NCBI GenBank assembly: GCA_945861465.1
Contig: CAMAVB010000029.1
Span: forward strand, 1-46,046
Direction: 5' to 3'
From: Candidatus Kuenenia stuttgartensis
Lineage (GTDB): Bacteria; Planctomycetota; Planctomycetia; Planctomycetales; Planctomycetaceae
DNA: 46,046 bases
In this document: piece by piece, positions 1-46,046 of the stretch
Numbering within the stretch: position 1 is the first letter of the stretch
How the letters are laid out: every line of letters starts with the position of its first letter
The notes under the pieces: model-generated
Database searches by the model: none
Told to the model about the DNA's origin: nothing
What the model saw: the letters and a program-made list of their open reading frames with translations, nothing else
Program-made: the position numbers and the translations under genes

Positions 1-363
1 AATCTCAATCACCGCCACGACATCATCACCGCTCCGATGACGGATCACAACCCGGCTTCGCTTCTCCGCATAAATCTCTATTTCGGCCCTCGCCGTGAAT
101 CGCGTCCTGGGCATCGCAATCGCCAGACCGCCATCTCCAGACCTACCAAATTCTTCGCTGCCATCATCATCGACCGAATTTGAATCTGTATTGCCCAGCG
201 CCACGACATCCGGTCCCAGTCCTCCGGTAATCTGTTCCGCCATCGCGTAGTATTCAGACGGCAGCAGCCCGGAATTCAATGCGCGGCTGATGCATGAAAT
301 CCATTCGTGATGAAAATGGTGAAACGTGCCGGCAATGACGCGCGTCCAATCGTGAACTGGCAT
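1..363 (-). CDS. DUF4058 family protein, 3' end outside window
   Basis: The minus-strand frame is open from an ATG at 363 to the window edge (121 codons, no stop), so the C-terminal part is missing. It begins MPVHDWTRV and continues with FHHFHHEW and GGLGPDVV, the opening expected of the DUF4058 family, whose members usually run to about 250 residues. An AGAGGAA ribosome-binding site lies about 6 nt upstream of the ATG. No signal peptide or membrane segment is visible, so it is probably cytoplasmic. The biochemical function of DUF4058 is not known to me. The next gene upstream on this strand is the rhodanese protein, 276 nt away across a palindromic repeat, so the two are probably not tightly coupled. 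Confidence 0.85.
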   Translation of the reverse strand, partial: MPVHDWTRVIAGTFHHFHHEWISCISRALNSGLLPSEYYAMAEQITGGLGPDVVALGNTDSNSVDDDGSEEFGRSGDGGLAIAMPRTRFTARAEIEIYAEKRSRVVIRHRSGDDVVAVIEI

Positions 364-487
364 TTCAGGTTCCTCTTTTCCGGAAAAGCGTGAGCTGCAT
401 CCCGTCATTCTATCGCGTCAAATCGCGATTTCACAGGTTTAGTTCTAAAGGTTCCACGGTCGGACAGTTATTGACGATGCGCAATCT

Positions 488-607
488 GTAGGGTGTGACA
501 AGCAAAGCGCAGGCACACCGAATCACAGACATGGTGTGCCTGCGCTGCCGCTTGTCACACCGAATCACAGACATGGTGTGCCTGCGCTGCCGCTTGTCAC
601 ACCCTAC
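488..607. repeat. GTAGGGTG-type palindromic repeat with an internal 42-bp tandem duplication
   Basis: The left arm GTAGGGTGTGACAAGC is complementary to the right end (GCTTGTCACACCCTAC), with nested GCGCAGGCACACC / GGTGTGCCTGCGC arms. The right half is present twice as an exact 42-bp tandem unit (519-560 and 561-602). Related copies lie at 22312-22388 and, as a half element, at 2028-2069. It fills the gap between the DUF4058 and rhodanese genes and gives rise to spurious overlapping reading frames on both strands. Confidence 0.85.
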
Positions 608-639
608 AACTTCTCGAACTGTCCAGCAGTTCTCAAGGT

Positions 640-1209
640 TCACTGCGAACAGCAACCGCCGCCGGAGCAGTCCTGCATTTTCAGGGATTTATTCCATGGC
701 ATCCTGGCGAGGATCATTCCGATGCCGCTGGTGTTACGCATTCCGGCGAATGTCATGTCAGCTCCGACAACGCCCGGGATCACAAGGAACCAGGAACTGA
801 TCGTCGCGGCCAGAATCGTGCCAGTCACGATCAGCAGTCCGGCGACGATGCGGACCTGCCGATCCAGGGAGATCATCTTCTTTGTGCCACGATTGACGGG
901 CAGACCAGCGGCAACCCATGCCAGCGTTCCGCCCTCGATATTGACCACGTTTTCAAAGCCCGCTTCGACGAACGCACTGCACGCCTGCGCCGAACGCCCG
1001 CCGGATCGACAGATGATATACAGTGGCTCCTGAGCGCGGGCTCCGCGGGAACTCATGATGAGTCCGGGACTCAGCCTGTCCAAGGGGGCGTTCAGCGAAC
1101 CGACCGCATGGACTTCGTAAAACTCCATCGGTGTCCGCACGTCGATCAGATCAAAACCACCCTGCTTACTGAGCGGTGCAAATTCCTGACAGGAGATTGT
1201 ACTGACCAT
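640..1209 (-). CDS. Rhodanese-like sulfurtransferase with DUF2892 membrane domain (YgaP-like)
   Basis: 189 residues from the ATG at 1209; an ATG at 1299 would add 30 residues that do not look like rhodanese, so the inner start was chosen. Residues 1-105 form one rhodanese domain with IDVRTPMEF and the active-site loop CRSGGRS, putting the sulfur-accepting cysteine at residue 67. A hydrophobic C-terminal part (about 118-165) resembles the DUF2892 membrane hairpin of inner-membrane sulfurtransferases such as YgaP. The tail is cysteine- and glycine-rich (GGGCC). Expected role: persulfide transfer at the cytoplasmic membrane; the physiological acceptor cannot be read from the sequence. The neighbouring miaE is on the same strand 201 nt upstream, with no sign of coupling. 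Confidence 0.85.
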   Translation of the reverse strand: MVSTISCQEFAPLSKQGGFDLIDVRTPMEFYEVHAVGSLNAPLDRLSPGLIMSSRGARAQEPLYIICRSGGRSAQACSAFVEAGFENVVNIEGGTLAWVAAGLPVNRGTKKMISLDRQVRIVAGLLIVTGTILAATISSWFLVIPGVVGADMTFAGMRNTSGIGMILARMPWNKSLKMQDCSGGGCCSQ

Positions 1210-1410
1210 GAATCCAAGTCTTTCAATAAGTCGCAATTTACCAACGGGAATGTAACCGAAACATGACTTCTGTGCTGATGTGTGGGATACCAGACCCATT
1301 CGAGCGAATCAACTGAATTCGAGCAAGGGAAACACTCTCTGCAATGTGCCCCGTGTCTCCGACGCGGGAACCGTCCTGGAACCTATTGAATTCAGGCATC
1401 AATCACACTC

Positions 1411-1986
1411 TCAACTGTGAACGCGCGGCAGTTCGCAGCCATCGGCCACGATGGCGGCTTCCGCAGTGGCGAGTTCCTGCAGCCGCGAATCAATGTCCGA
1501 GTCGCTGGCAAATTGTCTGGCGAGACGCACGTACGTCGCATGATGCCGCGCCTCCGATTCGTAGAGGCTGCCATAGAACTGCTTCAATTGCGCATCCTGC
1601 AAATGGTCTCGCAACAGGACGAAGCGTTCACAACTGCGGGCTTCGATCAGTGCTCCGACGAGTAATCGATCGACCGCACGATGTGGTTCAGGACGCCGCA
1701 CGAGTTCCTTGAGCTTGCGACCGTACGTCCCGGGCTTCAGCCGGTGAAATCGTACTCCCCGTTGTTTCAACAGATCACGCACAAGCTGAAAGTGTTCCAG
1801 TTCCTCCCGCACAATTTCCGACATTTCCCGGCACAAGTCATCGTTTTCGACATAGTCAAACATCAGATCCATCGCCGTCGATGCTGCCTTCTGCTCGCAA
1901 TGCGCATGATCAATCAGAATTTCGTTCAGGTGTTGATCGACCTGACAAAGCCAGCGTTCAGAAGATGTGGATTGTAGATGCAGCAT
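1411..1986 (-). CDS. miaE: tRNA-(ms2io6A)-hydroxylase MiaE
   Basis: 191 residues, close to the family's usual ~200. It has the ferritin-like di-iron helical bundle: DHAHCEQKAAS (about residues 27-37), EELEHFQ (about 61-67), EARSCERF and ESEARHH supply the Glu/His ligand pattern. MiaE hydroxylates the isopentenyl group of ms2i6A at position 37 of tRNA using O2. MLHLQSTSSERWL is a typical N-terminus for bacterial MiaE. The partner genes miaA and miaB are not in this window. It appears monocistronic. Confidence 0.9.
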   Translation of the reverse strand: MLHLQSTSSERWLCQVDQHLNEILIDHAHCEQKAASTAMDLMFDYVENDDLCREMSEIVREELEHFQLVRDLLKQRGVRFHRLKPGTYGRKLKELVRRPEPHRAVDRLLVGALIEARSCERFVLLRDHLQDAQLKQFYGSLYESEARHHATYVRLARQFASDSDIDSRLQELATAEAAIVADGCELPRVHS

Positions 1987-2027
1987 GGGAAAAATCAGCC
2001 GTCGGAGTGATCACTGGGCTCGTGAAT

Positions 2028-2069
2028 GTAGGGTGGGACCAGCGGCTGGCAAGCCGCGCCGGCCCACCA
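2028..2069. repeat. Half copy of the GTAGGGTG-type palindromic repeat
   Basis: GTAGGGTGGGACCAGC followed by GCCGGCCCACCAT matches one arm of the 77-bp palindrome at 22312-22388; the second arm is missing. It lies between the convergent-side ends of miaE and the spermidine-synthase-like gene. Confidence 0.65.
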
Positions 2070-2085
2070 TGATCGATGTCGCGTG

Positions 2086-4953
2086 TTACAGCGACAGCAC
2101 CTGCCACAGGCCTGAATAGTCGTCAGTCCAGTGCAGAATTTTCTCGTCGTCTTTCCAAGGTGTCACAGACTTCAGAAACGCGGGATCGCTGCCGAGTTCT
2201 TCGTCCGACGTCAGCAGAATCCAGGTGGAACTGAAGACGCCGGTCAGATCATCTTCATCGTTTTCGATTTGATATGCGTTCCAGCCGAGATGCTCTGCCA
2301 GGCCGCGTGAAACGGGATTGAGATCCAGAAACCGATTCGAAATATGAACGGCCAGAATTCCACCGGGCCTGAGTTGCTGTCGATAGATGTCACCGCATTC
2401 GCTGGTCAGCAAATGCACGGGAATCGCATCACTGCTGAAAGCGTCGATCGCCAGAACGTCAAACTGCTGACTTTGCCCGTCTGCGATTTCGCGTTCCATC
2501 ATAATCCTTGCATCTCCAATGACGACGTCGGTTTTAGCTGGCGAATCACGCAGATAGGTGAAGAATTTGTCGGATAGAGCAACCACGTCCGGATTGATAT
2601 CGTAGAAACGGAAGGTGTCACCTTTTTCACCGTATGCTGCGATCGTGCCGGTCCCAAGCCCGACCACGCCGACGCGCACAGGCCGCTTGTCGCTCTCGTC
2701 CTGCCGCTCACGACTCATCTGAATCGCGACTCCCACACCGCTTTCGCGACCGTAGTATGTCGTCGGCTGCGTTTTCCAGTATTCATCAATGAACTGAAAT
2801 CCGTGTTTGATCTGCCCGTGCGTCAACGAATGCTTTGGAGCGATGAAAAGGTCGTCCTCTTCATCCGATTCCTTCTGCACGCGCAGCACGCCGTAGAAGT
2901 TGCGGGATGTGTAGACCGTCTGTTTATCATCAGACACAATGTTCTCTGATTTGACAATCACCGCCAGGCGATTCGACAGAAACATCATGAGGGTGATCGC
3001 AGGTATCCAGAACCAGAACCCCAGCGATGACCGATCCCTCCTTCGAAAACCATCGGCCGACCACTCCATGAGTATGGCTGCGCCGGTGGTCGATGCGAAG
3101 GATATCCCCTGCCAGTCGTGTATCCATCCTGCTCGCAACAGTATGCCACAGACGCTCGTGGCAATCACATAGATGGTTCCGAGCCCGTACAGCCGACTTG
3201 ACTGTTCATGCAAAAATCCAAAAAGGAATAATCGGACCGCAGCGATAAATGGTGCGGCAACGACTATTGCCAACAGTGCGGCCAGGAGGATTTCTTCGAT
3301 TTCAAATTCCATGCCTTTGATGACGAGCAACCATCCGCAGATGCCTGCCCCACCGACGTAGATCGCCAACAGCGAGCAGAAACGAACAGATGCCATGGTA
3401 AGGAATCGACTCAACACCAACAAAGTGCAAGCCACAATCGGAGAGCCGATCGCCGCCGAAGCCAAAGTGATGTAGACCGACTTGTTCATCATCCCGGGGA
3501 ACTGCCACGTTCCATAGCCGATAAACCATGCACATAGTACCGCCGAGAGTACAGACCACAGGGCGATGAGCCCCTTCCAGCGCCGTTCCAGAGCACCAGT
3601 CACAATGAGTCCGATGAACTGAATCAGACCGAATACTCCAAAGACGATTGTCTCGTCCGTCGCGTCAATCGCGTCCTTCGGCCGCGAATACAGAAACCAA
3701 ACCAGAAACGAGACATTCGTGGTCACAATTGTCGCCCAGATCCAGAATGCAGCCGACTGTGTTCTGAGCCAGACTCGTTGCCTGCACCAGGCAATCAGAG
3801 TTACGGCACAGCAGGCCACAAGCCCGACATGATATTCCCAGTAGCCTTGAAATGTGTACGGGGCGACGATAGCGACAAAGACGCCGCCCAAGGCTCCACC
3901 CGCAGAAATCAGCACGTAGAACAGCGTCAAATATCGGGTGTGTGGTTTACAGCTCACAAGCTCTCCGTGGCATGTCATACAACAGGCGAACAGGATCGTT
4001 GCATAAATCGCCACCTGCATTGCGATTTTGACATCCGCTCCTTCGTTTATCACCCAGCACGCCACCGGGGCGCAGACCAGCAGGAGCAATCCGTAGGCTC
4101 GGCGATCGTACCACTGCGGACTATCAAAGCAGATAATGAACGAAATCAGATAAAGGCTCAGCGGCAACACCCACAGAAACGGAACGGTCGCCACATCAAT
4201 GCACAACTGATTCGTCGTCGCCAGTAACATCGCAGAACTGCAGGCCGCCAGTCCCAGCCAGAGCAGCATTGTGCCGATGCCGGGGCGTGTCGGTTGAGCA
4301 TCATCCGCTGACGACGCAGACGGTGAGTCCATACTTTCGGCGGTCGATAATGAATTTTTCGCGGCAATGCTCTGGTGCTGCAGATAGCGAATCCCACACC
4401 ATGTCGCCAGCACGACATATACTCCGTACACGGCAGACCATGACCAGACCTGCTGCCTGAGCGTTAACCACGGCTCAAACACAAATGGATAACTCAACAG
4501 TGCCAGCAGCGACCCGATATTCGACAACGCATACAGTCGCCAGGGCGATTGACCCGGAGATGACTGACTGAACCACTTCTGCATCAGCGGCCCGGTCGAT
4601 GACAGCATGAAGTACGGACCACCGACCGTTGCCAGCAGCAGGAGCAGAATCTGCAGCAGCGGCGACTGATCGGCCACCGGCTTCCAGGAATCACTCGGGG
4701 CGATCGGCAGAAATACAAGCGACACGGCCAGCAGACTGAGATGCGTCCACACCTGCGTTCGAGGCTTCAGTTTCACGCTGATCAGATGCGCATACAGATA
4801 TCCGCCAAGGAGCAGAATCTGGAAGAATAACATGCAGCTTGTCCAGATCGACGGTCCGCCGCCGAACCACGGCAGAATGAACCGACCGATCAACGGCTGC
4901 ACCTGAAACAGCAGAAATGCACTGACAAAAATGGTAACGGCATAGCGAAACAT
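2086..4953 (-). CDS. Polytopic membrane protein fused to a C-terminal spermidine synthase-like domain (955 aa)
   Basis: The ATG at 4953 is preceded by GGAAGGAG at good spacing. Residues 1 to about 680 are very hydrophobic, with many predicted membrane helices starting at residue 4. The C-terminal ~240 residues form a class I methyltransferase fold of spermidine-synthase type: GVVGLGTGTIAAYG (about 757-770), the acidic YDINPD, GDAR and the catalytic-loop-like DAFSSDAIPVHLLT, ending in WTDDYSGLW. This is the known membrane/spermidine synthase fusion family; aminopropyltransferase activity is inferred and unproven. The paralogue at 10557-12662 shares FVSAFLLFQ.QPLI and DAFSxDAIPxHLLT but has roughly 250 fewer residues, mostly membrane segments. 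No polyamine genes are adjacent. Confidence 0.8.
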   Translation of the reverse strand: MFRYAVTIFVSAFLLFQVQPLIGRFILPWFGGGPSIWTSCMLFFQILLLGGYLYAHLISVKLKPRTQVWTHLSLLAVSLVFLPIAPSDSWKPVADQSPLLQILLLLLATVGGPYFMLSSTGPLMQKWFSQSSPGQSPWRLYALSNIGSLLALLSYPFVFEPWLTLRQQVWSWSAVYGVYVVLATWCGIRYLQHQSIAAKNSLSTAESMDSPSASSADDAQPTRPGIGTMLLWLGLAACSSAMLLATTNQLCIDVATVPFLWVLPLSLYLISFIICFDSPQWYDRRAYGLLLLVCAPVACWVINEGADVKIAMQVAIYATILFACCMTCHGELVSCKPHTRYLTLFYVLISAGGALGGVFVAIVAPYTFQGYWEYHVGLVACCAVTLIAWCRQRVWLRTQSAAFWIWATIVTTNVSFLVWFLYSRPKDAIDATDETIVFGVFGLIQFIGLIVTGALERRWKGLIALWSVLSAVLCAWFIGYGTWQFPGMMNKSVYITLASAAIGSPIVACTLLVLSRFLTMASVRFCSLLAIYVGGAGICGWLLVIKGMEFEIEEILLAALLAIVVAAPFIAAVRLFLFGFLHEQSSRLYGLGTIYVIATSVCGILLRAGWIHDWQGISFASTTGAAILMEWSADGFRRRDRSSLGFWFWIPAITLMMFLSNRLAVIVKSENIVSDDKQTVYTSRNFYGVLRVQKESDEEDDLFIAPKHSLTHGQIKHGFQFIDEYWKTQPTTYYGRESGVGVAIQMSRERQDESDKRPVRVGVVGLGTGTIAAYGEKGDTFRFYDINPDVVALSDKFFTYLRDSPAKTDVVIGDARIMMEREIADGQSQQFDVLAIDAFSSDAIPVHLLTSECGDIYRQQLRPGGILAVHISNRFLDLNPVSRGLAEHLGWNAYQIENDEDDLTGVFSSTWILLTSDEELGSDPAFLKSVTPWKDDEKILHWTDDYSGLWQVLSL

Positions 4954-5081
4954 GTTGCTCCTTCCGATTCGGAAGGCGGCAATGTAGCCATGACCGCCAT
5001 TGAATGGCAGTTACTCTGCGGACAGTCTTGTCGGTGGGGTGAGGACGTGGATTTCAGCGAGATTGTAATCGACATCAATTC

Positions 5082-5136
5082 TCGGGAGGGCGAGGCTTCT
5101 GCCGACCTTGCGACAACAGAAACGCGCGGCTCAGCA
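5082..5136. repeat. GGGAGGGCGAGGCT-type repeat
   Basis: TCGGGAGGGCGAGGCTTCTG at 5082 through CGGCTCAGCA at 5136 is a diverged copy of the element at 45364-45425, which there lies inside a coding sequence. Here it lies in the 340-nt gap between the divergent-side ends of the spermidine-synthase-like and prenyltransferase-like genes; no gene was seen in that gap. Confidence 0.7.
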
Positions 5137-5140
5137 TCAT

Positions 5141-5202
5141 GGGCAAAAAAATGTTGGGCAAAAAATGGCTGCTATTTTTCTGCCCATACATTTTTCTGCC
5201 CC
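5141..5202. repeat. Imperfect inverted repeat rich in A and T runs
   Basis: The left arm GGGCAAAAAAATGTTGGGCA (5141-5160) and the right arm ATTTTTCTGCCC (twice, up to 5202) are complementary apart from G/A changes, giving a long hairpin around TGGCTGCT. It is directly adjacent to the GGGAGGGCG-type repeat. It could act as a transcription terminator for the gene ending at 5294 on the minus strand, but its two-sided palindrome is equally typical of a dispersed intergenic repeat. Confidence 0.6.
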
Positions 5203-5293
5203 GAACGTCCTCGCTCCTAAAACGTCGTATTGACGGTGGCGTACGCGCGAATTCCTCAGCTTTGCTTTGCAGCGGGCTGTTGTTTTTAAAGCC

Positions 5294-6499
5294 CTACTTT
5301 TGATAAATCGGCAGGTAGTGATACTTCACGGAAAGACTCAGCACCGACATCGACGTCGAATAAACGGCTCCATGTTCGCGTTCCGAGCCGTTTTCGGCGA
5401 GCCAGGATCCGTCGGCAGACTGCTTTTCAAGGAGCATTTCCTGAACCAACTTCTGAGCGGTTGCCGCATGCTCGCCACCGCGCTGGTACATCCCCTGGGC
5501 GTAATAATAGGTCCCGTAGGAACAAAAGCGTTCATTCCATTTTGGCGGATGAGCCAGCAGCCAGTCGGAGGCACCGGCGACGAGAGGGGATTCATATTCA
5601 CCGCAGACCTGCATGGCCAATAGTCCGGCGGCGGTCATCGTGAATGTGGGATTGTTCTGATGCGGCTCGTAATTGAAGCCGCTGGCCTGCTTGTCCGGCA
5701 GGCCATTTTCGTCAAGCGGTGACGAATAGGAACGTTTCAGATATTCCACAGCGTCCCGAATTGCACTGCCAGGCACCTGCAGACCGTCATTCTTCGCGGA
5801 CCGCAATGCCATCAACTGCCAGACAGTTGCAGACAAATCGGAGTCATTCGAATTGGGAGTGTAGCGCCAGCCGCCTCGAAAATGAGTAGCCTTTTTTTCC
5901 TTTTGTGAACTCAGGATCAAATCAATGGCTTTCTGGCAGCGATCATGAATCAACTGATCCTGTTCGGCAGTGGTTCCCATTCCCAACATCTCAGTCAGCA
6001 TCAGTGTGATGATCCCGTGGCCGTACATGCGGGAACCGTCTTTGCTGCCGAAGTAACCTTTGTCGTCGATGCGATCGTCCTTCAGCACAAAGGCGAGTGC
6101 CTTTTCCATCGCGCGGCCTTCCGCACTGACATCTGCCGGCTGAACTCCCACGCTGGCCATCGCCATGATGGAAAGAGCCGTCATCGTGGTGTCAATGCCC
6201 TTATCGAGGATCGCGCCGTCATCCCGCTGTTTGGTGAGGAGGTAAGCGATGGCCTTGTCGATCGCGATGTCAGTCTGGTCTTTCTGGAAGACGGAAGGTG
6301 TTGACGCGGTGTCGGTGGGTTCCTGAGCGTTCAGCCCGTTGCTGCAGGTTGCACATAGGACTGAGACAGAAATAAGTGGGGCACGATTCCATCGTGCCGA
6401 GCACGTTAAAAACGTGCTCCACGTCCGGAATACGACAGTTATTTCTGCGCCGGTCCATAGCAAAACGGCAATCACAATGCTGGTAAATACTTGATTCAC
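5294..6499 (-). CDS. Secreted prenyltransferase/squalene-cyclase-like repeat protein with a MITE in its signal peptide
   Basis: Start chosen at the GTG at 6499: it has AAAGGAA upstream and its GTGA overlaps the stop of the preceding SDR gene (4-nt overlap), which suggests translational coupling. Residues ~65-401 contain alpha/alpha-toroid repeats with QW-like motifs ([32 protein letters not shown]), as in squalene cyclase/prenyltransferase-repeat proteins; the catalytic DXDD of hopene cyclases is not visible, so no cyclase reaction is claimed. Residues 15-48 are encoded by a 97-bp repeat plus its 5-bp flanking duplication. Without them the N-terminus reads [14 protein letters not shown] joined to [10 protein letters not shown], a standard signal peptide ending LNA/QE. 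Whether the interrupted form is still exported is unclear. Confidence 0.8.
6359..6455. mobile_element. 97-bp MITE-like element, copy 1, inside a coding sequence
   Basis: Imperfect terminal inverted repeats share GAC at the tip and CAGAAATAA further in (GACTGAGACAGAAATAA against GACCGGCGCAGAAATAA). The flanks are CATAG on both sides (6354-6358 and 6456-6460), consistent with a 5-bp target duplication. Internally it has nested hairpins GGCACGAT/ATCGTGCC and GCACGTT/AACGTGC. The copy at 43729-43825 has the same length and differs at only about ten positions. It encodes no protein of its own. Confidence 0.85.
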
Positions 6500-7323
6500 A
6501 GGGGTTCCTTTGCTGCGGCGCCGAAAGTTGCGACGTCGCTCGGGGCCGTACATTTTCTGTCCAGGTGCGTGTATCCGCCATCGACGAAGATGATCTGGCC
6601 GGTCGTGTGGCTGGAACATGGTGAGGCGAGGAACACCACCATGTTGGCGAGTTCCTCGACGGTCGTCAATCGTCTTCCGAGCGGAATGAGCTGTTCCATT
6701 TCGGCTTTCGCAGCAACAGGGTCAGGCATGACTGCCAGGCATTTTTCGTAGAGCGGCGTCCAGGTTTCAGCAGGCAGCACGGCGTTGACTCGAATGCCGT
6801 GCGGAGCCAGATCGACCGCCCATTCGCGAGTCAACCCATTCATGCCGCCCTTGGAGGCCGCATAACCTGATGTTCCGCCCTGACCAGTTTCACAGACCTT
6901 AGAGCCAATGTTCACAATGGTCCCTCGCGATTTTTTCAGTGCGGCCAGAGCGAAATGGGCCATCGCATAGCAATGCACGAGATTCCGCCGCAGCGAGTCC
7001 ACAAAAGCATCGACTCCGGCATCGAGTCCCACGCCGTCATTGACGCCCGCATTGTTCACGAGGATATCGAGCCGACCGAACCGCTTCAAAGTCTGTTCGA
7101 CGGCATTCCGGCAGGCTTCGACTTCTGCCAGGTCGCCCTGAATGAAGAAGCAGTCTTTTCCCTGATCCGCATATTCCCGCTCCAGAGCCCGGCCTTCTGC
7201 ATCACTGCGATTGACGTTTGCCACGCGCGCACCTTCTGCGATGAGACGACGGACAATTCCAAGGCCAATACCTTTTGATCCGCCAGTGACCAACGCAACT
7301 TTGCCGGCGAGACCGAGATCCAT
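6496..7323 (-). CDS. SDR oxidoreductase, L-fucose dehydrogenase-like
   Basis: 275 residues from the ATG at 7323 ([15 protein letters not shown]); an in-frame ATG at 7374 would add 17 unrelated residues. Classical SDR: cofactor loop TGGSKGIG (about 14-21), NNAG, then the catalytic Ser (NIGSK) and YAASK Tyr/Lys pair. [11 protein letters not shown] and [20 protein letters not shown] match the L-fucose dehydrogenase branch of SDRs, which oxidise L-fucose or similar deoxy-sugars to the lactone; the exact sugar is inferred. The last ~17 residues extend beyond the usual ...THLDR end. Its stop overlaps the GTG start of the prenyltransferase-like gene. A double class II aldolase is divergent across 458 nt, which would fit sugar catabolism. 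Confidence 0.85.
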
Positions 7324-7781
7324 GATGTGACGTCCTGATATCGATGATATTCGAAGCGACGACCCAACCCGCATGATCTCGAACCGGAGTTTGATGATTC
7401 GGGGGGGATCTTCGACTGCCGCATGGTCGGAGCCGTTTCCGGAGAAGTCAACTCACTCTGCCACAATCGCTGAACGTGATGGTAGGCTGACCGCGATGAT
7501 CCTGTGTAAACGGCAAAGTTCCACGACAGAGACGACGGCGGGTCAGTGTTCCGGATTACCAAACATGGCAGAGCTACAGAGTGTACTTGCTGCGGCGGCA
7601 GAGATCATCGTCGCAGATTTCATCGGTCCCCCGATTCTGATCTAAAGGCCTGAACCTGGCGGTGTATTACTGCCACGGAACCGCCTTCGTGGAAATTGCG
7701 TGCTGGCCGACTTACAATCAATGCAAGGTCTGTTGTCGATCAAGCTGTTTTCCAGGATCCATTGTTCGCCGGAGTTGATTC
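7324..7781. other. Intergenic region between two divergent genes, no gene seen
   Basis: 458 nt separate the divergent SDR and aldolase genes. Reading frames on either strand (for example 7373-7645) lack recognisable domains and are not supported as genes. It must contain both promoters, but I could not pick convincing -35/-10 pairs. Confidence 0.5.
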
Positions 7782-9068
7782 ATGTCGCATCGCGATCTTG
7801 TGCATCCCCGTGACGCAATTATGCTGACGATGGATCGAATTTATCGGTATCGCATGACAACGACGTCCGGGGGCAATTTGTCGATCCGTGACGACAATGG
7901 CGATGTCTGGATTTCACCTGCGAGGATCGACAAGGGCAGTCTGACGCGAAATGATATCGTGTGTGTCCGGTCGGACGGTGCAGTAGACGGTCTGCATCGG
8001 CCGTCGTCTGAGTATCCGTTTCATCGTGCCATCTATGACGCTCGTCCGGACATCACGGCCATCGTGCATGCGCATCCGGTCGCATTGGTGGCTTTCAGTA
8101 TTTGTCGACAGGTTCCGAATACGCGGTTGTTTCATCAGGCGTACTTTGTATGCGGACAGCCAGGGTTTGCACCCTATGCGCTTCCGGGGAGCAGCAGGCT
8201 GGGGCAGAATATCGCGGAGACGTTTGCTGCGGGAAGTGACTGCGTCATTCTGGAAAATCACGGAGTGGTCGTCGGCGGCACTTCTTTGTCACATGCATTT
8301 CAACGTTTTGAGGCGTTTGAATTTGCCGGCAAGACGGTCATCAAAGGTCGGCATCTGGGGGACGTCAATTACCTGACGGATTCGCAACTGGAAATCGCTC
8401 ATCAGCGAAACTCGCGACTGGAAAGTTTTGCCCCGGACGCAGCGACGTCGCAGGAAAAGGAACTGCGACGGCAGTTGAGTGCGTTCGTCCGGCGAGGCTG
8501 TCGTCAACGACTGCTCATCAGCACCGAAGGCAGTTTTTCAGTTCGCCTTGATGCTGACAGCTTTTTGATCACGCCATCTCAACAGGACCGCGAAACGCTG
8601 GAGATCGAAGACTTTGTGCTGGTCAGGAACGCCCAGTCAGAGATCGGCAGGACGCCCAGCCGTGCGACGCTGGCGCATCACGCCATCTACCGAAAACATC
8701 CGGGAATCAATGCGATTGTGTTCGCTCATCCGGTGAATGCCACAGCGTTCAGTATCACTCATGCCGCCTTTGATGCGAGGACGATTCCGGAAAGCTACAT
8801 TTTTCTGCGCGATGTGCATCGTGTTCCGTACGGTGTGCAGTATAAAGCGGGCGAGGGAATCGCCGATTTTGTGTCGATGAGCAGCCCTGCGGCAATCCTC
8901 GAAAACGACGGAGTGTTGGTGACCGGTTCGACGGTGCTGGATGCCTTCGATCGGCTGGAAGTTCTGGAATCGACCGCTGAAGCCGTGATCAATTCCCGCG
9001 TGATCGGTGACGTCGCTCCGATGCCGGATGCGGCGATTGAGGAATTGAAAGCTGCATTTCTGAAATGA
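7782..9068 (+). CDS. Tandem class II aldolase/adducin protein, second domain degenerate
   Basis: 428 residues; GGAG lies 8 nt before the ATG. Two aldolase class II domains follow one another (about 7-210 and 225-420). The first has the complete fuculose-phosphate-aldolase pattern: SGGNLSIR phosphate loop, SSEYPFH with the catalytic Glu, zinc ligands HAHP, and ENHG as third His. In the second domain the equivalents are ATLAHHA (no Glu), FAHP (first His lost) and ENDG (third His to Asp), so it probably cannot bind the metal. Expected reaction: retro-aldol cleavage or epimerisation of a sugar phosphate by domain 1; domain 2 may be structural or regulatory. The divergent L-fucose-dehydrogenase-like gene supports a deoxy-sugar role, by inference only. 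Confidence 0.85.
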
Positions 9069-9184
9069 GAGTTTCGTTGATTACCAATTTTGCGATCACT
9101 CTTTACGATTGGTCAATCCGCTGCCATAACATGTGTCCTGCCGATTAATTTGATCTGACTCTTGATATTCGTTCGGGAATTCCA

Positions 9185-10447
9185 ATGCGAAAAATTGAAA
9201 CGTGCGTCGCTCTGTTGATTGTACTGATGGGTCCAGCGGCGTTGGCCGACAACTGGGGGCACTGGCGTGGCCCCACAGGAAACGGTGTGGCGCCGACGGC
9301 GACTCCGCCTACCGAATGGAGCAGCACAAAAAACGTCAAATGGAAGGTTGCAGTCCCAGGCATTGGTTCGTCATCCCCGGTGATTTGGGGAGATCAGGTC
9401 TTCGTGACGACAGCTGTTTCAAAAGACGGCGGAAATGCACGCAGCCTGACGACGCTGGAATTCCAGCTGTTGTGCTTTGACAGAAAGGACGGCAAATTGG
9501 TTTGGCAGAAAACAGCCGTCGTGGCGAAGCCGCATGAGGAGACGCATCAAACCAATGGATTCGCATCCGCCTCGCCCTGCACCGATGGCCATCATGTCTA
9601 CGCGCACTTTGGATCGCGCGGTCTGTACTGCTATGCCATGAATGGCGATCTTGTGTGGCAGCGCGATGACTTTCCGAAAATGGAAACACGCAACAGCTTC
9701 GGTGAAGGAAGCTCGCCCACGCTTGAAGGTAACATGATTCTGGTGCCCTGGGATCATCAAGGACCCTCGGCCTTGTATGCCCTCGATAAGCTCACAGGGA
9801 AGACGATCTGGAAAACCGACCGCGATGAGCCGACCTGCTGGGCGACACCGCTGGTTGTTGAGCATGCAGGACGCAAACAGGTCATCATGAATGGCCAGAC
9901 ATGTGCTCGAAGTTATGACCTTGAGACCGGAAAAGAACTGTGGCGTTGTGCAGGTCAGACAGAACGTCCCTGTGCGTCACCGGTCGCTGACAAAGGTCTT
10001 GTATTTGTGGGAAGCGGTCACAGGGGATCATTCCTCGGCGCATTTCGGATGGATGGCAAGGGCGACATTCAAGGCACAGAAAGCGTCGTCTGGACAATCG
10101 ATAAAGACACGCCAGACATTGGTTCACCTTTGCTTTCTTCCGGTCGAATCTACTTTTACAAAGCAAAGACGGGACACCTGTCATGCGTCGATGCTGCGAG
10201 CGGAAAGCCGTTCTACATGGCCAGCCGCATTCCGGAGTTGGACACGATTTACGCATCTCCTGTTGCGGCCGGTGGCCACGTTTACCTGACCTCACGTAAC
10301 GGCACGACGGTGGTGATCAAAGACGCCAGCGAGCTGCAGATCGAAGCGACCAACAGCGTCGGCGAGACCGTCGATGCCACACCGGCACCTGTCGATAATC
10401 AACTCTTCATTCGCGGCGAACAACATTTGTTCTGCATCGCGGAATAG
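9185..10447 (+). CDS. Secreted PQQ-like beta-propeller protein
   Basis: 420 residues with a cleavable signal peptide (MRKIETCVALLIVLMGPAALA, cleaved before DNWGHWRG) and GGGAATTCC just upstream of the ATG. The body is a series of PQQ/BamB-type blades: SSPVIWGDQVFVTT, DGKLVWQK, LTGKTIWKT, LETGKELWR, GSPLLSSGRIYFYK, ASPVAAGGHVYLTS. DNWGHWRGPTGNG is the stereotyped start of this family, which is abundant in planctomycetes. No dehydrogenase active-site residues (such as the vicinal disulfide of methanol dehydrogenases) are apparent, so a scaffold or binding role in the periplasm is more likely than PQQ-dependent catalysis. It stands alone between the aldolase and the second spermidine-synthase-like gene. 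Confidence 0.85.
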   Translation: MRKIETCVALLIVLMGPAALADNWGHWRGPTGNGVAPTATPPTEWSSTKNVKWKVAVPGIGSSSPVIWGDQVFVTTAVSKDGGNARSLTTLEFQLLCFDRKDGKLVWQKTAVVAKPHEETHQTNGFASASPCTDGHHVYAHFGSRGLYCYAMNGDLVWQRDDFPKMETRNSFGEGSSPTLEGNMILVPWDHQGPSALYALDKLTGKTIWKTDRDEPTCWATPLVVEHAGRKQVIMNGQTCARSYDLETGKELWRCAGQTERPCASPVADKGLVFVGSGHRGSFLGAFRMDGKGDIQGTESVVWTIDKDTPDIGSPLLSSGRIYFYKAKTGHLSCVDAASGKPFYMASRIPELDTIYASPVAAGGHVYLTSRNGTTVVIKDASELQIEATNSVGETVDATPAPVDNQLFIRGEQHLFCIAE

Positions 10448-10467
10448 GTTGTGATCACACACTGTCT

Positions 10468-10498
10468 ACGGTTTCGCAACCGTTAAGAGTTTTGTTTT
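10468..10498 (+). terminator. Possible Rho-independent terminator after the PQQ-propeller gene
   Basis: ACGGTT/AACCGT stem (10468-10473, 10478-10483) with TCGC loop, 20 nt after the stop, followed by TAAGAGTTTTGTTTT. The T-run is interrupted and starts late, so this is tentative. If real, it argues that the next gene starts at the later ATG (10557). Confidence 0.4.
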
Positions 10499-10556
10499 CG
10501 TGAGAAGATTTTTGCAACACACCGTCTACAGTGCCTGGCACCGTCTACGATTCCAC

Positions 10557-12662
10557 ATGACGCAATTTCGTCGATCGGCGCGAGGAACTGCGGTCCTGTT
10601 TGCTACCACAGTTTTCGTCAGCGCGTTCCTTTTGTTTCAGATTCAGCCGCTGATCAGCAAGGCCATCCTGCCGTGGTTCGGCGGGACACCGGGCGTCTGG
10701 ACAACCTGCATGTTGTTTTTTCAGACGCTGCTTTGCGGCGGTTACATGTATTCGCACCTGCTCAGTGCAAAGCTGCCGATTCGCTGGCAGGCCGTTCTGC
10801 ATGTCACGTTGCTGTTCCTGTCTCTGGCGTTCCTGAACATTCTGCCATCGATCTTATGGAAACCCGTCGGGGCGGAATCGCCCGCTTTTCGGATCGTGGT
10901 GTTGTTGCTTTCGACAGTCGGATTGCCGTATTTTGTCCTGTCCACAACGGGACCTTTGCTGTTGCGATGGTTCAGCCTGATTGAACCTGCGTCTTCGCCG
11001 TATCGGTTGTACGCCCTGTCGAACGCAGGATCGCTCGTGGCGTTGCTGTCATATCCGGTACTGTTTGAACCGCTGATGCGGATTTCGATTCAGGCAAACA
11101 GCTGGTCGGTCGGGTTCTGCGTGTTTGTGGCGCTGTGCGGGGCGTGCGTCGTGCGACTGTGGCGGATGCCGAAGAGCATCGATCAGCATTCCGAAGCAAC
11201 AAAATACACAGAAAGGCACTCCCGGAACTCCCGGCCTGTGTCCATCGGAACGTACGCGGTCTGGTTTTCCCTGGCGATGGTCGCTTCGACGATGCTGCTC
11301 GCAGAAACGAACGAGGTCTGTCAGGACGTCGCTGTGATTCCATTTCTATGGGTGATTCCGCTTTCGCTGTACCTGTTGTCCTTTATCCTGTGTTTCGAAA
11401 GTGACCGATGGTATCGACGCAACTGGTATGCGTTTGGAACGGCCGTGCTGGTGCTTGCAGTCTGTTGGTTGCAGAGTTTCGGGTTTCGCACGTTCCTGCC
11501 ATTGCAACTGGTGATCTACTTCGGAACGTTGTTCAGCATCTGCATGTTGTGCCACGGTGAACTCGCCAGAATGCGGCCAGATCCCGCATCACTCACAGCA
11601 TTTTATCTCACCTTATCTGCAGGTGGCGCGGGAGGCGGACTTTTTGTGGGACTGCTGGCACCGATGATTTTTCCGGCATTCTGGGAACTCTATCTGGGAC
11701 TCCTGGCGGCGTGCGTCATCGTCGTGATTGTGTACGCCGATCATCGCGGCTGGACGTCGGAAGATCAGCCGCCTCCACTGCTGTGGACCGGACTGGCGAT
11801 TGCTCTGTTTGTGGGCGTGGGCACGGTGTTCGCGGCGGCGATCATGAACTACACCGAATCGATCGCCATGGTCCGCAACTTTTACGGCGTGCTGGAAGTG
11901 GAAACGGATGACATCGAAGACGCGGTGGTGTTGCGTCACGGTCGGATCATGCACGGGATCCAGCTGAAGGGCATCCCCAGCCTGCCGACGATGTACTACG
12001 GTTTCAATACGGGCGTCGGACGGTCCATTGAAGAGCTTCGAGACCGCAGGATTCCGCTCAGAATCGGACTGGTGGGACTCGGTGTCGGCACGCTCGCGGC
12101 GTACGGCAAAGCGGGCGATACGTTGCGATTCTACGAGATCAACGAAAACGTAACACGTTTGGCGCGGCGGCACTTCACGTTTCTGAAAAACTGCCCGTCA
12201 ACGGTCGAAATCGTCCACGGCGACGCGCGACTGGTGCTGGAAAATGAATCGCCGCAGGAATTCGATCTCCTGGTGCTTGACGCATTTTCCGGCGATGCGA
12301 TTCCGACGCATTTGCTCACCCAGGAAGCCATGCAGTCGTACCTTCGACATCTGCGTCCGCACGGACTGATTGCCATCCATATTTCCAATCTGCACTTCGA
12401 TCTTCGTCGCGTCACCGATGCGCTCGCCGTGGCGAGCAATCTGCATGCGATCACATTGGAAACGGTGCCCGTCATGGATCCCGACACCGACACTCAAAGT
12501 CTCATCGATCCGGGGAGCCGCTGGGTGCTGCTCGCCCGCGATCCGGAATTACTCAACCGCCGCCGCTACGCAGAAATTGCCGCTCGTGCTCCGTTGCCGG
12601 ACGAACGTCACGTGCTGTGGACAGATGACTTCAGCAACCTGATTGAGGTACTGGACTGGTAG
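10557..12662 (+). CDS. Polytopic membrane protein fused to a spermidine synthase-like domain (paralogue of 2086-4953)
   Basis: 701 residues from the ATG at 10557. A GTG at 10500 would add 19 residues, but no ribosome-binding site supports it and the stretch contains repeated ACCGTCTAC/GTGCCTGGCACC motifs typical of intergenic DNA; neither start is certain. Multiple membrane helices fill about residues 10-440. The C-terminal domain has GLVGLGVGTLAAYG (about 504-517), FYEINENV, GDARLVLE and DAFSGDAIPTHLLT, ending WTDDFSNL. As in the paralogue, the DAFSxDAIP loop aligns with the catalytic-aspartate loop of aminopropyltransferases. Substrate unknown. The paralogue has an extra block of membrane segments between FSICMLCHGE-like helices and the synthase domain. 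Confidence 0.8.
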   Translation: MTQFRRSARGTAVLFATTVFVSAFLLFQIQPLISKAILPWFGGTPGVWTTCMLFFQTLLCGGYMYSHLLSAKLPIRWQAVLHVTLLFLSLAFLNILPSILWKPVGAESPAFRIVVLLLSTVGLPYFVLSTTGPLLLRWFSLIEPASSPYRLYALSNAGSLVALLSYPVLFEPLMRISIQANSWSVGFCVFVALCGACVVRLWRMPKSIDQHSEATKYTERHSRNSRPVSIGTYAVWFSLAMVASTMLLAETNEVCQDVAVIPFLWVIPLSLYLLSFILCFESDRWYRRNWYAFGTAVLVLAVCWLQSFGFRTFLPLQLVIYFGTLFSICMLCHGELARMRPDPASLTAFYLTLSAGGAGGGLFVGLLAPMIFPAFWELYLGLLAACVIVVIVYADHRGWTSEDQPPPLLWTGLAIALFVGVGTVFAAAIMNYTESIAMVRNFYGVLEVETDDIEDAVVLRHGRIMHGIQLKGIPSLPTMYYGFNTGVGRSIEELRDRRIPLRIGLVGLGVGTLAAYGKAGDTLRFYEINENVTRLARRHFTFLKNCPSTVEIVHGDARLVLENESPQEFDLLVLDAFSGDAIPTHLLTQEAMQSYLRHLRPHGLIAIHISNLHFDLRRVTDALAVASNLHAITLETVPVMDPDTDTQSLIDPGSRWVLLARDPELLNRRRYAEIAARAPLPDERHVLWTDDFSNLIEVLDW

Positions 12663-12916
12663 AGTTCGAAGGACGTGACCGCGCGCAAACGGCAAGCATG
12701 CACGACGATCACATTCAATTTGCCAGCGATGCTTTTTCGCGTTTGCTGACCCTGTCGAATTCTATGCGTGGTGAATTTCCAAACCATCGCTGGTCTTGAA
12801 TAGTCTTCAAAAACCGGTCTTCAGGCCCAACGGGCCTGAACTCACCCTGTAAACTCCGATTTCTTAACCGCTTACAAAATTCTGTAGAGTCAGCACGTTT
12901 GTATCACCCCTCAGAA

Positions 12917-13735
12917 TTACGACTCATCATCCCGCATCAACTGCTGTTTTGTGTACTGCGCGGGTAGGGACACAATGAGATCTTCAAGGTTGACATCGCT
13001 TCGACGACGACCCACCACGCGAACGTAGCCGAAGTAGTTTCCACGATCCACCTCCAATGCCTGGATTTCCGTTGCATTGTCCGGGGCGACCATCCGGTGC
13101 CAGTCCAGCCACCGTTGCCAGCCGTCGGGCATCATGTCGGCCTGTTCAATCTGCAGGATGCCGGTTCGTTCCCAATGCCTCCGCCACCACGCCGCCGAAT
13201 GCAGGCAACAGCACTCGGGGGTCCACCATTTGCGCAGATGCTCGGGGACCGGATCATCGATTTCCCGCGCGAACCCGGCTCCTGCAATCCCCATCAGGCC
13301 GCCGGGCTTCACGAAACGGGCGAGGTAATTCAGGTAAAGGTCGTCCGTCCCATAGTAGATAAAGGAATCGATGCTGATGATCGCGTCGAAGAACTCCTCT
13401 GCGAACGGCAACGACCGGGCGTCTGCATGGATCGGAAACACGCCATCCGCGACGCCGGCATCCCGGATGCGCTGAAGATTCTCTGAGGCGCTGAACCACA
13501 GGTCGGTTGCCCAGACCTGCACGCCAAATTCGCGGTGCAGGAAGATCGACGACATCGCCCGCCCGCACCCGAGATCCAGGACCCGCATCCCGGGCTGCAA
13601 GTCCATTGATTCGGCAAGCCACTCCGTCAACCACAGCGGGTTGGCCCCGCCGCTGACACTGGCGAGGATCCAATCGGGATGGTATTTCGAAGAGCGTGGG
13701 AATTGCTCGGAGATCAATCGATTGTCCGAAGCCAT
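12917..13735 (-). CDS. Class I SAM-dependent methyltransferase
   Basis: 272 residues from the ATG at 13735, which has AGGGAG 7-8 nt upstream; an in-frame ATG at 13807 has no such site. Motif I VLDLGCGRAMSS (about 54-65) binds SAM, followed by acidic ATDLW, HADARSLPF and DSFIYYGTDD. The long C-terminal half, with SAAWWRRHWERTGI and DGWQRWLDWH, recurs in a widespread family usually annotated only as methyltransferase or cyclopropane-fatty-acid-synthase-like. The substrate cannot be deduced. No signal peptide, so cytoplasmic. It is flanked by repeat-bearing intergenic regions and appears to be transcribed alone; the 253 nt downstream to the spermidine-synthase-like gene show no gene. Confidence 0.85.
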   Translation of the reverse strand: MASDNRLISEQFPRSSKYHPDWILASVSGGANPLWLTEWLAESMDLQPGMRVLDLGCGRAMSSIFLHREFGVQVWATDLWFSASENLQRIRDAGVADGVFPIHADARSLPFAEEFFDAIISIDSFIYYGTDDLYLNYLARFVKPGGLMGIAGAGFAREIDDPVPEHLRKWWTPECCCLHSAAWWRRHWERTGILQIEQADMMPDGWQRWLDWHRMVAPDNATEIQALEVDRGNYFGYVRVVGRRRSDVNLEDLIVSLPAQYTKQQLMRDDES

Positions 13736-13902
13736 GCAGAGCTCCCTTTGCCGATCTAATGAATTTCGCGGATTCTGGCACTGTTGCGGAATCAAGTATC
13801 GCCACACTGCAGAATTGTTGGCAGTTTACTCAGTCGTGTGTGTGCTGTCATGTGATGTTGAAGTTGAAGTTGACGGCGCATTCGGGTGCAGTCGCCGATT
13901 TC

Positions 13903-14046
13903 GGTAGGTCCTGCTTGCCGAGCAGGACTTCGCGGCTTGCCGCGACCAGCGACCAGTCGAGGTCGAAAGGACAGCCACGCGGCGCCGTGGATCGGACAAT
14001 TGCCAGACGCCTGCCGGAACTGCGCTGCGCTTGGTCCGGCCTACGG
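13903..14046. repeat. GTAGGTCCTGCT-type repeat region with hairpins
   Basis: GTCCTGCT/AGCAGGAC form an 8-bp perfect stem (13908-13928), followed by CGCGGC/GCCGCG (13931-13944). The region opens with CGGTAGG and closes with GGTCCGGCCTACGG, so its ends are also complementary. It lies in the 380-nt gap between the methyltransferase and the DUF433 gene, where no gene was seen. Confidence 0.6.
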
Positions 14047-14115
14047 ATTCAACCCAGATTCCTGGTCCTGACCACGCACTAGCCACGAAAAGCGCCGGTT
14101 CGTATCCTGATAGTC

Positions 14116-14388
14116 ATGAACACATCATCCAAAATACCATCATCCGGTTATCGGTGCATCACCAACGTCCCAGGTGTTCGCAGCGGCCACGCCATAGTCG
14201 CAGGGACTCGGATCGGCGTGCATGACGTGATCGCGCTCCTGCAAACGGGTGAGTCCGTTGAAACTGTGGTTGCAAACTGTTTTCCCACACTCACTCGTGC
14301 CCAGGTTTACGAATGTCTCGCCTACTATGAGGATCATCGCGGAGAAATAGATGTCCTCGTTTCACGTCAGATGCAGACGGACGCATGA
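14116..14388 (+). CDS. DUF433 antitoxin-like protein
   Basis: 90 residues. The core GTRIGVHDVIALLQTGESVE, then FPTLTRAQVYECLAYY, matches the small helix-turn-helix DUF433 domain. Such proteins are commonly the antitoxin half of pairs with a DUF5615 PIN-like toxin encoded immediately downstream with a 4-nt overlap. That geometry is preserved here: the stop overlaps an ATG (ATGA, 14385-14388), but the downstream frame is only 33 codons long. The typical start of DUF433 (a proline/glycine-rich strand before GxRIPV) is partly changed to PGVRSGHAIVAGTRI. No clear ribosome-binding site precedes the ATG. Probably autoregulatory if still functional. Confidence 0.75.
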   Translation: MNTSSKIPSSGYRCITNVPGVRSGHAIVAGTRIGVHDVIALLQTGESVETVVANCFPTLTRAQVYECLAYYEDHRGEIDVLVSRQMQTDA

Positions 14389-14486
14389 TTTTCTTTTTCG
14401 ACCATGATTCCACCGACGATGCGTCACGGAAGCAGGCAATAACCTTTGGAGAATCGGTTCAACGACAAATTAAGTGCGCGGCATAG
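14385..14486 (+). pseudogene. Truncated DUF5615 (PIN-like) toxin remnant
   Basis: A 33-codon frame begins at the ATG overlapping the DUF433 stop and opens with MIFFFDHDSTDDASR, which resembles the conserved FFLDHDVPDD-type first strand of DUF5615 toxins with its catalytic aspartates. After about 17 codons the similarity ends and a stop follows at 14484-14486. Full-length members have roughly 110-130 residues, so the rest has been lost. With such a short match, chance similarity is not excluded. Confidence 0.5.
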
Positions 14487-14600
14487 AATCCAGGGAATTA
14501 GTTAATGAAGCCGAACTGCACACAGCTCGGCACGTCCACAAGATGGGAAGCGTCGGTGGAAAACAGTTCTGCGCAGAACTCGGATTCGATTGCCGTAAAA

Positions 14601-15593
14601 TCATTTGATTGGCTGGACGCTATCCAGGCTTCGCTGCAGTTGCTCGGCTTCTGCGACTCGGCCGGATTGTTTGAGGGCGGTGATGGCTTCTTTCGTGCAG
14701 GCGGCGGTGGTGGGCGGGTCGAGCGGCGCGACGAGGGGCATCCAGAGCAGGCTGGGGCTGGCGTTGTCGTAGTCATGCACGGCCAGAAGAGCGCGACCGA
14801 TGACGAAGTCGGGGCCGGAACGTTGCCGTCTGTCGAAGTCACGCACACGCTGCATCCAGAGGGCCGTTTCGGATGCGCGGATGGTTTCCGGATGCAGCAG
14901 TCGAAGTCGCCAGAGCTGAGCCTCTGCCAGTTGCTGGAGTCCAGCCCGCGGGCCAGTTTTTAATGCTTGCAGGACCGCGGATGCGGCGCTTTCGTGGGCT
15001 GGGTCCTGGAGGAGTGCCGATGCGGCAACGAGTTGTCTGAGCAATGACGGCGATTTAAGATCCTCCGGCTTGACGCTGACACGATGTTCCGGCGGCAGGC
15101 GTTCGTCCCAGACGAGGGGCAACATGTTGAGATGCCGTGTCGTGGGATCAATTTCGTAAATCCTTTCGACGACTTGCGTACATTCATCAAACTTGCCGGC
15201 GGCTCGCAGCGCTTCTGCGAGCGAGGCCTGGATTTCACGCACGACCCATGCACGAGGTTCCGTCGTTTCCGCGATTTTCAGCGAGGCGATCGCGCGCAAC
15301 CATTCGTGCTCCCGGATTTGCCGGAGCCCTTCGTCAAAGGATCCGGATTTGCCGAACTGAATGGATTCGATCTCCCGCAGCTTAAAGACTTCGACCGCAT
15401 TGCCCCCGCGGCGAAAAACTACTGAATGGCCAGCCAGATCTTCAATGACGCCGGGAATGATTTTTGTTCGCCGCGAATTGCCGTCACGCATCACGATCTG
15501 GTCCGTCGTCGTGAATGGCAGGATCAACGGCGGTTCCTGTGCAGCTGAGACGGACGACAGGATGAGCAGTGCGGCAATGGAGATGTACGTCAA
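14601..15593 (-). CDS. Exported helical-repeat protein of unknown function
   Basis: 330 residues with the start placed at a TTG at 15593: it has GAGGAG at ideal spacing and begins a clean signal peptide (TYISIAALLILSSVSAA, cleaved before QEPP). The longer open frame reaching 15800 reads through a palindromic repeat and is not credible as protein. After the signal peptide comes a short beta-rich segment (QIVMRDGNSRRTKIIPGVI, VVFRRGGNAVEVFKLREI), then TPR-like helical pairs (about residues 80-320: LRQIREHEWLRAIASLK, ASLAEALRAAGKFDE, LLALHDYDNA-like, EAITALKQSGRVAEAEQL). No enzyme motif. It lies downstream of the large FG-GAP lipoprotein on the same strand, separated by two repeats, so co-transcription is possible but unproven. 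Confidence 0.7.
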   Translation of the reverse strand: MTYISIAALLILSSVSAAQEPPLILPFTTTDQIVMRDGNSRRTKIIPGVIEDLAGHSVVFRRGGNAVEVFKLREIESIQFGKSGSFDEGLRQIREHEWLRAIASLKIAETTEPRAWVVREIQASLAEALRAAGKFDECTQVVERIYEIDPTTRHLNMLPLVWDERLPPEHRVSVKPEDLKSPSLLRQLVAASALLQDPAHESAASAVLQALKTGPRAGLQQLAEAQLWRLRLLHPETIRASETALWMQRVRDFDRRQRSGPDFVIGRALLAVHDYDNASPSLLWMPLVAPLDPPTTAACTKEAITALKQSGRVAEAEQLQRSLDSVQPIK

Positions 15594-15618
15594 TGGACTC
15601 CTCGAGCGGCACGGCACC

Positions 15619-15738
15619 AGTGCATTGTCAGTCGTGTTTTGATGTGTGCCACTGGCTCTGCCAGTGCTTCCTGCAGTTGGGGGAGCACTGGCAAAGCCAG
15701 TGGCACACAACTCATCAACGAATGCGTGACAGAGCACT
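15619..15738. repeat. GTGTGCCACTGGC palindromic repeat, copy a
   Basis: Arms GTGCCACTGGCTCTGCCAGT and ACTGGCAAAGCCAGTGGCAC are complementary, with outer ends of the TTGTCA.../...TGACAGAGC type. Orientation is opposite to copies b (19727-19837) and c (19936-20048). It lies between the two exported-protein genes and creates a false N-terminal extension of the downstream one. Confidence 0.85.
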
Positions 15739-15785
15739 AGCCGCCGGTGACTGCTCCGGACGCAAAACAAGACACCGGCGGCTAG
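15737..15785. repeat. CTAGCCGCCGGTG inverted repeat
   Basis: A perfect 13-bp inverted repeat, CTAGCCGCCGGTG (15737-15749) and CACCGGCGGCTAG (15773-15785), with a 23-nt loop, lies 11 nt beyond the stop of the FG-GAP lipoprotein gene. It abuts palindrome copy a. No T-run follows on the minus strand, so it is more likely a dispersed repeat or mRNA 3'-end stabiliser than an intrinsic terminator. Confidence 0.75.
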
Positions 15786-15796
15786 CGTCATTCTTC

Positions 15797-18700
15797 TCAT
15801 CGAATATCAGCTTTCCGTACGGCATCCCGAAACCTGAATGGAATGTATTCGCGCGTCTGAAACTCGCGCATGTACTGTTGATATTCAGGCGACGAAGGTT
15901 GACTTTCGTCCGGGGCAATCGGATACCGTGACATGGCTTTGAACGGATACGGTTCGGACGACTGACCGTACACTGTATTCAAATCCGCATCCTTATCCCA
16001 GCCCACGTTGTACAGCACAAAGTCGCGTTTCCAGCCCGCAGGAGTTTGCTCAGCAGGGACCGCAAACGACACCGTCAGTTCATCACCCGGCCCCATCACG
16101 ACCATGCGATCATCCTGCGATTCGAGCAACGTGGTTGCGATGCCGTAGCGTGTGAAGCGTCCCATCATCTCATTCCAGCGCGGTTCAGATGTGACGGAAT
16201 CGTAATCATATCCTTCCGGAGCATGTCCATTTCGAAACAACGCATTGTCGGCATAGATGCGACTTGAGAAGCCGCGAAAGTGCAGATCTGCGGATTGAAG
16301 ATCACACGCCTGCGACACAGTTTCGGCATCGGATTCATTGACCGTGAAAAATGCCTGATCCCAGTAGAGTTCCATGCCCGAACGAATGCGAATGCGATAA
16401 TCGTCGGTCAGAAATGCGTCGGACACATCAATCACCATCGCCTTGGTCTTGCCGCTCGGGAATCCGATAAACGGTCTCACGGTTTGCCAGTTTCCGTCGG
16501 AATTGATGACCTCCAGCGACGGCGGCGCCGGTGGATCGATCGTCGGATTCTGCAGGATCGCCTGGTTCAGCGACGTGTCCGTCGGAAACACCCAGCCGAT
16601 CAGAAACAAACGCACATTGGTTGGCTTCGATCCGGCATCGTCGCTCAATTTTCCGAGATCAAATTCCATCGTCCATTCATCGACGGCGCCCTGCATGATA
16701 CGTCCGGCAAACGGCTGCACATAGTCGCCATCCATCGCTGTCAGTCCCGGCAACAGATCACGTCCCAGACCGTCACGCGCTGACAATGGCAGGCGTGGAT
16801 TCTTGACGGTGTGAATCCGGTGAGCGGCCATTTCCGGTGAGCCGACTTTTTCGTTGGTGAAGATCGAAACATCCGCCGGATGATCGACCGCTACGAGTTT
16901 CACTTCATCGAAGTATGCAGCTTCCCACAACTCTTCCGTCAACTGCAGCACGTAATTTTCGTCACGGGGCTTCAGGCGATCACCGGAAATCAGCAGGTAT
17001 TCCCATTCTCGCGTGGGGGCCATGTCGCCCGTGGCCTGCACAAGTCCGAGCGGAGCGGCCCACAGGCAGTCGCTGAAGAATTCGAAACGTTCGCCGTTCC
17101 ACGTGTAGATATAGGGACACGATCCTTTCAAAATCTGAGGTGCCAGAATACCAAGGCGTGCCCGCAGCAGTTTGGTGTCGGTGATATTCTGAGGCACTCC
17201 GTCTGTCCAGATCACGCGAATGGTGTCAGCGGCTGTGGCACTGCCCAGGCCCAGATGCAAACGCGGCGAATCGACAATATGCGCCTGCCATGAAGCACCG
17301 GCTCGCACTTCGATCACCGATCCGATCGCGTGCATGTTCACGCGCTGCGACGGGAACTGTTCGTCCTTGCCGACCGGCCGTGCCACAACTTCGATCCATT
17401 GGTTTTTCTCACCGCCATTGTTTTGCAGCCACTGAAGCTTGCCATCCGGAAGCGTGAGGACAAGATCTAAGTCACCGTCATCATCCAGATCAGTCATGGC
17501 CACGCTTGTGGCTGTCGTGCCGGGCGGCAACAACGAAGTCAGATCTTCTGTCCTGCCATCACCCGTGCCGCGCAGCAGCGTCAGGCCTGCGGCACCAACG
17601 GCGATGAATTCTGATCGACCGTCGTTGTCAAGGTCGGCGCGATGAATGGTGTTTGCCGCAGTTTTGCTGAGTACCACGACATCGGCATCTGAAAAACCGG
17701 TCATGCGTTTTGGAAGCACGATGGAAACGCCCCAGGGTCCGGAGGCGATCACGTCCCAGTTGCCGTCGTTGTTACATTCGTCGATCGCGAAATCGATCGC
17801 GTCGGCAGGAATCGGCAGACCGGACTGCCAACGAAATCGTCCATGAAGTATGTTCTGCAACCAGCCGGCTTTTCCGTCACCCGATACACCGACGATGTCC
17901 ATGGCAAGGTCGCGATTGAAATCGGCAATTGCCAGCGACACGATCTCGTATTGTGGCAGGCTAACTCCGCTGGTGATTGTTTCAAACGCTTCGCCGTCAT
18001 TCAGGTTCTTCCAGAGTTCAAGCCCCTTCGACGTCGCAAAGATCAGATCCAGATCCCCATCGGCCTCCAGATCGGCCGCAACGACGTCGTTAATTCCCGA
18101 CACTGTGACTGACACCGGCATCGGAATCAGACTTCGGGTGCCGTCCTCGTTCAGTTGATTGCGAAACAGAGCGACTCCGGAATTGCTCCAGGTAACAAGA
18201 TCGGCATCTGTATCGTACCAACGCGGCTGACCGGCGACATCCTTGACGATTTTGCGATCTCCGTCACGATCACGCAGCAAGGAAGGCGATTTGATATCCG
18301 TCAAAGCACGATCAAAATCGCGATCAAGATCGGCGAGCAGAAAATGAGTGAACGGAACTGCATCCGCTGGCGTCTCCATCACGACTGACCAATCCGCCAA
18401 ATCCGGCGTGGCGCGCGAGTAGACTCGAATACGACCGTCCAGCACCAGCACCAGATCGTCGTATCCATCGAGATTCATATCGAGGGCCTGCACCTGCGTG
18501 GCACCGGTCACGTTCGGCAGTCCCGTGCCGACCGAAAACGGCTGCAACACGGTCGGCTCCGCTTTTGTAAACAGGCTCCCGCGCGCGTCTGGTGACAGCG
18601 ACATTGTCGAAGCGAGATCGATCGTGAGATATTCCAGCAAATTCCGATCGATGCGTCGCAAATCAATCAGCGTGGCCAGTTCCGGAACCAAAAGGTTCTT

Positions 18701-19654
18701 GACCATCATGGCTGACCCCATCTGCACGCCGGGCTTGACGTTAGGAGTGGCCAGCGTCTTCTGAATCGTTTCAATGAGGTCAATTTTGCGTTGCGCTTTG
18801 ATTGCGGAATTCAATGGTTCCAGCAGGACGATCGCCTTTTGCAATGTGTCAGGAAGTTCGCTCGCAAGTTTCTTCGTTTCTGCATTGCGCGCGTTCAATC
18901 CCAGCGCTTGCTTTTCGAGCAGATTCGCCAGGACAGACAGGTTCTCCGGTGCCAGTTCGAATGTCTTTTTCAATACCTGCAGGAGTTCAGGCGATTCCGA
19001 ATAGTCGCGATGGCCGCTCAATGCCTGCGCCAGTGCAAACCAGTATTCCGCTCTTTCAGGGGCCAATGTCGTCGCTTCGCGGAGATGTTTCAGGCCCTCT
19101 TCCATGCGAGGCTTTGTCGGCGAATCATCCACCACGGCGAGTTTTCCGGCCAACACGGCGGCGATAGCTTTTTCATCGTTTGTCACTGCCAGCTTGCTGT
19201 AGGCAGCGACAGCCACAGCGGCCTTTTGGACCATTTCGCCATACGCCTGCGGATCTTTCGAAAGCGAAAATGGCGATTCCTTGTCCAGCAAAGACAGAAC
19301 ACGCGCAATTGCAAGATTCTTCGCAGCGTCGATATTCCCTGACAGACGTTCGGGAATCTGACTGAGGATCAATTCTGCATCGACCCATTCCTTGTTTTCC
19401 AGATGTCCGATTCCGCGGCTGTGCAGACTCAGGATTTCGCGAACCTGATCTGCAGTTAGGCTGCTTCCGTCTTCTGTTGTTGCCGAGGAATTTTCCCCAA
19501 CCGCAATGGGTGTCTTGCCGTCGGCGTTTTTGGGTACCGGATCACTGGGCGTGCAACCAGTCACAAAAGCGACGGACAATACGGAAATCCCAGCCAGGAG
19601 CGGCATAAAGAACGACGGGGACAGTCGGATCGGACAGATGAAAAGTGTGGTCAT
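15797..19654 (-). CDS. Large lipoprotein with TPR-like, FG-GAP/VCBS and ASPIC/UnbV domains
   Basis: 1285 residues from the ATG at 19654. The open frame continues upstream to 19948 through palindrome copy b, so that extension was rejected. A lipoprotein signal (hydrophobic 15-32, VTG before Cys34) indicates a membrane-anchored protein. Residues ~70-330 are helical with TPR-like pairs (LTADQVREILSLHSRG, RAEYWFALAQALSG). About 380-790 carry FG-GAP-like calcium-loop repeats (NLDGYDDLVLV, EADGDLDLIFA, DNDGRSEFIAV, DDDGDLDLVLT). Next is an ASPIC/UnbV domain (about 800-870: GSVIEVRAG, HLGLGSA, IRVIWTDG). The ~410-residue C-terminal module begins CPYIYTWNGERFEFFSD and has no motif I can name. Likely an extracytoplasmic adhesion or binding protein. 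Start alternatives: ATG at 19675 or 19606. Confidence 0.8.
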   Translation of the reverse strand: MTTLFICPIRLSPSFFMPLLAGISVLSVAFVTGCTPSDPVPKNADGKTPIAVGENSSATTEDGSSLTADQVREILSLHSRGIGHLENKEWVDAELILSQIPERLSGNIDAAKNLAIARVLSLLDKESPFSLSKDPQAYGEMVQKAAVAVAAYSKLAVTNDEKAIAAVLAGKLAVVDDSPTKPRMEEGLKHLREATTLAPERAEYWFALAQALSGHRDYSESPELLQVLKKTFELAPENLSVLANLLEKQALGLNARNAETKKLASELPDTLQKAIVLLEPLNSAIKAQRKIDLIETIQKTLATPNVKPGVQMGSAMMVKNLLVPELATLIDLRRIDRNLLEYLTIDLASTMSLSPDARGSLFTKAEPTVLQPFSVGTGLPNVTGATQVQALDMNLDGYDDLVLVLDGRIRVYSRATPDLADWSVVMETPADAVPFTHFLLADLDRDFDRALTDIKSPSLLRDRDGDRKIVKDVAGQPRWYDTDADLVTWSNSGVALFRNQLNEDGTRSLIPMPVSVTVSGINDVVAADLEADGDLDLIFATSKGLELWKNLNDGEAFETITSGVSLPQYEIVSLAIADFNRDLAMDIVGVSGDGKAGWLQNILHGRFRWQSGLPIPADAIDFAIDECNNDGNWDVIASGPWGVSIVLPKRMTGFSDADVVVLSKTAANTIHRADLDNDGRSEFIAVGAAGLTLLRGTGDGRTEDLTSLLPPGTTATSVAMTDLDDDGDLDLVLTLPDGKLQWLQNNGGEKNQWIEVVARPVGKDEQFPSQRVNMHAIGSVIEVRAGASWQAHIVDSPRLHLGLGSATAADTIRVIWTDGVPQNITDTKLLRARLGILAPQILKGSCPYIYTWNGERFEFFSDCLWAAPLGLVQATGDMAPTREWEYLLISGDRLKPRDENYVLQLTEELWEAAYFDEVKLVAVDHPADVSIFTNEKVGSPEMAAHRIHTVKNPRLPLSARDGLGRDLLPGLTAMDGDYVQPFAGRIMQGAVDEWTMEFDLGKLSDDAGSKPTNVRLFLIGWVFPTDTSLNQAILQNPTIDPPAPPSLEVINSDGNWQTVRPFIGFPSGKTKAMVIDVSDAFLTDDYRIRIRSGMELYWDQAFFTVNESDAETVSQACDLQSADLHFRGFSSRIYADNALFRNGHAPEGYDYDSVTSEPRWNEMMGRFTRYGIATTLLESQDDRMVVMGPGDELTVSFAVPAEQTPAGWKRDFVLYNVGWDKDADLNTVYGQSSEPYPFKAMSRYPIAPDESQPSSPEYQQYMREFQTREYIPFRFRDAVRKADIR

Positions 19655-19726
19655 GGGAGCGGAATCCGGATACATGTGCAAATTGATGCTGCGGAGGCGG
19701 CTAGTGGGCTTGGAAAAACCCTGGCT

Positions 19727-19837
19727 CTCTGTCATGCATTCATTGATGGATTGCGTGCCACGGGCTTTGCCAGTGCTCCCCATTTGCAGGAAGCACTGGC
19801 AGAGCCAGTGGCACACATCAATACACGACTGACAGAG
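19727..19837. repeat. GTGCCAC palindromic repeat, copy b
   Basis: Outer ends CTCTGTCA and TGACAGAG are inverted; inner arms GTGCCACGGGCTTTGCCAGT and ACTGGCAGAGCCAGTGGCAC pair with few mismatches. It lies just upstream of the lipoprotein start, so it is in or next to its 5' untranslated region. Same orientation as copy c, only 98 nt away. Confidence 0.85.
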
Positions 19838-19895
19838 CACTTGTACATACGCAGCATAATCAATCCGCACGAACCAAACTTCGATCTGCGGCATG

Positions 19896-19927
19896 AAAAA
19901 GCCCGGCATGGTTGAAATGCCGGGCTT
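19896..19927 (-). terminator. Rho-independent terminator of the thioredoxin-fold gene
   Basis: On the minus strand AAGCCCGGCAT, loop TTCAACC, then ATGCCGGGCTT and a run of Ts make an 11-bp perfect stem followed by a U-tract. It lies 154 nt past the stop of the gene at 20081-22150, with palindrome copy c between. It separates that gene from the lipoprotein gene. Confidence 0.85.
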
Positions 19928-19935
19928 CGGTAGTG

Positions 19936-20048
19936 TTTTGTCACGCATTCATTGATGGGTTGTGTGCCACTGGCTCTGCCAGTGCTCCCCATTTTGCAGG
20001 AAGCACTGGCAGAGCCAGTGGCACACATCAATGCACGACTGACAAAGC
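19936..20048. repeat. GTGTGCCACTGGC palindromic repeat, copy c
   Basis: Arms GTGCCACTGGCTCTGCCAGT and ACTGGCAGAGCCAGTGGCAC are perfectly complementary; outer ends TTTTGTCA and TGACAAAG. It lies in the 3' untranslated region between the thioredoxin-fold gene and its terminator. Confidence 0.85.
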
Positions 20049-20080
20049 AGCAGGTTTCTGGTGATAATGCCTGAGAGAAC

Positions 20081-22150
20081 TCAGTTGAGGGCTTTGGTTT
20101 TCTCCGCCGTTGTGTTTTCGGTGTCGTCGGGTGATTCCGTCTCCGGGGCCGGAATGGCTTGTAGTTTCTTACCTTTCAGCAATGCATCGACAGCGAAGTC
20201 CAGATTGGCCGTCGTGATTCCGCCCTCCACAATCCCCTGCTTGTTGACCAGAAACATCGTGGGAACGGAAACGATCCCATATCCAAAGTCACCCGGTTGC
20301 ATGCCGTCTTCTTTTGGAGCTTCCCGCAGACTCTGCCACGTGATTCCTTGCTGCTTCAGATAGGCGGGCAGATTGCTGAGATCGCTGTCCATGTTCACGC
20401 CAAGGATTTCAAAACCGTCCTTGTTGAATTTCGTATAGGCAGCCTGAATAGCAGGCAGATCTGCGGTAAACGGCTGAGCGTATGAAGCCCAGAACACGAC
20501 GAGCAGAACTTTGCCGTCATACTGCGCGGACGAAAGATCCTTCTGATACAGAGTCTTCCCGGCGAGTTGCAGCTTATTGCCCGTCAGTGTCAGACGACGC
20601 AGGGCTCCCTGAGCCTTCACGCCGCCTTCCGTCTTTGAATAGTTTTTGGCAAGCTGCTCGTACCAGGCCTTCGCATCGTCCAGACGTCCCATCAGTTCGT
20701 AACTGATCGCGAGCTGCACCACAGCGTCAGGAGCATCTTCTGACTTTGGCCATTTGCGGGCGAATCCTTCGAGTTGTTCAAACCACCATTTCTGAGTCAC
20801 CTCACGAGACTTGCGGCCATCGGCTTCAGTTTTGGCTTTGTCGTCTTCTTTCAGACGGACTGCGTACTCGGCCATCAGGCGGCGATACAGGACGTAGCCC
20901 AGCAGCGCCTCGTTGCTTTTGACCGCATCCTGAAGCGCGATCAGTCGCGGCAATCCTTCGGGGTACAATCCGGACTGTGTCGCCGTTGACAGACTGTCGG
21001 TATACTGCTGAATCCATTGCTGGCGCGATTCATCGTCTTTTGCTGAAGCGACCAGCTTTTCGCTCAGGTTCGCGCGTACAACATTGTAGTCTGCAAACGC
21101 CTGTGCAGGAGCATCAGGCTCCGGACTGGCTTCATCAATTTTCTGCAGTTCGGCGAGCAGCTTTTGCATGTCAGCCGATATCCCATTCGCGTCAGGAGAT
21201 TGGGGTATTGGATCAAACGGCTGCATCATCACACCGCCGACAGAAACAACAGCCTTACCAGTCGTATCAACAGGCGTCGGAATCTGAGCCAACTTCCAGA
21301 CATCACCAATCTGAATCATTTCGCCAATCGAGATCAGTTCGTATTTTTCACCATTCTGAATTGTCGCCATCGCGTTCTCGTACACGATGATATCTCGGGC
21401 TGCACCCAGCTCTTCGCCTGGAACCATTCCTGGGAGAGGTGCATCGAACCGCACCCAGACGCTGTTCTTATTGAGTACTTTCGAATCTGTCAGCGACGTC
21501 TGAACTTTTTTCGGAACATCACTGACTGCCTCCTGTAGCTTTTTTGTCATCTCAGCCGGCAGTCGCAGTGATCGGATATCAGCCTCGTTCAGCAGCACTG
21601 TGTTCAGTCGAGCAAGATCACTGCTGGTCATGGCTTCGACCGCGATGCGCGCGGCTTCCTGAGCGGACAGAATTTTCCAACTGTCAATACGACCGTCTTC
21701 ATCTTCGTCCAGGCCCCATCGCGTGCCACCCCAGTTCATCCAGCGGTATTGATCCGGACGGACGTTCTTTTTGGTTTTTGCGTCACCATTCGTATCGACT
21801 TCGCGGTAAACTTCCAGACCCATGTGATAGTAGCGGAACATGTCCGGAACACTGTCTCCATTGGAATCAGTAAAGCGTCGCAGCACCTGACCAGCCCCGT
21901 TTGTGATGACGTAGCTGCCTTTTTCCAATGCGAGGCTGCATTTTGCCATTTCGGCTGCGTCCGGGGTGTCGTATTCGACATCCTTCTGTGTCGGCTTGTA
22001 TCCCTTGAGCAATTGTTCGGCCGTCGGTTTTGCGGTTTGTGCTTCTGCAGTCAAGGCGGATCCGAATCCGCAAGCTGTGGCTGCCAGAAACATGATGGCC
22101 GATTGAAAACCAGCCCGCGCCCGCGCCTGGCGAGAGGTCGTAATATGCAT
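20081..22150 (-). CDS. Exported protein with C-terminal thioredoxin-like (TlpA/AhpC-TSA) domain lacking CXXC
   Basis: 689 residues from the ATG at 22150, which has GGAG 8 nt upstream; an ATG at 22204 lacks one. Signal peptide about 1-37 (SAIMFLAATACGFGSALTA, cleaved near AEA/QT). Residues ~85-165 hold calcium-loop-like motifs (DSNGDSVPD, DTNGDAKTK, DEDEDGRID). A helical middle includes TPR-like AISYELMGRLDDAKAWYEQ. The last ~130 residues are a TlpA-like thioredoxin fold: VLLVVFWASYAQPF, ILGVNMD and the cis-proline VPTMFLV. Where TlpA has WCxxC, this has YAQPF, so both cysteines are absent and disulfide chemistry is not expected. A terminator follows at 19896-19927. Cell location is inferred to be periplasmic; partner unknown. 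Confidence 0.8.
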   Translation of the reverse strand: MHITTSRQARARAGFQSAIMFLAATACGFGSALTAEAQTAKPTAEQLLKGYKPTQKDVEYDTPDAAEMAKCSLALEKGSYVITNGAGQVLRRFTDSNGDSVPDMFRYYHMGLEVYREVDTNGDAKTKKNVRPDQYRWMNWGGTRWGLDEDEDGRIDSWKILSAQEAARIAVEAMTSSDLARLNTVLLNEADIRSLRLPAEMTKKLQEAVSDVPKKVQTSLTDSKVLNKNSVWVRFDAPLPGMVPGEELGAARDIIVYENAMATIQNGEKYELISIGEMIQIGDVWKLAQIPTPVDTTGKAVVSVGGVMMQPFDPIPQSPDANGISADMQKLLAELQKIDEASPEPDAPAQAFADYNVVRANLSEKLVASAKDDESRQQWIQQYTDSLSTATQSGLYPEGLPRLIALQDAVKSNEALLGYVLYRRLMAEYAVRLKEDDKAKTEADGRKSREVTQKWWFEQLEGFARKWPKSEDAPDAVVQLAISYELMGRLDDAKAWYEQLAKNYSKTEGGVKAQGALRRLTLTGNKLQLAGKTLYQKDLSSAQYDGKVLLVVFWASYAQPFTADLPAIQAAYTKFNKDGFEILGVNMDSDLSNLPAYLKQQGITWQSLREAPKEDGMQPGDFGYGIVSVPTMFLVNKQGIVEGGITTANLDFAVDALLKGKKLQAIPAPETESPDDTENTTAEKTKALN

Positions 22151-22311
22151 CCCTGATACTCCGTCCACTAGAAAAACATCTTCGAAGTATTTGCCGCGTT
22201 CCATTCAAAGGAGGCTCCCACCTGCTTTCTGCGGCAACAATTGCCGAAGTGTAGGCAATTCCCCGGCTTCAAGTCACCCCCGGTTTTTCCCGGGATTTTC
22301 TCTCGCCGTCT

Positions 22312-22388
22312 GTAGGGTGGGACAAGCGAAGCGCCGGCCCACCATTCTTTCGATATGGTGGGCCGGCGCTCCGCTTGTCCCACCCTAC
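22312..22388. repeat. GTAGGGTGGGACAAGCG palindrome, complete copy
   Basis: A 77-bp near-perfect palindrome: GTAGGGTGGGACAAGCG / CGCTTGTCCCACCCTAC outer arms and GCGCCGGCCCACCAT / ATGGTGGGCCGGCGC inner arms. It lies in the 556-nt region between the divergent thioredoxin-fold and Gfo/Idh/MocA genes, where no gene was seen. Related to 488-607 and 2028-2069. Confidence 0.9.
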
Positions 22389-22565
22389 GAAGTCACAAAC
22401 TGGCCAGGCGTATGCCTTGGGGAAAGACTCACTTTGCCTCAACGGCAGTTAAGACAGCCGGAAAGCGGGACAGTGGATTGAAACACTGTGGATTCCCCTT
22501 GTCAACATGAAGACCTACAATTTCGGAACGCATGGTTCGGTCATCAATCATTCTGGTGCAAGCAG

Positions 22566-22636
22566 CCACAGATAAACACAAATTCACACAGATAGAAATC
22601 AATAGTCAATCTGTGTTCATCCGTGTCCATCTGTGG
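22566..22636. repeat. CCACAGATxxACAC-type palindromic repeat
   Basis: CCACAGATAAACACAAATTC at the left and ATCCGTGTCCATCTGTGG at the right are imperfect inverted arms around AATCAATAGTCAATC. The CCACAGATG/ACACGGATG theme is a very common dispersed repeat in many bacterial genomes. It lies about 70 nt upstream of the Gfo/Idh/MocA start. Confidence 0.75.
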
Positions 22637-22706
22637 TTTCAACTTTCATTCTTGAAATGTCGTGAACGGTTACAAAGAACGGTTACAAAGAAAAGGCAGA
22701 CAAGAC

Positions 22707-23963
22707 ATGGCTTCGGATTCCGCGCGGATTCAGGTTCGAGCCGGCATGGTCGGGATGGGGATGATTTTCGATGAAACGTATCGACCTTTCTTCGAGAATG
22801 TCAAGAAACGTGGATTGTACGATCGTTCATTTGGAGATGTCGATGTGCCACTCGTGGCCGTCGCATCGAAGACCGGGCAGCGGGCGGATCGTTATCAGAA
22901 GCAGGCAAAGTCGCTGGGGATAGAGTTTCAGAACTTTCGCGGTGACACGGCCGTACAGGAATTGCTCAAACAGGATCTGTCGTTCGCCTGCGTCGCGACA
23001 CCTGACAATCGCCATTTCGAAGCCAGCAAAGCGATCCTGCAGGCGGGCGTGCATCTCCTGGTAGAAAAACCATCCGTACTTTCACTGCAGGAACTGGATG
23101 AACTTGTTGCATTGGCAGAAGAACGCAGCGTCCTGGCGCGCGTTGTGTATCACAAGCTGCTGGACCCGGATCATAAGAAGCTACGCACGCTCGTATATGA
23201 CAATGTGCTGCAGCATGTCAACAATGGCTATTGTTCGTTACTGGAACCACGACAAATTTCGGGAGCTCAGTTTTCTGAATGGATCTCTGGTCGCAATCCA
23301 GGAACGTACGTCGCAGTCCACTATATTAAGCTCATCGATTTCACCTTCGGCGGGCGATTGAAGACGATCACATGCACAGGCCAGCGGGGCATTGTAGGAG
23401 CGGCGGACGGCAACACATGGGACAGTGTGCAATTACGGCTGATCTACGAATACGATTCCGGGCGTGAGGCCGCATTTGACATTCATACGTCCTGGGTGGC
23501 TCCTGATAATTTTCCCGGCTATGTCGAGCAGGAAGTTCAGTTCCGTTTCGACAATGGCGTCTGGAACGGACATTCCCGCAAACGCGGGGTTGAGGTCACA
23601 GTCGAGAATTTAACGCCGATCCGCATGAAAAACACAATCAATAATCACTACAACGGCACATTTGTCGAACCGTGGGGTGAGAGGAGTCAGCGCGGGTACG
23701 GTGTGGAAGTCATCGACCGCTTTGCGAGAGAAGTCGCATTTGTCGAACACGGCGGTTCGGCGGCTGCACGTGAAGAGAGACTGAAATTCGTCCGCTCGCT
23801 GCATTATGCAGATCTTGCGGCTGATCGTCAGGTTGTGGCCGCCGTTCAGGCAATGGAAATGATTCTGGAGCAACAAGCGGTCGGTTGTCCGGACTGTGTG
23901 GTGCGTTATGACGGCCAGCAATTGCAATTATTGAAGCCGACGCAGAAGATTTGTGAAAGTTGA
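22707..23963 (+). CDS. Gfo/Idh/MocA-family oxidoreductase
   Basis: 418 residues from the ATG at 22707 (MASDSARIQVRAGMVGMGMI). An earlier ATG at 22662 would begin in a short direct duplication (GAACGGTTACAAAG twice) and was rejected. The N-terminal Rossmann fold has GMVGMGMI instead of the usual GxGxxG. CVATPDNRHFE and AGVHLLVEKPS give the conserved EKP motif, with the Lys in the catalytic centre. The C-terminal half is the substrate-binding alpha/beta domain (HYIKLIDFTFG, GREAAFDIHTSW). Expected: NAD(P)-dependent oxidation of a sugar or cyclitol; substrate unknown. The last residues carry a GCPDCVVRYDG tail with CxxC. It is separated from dnaG by 519 nt and is probably independent. Confidence 0.85.
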   Translation: MASDSARIQVRAGMVGMGMIFDETYRPFFENVKKRGLYDRSFGDVDVPLVAVASKTGQRADRYQKQAKSLGIEFQNFRGDTAVQELLKQDLSFACVATPDNRHFEASKAILQAGVHLLVEKPSVLSLQELDELVALAEERSVLARVVYHKLLDPDHKKLRTLVYDNVLQHVNNGYCSLLEPRQISGAQFSEWISGRNPGTYVAVHYIKLIDFTFGGRLKTITCTGQRGIVGAADGNTWDSVQLRLIYEYDSGREAAFDIHTSWVAPDNFPGYVEQEVQFRFDNGVWNGHSRKRGVEVTVENLTPIRMKNTINNHYNGTFVEPWGERSQRGYGVEVIDRFAREVAFVEHGGSAAAREERLKFVRSLHYADLAADRQVVAAVQAMEMILEQQAVGCPDCVVRYDGQQLQLLKPTQKICES

Positions 23964-24234
23964 GGGTTGCTTACCCAAGTCTCGGACAAGAATGTCCAAG
24001 GTTCAGGAATCGCCGATTTGACCCCGTCAAATTCTTCCCAACGTTTTCGCCCGACATGAGGCGTTCCAGGCCAGATTTCGTCCGAATTCAAAAAATGCGG
24101 GCAGGTGTTCCTGTTGAGCCGACTTCCGGATGTCTTCCGAAAGCGGGGAAAAAGCATCAAATAGAAGCCTGCAACATTGTGCCACGCAAGACTTTGCGAC
24201 ATCGGATTTCGCCGCGTCAGTCGGAAGCAACAGC

Positions 24235-24262
24235 TTGACCGGAAGCGAATCGCGGTTAGAAT
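24235..24262 (+). promoter_or_regulatory. Candidate sigma-70 promoter upstream of dnaG
   Basis: TTGACC (24235-24240) and TAGAAT (24257-24262), separated by 16 nt, are close to the sigma-70 consensus and point toward dnaG, 220 nt downstream. The whole 519-nt interval (23964-24482) otherwise shows no gene. Not verifiable without transcript data. Confidence 0.4.
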
Positions 24263-24482
24263 TGCGCGACGCCGGACGAGGAGTTCAGGAAGCAACTCCG
24301 GGTGTCACAATGTTAAGTCCTTCAGCGGTTGAGCGATGATGCTCCCACTGAATTTCAATATTCCCTCTGGCAACTTCCATCGACACACAGCTCTTTTGGC
24401 TGCGCGGATCGCTTGTTGTTCCAATGGGGAAAGAATGAGTCAGCATCCGACGGTTTGACGGATCACTTGATCGGAGTTCATT

Positions 24483-26387
24483 GTGGTTCAGGGTTTGGGA
24501 GATGACTTTAAGGAGCTTGTTCGGTCCAGCACGAATATCGTGGATCTGGTTTCAGAGATCGTGGCACTGAAACCGATTCACGGTGGGCGGGACTTTGTTG
24601 GGCTATGCCCGTTTCATGACGATAAGAATCCGTCTTTTCACGTTTATCCGGATCGACAATCCTATCGATGCTGGGTGTGTGATGCGGGCGGAGATTGTTT
24701 TCGCTGGGTGATGGAGATTGAGCGTGTTCCGTTTCCGGAAGCGATTGAGTCGCTTGCGCGGCGGGCGCGGCTGGAAATTCCTAAACATACACGCAGTGGG
24801 GGATCAGTCGAGAACGCAAGTCGGAAAACAGATTCGTTGGTGGTGGTCGAATGGGCCGTCAACCTGATGAATCAGACGTTGCGGACTGCACCAATCGCCG
24901 AAAACGCCCGACAGTATGTATTGAAACGAAAATTATCTGATGAAACAGTGAACAATTTCAAGCTGGGATATCATCCGGAGGACTGGAACTGGTTCCTGGA
25001 AAAGGCGCGAGGGAAATTTACTCCGGCTCAACTTGTATCTGCCGGGTTGATTCAGGAACGAAACAACGGACCTGGATACTTTGATAATTTAGTTGGTCGG
25101 CTGGTGTTTCCGATTTTTGACGAACGTGGCCGTCCGGTTGCGTTTGGAGGACGAGTGTTGCCGGGAGGCAACATCGAGAGTGATGCGAAATACTGGAACA
25201 GTGTCGAAAGTGCGATCTTTCAGAAACGGCGAATGTTGTTTGCCTTCGATCGGGCTCGTGAAGCAATTCGGAAGAGCAAAACAGCGATCATCGTAGAAGG
25301 ATATATGGACTGCATCGCCTGCCATCAGGCGGGTGTGATGAATGCGGTGGCGACTCTTGGGACAGCGATGACGGAGGAACATGTCCGTTTTTTGCGGCGA
25401 TTTGCAGAAAAAGTTGTTCTGGTTTATGACAGTGATGACGCAGGGCAACAGGCGGCAGAACGATCAATTTCTCGATTTCTTGCTCAGGATCTGGATCTTC
25501 GCATTCTGAATGTGCCGTCAGGCAAGGATCCTGCGGATTACCTTGAAACACACACGTCACAGGAATTTTACAAGCTCACAGAAACGGCCGCTGAGGCGTG
25601 GGAATACAAACTGCAATCGGTTCTGCGGCGCACGGACGTACATTCGCTGGCCGGGCGTCAGCAGATTCTGAATCACATGCTGGAATTCCTCGCGGAGTCG
25701 CAAGGACTGGCCGGAACGGTTCGCGAAGATATGATACTTGTCAATGTGTGCGGGCGAGTTCAGGTGGATGAGCGCACGGCACGCAAACAACTGAATGAAG
25801 TAAGAAACAAGACCCAAAAGAAAAGCGTGTTTCGTCGTGATTCTGACCGGCAGTCGGCGGAGTCTGCACCTCGTCCCGAGAACGCAATTGAGCGTGCGGA
25901 ACGCGAGATGCTGGAGATCATTTTGACTTGTCCGGAGACCATCGACCTGATCCAGCACCATATTGGGGCGGATGATTTCGAGAATGTGCGACATCGGCGG
26001 CTGCTGGCGTTGTGCATCGACCTGTGGAAGGAAGACGGAGACCTTCCCGAACTGAGCCGATTGATCATTGCAGCGGATTCAGATTCAGATCTTTTGAGTC
26101 TGATCAATGCGGTGGTGGATGGTGCTGAGAAGAGAGGGATCTTCAGGCTTGTGACCGATCAGCCGAATGGTCATGAGCAACACGGCACCTCGGTGCCAAA
26201 CCATCTGGAACGGGTCCTCGGACCAATTCTGGAGCGGCGAGAAAAACGACTGAACCTCGTGTCGAAACATCTACTGTCTCAATCGGCAAGGCCCGTGAGC
26301 GAACTCGACGACGATCAGAGAGACTTGCTCCGCCGACTTACTGATTTCCGTCAAAATCAAATGGGTCATCCTTCTTCCACGAAGTAA
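24483..26387 (+). CDS. dnaG: DNA primase DnaG
   Basis: 634 residues, normal for DnaG. Start is a GTG at 24483 with GGAG 6 nt upstream. Residues 1-100 contain the CHC2 zinc finger: FVGLCPFHDDKNPSFHV and YRCWVCDAGGD give the Cys/His pattern. The TOPRIM catalytic core follows: the Glu of IIVEGYMD (about 268-275), then VYDSDDAG (about 318-325) for the metal-binding acidic residues. The C-terminal ~180 residues (ERAEREMLEIIL...) correspond to the DnaB-interacting domain. It synthesises the RNA primers for Okazaki fragments. The gene immediately precedes rpoD, with 78 nt between, as in the classical macromolecular-synthesis operon; rpsU is not upstream. Confidence 0.97.
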   Translation: MVQGLGDDFKELVRSSTNIVDLVSEIVALKPIHGGRDFVGLCPFHDDKNPSFHVYPDRQSYRCWVCDAGGDCFRWVMEIERVPFPEAIESLARRARLEIPKHTRSGGSVENASRKTDSLVVVEWAVNLMNQTLRTAPIAENARQYVLKRKLSDETVNNFKLGYHPEDWNWFLEKARGKFTPAQLVSAGLIQERNNGPGYFDNLVGRLVFPIFDERGRPVAFGGRVLPGGNIESDAKYWNSVESAIFQKRRMLFAFDRAREAIRKSKTAIIVEGYMDCIACHQAGVMNAVATLGTAMTEEHVRFLRRFAEKVVLVYDSDDAGQQAAERSISRFLAQDLDLRILNVPSGKDPADYLETHTSQEFYKLTETAAEAWEYKLQSVLRRTDVHSLAGRQQILNHMLEFLAESQGLAGTVREDMILVNVCGRVQVDERTARKQLNEVRNKTQKKSVFRRDSDRQSAESAPRPENAIERAEREMLEIILTCPETIDLIQHHIGADDFENVRHRRLLALCIDLWKEDGDLPELSRLIIAADSDSDLLSLINAVVDGAEKRGIFRLVTDQPNGHEQHGTSVPNHLERVLGPILERREKRLNLVSKHLLSQSARPVSELDDDQRDLLRRLTDFRQNQMGHPSSTK

Positions 26388-26393
26388 GACAGT

Positions 26394-26410
26394 TGTCACT
26401 GGATGTGACA
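26394..26410 (+). promoter_or_regulatory. Palindrome between dnaG and rpoD
   Basis: TGTCAC-TGGAT-GTGACA is a perfect 6-bp dyad beginning 7 nt after the dnaG stop and followed by GTTTTC. It could be a weak attenuator letting rpoD be expressed at a different level, or an operator. The stem is short, so the role is uncertain. Confidence 0.4.
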
Positions 26411-26465
26411 GTTTTCTCCATCATCACACATCAGTCGACGACCAAAAAACCACAGGAGCTTGAAC

Positions 26466-28115
26466 ATGTACCGCCTTGATGAATCTCTTCGCCAACTGAT
26501 CGAAACCGGACTAAAGCAGGGGCATTTGTTGTTTTCTCAGGTCAATGCTTTCTTACCAGACGAAGCCACCGATCCGCAGCAGTTGGACAATTTAATAAGC
26601 TGTCTCGAAGAACTGAATATGCAGATCGTCGCCGACCCCATCAGGGACGATACCGGCGAACCGCTTGCGCTCCGCAAGAAACGCCGTCCGGAAGTCCGGA
26701 TCGACGGCGAAGATTCGTTCCGAGGCGCGGAAGATCCGATTCGCATGTATCTGTCACAGATGGGGGAAATTCCGCTGTTGACACGCGAAGAAGAAATCTT
26801 CCTGGCCAAGCAGATCGAAGTTTCCCGCCGCCGTTTTCGCCGCGCGTTGCTGACCAGCGAATTTGCCTTGAACTTCTGTCACGAAACACTCATCAAAGTG
26901 CATCGCAGCGAGCTGCCGTTTGACCGTACGATCAAAGTGTCGATGACAGAAAGCCTTGAAAAAGAACAGATCCTCGGTCGCATGCCGCTCAATCTTGCCA
27001 CAATCGACAGCATCCGAAGAAGGGATCTTGAAGACTACGCGAAGCTGCGTTCCACCGGTCTTTCTGAAGCGGAACGTACTGAGATTCATCAACGTCTTAC
27101 CGAACGTCGCCGTCGTTGCGTGACACTGCTGGAAGAGTTGAGCTTGCGAACCCAGCGATTGCAGCCATGCATGAAACGCCTGGAGCAGATTTCGAATCGG
27201 ATGACAGAACTGCATGAGCAGGTCAACAGCCTGCGCAATTTGTCGTCAGCGGAAGATGAATGTCGCTGCCTGCATCAGGAACTTGACGATCTGATGGAAT
27301 TGACGAAGGAGTCACCACAGTCCATGGCCGCTCAGATGCTCACCATCCAGCAGCGTCATGCCGAATACGATAAAGCGATGCGGGATCTGTCGGGGGGAAA
27401 TCTGCGACTGGTCGTTTCCATCGCCAAGAAGTACCGGAATCGCGGCATGACATTTCTGGACCTGATTCAGGAAGGCAACATCGGGCTGATGCGGGCCGTC
27501 GATAAGTACGAGTACCGTCGCGGATACAAATTTTCGACATACGCCACATGGTGGATTCGTCAGGCAATCACGCGCGCCATCGCCGATCAGGCACGCACGA
27601 TCCGAGTTCCCGTGCATATGATCGAAACGATGACGCGCCTCCGAAATGCCTCGCGCACGCTGTTGCAGGACAACGGTCGCGAACCGACAGTCGAAGAAAT
27701 GGCTGAACTCGCCGGTGTGCCGATGGACGAAGCACGCCGTGTGATGCGGATTTCACGGCAACCGATCAGTCTGGACAAGCCCATCGGTGAAAGTGATGAC
27801 AGCGCGTTTGGCGACTTCCTTGAAGATCGCAGCACCGACAGCCCGGTGAGCAATGCTGCCTCAGAAATGCTCAAAGACAAGATTGACACAGTCCTGAAGA
27901 CCCTGACGTACCGTGAACGCGAAATCATCAAGTTGCGGTACGGTCTTGGCGACGGCTACACCTACACGCTGGAAGAAGTGGGTCGGATCTTTAAGGTCAC
28001 ACGGGAACGGGTGCGCCAGATCGAAGCGAAGGCTGTCAGAAAACTCCAGCACCCCGTCCGCAGTCGCCAGTTACAGGGATTTCTGGAAGGCATCACAGCC
28101 GTCGCCGGGCATTAG
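26466..28115 (+). CDS. rpoD: Primary sigma factor RpoD/SigA
   Basis: 549 residues from the ATG at 26466, which has AGGAG 7 nt upstream; a TTG two codons earlier (26460) is less likely. Region 1.1 (about 1-45), region 1.2 [21 protein letters not shown] (~95-115), a long non-conserved helical insert (~125-300), region 2 [20 protein letters not shown] and [12 protein letters not shown], region 3 IRVPVHMIE, and region 4 [14 protein letters not shown] with the helix-turn-helix [13 protein letters not shown]. All regions needed for housekeeping promoter recognition are present, and the length and dnaG linkage fit the primary sigma factor. Two identical hairpins follow the stop at once. Confidence 0.93.
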
Positions 28116-28183
28116 CCGTTCGGTAACTTGACTCTCCGAGTCGAGTACCCGCCGTTCCGTAACTTGACTCTCCGAGTCGAGTA
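28115..28183. repeat. Two tandem 33-bp hairpin units after rpoD
   Basis: Units 28115-28147 and 28151-28183 differ by one base and each contain CTTGACTC-TCC-GAGTCGAG, an 8-bp stem with one G-T pair. The first begins at the last base of the rpoD stop. The position fits tandem transcription terminators, but there is no U-tract and the sequence looks like a dispersed repeat. Confidence 0.7.
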
Positions 28184-28209
28184 TTTGCCTGAATACTGAG
28201 CCTGTTCAA

Positions 28210-28490
28210 TTGGACAGCGCCACTTTGCCCCCTCTCCCCCGATTTGTTTGCGAAGATTGCGTGGTTTTTCTTTGCAGTGTGGTCGCAAACAAATTGGGGG
28301 AGAGGGCTGGGGTGAGGGGGCTTTTTTCGAGGGGGCTTTTTTCGCAAGTTGACATCCTGGACAGGCCCCTCATCCGGCCTGTCGGCCACCTTCTCCCGCG
28401 ATTTCGGGGGAGAAGGGAAGGTGGAATGACGCAACGTTTATCTGAACAATATCTTGTGGCGAATCGAACTCTCAAAGTGGCGCTGTCTAA
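28210..28490. mobile_element. 281-bp element with 18-bp terminal inverted repeats
   Basis: TTGGACAGCGCCACTTTG (28210-28227) and CAAAGTGGCGCTGTCTAA (28473-28490) are complementary with one mismatch. The interior contains a second inverted repeat (CCCCCTCTCCCCCGATTTG against CAAATTGGGGGAGAGGG), a tandem pair of GAGGGGGCTTTTTTCG, and a CTCATCCGGCCTGTCGG segment. Reading frames inside (28210-28494 and antisense) are repeat-derived and not counted as genes. It ends exactly where the SDR stop codon begins. No transposase and no flanking duplication seen. Confidence 0.7.
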
Positions 28491-29366
28491 CTAAAGTTCT
28501 TCGCCGCCGGTGACATTCAGAATTTCACCGGTGATGAAATCAGAGTCCAGCAGGAAGTTGACCGCATCAACGAGCGCTTTCGGTGAGCCCGTGCGTTTGA
28601 GCGGAATGGATGTGATGGCGCGCTGTTCGTGCCAGTTCGTTCGATCTTCCGGAGGAAGGATGGCTCCGGGAGCAAGGCCGTTGACCTGAATGAGCGGGGC
28701 GAGCTGCAGGGCCAGTGATTTCGTGACACTGGACAGCGCGGCCTTGGTTGCTGTGTAGACAAGATGATCCGCCCCCGGACGTTGCGCGCGCCAGTCAAGG
28801 ATATTGATGATGTGGCCGCGCTGGCCTTCACCAAGCTGTCGGATGAAATGTTGCGCGAGAAAGATGGGCGCCAGCAGATTCACGGATAAGTGTACGTTGC
28901 AGTGGTACAGATCGACCCACGGCAGTGCGCGGTTTTGAAATACGGCGGCACTGTTGATAAGAGTCGTGACTTCGCCAAGTTCAGCGGCAGCTTCAAACAC
29001 AGTCACTGCGGCGGCACGCGGGTCTCGCAAATCGGCACTGACGGCGACCGCCGAGCCTCCCTGGCTGCGAATCCGATGCACCAGCACATTGGCTTCGACT
29101 GTCGAAGTTCCATGATGCACGACGACCGCCAGCCCCCGTTCGGCCATCGCCAGAGCAATCTCACGCCCCACACGGCGGGCCGCGCCGGTCACGACTGCTA
29201 CCGATTTCTGCGTGGAGCCGTGTTTTGTGGTGACTCGGTTTTTAGTCGTTGCGTGATCGATGTCGGACGAGGAATCAGGCAAGCCATCGTCGGACGGCAT
29301 GACTTCCACCGTCGAGCCATCAGGCTCGCATTCTTCATCGTCTGGCGGATCGGTGGCTTGGGTCAT
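28491..29366 (-). CDS. SDR oxidoreductase, pteridine reductase-like
   Basis: 291 residues. A 50-residue acidic N-terminal extension (DPPDDEECEPDG, SSSDIDHATT) precedes the SDR fold. TGAARRVGREIA is the arginine-containing cofactor loop typical of pteridine reductases (PTR1/FolM-type). The active site is ILDWRAQRPG...YTATKAAL: an Asp occupies the classical Ser position with Tyr/Lys, as in PTR1. NSAAVFQNR and GEILNVTGGEEL complete the pattern. Likely NADPH-dependent reduction of dihydrofolate/dihydrobiopterin-type substrates; substrate inferred. The start is not supported by a good ribosome-binding site, and an ATG at 29300 is an alternative. The upstream same-strand gene ends 87 nt away. Confidence 0.8.
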   Translation of the reverse strand: MTQATDPPDDEECEPDGSTVEVMPSDDGLPDSSSDIDHATTKNRVTTKHGSTQKSVAVVTGAARRVGREIALAMAERGLAVVVHHGTSTVEANVLVHRIRSQGGSAVAVSADLRDPRAAAVTVFEAAAELGEVTTLINSAAVFQNRALPWVDLYHCNVHLSVNLLAPIFLAQHFIRQLGEGQRGHIINILDWRAQRPGADHLVYTATKAALSSVTKSLALQLAPLIQVNGLAPGAILPPEDRTNWHEQRAITSIPLKRTGSPKALVDAVNFLLDSDFITGEILNVTGGEEL

Positions 29367-29452
29367 CGGGTGAAACGGCAGATTCGAATCCTGGAAAGCT
29401 GGGGCTTACCGCAGAATAGCGATTGTAAGGCGTTCACGCCATCAGTCGCATG

Positions 29453-30955
29453 TTAATTGCCGATCGCGGGCTGAGACACGTTCTGGACTCTCAGCAGACG
29501 ACCGACGGGTCGGCGGAGATCGACGACGACGGGTTGCATCGTTTGAGCGCTGGCAACGTTGCCAGCGGCGTCGCGGGCAAGCAGGCGAAAGTACAACTGA
29601 GTCGGCGTTCCGGGGCGCACGCCCCATTGATACCCGCCCGGGTCAAATTGCCAGTCAAATACGAGCGACCACGGGCCATTCGGCGCGGCAGCGTATTCAA
29701 GACGCACAGCAGTGCTGGCGGGATTGAGCTCACGCACTTTCCAGGACAGTTGAATCGAGCCAATGCCGGTTGTCCGAATATCTGGCTGAGCCAGTTCGAT
29801 TACAGGCAGACTCTCATCGACTGTCACGACGATTTCCGGTGCCTGCTTTGGTTGAGGTGGATCGTCGGCAAAACCCAGTCCATTACGAACCCGGACGGCA
29901 AACCCAAACGTGCCTTCACCGCGCGTATCGATCAGAACCGGACTGCGGACATCGTCATCATTGCCATAAGTGAACCAATGTTGTCCGCCATCTTCAGTGA
30001 CGTAGAGTTCTACGGCACTCACACCCGACGGTCCCACATCGTCCACCTGATATTCCAGGTCGAAAATATGATGATTAACCACCTGTGCGTCGGTGGCTGA
30101 CTGATACAGTGCTTCTTCGCCGCCGCCGACAACGGGCAGAGGGTTCGGAGCGGATGGAATCGTCAGACTGGTCGGACCGAGGTTTGAATTATCAGCGGTC
30201 GGATTCAAGCTGCGGAACGGTGACGGCCCAAGAGGCACTCCGACTGATGGTAAAAACTGATTTCCAGGAACCACATTCGCTTTCGGAGCAGTCGCACGCA
30301 GTATCAGCTGCGCGGAGGATTCGCCCTGATTGCCAGCCGCATCCTGTACGGCGGACCGCACGGAAACCACTGAGCCGGCAAGAGCCTGGACCGACGTCTG
30401 ACCACTGGTTGCAGCGGTCATTGGCACGGATTTCCAGCGTCCGTCTGTCCCGTCGGCAAATTCGATCAGGAGAGTCTGTGGAACGATTGTGGCGTCCTGG
30501 GTGATCCATTTAATGAGCACCTGACCATTGCCGGCATCCAGAAGTTCCAGCCGAATATCCGGTGCTACGGTATCGACCACGACATCCAGTTCGGGAGCGC
30601 TGCCTTGAATGGCATCCTGCAGATTTCCTTGAGCGTCCGTGGTGCGGATGGCAAACGAATAGCGGCCGTCACGAGGGGCCGAAAACGTAAAGCTGCCACT
30701 CGTCGCTGGAACAGCATTCAGTTTTTCCCAGTTCCGGCCGCCATCCTGGGAACCAAACAGCACCGCGAATCCTTCAGGCCGCTCGCCGGGGTCTGTTTCG
30801 ATTTCGAATGGAATTTCAAAGCGTCCGACGTTTGTGACAAGTGGTTCTTCCGCCATCGCACAGACAGGGAACACGGCCGCTGCCGCCCCGGCTGCAAACG
30901 CGGGCAGTGCAGATCGGTCGAGTCCACGTCGGACAGATTTCAGAAACTTCAGCAT
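29453..30955 (-). CDS. Exported protein with Ig/fibronectin-like beta domains
   Basis: 500 residues from the ATG at 30955, chosen over the ATG at 30961 because AGGG sits 6 nt before it and abuts the other. Signal peptide about 1-35 (LPAFAAGAAAAVFPVCAMA, cleaved before EEPLV). It has four or five beta-sandwich modules: FAVLFGSQDGGRNWEKL, VDTVAPDIRLELLDAGNGQVLIKW-like, VTEDGGQHWFTYG, and VDESLPVIELAQPDI, joined by proline-rich linkers. The repeated (S)QDGGRxWEK / EDGGQHWFT pattern and DAAGNxASAQ motifs suggest related repeats. No catalytic motif. Probably a periplasmic or surface structural protein. Confidence 0.75.
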   Translation of the reverse strand: MLKFLKSVRRGLDRSALPAFAAGAAAAVFPVCAMAEEPLVTNVGRFEIPFEIETDPGERPEGFAVLFGSQDGGRNWEKLNAVPATSGSFTFSAPRDGRYSFAIRTTDAQGNLQDAIQGSAPELDVVVDTVAPDIRLELLDAGNGQVLIKWITQDATIVPQTLLIEFADGTDGRWKSVPMTAATSGQTSVQALAGSVVSVRSAVQDAAGNQGESSAQLILRATAPKANVVPGNQFLPSVGVPLGPSPFRSLNPTADNSNLGPTSLTIPSAPNPLPVVGGGEEALYQSATDAQVVNHHIFDLEYQVDDVGPSGVSAVELYVTEDGGQHWFTYGNDDDVRSPVLIDTRGEGTFGFAVRVRNGLGFADDPPQPKQAPEIVVTVDESLPVIELAQPDIRTTGIGSIQLSWKVRELNPASTAVRLEYAAAPNGPWSLVFDWQFDPGGYQWGVRPGTPTQLYFRLLARDAAGNVASAQTMQPVVVDLRRPVGRLLRVQNVSQPAIGN

Positions 30956-31802
30956 GGTCATCCCTGAGTTCCCAGCTGGACGTCACAACGACCGCCGCCT
31001 GACAGCGCGCAGGATTCATCCCCGTAGCTTCACATTTCGTTCTATCGGAAGTCGGGAATTGAAGACTTAAACGCAATGCTGGGACCGTGCCGACAGGCGC
31101 GATTGCAGGAGGCACGACCAACCCATGTTGCCCACTGTCACACGCAACCAGCGAAAACTGCCGGTGTGGGAGCGCATCGGAATCGCTGATGAATCCCGAT
31201 AATTGAGGCGTTGAGGTTTGCCTAGTTTCACCAAGTGACCGGAGTTTCGGCAAGGTTTTACGGGATGGTTGTATTTTCTGTTGCAAAGCGTGGCTGGATT
31301 CCGATGCGAAGGCTTGGAGTGTGCAGTTATTTTCTGCTCCGCAATTTTGCGCCTTGGGTTTGCTAAGTGATCGATTGTCGGATGAAACGGTGATCGGTTC
31401 AGATTTTCTTTTCAGTTGGCGGGCTCCAACTCCCAAAATCAATCGTTTTTACCCAGGAAACGTGGTATTTTGGCCACTATCGCGTTAGAAGTCCTTTTTT
31501 TTTGCGTCATTTGCTTTTGAGTCGTGTGTGTATCTGTGAGAATCTCAACGTTGCGAATTCAGCGGGAGCCAGCTGAACGGCATCCGGCTCTGGACGTCGT
31601 CGGTCGCGCGGAATGACTCGATTCTCAACACTTTTGAATCTGCGTTCGGCACGTCAACTACGTCGCCGACCGAATACGTAGTCGTCCAGAAACTCATCGT
31701 AATCCCTGATCTTTATCCGCCCCCATGTATCGCGTGTTGATCGAGATTGTTCGAAACGTGCGATGAAATGATTAGACTTCTCTGAACAAGGTTCTGCTAC
31801 CC
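30956..31802. other. Long intergenic region before the M36 protease, no gene seen
   Basis: 847 nt without a credible gene; a minus-strand frame at 30816-31442 has no domain, no signal peptide and unusual composition. A run of nine Ts lies at 31495-31503. It must hold the divergent promoters of the Ig-like protein and the giant protease, but no strong -35/-10 pair could be picked. Confidence 0.45.
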
Positions 31803-34800
31803 ATGTTACGACGCCGTTCCGGTTTGAATGCGTTTATCGAATCATTGAAGTCCATTGTCATCCGTCAGAGTCAGTCCAGGATCGGACGCAATCGGCAGCG
31901 TTCCGGTTTGTGGGCAAGTGAAGGGCTCGAATCCCGCGAGTTGCTGTCATCCACTTCATTGGGAAACGAATTTACGAAGTTCCAGGCAGTTGCTCCGCAG
32001 ATCACACTGCAGGCGCATTCTGACTTCCTGACAGGGCCGAATGCCGGGGCTCCGCTTGATATCGCGAAAGCTTATCTTCAGACGAACTCAGCTGCGCTGG
32101 GCCTGACCGTGCAGGATATTGATTCGCTGAAAGTGACGAATAACTATCAGAGTTCCGGCTCGAAGACGACCCACATCTATTTTCAACAGATGGTGAACGG
32201 CCTTCCGGTCGTGAATTCGAATATCAATATCAACATTGCAAAGAATGGCGAGGTCATTAACGTCGGTTCATCGATCCTGCCATCCGTGGGAGCCACCACC
32301 CCGGCGCCGAACCCGCAACTTTCGGCAATTCAGGCTCTTGATGCCATGGTCGCTTCGCTGGGTTGGACGTACGAAGGAACACCGCAGGTTCTCTCCACAA
32401 AGCCATTGTCACCTTCGCAAGAAACAGTGATTTCGTCGGCAGGAATTTCCATGGCCGCAGAGATTCCGGCATCCCTGCGCTATGTGCCACGAAATGACGG
32501 CAACGTCGAATTGGCATGGTTGTTGAACATCCAGACTACGGACAGCAGCAGCTGGTACGACGCGGCGGTGAGTGCCAGCACCGGGCAAGTTCTGAACCTC
32601 GAAGACTGGGTCAATCAGGCTTCGTATCGTGGCATTGAAATTCCATTTGAAAATCCTCTGGAACGTGCAACCGCTTTGATTGTCGATCCTCAATTACGGG
32701 GGGGTAACGCTTCACCGTTTGGGTGGCACGATACAAACGGCGCGGCGGGTGCGGAGTTCACAGACACTCGAGGCAACAACGTCAACGCTCAGGAAGATAA
32801 AGATGCGAACAATACAGGTGGTACGCGACCAGACGGCGGTGCAGGCCTGTTGTTTGACTTCCCGTTTAACCCTGGGCAGAGCGCTCAGGCGAACGAGAGT
32901 GCGGCGGTTGTGAATCTGTTCTACTGGAACAACGTCATACACGATGTTCTGTACAACTACGGCTTTGACGAAGTCTCGGGCAATTTCCAGAATAACAATT
33001 ACGGCAATGGGGGTGCTGGCGCAGACCAGGTGGAAGCCGACGCTCTGGACGGATCAGGAACCAACAACGCGAATTTTCAAACGCCGCCGGATGGTACACC
33101 CGGGCGGATGCAGATGTATGAATTCACGTTTACGTCACCGACCCGCGACAGTGACATGGACAGTTTCATCATCACGCATGAATTTGGTCACGGTCTGACC
33201 AACCGACTGACGGGCGGCCCTGCGAATGCGGGAGCGCTACAGCTGGCACAGAGCCGCGGAATGGGAGAAGGTTGGAGCGACTTCCTGGGACTGATGTTCG
33301 TTCAGAAAGCGTCTGACACGCAGTTTGGGGCTTATTCCACAGGGAACTATGTTCTCGGAACCCCACTCAATGATCCCAATGGCGGCATCAGGGATTTTCC
33401 ATACAGCTTTGACATGACGATTTCGCCAAAGACGTACGGGTATTTCAATGCGTTTACGTTTCCACACCCGAATGGCGAGATTATGGCTGCCACGATGTGG
33501 GATCTGAATTGGTTGATGATTAACGGAAATGGAACGTCGATCACGGGTAAGGGCTATGAGCCGGACATTTATGACTTTTCGAGCGGAGCCGGCAACACGG
33601 AGTTGATGCAGGTTTTCGTAGAAGCATTGAAGTTACAGCCCGCAAATCCCACATATCTTGATTTTCGCGACGCTATGCTCAACGCGGACCTTGCGTTGAC
33701 AGGTGGCGACAACGAAGTTGCGATCTGGACCGCATTCGCTCGACGCGGAATGGGCTGGAGTGCGTTCGACGGTGGAAGTGCCGCCTCAAATAACGTCATA
33801 GAAGCGTTCGACCTGCCACCTGGCCTTTTGTTTGAATTTACTGTAAACCCCAACCCGGTATCTGAAAATGCGGGTGTGGGGGGGGCAACGGCTGTGATCA
33901 GACGGCCCACCACAACCCCGATTACCGCTCCTCTGGTGGTCACATTGACCAGCAATGACATCACAGAAATCCAGCTTCCGGCGACGGTCACAATCCCGGC
34001 GGGTTCTGCATCGGTCACTTTCCCGATCAATATCATCGACGACACGTTGCTGGACGGAACGCAAATTGTCCAGATCAGAGGCACGGCGACGATCGCGGGT
34101 CGTCTGAGGACCGCAACAGCGACCGTTAGTGTACTTGACCACGAAACACTTTCCGTCCAGATCGATCGAGATTCCGTTCTCGAAAATGCGGGCCAGGGTG
34201 CAGCCTCTCTGACGGTGACGCGAAGCAATACGGACTCCATTCCTCCAAACACCTATATCGTCCTCGGAGACAACCTGCTCGAATACGATTACAACGGTCT
34301 GCTTATGAATACGACCAGTATTCCATGGCCAGCCGGAATTCGACCAGCGAACGAAAATGCCCATGACCTTGTGATGCTTCAAAACGGGACGATCGCGGTT
34401 TATAACGGCACTTCAAACGGATTCATTTCGATCTTTAATCCGATCGCCACGACCTGGCAGCATTTTCAGATTCCTGGTTTGACAACAGACGTTAACGATC
34501 CCGCAATGGGCGGAATTGCCTCGTGGGGACAATACGTCTTTGCCTCAGACATGGAGAGTACGCCTGGAAATCCGTTCGGCGTTGTCCGTCTTGACCTGAC
34601 GACCGGTGCGATCTCGCGTTTTGGAACGAAGTCACTCGGGTCCCGGCTGTTTGTGAAGGATGTGTTCGGCGATTACATTCTTGAAGTGAACCCAGCCACG
34701 GGTGCGACCCTGAACACTCTGCCGATGCCAGTCACGCCCTCCGCCAACTTCGGCTTCAATAACGGGCTGGCGTATGATGGCACCAATCTTTGGGTGCTGG

Positions 34801-37800
34801 CGGGCGGAATCAACAACGACCAGGTCTACCAGCTGGATGCGGAAACGGGAGCAGTGAAAGATATTCATAAACTTGGAGGAACGTCCGGGTGGGATGGACT
34901 GGCTTGGCTGAATGGCCGTCTTTATGCTCTGGACAGCTTCATTGACAATCGAATTACAGTGTATGACCCAAGTCAACGGCGGGTCGTGGACACATTGAAT
35001 GTCGGTACCCTGAACAACATCAATATTTCGGGAGGCCTTGCAGGTATTACCGGACCTGACAGATTGATTGCCACATCGACCTTTGGCGATGAAATGTATG
35101 AAATTAACCCGGTCACGGGTGTCGTTACGGCGACCTGGAATACCGGCCTTTCAACGACCGAGTATGGAGTCGGCGTCGCGGGTGGGGAGATCTATGTTGG
35201 AGAATTTATCGGTGGTCAACTGAAGGTCTTCAATCGTTCGGGAGTATTCCAGCGATTCGTCGATGTCACATTGTCGCTGCCGGAAGGCGTCTTCGCTATC
35301 GGGGGTGATGATATTCCCGGATTGACCACAACATCCTACCGATTTCGCGATGTGGCTGCCGGCCTTGACGATAAACTTTATGCCCTGGATGTCGCTGGCA
35401 CCACGGTTGGAAGATTCAATCCATCCACAATGGCACTTGAAGGATTCTTCAACGTTGCCAATCCTGTGAATGCTCTGGCCGTTGCATCGGACGGAACGAT
35501 TTGGGGAGCCGGACGGGATGGTTCTCTGTACCACTTCAACAGCTCGGGAGCTTTGCGGAGTTCACTGGTCACTGGAGTAGCTGAGCTGATTGATGTCGAT
35601 TTGAATATCACTGGTCAGCTTCTGCTGACCAGCAGGGACGGAACCGTGATCCAGGGGAATACGTCCCTCACCGCCCCTCCAGTTTCATACAGTGCGGGTG
35701 CTTCACCAGCGTTTATTACGCTGGGCCGACATCAGACCCTTCCTGCCGGAGATGCGATTGTCCAGCTGAGAAGTAGTGATCTGACCGAGATCACTGTCCC
35801 CGTGCAGGTCATTATCCCGATCGGCCAGCAATCCGTGACCGTGTTGTTCGATGCCATCGACGACAACATTCTGGACGGGACTCAAGTGGTTACGATCACG
35901 GCATCTGCCATCGGCTACGTGGACACCACGGACATAATTAACGTGATCGACGTTGAAACCATGGGTGTTGATATAATCGCGGATCAGATCTCGGAAGCGG
36001 ACGGGGTCGGAGCCACTCAGGTTCGGGTATTCCGGACGAATGTTGACGGCCCATTTCCCTTCACTTCAAAGCACGTGGTCTCCAATAACATTTCTCAGAC
36101 GATTCTGGATTTCGACAAGACAAGCTCGCAGATCGAGGTACCCAACCAGACTTCCCGGATTAGTGATGTCAATGTTACTCTGAATCTTCAGCACAGCTGG
36201 CTCGCCGACCTTGATATTTTCCTGATTAGTCCCACTGGGACTCGTGTTGAGCTGGTCACAGACCTCAACGGCAACGGTTCGCGTATGACGGATACCAAGT
36301 TTGACGATCAAGCCCTGGGAAGCATTCTTCTGGGGGCTGATCCCTATAAGGGAACATTCCGTCCGGAAGGACTCCTGCTGGCCATGAACGGCGAAAATCC
36401 ATCCGGAATCTGGACACTGGAAATCACGGACGACAATGAATCGGACTTCGGCACACTGTTCTCGTGGTCGCTGGACATTGAAACGAGGGGCCTTGCCCCG
36501 CAGCTCATCACCCTGTCGCTGACAGGAGATCCAGGGGAAATCGACCTAGAGCAACTAACGGTGACGATTCCCGCCAATCAGGCGGAAACTTTTGTTTGGC
36601 TGAATGCGCTCGACGATACGATCCTGGATGGCAAACAGATTGCCGGAATTGAGGCTCAGGCCAATGCTCCCGGATTTGAACTGGGCAGTGACAACGTTGA
36701 AGTCCTTGATCAGGAAACTTTGACATTCACTGTCAGCCCGGGCAGAGTTTCTGAAGCGGCCGGTGCGGGAGCTTTGACCGGTACGCTGACTCGGTTCAAT
36801 ACCGACATTTCTCAACCCTTCACGGTGTCCATCAGCAGCAATGATACATCGGAATTGACCGTTCCAGCGACCTTCACGATTCCAGCCAACCAGACATCGG
36901 TGACATTCCCCATCGACGCAATCGACGATGTGACTGTTGATGGTGACCAGACAGTCGTGATCACCGTTTCTGCACCAGCGTATGGTGCGGATATGACCCA
37001 AACGGTCGTTGTTGAGGACTTAGAACCAAGTCTCAAGCTGACGACCGGCACTCCGGTGGTGGCAGAAAACTCAGGCAGCTTTACGGTGACCGTGTCTCGC
37101 CTTGATCAGGCGGATCTGTCAGCCGAGATGATCGTGACTGTAACGGTTGGTCCGGGGCTGCAGTTCCCCGCTGGCCCGACTGTCACGATTCCGGCTGGCC
37201 TGAACAGTGTCACGTTTTCCGTGAGCGTCGATGACAACGCGAAGCTTGATGGCACTCGCAATTCGAATATTCAAGCGACCGGAAGTCAGGTCACGGCAGG
37301 CGATCTGGGAATTACGATCACGGACTACGAGACACTGACGATCACGGTCGATAAATCCTCCTTCCTTGAAAACGCAGGTGTCAATGCCGCCATGGGTACG
37401 GTTCGCCGCAGCAACACGGAGAATCTGGGACAGGCACTTGTGGTTGGACTGGCCAGCAGCGACCAATCGGAACTCAAGGTGCCCTCCTCAGTCACTATTC
37501 CGGCGGGCCAGGCAACCGCCACATTCTTTATTGATGCGGTGAATGATCCTGCTCTCGATGGAACGCAGCACGTCACCGTCACCGCAACCTCGGTTGGTTA
37601 TGTGGACGGCACAGTTGGTGTCGCCGTGGAAGACCACGAACCACCTGTGCTCACAGCCCCGACCGCAACGACACCAAGTTCCAAACCAACGATCACCTGG
37701 AATGCGCTCGCTGGCGCGTTGCGATATGATGTCTGGATATCCAACCTCAGCAGTGGGGTCTCTCAAATTGTCCGTAATATCGATGTGCCGGGAACTTCGT

Positions 37801-39104
37801 TTGTACCGCCGGAAAACCTCGGGATCGGACGTTACCGCGTCTGGGTGCGTGCGATCGACAATTTGGAAGTGCCAGGATTCTGGAGCGTTGGGCGTGACTT
37901 TTTCATCAACACTCCCGCCACGATTACGTCTCCGACACCAAACTCCGTCATCGCCAGCAGCAAGTTTCCAACGATTGTTTGGTCCGCAGTTCCCGATGCT
38001 GTCAAGTATGAACTCTGGGTCAACAATCTGACCACCGGCCAGAATGGCGTGATCAACCGAGCCGGCGCGACGGCTTTGACGACGACTTCGTATATTTCGA
38101 CTGAAAATCTACCGTCCGGAACGTATAAGATCTGGGTTCGTGGCTTGAATGCCAGCGGTGAAGCAGGACTGTGGAGTCTACCGACTACGCATACGGTTCT
38201 GGCCCTGCCAGTCATCACTCAGCCTGTCGTCGGCGGAACATTTGACTCCACTCCAACCTTTGCGTGGACCGCTGTCACGGGTGCTACCAGCTATGACCTT
38301 TATGTCGCAGATGCAAAAACAAAAGTTGTAGTCTTGCGCAATCAGTTTGTCAGAACAACCAATCTGACGGCAACGACCGACATCCCATCCGGCGAATACA
38401 TCGTCTGGGTGCGAGCACAGAGTGGAAATTCCTTCGGTGCCTGGTCGAACCCTGGTGCATTCACGATTGGGCTGCCTCCGAAAATTACCAGTGCGACGAC
38501 CGTGGGGACCCCTGGCAACCTGCGACCGCAGGTCACCTGGACGACGATCACGGGGACGGAACGTTACGAGTTGTGGGTCAACAACGCCGCTAACCAGCGT
38601 GTGATCTACGAAACGACTCTCACAAACACGACATTTACCTCTGCGACGACTCTGCCTGCTGGCACGTATCGTGTGTGGGTCCGAGCCGTGAGCACAATGG
38701 GTGTCACCACAGCCTGGAGTACATCAGTCGATCTGGTGATCGCTTCGTCTGTCCTTCCACAGGGCTCTGTGGATTCCGCTCAGACCAGGATTCTGGCATC
38801 ATTGATCGTGGCTGACGCATCGGTATTGGAAGAGGATGTACCAGTCAACGCGGACAACCACGCGGACATCGCAGTTCCCGCAGGCGATGTCGCAAAATTA
38901 ATGAATTCGGTTGAGACAGATCCAGCGGTGGTCTCAGAACACGATGCTGTCATGTCCGAATGGCAATCAGCCGAGTGGTGGACAGGAACGTCCGAAACGC
39001 AGGACCGGAAGGAACTGCATTCGACTGCCGCCATTGCAGCGGGGCTTGGGATTGTCGTTCGCAGTGGTCAGCGTTCAAACGACCGCCGGAAAAGAAAGTC
39101 ATAA
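31803..39104 (+). CDS. Giant secreted M36 (fungalysin) metalloprotease with Calx-beta, propeller, P-domain and Fn3-like modules
   Basis: 2433 residues. The N-terminus is basic and contains LESRELLSS (42-50), a motif recurrent in giant planctomycete secreted proteins. Residues ~60-260 resemble the FTP propeptide; M36 peptidase follows with HEFGH (459-463) and GEGWSD, Glu489 being the third zinc ligand. About 678-781 is Calx-beta unit 1. Unit 2 (782 to about 1386) is split by a ~490-residue propeller-like region; unit 3 (1386-1638) is split by a proprotein-convertase P-domain (about 1420-1563). Units 4-6 (1639-1946) are intact. Four Fn3-like repeats (about 1948-2315; YELWVNN, YRVWVRA) follow. 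The C-terminus has a short hydrophobic stretch then RSNDRRKRKS. Secreted or surface protease; substrate unknown. Confidence 0.9.
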   Translation: MLRRRSGLNAFIESLKSIVIRQSQSRIGRNRQRSGLWASEGLESRELLSSTSLGNEFTKFQAVAPQITLQAHSDFLTGPNAGAPLDIAKAYLQTNSAALGLTVQDIDSLKVTNNYQSSGSKTTHIYFQQMVNGLPVVNSNININIAKNGEVINVGSSILPSVGATTPAPNPQLSAIQALDAMVASLGWTYEGTPQVLSTKPLSPSQETVISSAGISMAAEIPASLRYVPRNDGNVELAWLLNIQTTDSSSWYDAAVSASTGQVLNLEDWVNQASYRGIEIPFENPLERATALIVDPQLRGGNASPFGWHDTNGAAGAEFTDTRGNNVNAQEDKDANNTGGTRPDGGAGLLFDFPFNPGQSAQANESAAVVNLFYWNNVIHDVLYNYGFDEVSGNFQNNNYGNGGAGADQVEADALDGSGTNNANFQTPPDGTPGRMQMYEFTFTSPTRDSDMDSFIITHEFGHGLTNRLTGGPANAGALQLAQSRGMGEGWSDFLGLMFVQKASDTQFGAYSTGNYVLGTPLNDPNGGIRDFPYSFDMTISPKTYGYFNAFTFPHPNGEIMAATMWDLNWLMINGNGTSITGKGYEPDIYDFSSGAGNTELMQVFVEALKLQPANPTYLDFRDAMLNADLALTGGDNEVAIWTAFARRGMGWSAFDGGSAASNNVIEAFDLPPGLLFEFTVNPNPVSENAGVGGATAVIRRPTTTPITAPLVVTLTSNDITEIQLPATVTIPAGSASVTFPINIIDDTLLDGTQIVQIRGTATIAGRLRTATATVSVLDHETLSVQIDRDSVLENAGQGAASLTVTRSNTDSIPPNTYIVLGDNLLEYDYNGLLMNTTSIPWPAGIRPANENAHDLVMLQNGTIAVYNGTSNGFISIFNPIATTWQHFQIPGLTTDVNDPAMGGIASWGQYVFASDMESTPGNPFGVVRLDLTTGAISRFGTKSLGSRLFVKDVFGDYILEVNPATGATLNTLPMPVTPSANFGFNNGLAYDGTNLWVLAGGINNDQVYQLDAETGAVKDIHKLGGTSGWDGLAWLNGRLYALDSFIDNRITVYDPSQRRVVDTLNVGTLNNINISGGLAGITGPDRLIATSTFGDEMYEINPVTGVVTATWNTGLSTTEYGVGVAGGEIYVGEFIGGQLKVFNRSGVFQRFVDVTLSLPEGVFAIGGDDIPGLTTTSYRFRDVAAGLDDKLYALDVAGTTVGRFNPSTMALEGFFNVANPVNALAVASDGTIWGAGRDGSLYHFNSSGALRSSLVTGVAELIDVDLNITGQLLLTSRDGTVIQGNTSLTAPPVSYSAGASPAFITLGRHQTLPAGDAIVQLRSSDLTEITVPVQVIIPIGQQSVTVLFDAIDDNILDGTQVVTITASAIGYVDTTDIINVIDVETMGVDIIADQISEADGVGATQVRVFRTNVDGPFPFTSKHVVSNNISQTILDFDKTSSQIEVPNQTSRISDVNVTLNLQHSWLADLDIFLISPTGTRVELVTDLNGNGSRMTDTKFDDQALGSILLGADPYKGTFRPEGLLLAMNGENPSGIWTLEITDDNESDFGTLFSWSLDIETRGLAPQLITLSLTGDPGEIDLEQLTVTIPANQAETFVWLNALDDTILDGKQIAGIEAQANAPGFELGSDNVEVLDQETLTFTVSPGRVSEAAGAGALTGTLTRFNTDISQPFTVSISSNDTSELTVPATFTIPANQTSVTFPIDAIDDVTVDGDQTVVITVSAPAYGADMTQTVVVEDLEPSLKLTTGTPVVAENSGSFTVTVSRLDQADLSAEMIVTVTVGPGLQFPAGPTVTIPAGLNSVTFSVSVDDNAKLDGTRNSNIQATGSQVTAGDLGITITDYETLTITVDKSSFLENAGVNAAMGTVRRSNTENLGQALVVGLASSDQSELKVPSSVTIPAGQATATFFIDAVNDPALDGTQHVTVTATSVGYVDGTVGVAVEDHEPPVLTAPTATTPSSKPTITWNALAGALRYDVWISNLSSGVSQIVRNIDVPGTSFVPPENLGIGRYRVWVRAIDNLEVPGFWSVGRDFFINTPATITSPTPNSVIASSKFPTIVWSAVPDAVKYELWVNNLTTGQNGVINRAGATALTTTSYISTENLPSGTYKIWVRGLNASGEAGLWSLPTTHTVLALPVITQPVVGGTFDSTPTFAWTAVTGATSYDLYVADAKTKVVVLRNQFVRTTNLTATTDIPSGEYIVWVRAQSGNSFGAWSNPGAFTIGLPPKITSATTVGTPGNLRPQVTWTTITGTERYELWVNNAANQRVIYETTLTNTTFTSATTLPAGTYRVWVRAVSTMGVTTAWSTSVDLVIASSVLPQGSVDSAQTRILASLIVADASVLEEDVPVNADNHADIAVPAGDVAKLMNSVETDPAVVSEHDAVMSEWQSAEWWTGTSETQDRKELHSTAAIAAGLGIVVRSGQRSNDRRKRKS

Positions 39105-39142
39105 GCGGTGTCGCTGCATACGACTCACATTGCTCCTTCCAT

Positions 39143-39901
39143 ATGATGCCTCGTGCCTATTGCGAATTGTTGCTGACAGATGACGTCGTCGTGGATGACA
39201 CGGAAGCCCACCATTTGCTGCATGTCCTGCGGTTAAAGCCGGGAGATCCCCTGCAGTTGTTTGACGGATGTGGAATGGAAGCAGACGCCGTCGTGACGCG
39301 GATCACTCGGCGTGAAGTGTTTTGTTCGGTGACAACACGCCGACAGACTTCCCAGATCGACCGTGTTCGCGTCACGGTCATCGCAGCGCCACCCAAGGCC
39401 GACCGTCTGAAATGGATGGTCGAAAAGCTGACAGAAATCGGGGTTGCGCGACTCATTCTGCTGCAGACGGATCGCACCGAAGTCATCGCACGTGAATCCC
39501 GCAGAGAAAAACTTCGCAGCTGCGTGATCGCTGCGTGCAAGCAATGCCGGCGCAACGAGCTCATGGAACTGTCGCCACTGCAGACGCTGACGTCCGTACT
39601 GAACGACGTTGAAGCCACACGACTGCCAGGCGAACTCTGGATTGCGCATCCAGCGACATCTCTGCGCACCCTGTTGTCTGATGCCGTGATGCCGAAATCA
39701 TCCCGACTTTTGCTGATCGGCCCGGAAGGCGGATTCACAGATGCCGAACTTGAGGCAGCATTGAACGCCGGTGCTCGTTTGATTTCATGGCCGCAGAGCA
39801 TACTGCGGGTCGAAACGGCTGCCATCGTGTTCGCAACGCAACTGTTGTCCAGCGAATACTCGCGTTCAATTAACTCGGCATTGAATCGATCGAACGACTG
39901 A
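39143..39901 (+). CDS. rsmE: 16S rRNA (uracil1498-N3)-methyltransferase RsmE
   Basis: 252 residues from the ATG at 39143; the ATG at 39146 is equally possible, and an open frame back to 38960 overlaps the protease gene and was rejected. N-terminal PUA-like domain (HHLLHVLRLKPGDPLQLFDG) and C-terminal SPOUT knot: KADRLKWMVEKLTEIGV, RCREN-like KQCRRNELMEL, IGPEGGFTDAELEAA, and the ILRVETAA motif. The SPOUT deep-knot binds SAM; the enzyme methylates U1498 in 16S rRNA. Thirty-eight nucleotides follow the protease stop, so it may be read with it. The minus-strand receiver remnant overlaps its last 32 nt. Confidence 0.92.
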   Translation: MMPRAYCELLLTDDVVVDDTEAHHLLHVLRLKPGDPLQLFDGCGMEADAVVTRITRREVFCSVTTRRQTSQIDRVRVTVIAAPPKADRLKWMVEKLTEIGVARLILLQTDRTEVIARESRREKLRSCVIAACKQCRRNELMELSPLQTLTSVLNDVEATRLPGELWIAHPATSLRTLLSDAVMPKSSRLLLIGPEGGFTDAELEAALNAGARLISWPQSILRVETAAIVFATQLLSSEYSRSINSALNRSND

Positions 39902-40211
39902 TGGCGGCATTGATGGCGTTCACCAGTGCCGTCGGCGTGAATGGCTTTTCGAGTAACGGTGAAACGCATCGAAATCGCAACAGTTCATGCATCCTGGTCT
40001 CAGAGAAACCACCTATCAAAATCACGGGAATCTCTGATCTCAGCACAATCGTGAACGTCGAGCAAGTCACTCGCCAGCCAAACGGCAGAAACTGTCCGCA
40101 CAACTTGTGTGCATATTGTCGCGCTTCAGTGTGCGAATTCCAATTCCGATGTGCTGTTCCGATGCTCACAAAGTCGGGTCGAAGATACAACAGAAAACGA
40201 CACTCAGTCAC
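39870..40211 (-). pseudogene. Remnant of a response-regulator receiver domain
   Basis: A minus-strand frame (ATG at 40211, stop 39870) ends SEIPVILIGGFSETRMHEL...LLEKPFTPTALVNAINAAI, matching the last third of a receiver domain: the strand-4 region, then the conserved Lys-Pro (KPF) and last helix. The upstream part has no phosphoacceptor Asp or acidic pocket and looks unrelated, so it is probably a decayed gene. It overlaps the 3' end of rsmE on the other strand by 32 nt. It could be an unusual short protein instead. The rest of the 39902-40396 gap shows nothing. Confidence 0.5.
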
Positions 40212-40396
40212 GTTAAACTGAACAAAACACGCATGTTTTCACGTTCTGCCATGCCAAAGCGGGGTGGCCATGGGTCTGGTTTCATCCGGTTTCTGGGATT
40301 ATCGGATGCGTAAAACTTCTCCACCATCGTTTGGCACAGACGATGCTTGGTGTCATCGCATCCAGCAACCGAGTCAATTCGTAACGGTATCTGTCT

Positions 40397-41482
40397 ATGT
40401 CATTTTTGTCATTTGCCATCCGATCGGCGACCACTCTGAGTCTGGGTGCTGTTCTGTTCGCCGCGTGCGGTTGTCAGCGTTCTGAACCGGTGCAATGGGA
40501 AGCCAGTGAGCAAGTGCAAAAGCTGCCGCCTGAGTTGGCGACGCAGGTGAGCGCAGCGGTGCAGGCTTATTCGGGAACCGTATTGCTTCCCAAAATGCTG
40601 ACAGATGCCGAATCCAAGTCTGAACGCGATAAATTCGCGAGAGAATTGACACTCAGGCATGGGCAGGAAGTGTACATGAAGCGCTGTGTGCAGTGTCACG
40701 GAGTTTCCGGGGACGGAAATGGACCTGTCGCCAACAGTCTGTATCCCCGGCCTCGCGACTATCGTCGTGGCATCTTTAAGTTCACCTCAACACCGTACGG
40801 CGGCAGGCCGAGACGTGAAGATCTGATTGCCACGCTGGATCGAGGCATCATCGGGACATCAATGCCGTCTTTTCGTTTGTTACCGAAAAAAGATATCGAA
40901 GCAGTGGTTGATTACGTGTTGGTACTGGCTCAGCGCGGTGAGTTGGAGTACCAGCTCGCCAGCGAAGCGGAGGCCTCTGAGGAATTGATCGACGAGGATA
41001 TCCCTGATTATGTTCAGGACGTTGGTAATCATTGGAAAGAAGCGGCCGCATCACTCACGCAGCCATTGACGCCACAGCCGCAGTTGACGCCCGAACGGGT
41101 CGCGCTGGGCCGCGAAGCCTTTCTTACGAAAGGCTGCAGCAAGTGTCATGGCGAAGATGGTCGCGGGCATACGAAAGACAACATCGGCAAGGATTCATGG
41201 GGATATTCCACTCGAGCTGCTGACCTGACATCGGGAATGCTTCATGGCGGTCAGGATCCGATCGATATTTATCGCCGCATTATGAATGGCATCAACGGCA
41301 GTCCGATGCCCGGCTTTAAGAGTGCACTCGAAAGCGAACCAGAAACCATCTGGAACCTGGTTGGCTACGTGCTGAGCGTTTCAAATCGTCGGCGCGAGGG
41401 CACTGCCGTACCCGCTGGATTAATGAAGCCGTATGCGGAACCAGCGGTAGCGGTTGAAACAGTGGAAGCAACTGCTGAATAG
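40397..41482 (+). CDS. Diheme c-type cytochrome lipoprotein of the cbb3 oxidase cluster
   Basis: 361 residues. A signal with a lipobox around Cys24 (AVLFAAC) indicates membrane anchoring. There are two heme c motifs, CVQCH (97-101) and CSKCH (247-251), each followed by mono-heme cytochrome folds with axial-Met candidates (TSMPSF; GSPMPGF). The C-terminal tail is Glu/Ala/Val-rich. It is the first gene of a run leading to ccoN and ccoO and may play the CcoP/FixP part of delivering electrons, but it lacks the N-terminal transmembrane helix of true CcoP, so the assignment is to cytochrome c only. No ribosome-binding site is obvious. A 9-bp tandem repeat lies just after the stop. Confidence 0.85.
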   Translation: MSFLSFAIRSATTLSLGAVLFAACGCQRSEPVQWEASEQVQKLPPELATQVSAAVQAYSGTVLLPKMLTDAESKSERDKFARELTLRHGQEVYMKRCVQCHGVSGDGNGPVANSLYPRPRDYRRGIFKFTSTPYGGRPRREDLIATLDRGIIGTSMPSFRLLPKKDIEAVVDYVLVLAQRGELEYQLASEAEASEELIDEDIPDYVQDVGNHWKEAAASLTQPLTPQPQLTPERVALGREAFLTKGCSKCHGEDGRGHTKDNIGKDSWGYSTRAADLTSGMLHGGQDPIDIYRRIMNGINGSPMPGFKSALESEPETIWNLVGYVLSVSNRRREGTAVPAGLMKPYAEPAVAVETVEATAE

Positions 41483-41494
41483 GCACGACGCATG

Positions 41495-41548
41495 CGACGA
41501 ATCAGTCTGATCGGACTGATCCGTCGGATCGGACGGATTTGTCGAATT
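41495..41548. repeat. Six degenerate 9-bp tandem units
   Basis: Six 9-mers ending in AATC, GATC, GATC, GATC, GATT and AATT follow one another between the diheme cytochrome gene and the four-helix protein gene (GGACTGATC, CGTCGGATC, GGACGGATT are three of them). Similar GGA(C/T)xGAT strings recur in later gaps (around 42253 and 43864). Likely simple repeat expansion. Confidence 0.6.
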
Positions 41549-41581
41549 GCTTAGCGCACCTAAAACACATGAGCCATCTAT

Positions 41582-42247
41582 ATGCCTGATCAAACAACTT
41601 CGGAACAAATGCAACGCGAGCTGCTGGCCTTGAAGGCGCAGGTGGCGGCGCTGGAAGACTCGCTTGCCGACAGTCGGGTTCCGCCGGACTGGAGCCCGGT
41701 GAAATTCTACAGTGTGTACTATGCGACGGTGGGTTTTGTGCTGGGCGGGTTTGCCGCGATGGTCAGCCTGTTGTTCAATGTGATCGGATCGACCGTTGCG
41801 GGAAAACACTCGCTGGAAATTATTCGCGTCTATCTTACGTTTCCGCTCGGCGCACGGGCGTTACCGCTGGGAACGCAAAATGCCGATTCGGCGTTTGTTA
41901 TCAGCGATGGCACCATTCTGGCGCTGGGTTGTTGTCTCTATATCGGTACTGGCATGGTCCTTGGCAGTCTGTTTCACTGCGTGATCTCGCGGTTTGCTGA
42001 GAACCGGTCGCTGGGCGTGAGACTCATCTGGGGAACTGCACTCGGGGCTGTTGTCTGGTTCGTAAATTACTACTTGATTCTGTCATGGCTTCAACCCGCG
42101 ATGTTTGGTGGCAACTGGATCACGAACAACGAATACCTTCCCTGGTGGGTGGCCATGGCAACGCATATTGTTTTCGGCTGGTCCATGGCCGTCATGGCAC
42201 CGTTCGGAGCCTATGTGCCGTATCGCAGACCGACGGAAATCCAGTGA
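41582..42247 (+). CDS. Four-helix membrane protein of unknown function in the cbb3 oxidase cluster
   Basis: 221 residues. A short charged coiled-coil-like start (SEQMQRELLALKAQVAALED, residues 7-26) precedes four hydrophobic segments: YATVGFVLGGFAAMVSLLF, GTILALGCCLYIGTGMVLG, LIWGTALGAVVWFVNYYLIL and THIVFGWSMAVMAPFGAYV. No CXXC or known cofactor motif is visible; two His residues (in SLFHCV and ATHIVF) lie in membrane segments. I do not recognise a family. The position directly upstream of ccoN, with 73 nt between, suggests an assembly factor or accessory subunit of the oxidase, which is inference from location only. Confidence 0.65.
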   Translation: MPDQTTSEQMQRELLALKAQVAALEDSLADSRVPPDWSPVKFYSVYYATVGFVLGGFAAMVSLLFNVIGSTVAGKHSLEIIRVYLTFPLGARALPLGTQNADSAFVISDGTILALGCCLYIGTGMVLGSLFHCVISRFAENRSLGVRLIWGTALGAVVWFVNYYLILSWLQPAMFGGNWITNNEYLPWWVAMATHIVFGWSMAVMAPFGAYVPYRRPTEIQ

Positions 42248-42320
42248 ATCGCTGATCGGACCGTCCGGCTGACACCGTACTCTTGCCACCACAGAACAAT
42301 CTTCGTTGAAGTTCAAGCAT

Positions 42321-43727
42321 ATGACCGCAACTGCAATCACGAGCGATACAAAGTCTCACGAAGAACTGGTTGATGAGAAGATCGTCAAGTTCTATCTCAT
42401 CACGGCTTTGATTTTTCTGACCACTTCGATGCTGGCAGGCATTCTCGTGGCATTGCAGATGATTCGCCACAATCCGTTTGCCGGGATCGAACTGTTTTCA
42501 CCCGGTCGATGGCGAATGGTCCATACGAATGCGGTGGCTTATGGTTTTCTGGCAAACGGGTTTTTGGGTTGTCTGCACTGGGCGATACCTCGATTGACTC
42601 TGCAACCGGTCGCCAACAAAAAATTGTCGTGGTTCATCTTTGCGGCGTGGCAGGTCGTTGTCGGCGCGACGGCAATTGGTATCCTGCTCGGAGAAGCTCA
42701 GGGACTGGAATGGGGTGAAACGCCCGTCTGGATAGATCCGCTCGCTCAGGTGGGACTACTGCTGGTCGCGATCAACTTTATGACGCCCATTGCCCGCATG
42801 AAAGGGCCGATGTACGTCAGTCTGTGGTACTTCCTTGCTGCGTTCGTCTGGACATTTCTGACCTATGCGATGGGGAATTTTATCCCGGAGTACTTTGTTT
42901 CAGGAACCAGTGCAGGAGCAGTCGGCGGGTTGTTTATTCACGATCTCGTGGGACTGTTTGTGACGCCGCTCGGCTGGGGGTTGATGTATTACTTTGTCCC
43001 GATTCTGCTCAAACGCCCCATCTGGAGTCACGGACTTTCACTTGTTGGGTTCTGGGGCCTGGCTTTCTTCTATCCGCTGCAGGGCATCCACCATTTCCTG
43101 TACACGCCGATTCCATTATTCCTGCAATATGGAGCCATTGTATCTACGATCGCCGTGGAGTTGGTTGTGACAACCGTAATTATCAACTTCTTCGGATCGA
43201 TCTGGGGGAACGCAGGCGTTGTTCGCACGAACCTGCCGATCCGCTGGTTCTATACCGGAATGATCTATTACTTCCTCACTTGTCTGCAGTGCGCGTTTCA
43301 GGTCACGCTGACGTTTCAAAAGGTCATTCACTTCACCGACTGGGTCGTTGGACATGCACATATGGTGATGTTCGGCGTGTTTTCGATGTGGATCATGGGC
43401 ATGATGACCTACCTGTTTCCGCGCTTGCTGGGTCGCAACTGGGCCAGCAGATCCTTGTGCGAATGGCACTACTGGCTATCGACGCTGGGCTTGTTCGTCA
43501 TGGCGGCGGACTTGATTCTGCTGGGCCTCTTCCAGGGCTGGTCCTGGGCCGCGCTGGAACCCTGGGATGCGTCGGTTGACTTCTCGTTTCCGTTCTGGGT
43601 ACTGCGCGTCATCGCGGGGTTGGCGATGTTCGGCGGACTGCTGGCTTTCCTGACAAATATCTGGCTGACGTTCAGGGCTGCTCCCGTGACTGCACCGGTG
43701 AAGTCCGGTGGATTATTGCCGACGTAA
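42321..43727 (+). CDS. ccoN: cbb3-type cytochrome c oxidase subunit I (CcoN)
   Basis: 468 residues from the ATG at 42321; a TTG at 42306 is an alternative. About twelve membrane helices. Heme-copper ligands are in place: MVHTNAVAYGF (low-spin heme b His), FIHDLVGLFVTPLGWG (CuB His), QGIHHFLYTPIP (two further CuB His) and TDWVVGHAHMVMFG (His ligands of the two hemes). It reduces O2 to water in the membrane and typically operates at low oxygen with high affinity. CcoN is slightly shorter than proteobacterial versions. The gene lies in the operon-like run 40397-46046; a MITE separates it from ccoO. Confidence 0.93.
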   Translation: MTATAITSDTKSHEELVDEKIVKFYLITALIFLTTSMLAGILVALQMIRHNPFAGIELFSPGRWRMVHTNAVAYGFLANGFLGCLHWAIPRLTLQPVANKKLSWFIFAAWQVVVGATAIGILLGEAQGLEWGETPVWIDPLAQVGLLLVAINFMTPIARMKGPMYVSLWYFLAAFVWTFLTYAMGNFIPEYFVSGTSAGAVGGLFIHDLVGLFVTPLGWGLMYYFVPILLKRPIWSHGLSLVGFWGLAFFYPLQGIHHFLYTPIPLFLQYGAIVSTIAVELVVTTVIINFFGSIWGNAGVVRTNLPIRWFYTGMIYYFLTCLQCAFQVTLTFQKVIHFTDWVVGHAHMVMFGVFSMWIMGMMTYLFPRLLGRNWASRSLCEWHYWLSTLGLFVMAADLILLGLFQGWSWAALEPWDASVDFSFPFWVLRVIAGLAMFGGLLAFLTNIWLTFRAAPVTAPVKSGGLLPT

Positions 43728-43728
43728 G

Positions 43729-43825
43729 GAATGAGACAGAAATAAGTGGGGCACGATTTCATCGTGCCGGGCACGTTAAAAACGTGCCCCACGTTCGGAA
43801 GATGACAGTTATTTCTGCCCCGGTC
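43729..43825. mobile_element. 97-bp MITE-like element, copy 2, between ccoN and ccoO
   Basis: Aligned base for base with copy 1 at 6359-6455, including the CAGAAATAA/TTATTTCTG terminal arms and the GGCACGAT and CACGTT hairpins. TAAG occurs on both sides (43725-43728 and 43827-43830), consistent with a short target duplication. The strong hairpins could influence ccoO expression relative to ccoN. Confidence 0.85.
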
Positions 43826-43926
43826 TTAAGGCACAGCACGGGCCTTGTCGGTGGCCAAAGTGGGACGGATCAGACCAATCTGTCGAATCGTTATTCCTGT
43901 GACATTGTTTCCCTGGTGACAAAATC

Positions 43927-44622
43927 ATGTTTGAAAGCAAATCGGGCATTCTCTATATCGCGGGCATCGGGTTCTTTGCGCTGGCATTCGTGTCGAACGC
44001 TCTTGTTCCGTGGCTGATGTATCGAGACATTCCCGAGAAGACCGTAGCGGAGCTGATCAATCCCAATCTGAGATATCAGTTTGAAGATCTCGCACGGCGT
44101 TATCCCGATTCGTTCAACGCCACGTACGGAACGCCACCAGGTGGTGACGCAAAAGATGACGCCTGGTGGAATGAAAAATGTGCCGATGCACTTCGCACAG
44201 GCCACAAACTCTATGTTGGCGAAGGATGCTGGCATTGTCACAGTCAGTTTGTGCGCCCAGTGTCCAACGAAGAAGAACGCTGGGGGCCCGTATCGCGATC
44301 CGTTGAATATCAGAATGAACTGCAACGGCCTGTGTTGTTCGGGACGCGCCGTGTTGGTCCGGATCTCTGCCGGGAAGGCGGACGTCGTTCAAACGACTGG
44401 CACGCGGTCCACTTCTTCAAGCCGGAAAGCCTTTCGCAGGCTTCGCCGATGCCGGAGTATCCGTGGTTCTTTGATGGCTCGCCCGACAAACCCAACGCCA
44501 AAGGGCTGGCGATTATGACTTACATCCAGTGGCTGGGATCATGGCAGGAAAGCTATCCGTATTATGAAGCCTATGTTCCGTCGCCGGTACGGAAGCCAGA
44601 AGAAATTCAAGAAACAGAGTGA
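43927..44622 (+). CDS. ccoO: cbb3-type cytochrome c oxidase subunit II (CcoO, mono-heme)
   Basis: 231 residues. A single N-terminal membrane helix (ILYIAGIGFFALAFVSNALV, about 8-27) anchors a periplasmic mono-heme cytochrome c domain with CWHCH at 101-105. The FGTRRVGPDL...GGRRSNDWHAVHF block and SPMPEYPW (axial Met) are classical CcoO/FixO features. The EGCWHCHSQFVRP context is diagnostic. It passes electrons to CcoN. The gene follows ccoN after the MITE, and its stop is followed by a short simple repeat (44632-44673) before the small membrane genes. Confidence 0.93.
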   Translation: MFESKSGILYIAGIGFFALAFVSNALVPWLMYRDIPEKTVAELINPNLRYQFEDLARRYPDSFNATYGTPPGGDAKDDAWWNEKCADALRTGHKLYVGEGCWHCHSQFVRPVSNEEERWGPVSRSVEYQNELQRPVLFGTRRVGPDLCREGGRRSNDWHAVHFFKPESLSQASPMPEYPWFFDGSPDKPNAKGLAIMTYIQWLGSWQESYPYYEAYVPSPVRKPEEIQETE

Positions 44623-44631
44623 TCGAGCTGG

Positions 44632-44673
44632 ATTTGAGATTTGAGATTTGAAATTCAGAATCTGAGATTCGAG
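44632..44673. repeat. ATTTGAG simple repeat
   Basis: ATTTGAGATTTGAGATTTGA, followed by imperfect units and GAATCTGAGATTC, between ccoO and the next gene. Low-complexity tandem repeat; no gene. Confidence 0.65.
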
Positions 44674-44710
44674 AACTAAAGTGAACCACACGAAGACTGA
44701 AGAGAATCCA

Positions 44711-45037
44711 ATGGCAGATCCCACTTGCGAATCCACGGGCGTCGTATCAACGCACAAGGATCGATCAATCGCATGGACGGTGACGATCGCCTTTGGAGTC
44801 GTGATTCTCATTCCCTGCTTGATGGGATTCATCGTCAAGTTTGGTGAGCTGGTCGCGCTGACGAAGGATCCTGCAGACGGCGGTTTCGCAATTACTCCGG
44901 TGATCAACTACCTGCTCGCGAGCGCCGGGTTCTTTTTTCTGCTGCTGTGGGCAGCGTTGAACGGCATGTTCCGCGATCTGGAACGACCAAAATATCTGAT
45001 GCTCGAAAACGAGCGGGAGCTGGATGCACATGGCTGA
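44711..45037 (+). CDS. Small two-helix membrane protein in the cbb3 cluster
   Basis: 108 residues from the ATG at 44711, preceded by GAAGAGA; a GTG at 44681 would add ten residues. Two hydrophobic segments, AWTVTIAFGVVILIPCLMGF and INYLLASAGFFFLLLWAALN, with a charged tail (RDLERPKYLMLENERELD). I do not recognise a family. The location between ccoO and a copper ATPase suggests an assembly or accessory subunit, by context. It overlaps the next gene by 14 nt. Confidence 0.65.
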   Translation: MADPTCESTGVVSTHKDRSIAWTVTIAFGVVILIPCLMGFIVKFGELVALTKDPADGGFAITPVINYLLASAGFFFLLLWAALNGMFRDLERPKYLMLENERELDAHG

Positions 45038-45224
45038 TGCTGAACACGCTGGGATCCCGGACCAGTCATCACCGGAACAGGAGCATGCGTTTCACTATTA
45101 TCGCGGAAACGAAATCCCATGGTACATCCGGGTGATCTGGCTTGGATTCTGGATTTTCACTGTCTACTACATCATGCGGTATTTTTTCCCGGCGATGCAG
45201 GTTGAACTGGTTCTGCCTCCATGA
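45024..45224 (+). CDS. Small single-helix membrane protein, CcoQ/FixQ-like by position
   Basis: 66 residues from the ATG at 45024 (or 64 from 45030); GGGAG is upstream of both. One hydrophobic helix, WYIRVIWLGFWIFTVYYIMR, follows an acidic N-terminus. It overlaps the preceding gene by 14 nt and its stop overlaps the ATG of the ATPase (ATGA), so translational coupling is likely. Size and location resemble the small CcoQ/FixQ-type subunit, but the sequence match is too weak to name it. Confidence 0.65.
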   Translation: MHMADAEHAGIPDQSSPEQEHAFHYYRGNEIPWYIRVIWLGFWIFTVYYIMRYFFPAMQVELVLPP

Positions 45225-46046
45225 GCCTGATGCCGCTCCTTGCTGAAGCTCGCGAACCAGTGAGCACGAATGCGGCGCACGATGCACAGTGTTGCGCCTG
45301 GTGCGGGCTTCCGTTCGCAGACGCAGGACGCAGCGATTCCACACCAGGATGGAAAGGCTCAAGTCGGGAGGGCGAGGCTCCTGCCGCGCCGGTGACGTCG
45401 CAATCTCGCACGGCTCAGCAGGAGCCGCGTACCGCTCAGCAAAAGCCTGGCACCCCAGAGTCAGAAGCCATGTATTGCTGCTTCGGCTGTCGGATGGCGC
45501 ATGCAATCACGGAAGAAAAAGGACTGGAAGGCGCGGTTCGCTGGACGACCGTGCGACTGGGAATCGCAATTTTCTTTTCGATGAACCTCATGGCATTCAC
45601 GATGACGATGTGGTCGCTGGATGTTTACGATGTTCAGCGTGATCCATTCCAGACGCAACTCTTCGAAGTTTTTCGCTGGCTGAGCATGATTTTCAGTCTG
45701 CCAGTGCTCCTGCTGCTTGGCGTGCCGATGCTGCAGAACGCGATGAATAGTGCGCGTCAAAGGATTTTTTCGACCGATCTGTTAATTGCGACCGGAGTGA
45801 CAGCAGCTTACGGAATCTCGGTCGCCAACGTGCTGCGAAGTGCCGAAGCGGTCTACTTTGAAGTCGGTGCGACTGTGCTCGTCATGGTCACCCTGGGCCG
45901 CTGGTTTGAAGCCACGGGAAAACAAAAAGCCATAGAAGCGCTTGATCAGCTCGCGGACCTGTTGCCATCGAAGGCGCAGCGTGTCACTGACGCCGATGTC
46001 GCTGAAATCGCATGTGTTGACATCGTGGCGGGCGATCGATTGCAGA
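45221..46046 (+). CDS. CcoI/FixI-type copper P-type ATPase, N-terminal part
   Basis: Open to the window edge (275 codons), so the DKTGT phosphorylation site and most of the pump lie beyond. The N-terminus has CCAWCGLPF and MYCCFGCRM, a cysteine-rich metal-binding domain typical of CcoI/FixI-related ATPases. No separate HMA domain intervenes. The first membrane helices follow (VRLGIAIFFSMNLMAFTMTM, LSMIFSLPVLLLLGVPML) and an actuator-like start (TGKQKAIEALDQLADLLP). Function: copper delivery for cbb3 oxidase assembly. Between the two cysteine motifs, about 20-25 residues (starting SSREGEAPAAP) are encoded by a GGGAGGGCGAGGCT-type repeat. Stop/start overlap with the preceding gene supports operon membership. 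Confidence 0.88.
   Translation, partial: MSLMPLLAEAREPVSTNAAHDAQCCAWCGLPFADAGRSDSTPGWKGSSREGEAPAAPVTSQSRTAQQEPRTAQQKPGTPESEAMYCCFGCRMAHAITEEKGLEGAVRWTTVRLGIAIFFSMNLMAFTMTMWSLDVYDVQRDPFQTQLFEVFRWLSMIFSLPVLLLLGVPMLQNAMNSARQRIFSTDLLIATGVTAAYGISVANVLRSAEAVYFEVGATVLVMVTLGRWFEATGKQKAIEALDQLADLLPSKAQRVTDADVAEIACVDIVAGDRLQ
45364..45425. repeat. GGGAGGGCGAGGCT-type repeat inside the ATPase gene
   Basis: TCGGGAGGGCGAGGCTCCTG at 45364 and CGGCTCAGCAGGAGCC at 45410-45425 resemble the copy at 5082-5136. AGGCTCCTG pairs with CAGGAGCC. It is translated in frame as part of the linker between the cysteine motifs of the copper ATPase. Confidence 0.7.

Follow-up and report, generated by a model that had tools for sequence, protein, structure and literature searches.

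The window considered here (the whole stretch of 46,046 nucleotides that was analysed) contains a gene, probably for a secreted protein, whose reading frame runs through a copy of a short repeat-bounded element, and a second copy of the same element is present elsewhere in the window. The features to which the text refers are the following.

5294 to 6499, minus strand: host gene, 401 amino acids plus stop, start taken as GTG at 6499; residues 15-48 correspond to the element plus its duplication
6496 to 7374, minus strand: upstream gene, short-chain-dehydrogenase-like by eye, its stop overlapping the host GTG start (GTGA)
6355 to 6357, no strand: left copy of the 3-bp target duplication ATA, from the copy alignment
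6358 to 6456, plus strand: MITE copy of 99 bp, starting GGACTGAGACAGAAATAA and ending TTATTTCTGCGCCGGTCC, delimited from 44 aligned copies and the 158-copy census
6358 to 6375, plus strand: left terminal inverted repeat, 18 bp, equal to the right repeat at 14 of 18 positions by eye
6380 to 6398, no strand: inner hairpin 1, arms GGCACGAT and ATCGTGCC, from the minus-strand fold
6399 to 6419, no strand: inner hairpin 2, arms GAGCACGTT and AACGTGCTC, from the minus-strand fold
6439 to 6456, minus strand: right terminal inverted repeat, GGACCGGCGCAGAAATAA
6457 to 6459, no strand: right copy of the 3-bp target duplication ATA, from the copy alignment
43728 to 43826, plus strand: second MITE copy in the window, flanked by TAA on both sides, about 92-93% identical to the first

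We infer that the host gene starts at GTG 6499, overlapping the preceding stop; a further ATG in this frame, at 6619, falls within the upstream gene. The host protein gives weak matches to squalene-hopene cyclases, one just above and one below the Pfam cut-off.

Boundaries and copies of the element

Between positions 6355 and 6459 the order is ATA, 99 bp, ATA, and the element together with one duplication amounts to 102 nt. A preliminary description, made from the letters of the window, had placed here an element of 97 bp with a duplication of 5 bp (CATAG), and it is true that CATAG stands on either side of the window element. The copy population nevertheless contradicts these figures, which have to be corrected to 99 bp and to 3 bp (ATA). 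Three flank positions agree across the element in 39, 36 and 38 of the 44 aligned copies, while the next outward position agrees in 23, the first element base and the base after the duplication in 29, and the remaining comparisons in 7 to 16 of the 44. The values of 23 and 29 are raised because the element is of the form G...C and its targets are often C-TNA-G; in the census, C precedes the identical 3-bp flanks in 45 of 103 copies and G follows them in 61 of 103. Identical 3-bp flanks are found in 103 of the 158 catalogued copies, 97 of them being TTA (51) or TAA (46), while ATA, the target of the window copy, occurs once among the 103. A 97-bp element with a 5-bp duplication is therefore close to untenable, and the apparent CATAG is a coincidence, since the element has G as its first base and C as its last, and the target was C-ATA-G. 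The preliminary description had named copies lacking the 5-bp duplication as evidence against its proposal; such copies do occur, and they dispose of the 5-bp figure while leaving the element itself standing. A 2-bp TA duplication, which the first copies had suggested, was ruled out as well, as the third flank base also agrees in most copies.

The source genome is a draft of 8.22 Mb in 474 contigs, in which 158 elements were catalogued in 149 sampled loci (575.7 kb). These loci were picked for holding a listed match, including the first 100 of the 282 places where the end pattern occurs, so the census samples recognisable copies and is not exhaustive. With 13 fixed bases of 18, the end pattern is found at 282 places genome-wide and its reversed control at none, which together with the 158 catalogued copies puts the element far beyond chance. 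It has four of the properties by which a MITE is recognised, i.e. it is short and without a transposase gene (exactly 99 bp in 136 of the 158 copies), it has 18-bp terminal inverted repeats (14 of 18 positions identical), it is bounded by a target-site duplication (the 103 copies with identical flanks) and it is present in multiple dispersed copies. The minus strand of the 99-bp element folds at -44.4 kcal/mol (z -6.34 versus shuffles), and nothing in Rfam matched positions 6200-6600 up to an E-value of 1.

Outside its own genome the element is hardly seen. No DNA match to it was found in 16 of the 17 other genomes of the genus, and the remaining one, G081, matches only the last 25-26 bases. 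When 170 genomes of the family were searched for the end pattern, 24 had it at least once; apart from the own genome, with its 282 occurrences, none had more than 3. A scan of contigs with a 25-base end pattern, which may exclude records of or near the own genome, returned five stretches, all from the MAG Planctomycetaceae bacterium RH-23may17-685 and identical in sequence to the G081 loci. The 99-bp MITE is highly amplified in this one planctomycete species.

Some copies deserve separate mention. A crude count places 29 of the 158 no more than 6 bp from the stop codon that closes a long ORF; TAA is a frequent target among them, and the stop codon itself may have been hit. In L126, L132, L136, L145, L150 and L158, copies that exceed 99 bp align twice to the consensus, over segments that overlap, which would fit a duplication of the inner hairpin units. 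An own-genome copy in L207 (about 601-700) encodes the peptide SWRMLPASEPTLAASATTIISAPVL, which resembles the peptide of the element in the sister species, and both subfamilies may coexist in the own genome.

The host gene and its export signal

That a MITE-like, repeat-bounded element lies at this place and is read through in frame by the gene of a secreted protein, as the preliminary description had it, was confirmed, as was (from the sequence) the gain of 102 nt, i.e. 34 codons, or residues 15-48 counted from GTG 6499. Removal of the 102 nt restores an uninterrupted N-terminal sequence, in agreement with the 24 orthologous loci that were compared (L064-L087; 64-85% identity over the mature part). 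The insert peptide is encoded by none of these 24 loci, of which L074 starts so close to the N-terminus that it cannot be complete and L087 has an ambiguous N-terminus; their DNA contains nothing of the element beyond a 19-base match (E 0.079). From the end of the hydrophobic core to a conserved motif, 17 of the 24 orthologues could be scored (7 unscored) and have 10-30 residues, whereas the window protein has 56, or 22 once the 34 are subtracted. Because the orthologues do not have the insert peptide and because of this core-to-motif spacing, the reading of a pre-insertion (empty) site for the window gene is well supported by sequence comparison. A close empty site was, however, not found for this gene: its nearest orthologues share 84-85% identity in the mature part but have signal peptides that have diverged, and in the sister genomes G101 and G081 the matches to it are distant only (best E about 1e-57 and 1e-59, respectively).

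The preliminary description had called the insert polar and had concluded that export must have been changed, lost or rescued by an alternative start. In fact, the 34 residues have a mean Kyte-Doolittle hydropathy of +0.55 and are not polar. In a hydropathy scan, the first core of the present protein (11 residues) scores 2.94, with orthologue cores at 2.68-3.39 in the five that were scored identically and at 1.72-3.69 in the 17 that were scored for the motif. A second core of 11 residues, with a hydropathy of 2.27, is made up of the tail of the insert and the old C-region, and it stands behind ARWNR; the insert peptide in minus orientation ends in a charged-then-hydrophobic stretch of 14 residues that runs into this old C-region. 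Since one core is intact and a second signal-like segment has formed, loss of export does not follow, and it is judged more likely, from the predicted segments, that export is kept. The -3,-1 rule suggests two tentative cleavage points, one behind WTGA and the other at the old site (GLNA/QE). There is no in-frame ATG, GTG or TTG within the insert or from the insert to QE.

Copies in other genes, their frame and their orientation

Spanning ORFs were listed on emptied sites, and for each element only the longest one that crosses the site and has 200 codons or more was kept. This gave 41 ORFs, 28 with a frame that is open through the element and 13 in which it is closed. (A codon-usage score for coding context was too weak, calling 71 of 89 copies 'inter', 17 'edge' and 1 'intra', with the window copy among the 'edge' cases, and was replaced by these ORFs, Pfam and orthologues.) Pfam was searched with 20 of the 28 open ORFs, 8 of the 20 having no match; the window protein was scanned separately. 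Among the Pfam-supported genes, the insert lies well inside an Lhr helicase, a TIR-NB-ARC-TPR protein, an outer-membrane efflux protein, an AAA ATPase and a CHAT protein, and at or near the N-terminus of a DUF1501 protein and two PSCyt1/PSCyt2 proteins, while a protein with an FGE-sulfatase domain carries a copy in minus phase 2. In the Lhr helicase the insert occupies residues 669-702, and the alignment to a solved Lhr breaks from 656 to 727 while the chain of the latter advances only from 1052 to 1057. In the CHAT protein the insert (158-191) falls inside the domain at 92-397; no relatives of this protein were found in the PDB.

A second empty site is provided by L138, for which the relative in G101 (72% over the N-terminal query, 86% over the gene) reads MHCCFICRWHV-IAIALVALH where the own sequence reads MLHCIAFRCSRWHV-(34 residues)-SIALIAMNLIG. 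L148 is a weaker case, as the starts of its relatives differ and the close relatives seemingly begin downstream. Neither has a Pfam match, and both were retained on their orthologues in the genus. The set that was accepted, chosen after inspection, comprises twelve genes (window, L012, L021, L028, L040, L044, L138, L148, L151, L152, L165 and L196), of which L028, where the copy is possibly upstream of the true start, and L148 are doubtful. Excluded were L042 and L026 (likely start downstream), L191, and all ORFs without Pfam support or unscanned, including the minus-phase-1 ORFs L217, L140 and L127. In L191 (1424-2200) the MITE sits in frame, in plus orientation and phase 1, within an ORF with a Y1 (IS200-like) transposase domain, i.e. 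one mobile element inside another, which is probably genuine. The 13 closed ORFs were judged on reading to be mostly leaders, gene ends, antisense or variant-length copies; the copy in L189, near the end of a DUF1501/sulfatase-like ORF (by eye), may truncate the last part of it, and L150 is, like L189, not clearly outside genes. On this sequence evidence, copies through which the frame stays open are found in 12 genes (the window gene included, two doubtful), some of them at predicted export signals.

Whichever strand is read, codon phase 1, (xTN)(Axx), runs open through the element; minus phase 2 does so with some flanks only. Target preference does not yield phase 1, as TTA and TAA occur 306, 795 and 952 times in phases 0, 1 and 2 of 217 long ORFs, respectively, and are thus commoner in phase 2. 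A random coding insertion would be open with a probability of 0.62, which generously counts minus phase 2 as always open; all 12 accepted copies are open (p about 0.003) and 11 of the 12 are in phase 1 (p about 0.0002 for at least 11), both values applying to a set picked after inspection. Openness of phase 1 on both strands is by itself no proof of adaptation, since it arises by chance at 0.28-0.49 in shuffles (0.28-0.39 for the own interior, 0.41-0.49 for the sister element).

With respect to orientation, all five accepted minus phase-1 copies lie at N-terminal export regions (window, L028, L040, L138 and L148), versus one of the six accepted plus-orientation copies at an N-terminus (Fisher 0.015, post hoc, the count omitting the minus-phase-1 ORFs L217, L140 and L127, which were not accepted as genes). 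A bias of the minus orientation to export regions is a lead only. A bolder idea would be that the element acts as a mobile signal-peptide patch, its minus copies surviving where they extend or re-form export signals (in the window gene, L138 and L040, and doubtfully in L148 and L028). This is given low odds, which were reduced because three minus-orientation ORFs were left uncounted and two of the accepted cases are doubtful; if it were true, a transposon would repeatedly be rewriting the N-termini of secreted proteins within one genome, without loss of export.

Taking the window gene and the other genes together, it seems that a non-autonomous DNA transposon (the 99-bp MITE) jumped into a gene for a secreted protein and duplicated ATA, whereby residues 15-48 were added, with an N-terminal extension or a re-formed signal peptide as the likeliest outcome; we put the probability of this reading at roughly 0.87. 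Because the 102 nt of element and duplication are in frame and open in the frame that is used, the protein gained 34 residues without being truncated, as sequence and orthologues both show. Insertions in closed phases would have been lost, which would leave the surviving coding copies nearly all in phase 1, and in the present gene export would presumably have been kept.

It could instead be that the insertion damaged the gene, that export was lost and that the gene is decaying. In favour of this, the hydrophobic core of the ancestral protein is split by the insert, and the first core has no positively charged residue in front of it; yet the insert has no stop codon, the frame stays open over residues 49-401, where identity to orthologues reaches 84-85%, and one core persists while the other arises, with the hydropathies of 2.94 and 2.27 given above, so that such decay appears unlikely. 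More improbable still is that the intragenic cases are mostly misread 5' leaders in which the open frame is accidental, the element serving as an intergenic hairpin (a terminator or mRNA stabiliser). A crude count assigns 91 of the 158 copies to intergenic positions, 29 to positions at most 6 bp from a stop and 38 to the inside of ORFs of at least 150 codons, and the start does seem to lie downstream of the site in several closed cases as well as in the aconitase-family ORF of L042. The copies in the middle of the Lhr, TIR-NB-ARC-TPR, CHAT, efflux and AAA ORFs are, however, incompatible with leaders, and the window gene itself offers no ATG, GTG or TTG between the insert and QE, its GTG overlapping the previous stop. 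An insertion that lengthened a secreted protein is thus the reading that we prefer. It makes the locus a clear, apparently recent and high-copy case in which transposition adds exact 34-codon blocks to proteins. With several insertions in one genome and relatives in the pre-insertion state, one can ask where, and in which proteins, a ready-made insert is tolerated, and whether export signals retain copies of one orientation.

Mobiliser and relation to known elements

A transposase of the ISAzo13 type (PF07592) is a candidate for moving the MITE, at somewhat less than even odds. ISAzo13-type elements with uninterrupted frames occur in the own genome, with ends such as GGAGCCGCGCCAAAATAA and TAA or TTA flanks, and they are the nearest match found; counted by eye, their agreement with the MITE is 14 of 18 positions for the right end and 10 of 18 for the left. 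Our filter picked out an end pair in 5 of the 20 PF07592 loci that were examined, one of which (L261) was dropped as unrelated. None of the 12 PF01609 loci has a matching end pair around the transposase, and PF01609 was rejected as the mobiliser, the only pair in these 12 loci (in L052) being a MITE-sized copy beside the transposase. Against the ISAzo13 type stands the arrangement of the flanks: in L048, L049, L247 and L250 the 3-bp TWA flanks are inverted (TAA...TTA or TTA...TAA), whereas those of the MITE are direct (97 direct TTA/TAA pairs, 4 mixed). A long element with the MITE's own ends (GGAC...CAGAAATAA) was found in none of the sampled loci, and the transposase with matching ends that the preliminary description had proposed to look for did not appear in the loci examined, the families covered being PF07592 and PF01609. 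The putative link to the ISAzo13 family would rest on the similar GG...AATAA ends and the TWA flanks in the own genome, and the differences are the incomplete agreement of the ends and the inverted flanks of the four IS copies seen.

The element in G081 (MAG RH-23may17-685) shares with the window element the right end, apart from one base, and the presence of two inner hairpins. Of its five loci, three have a length of 99 bp (the other two 81 and 77), three have identical 3-bp flanks and four are open in phase 1 whichever strand is read; the element differs in the sequences of the hairpins and in its left half. REP elements are not known to make a target duplication. As palindromes of 20-40 bp (PMC3733652), they do not fit the window element, with its 99 bp and its duplication of 3 bp.

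In the open-licence literature on MITEs and signal peptides, on planctomycete miniature inverted repeats and on ISAzo13 and MITEs (including PMC9208149), as far as these texts were available in part, no description of this element was found. Bacterial MITEs that are read in frame have been published for Rickettsia and Yersinia, and one of these makes up part of a signal peptide. The Rickettsia palindromic elements (RPE; Ogata et al. 2000) are described as short palindromic repeats of about 150 bp, in ten families, which lie in frame in many unrelated protein genes (PMC10969869, PMC2229807); the first of the two sources, a review, adds that in-frame fusions with intragenic MITEs are not unusual and that RPE form them unusually often (PMC10969869). 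The 99-bp element resembles the RPE in its in-frame insertion into unrelated protein genes, and differs in being 99 bp long, in having one dominant family and in its 3-bp TWA duplication, the two being set side by side by description only. RU-2/YAPL of Yersinia and ERIC/RU-1 of enterobacteria are likewise described, in the passages available, as MITEs that are read in frame (Delihas 2007, PMC2759123; PMC2229807). In those fusions, as far as the passages go, the MITE helps to form a new exported protein, whereas here an existing gene family was hit and the orthologues preserve what appears to be the pre-insertion state. The planctomycete case offers an unusually clear record of insertion and, possibly, a bias to export signals.
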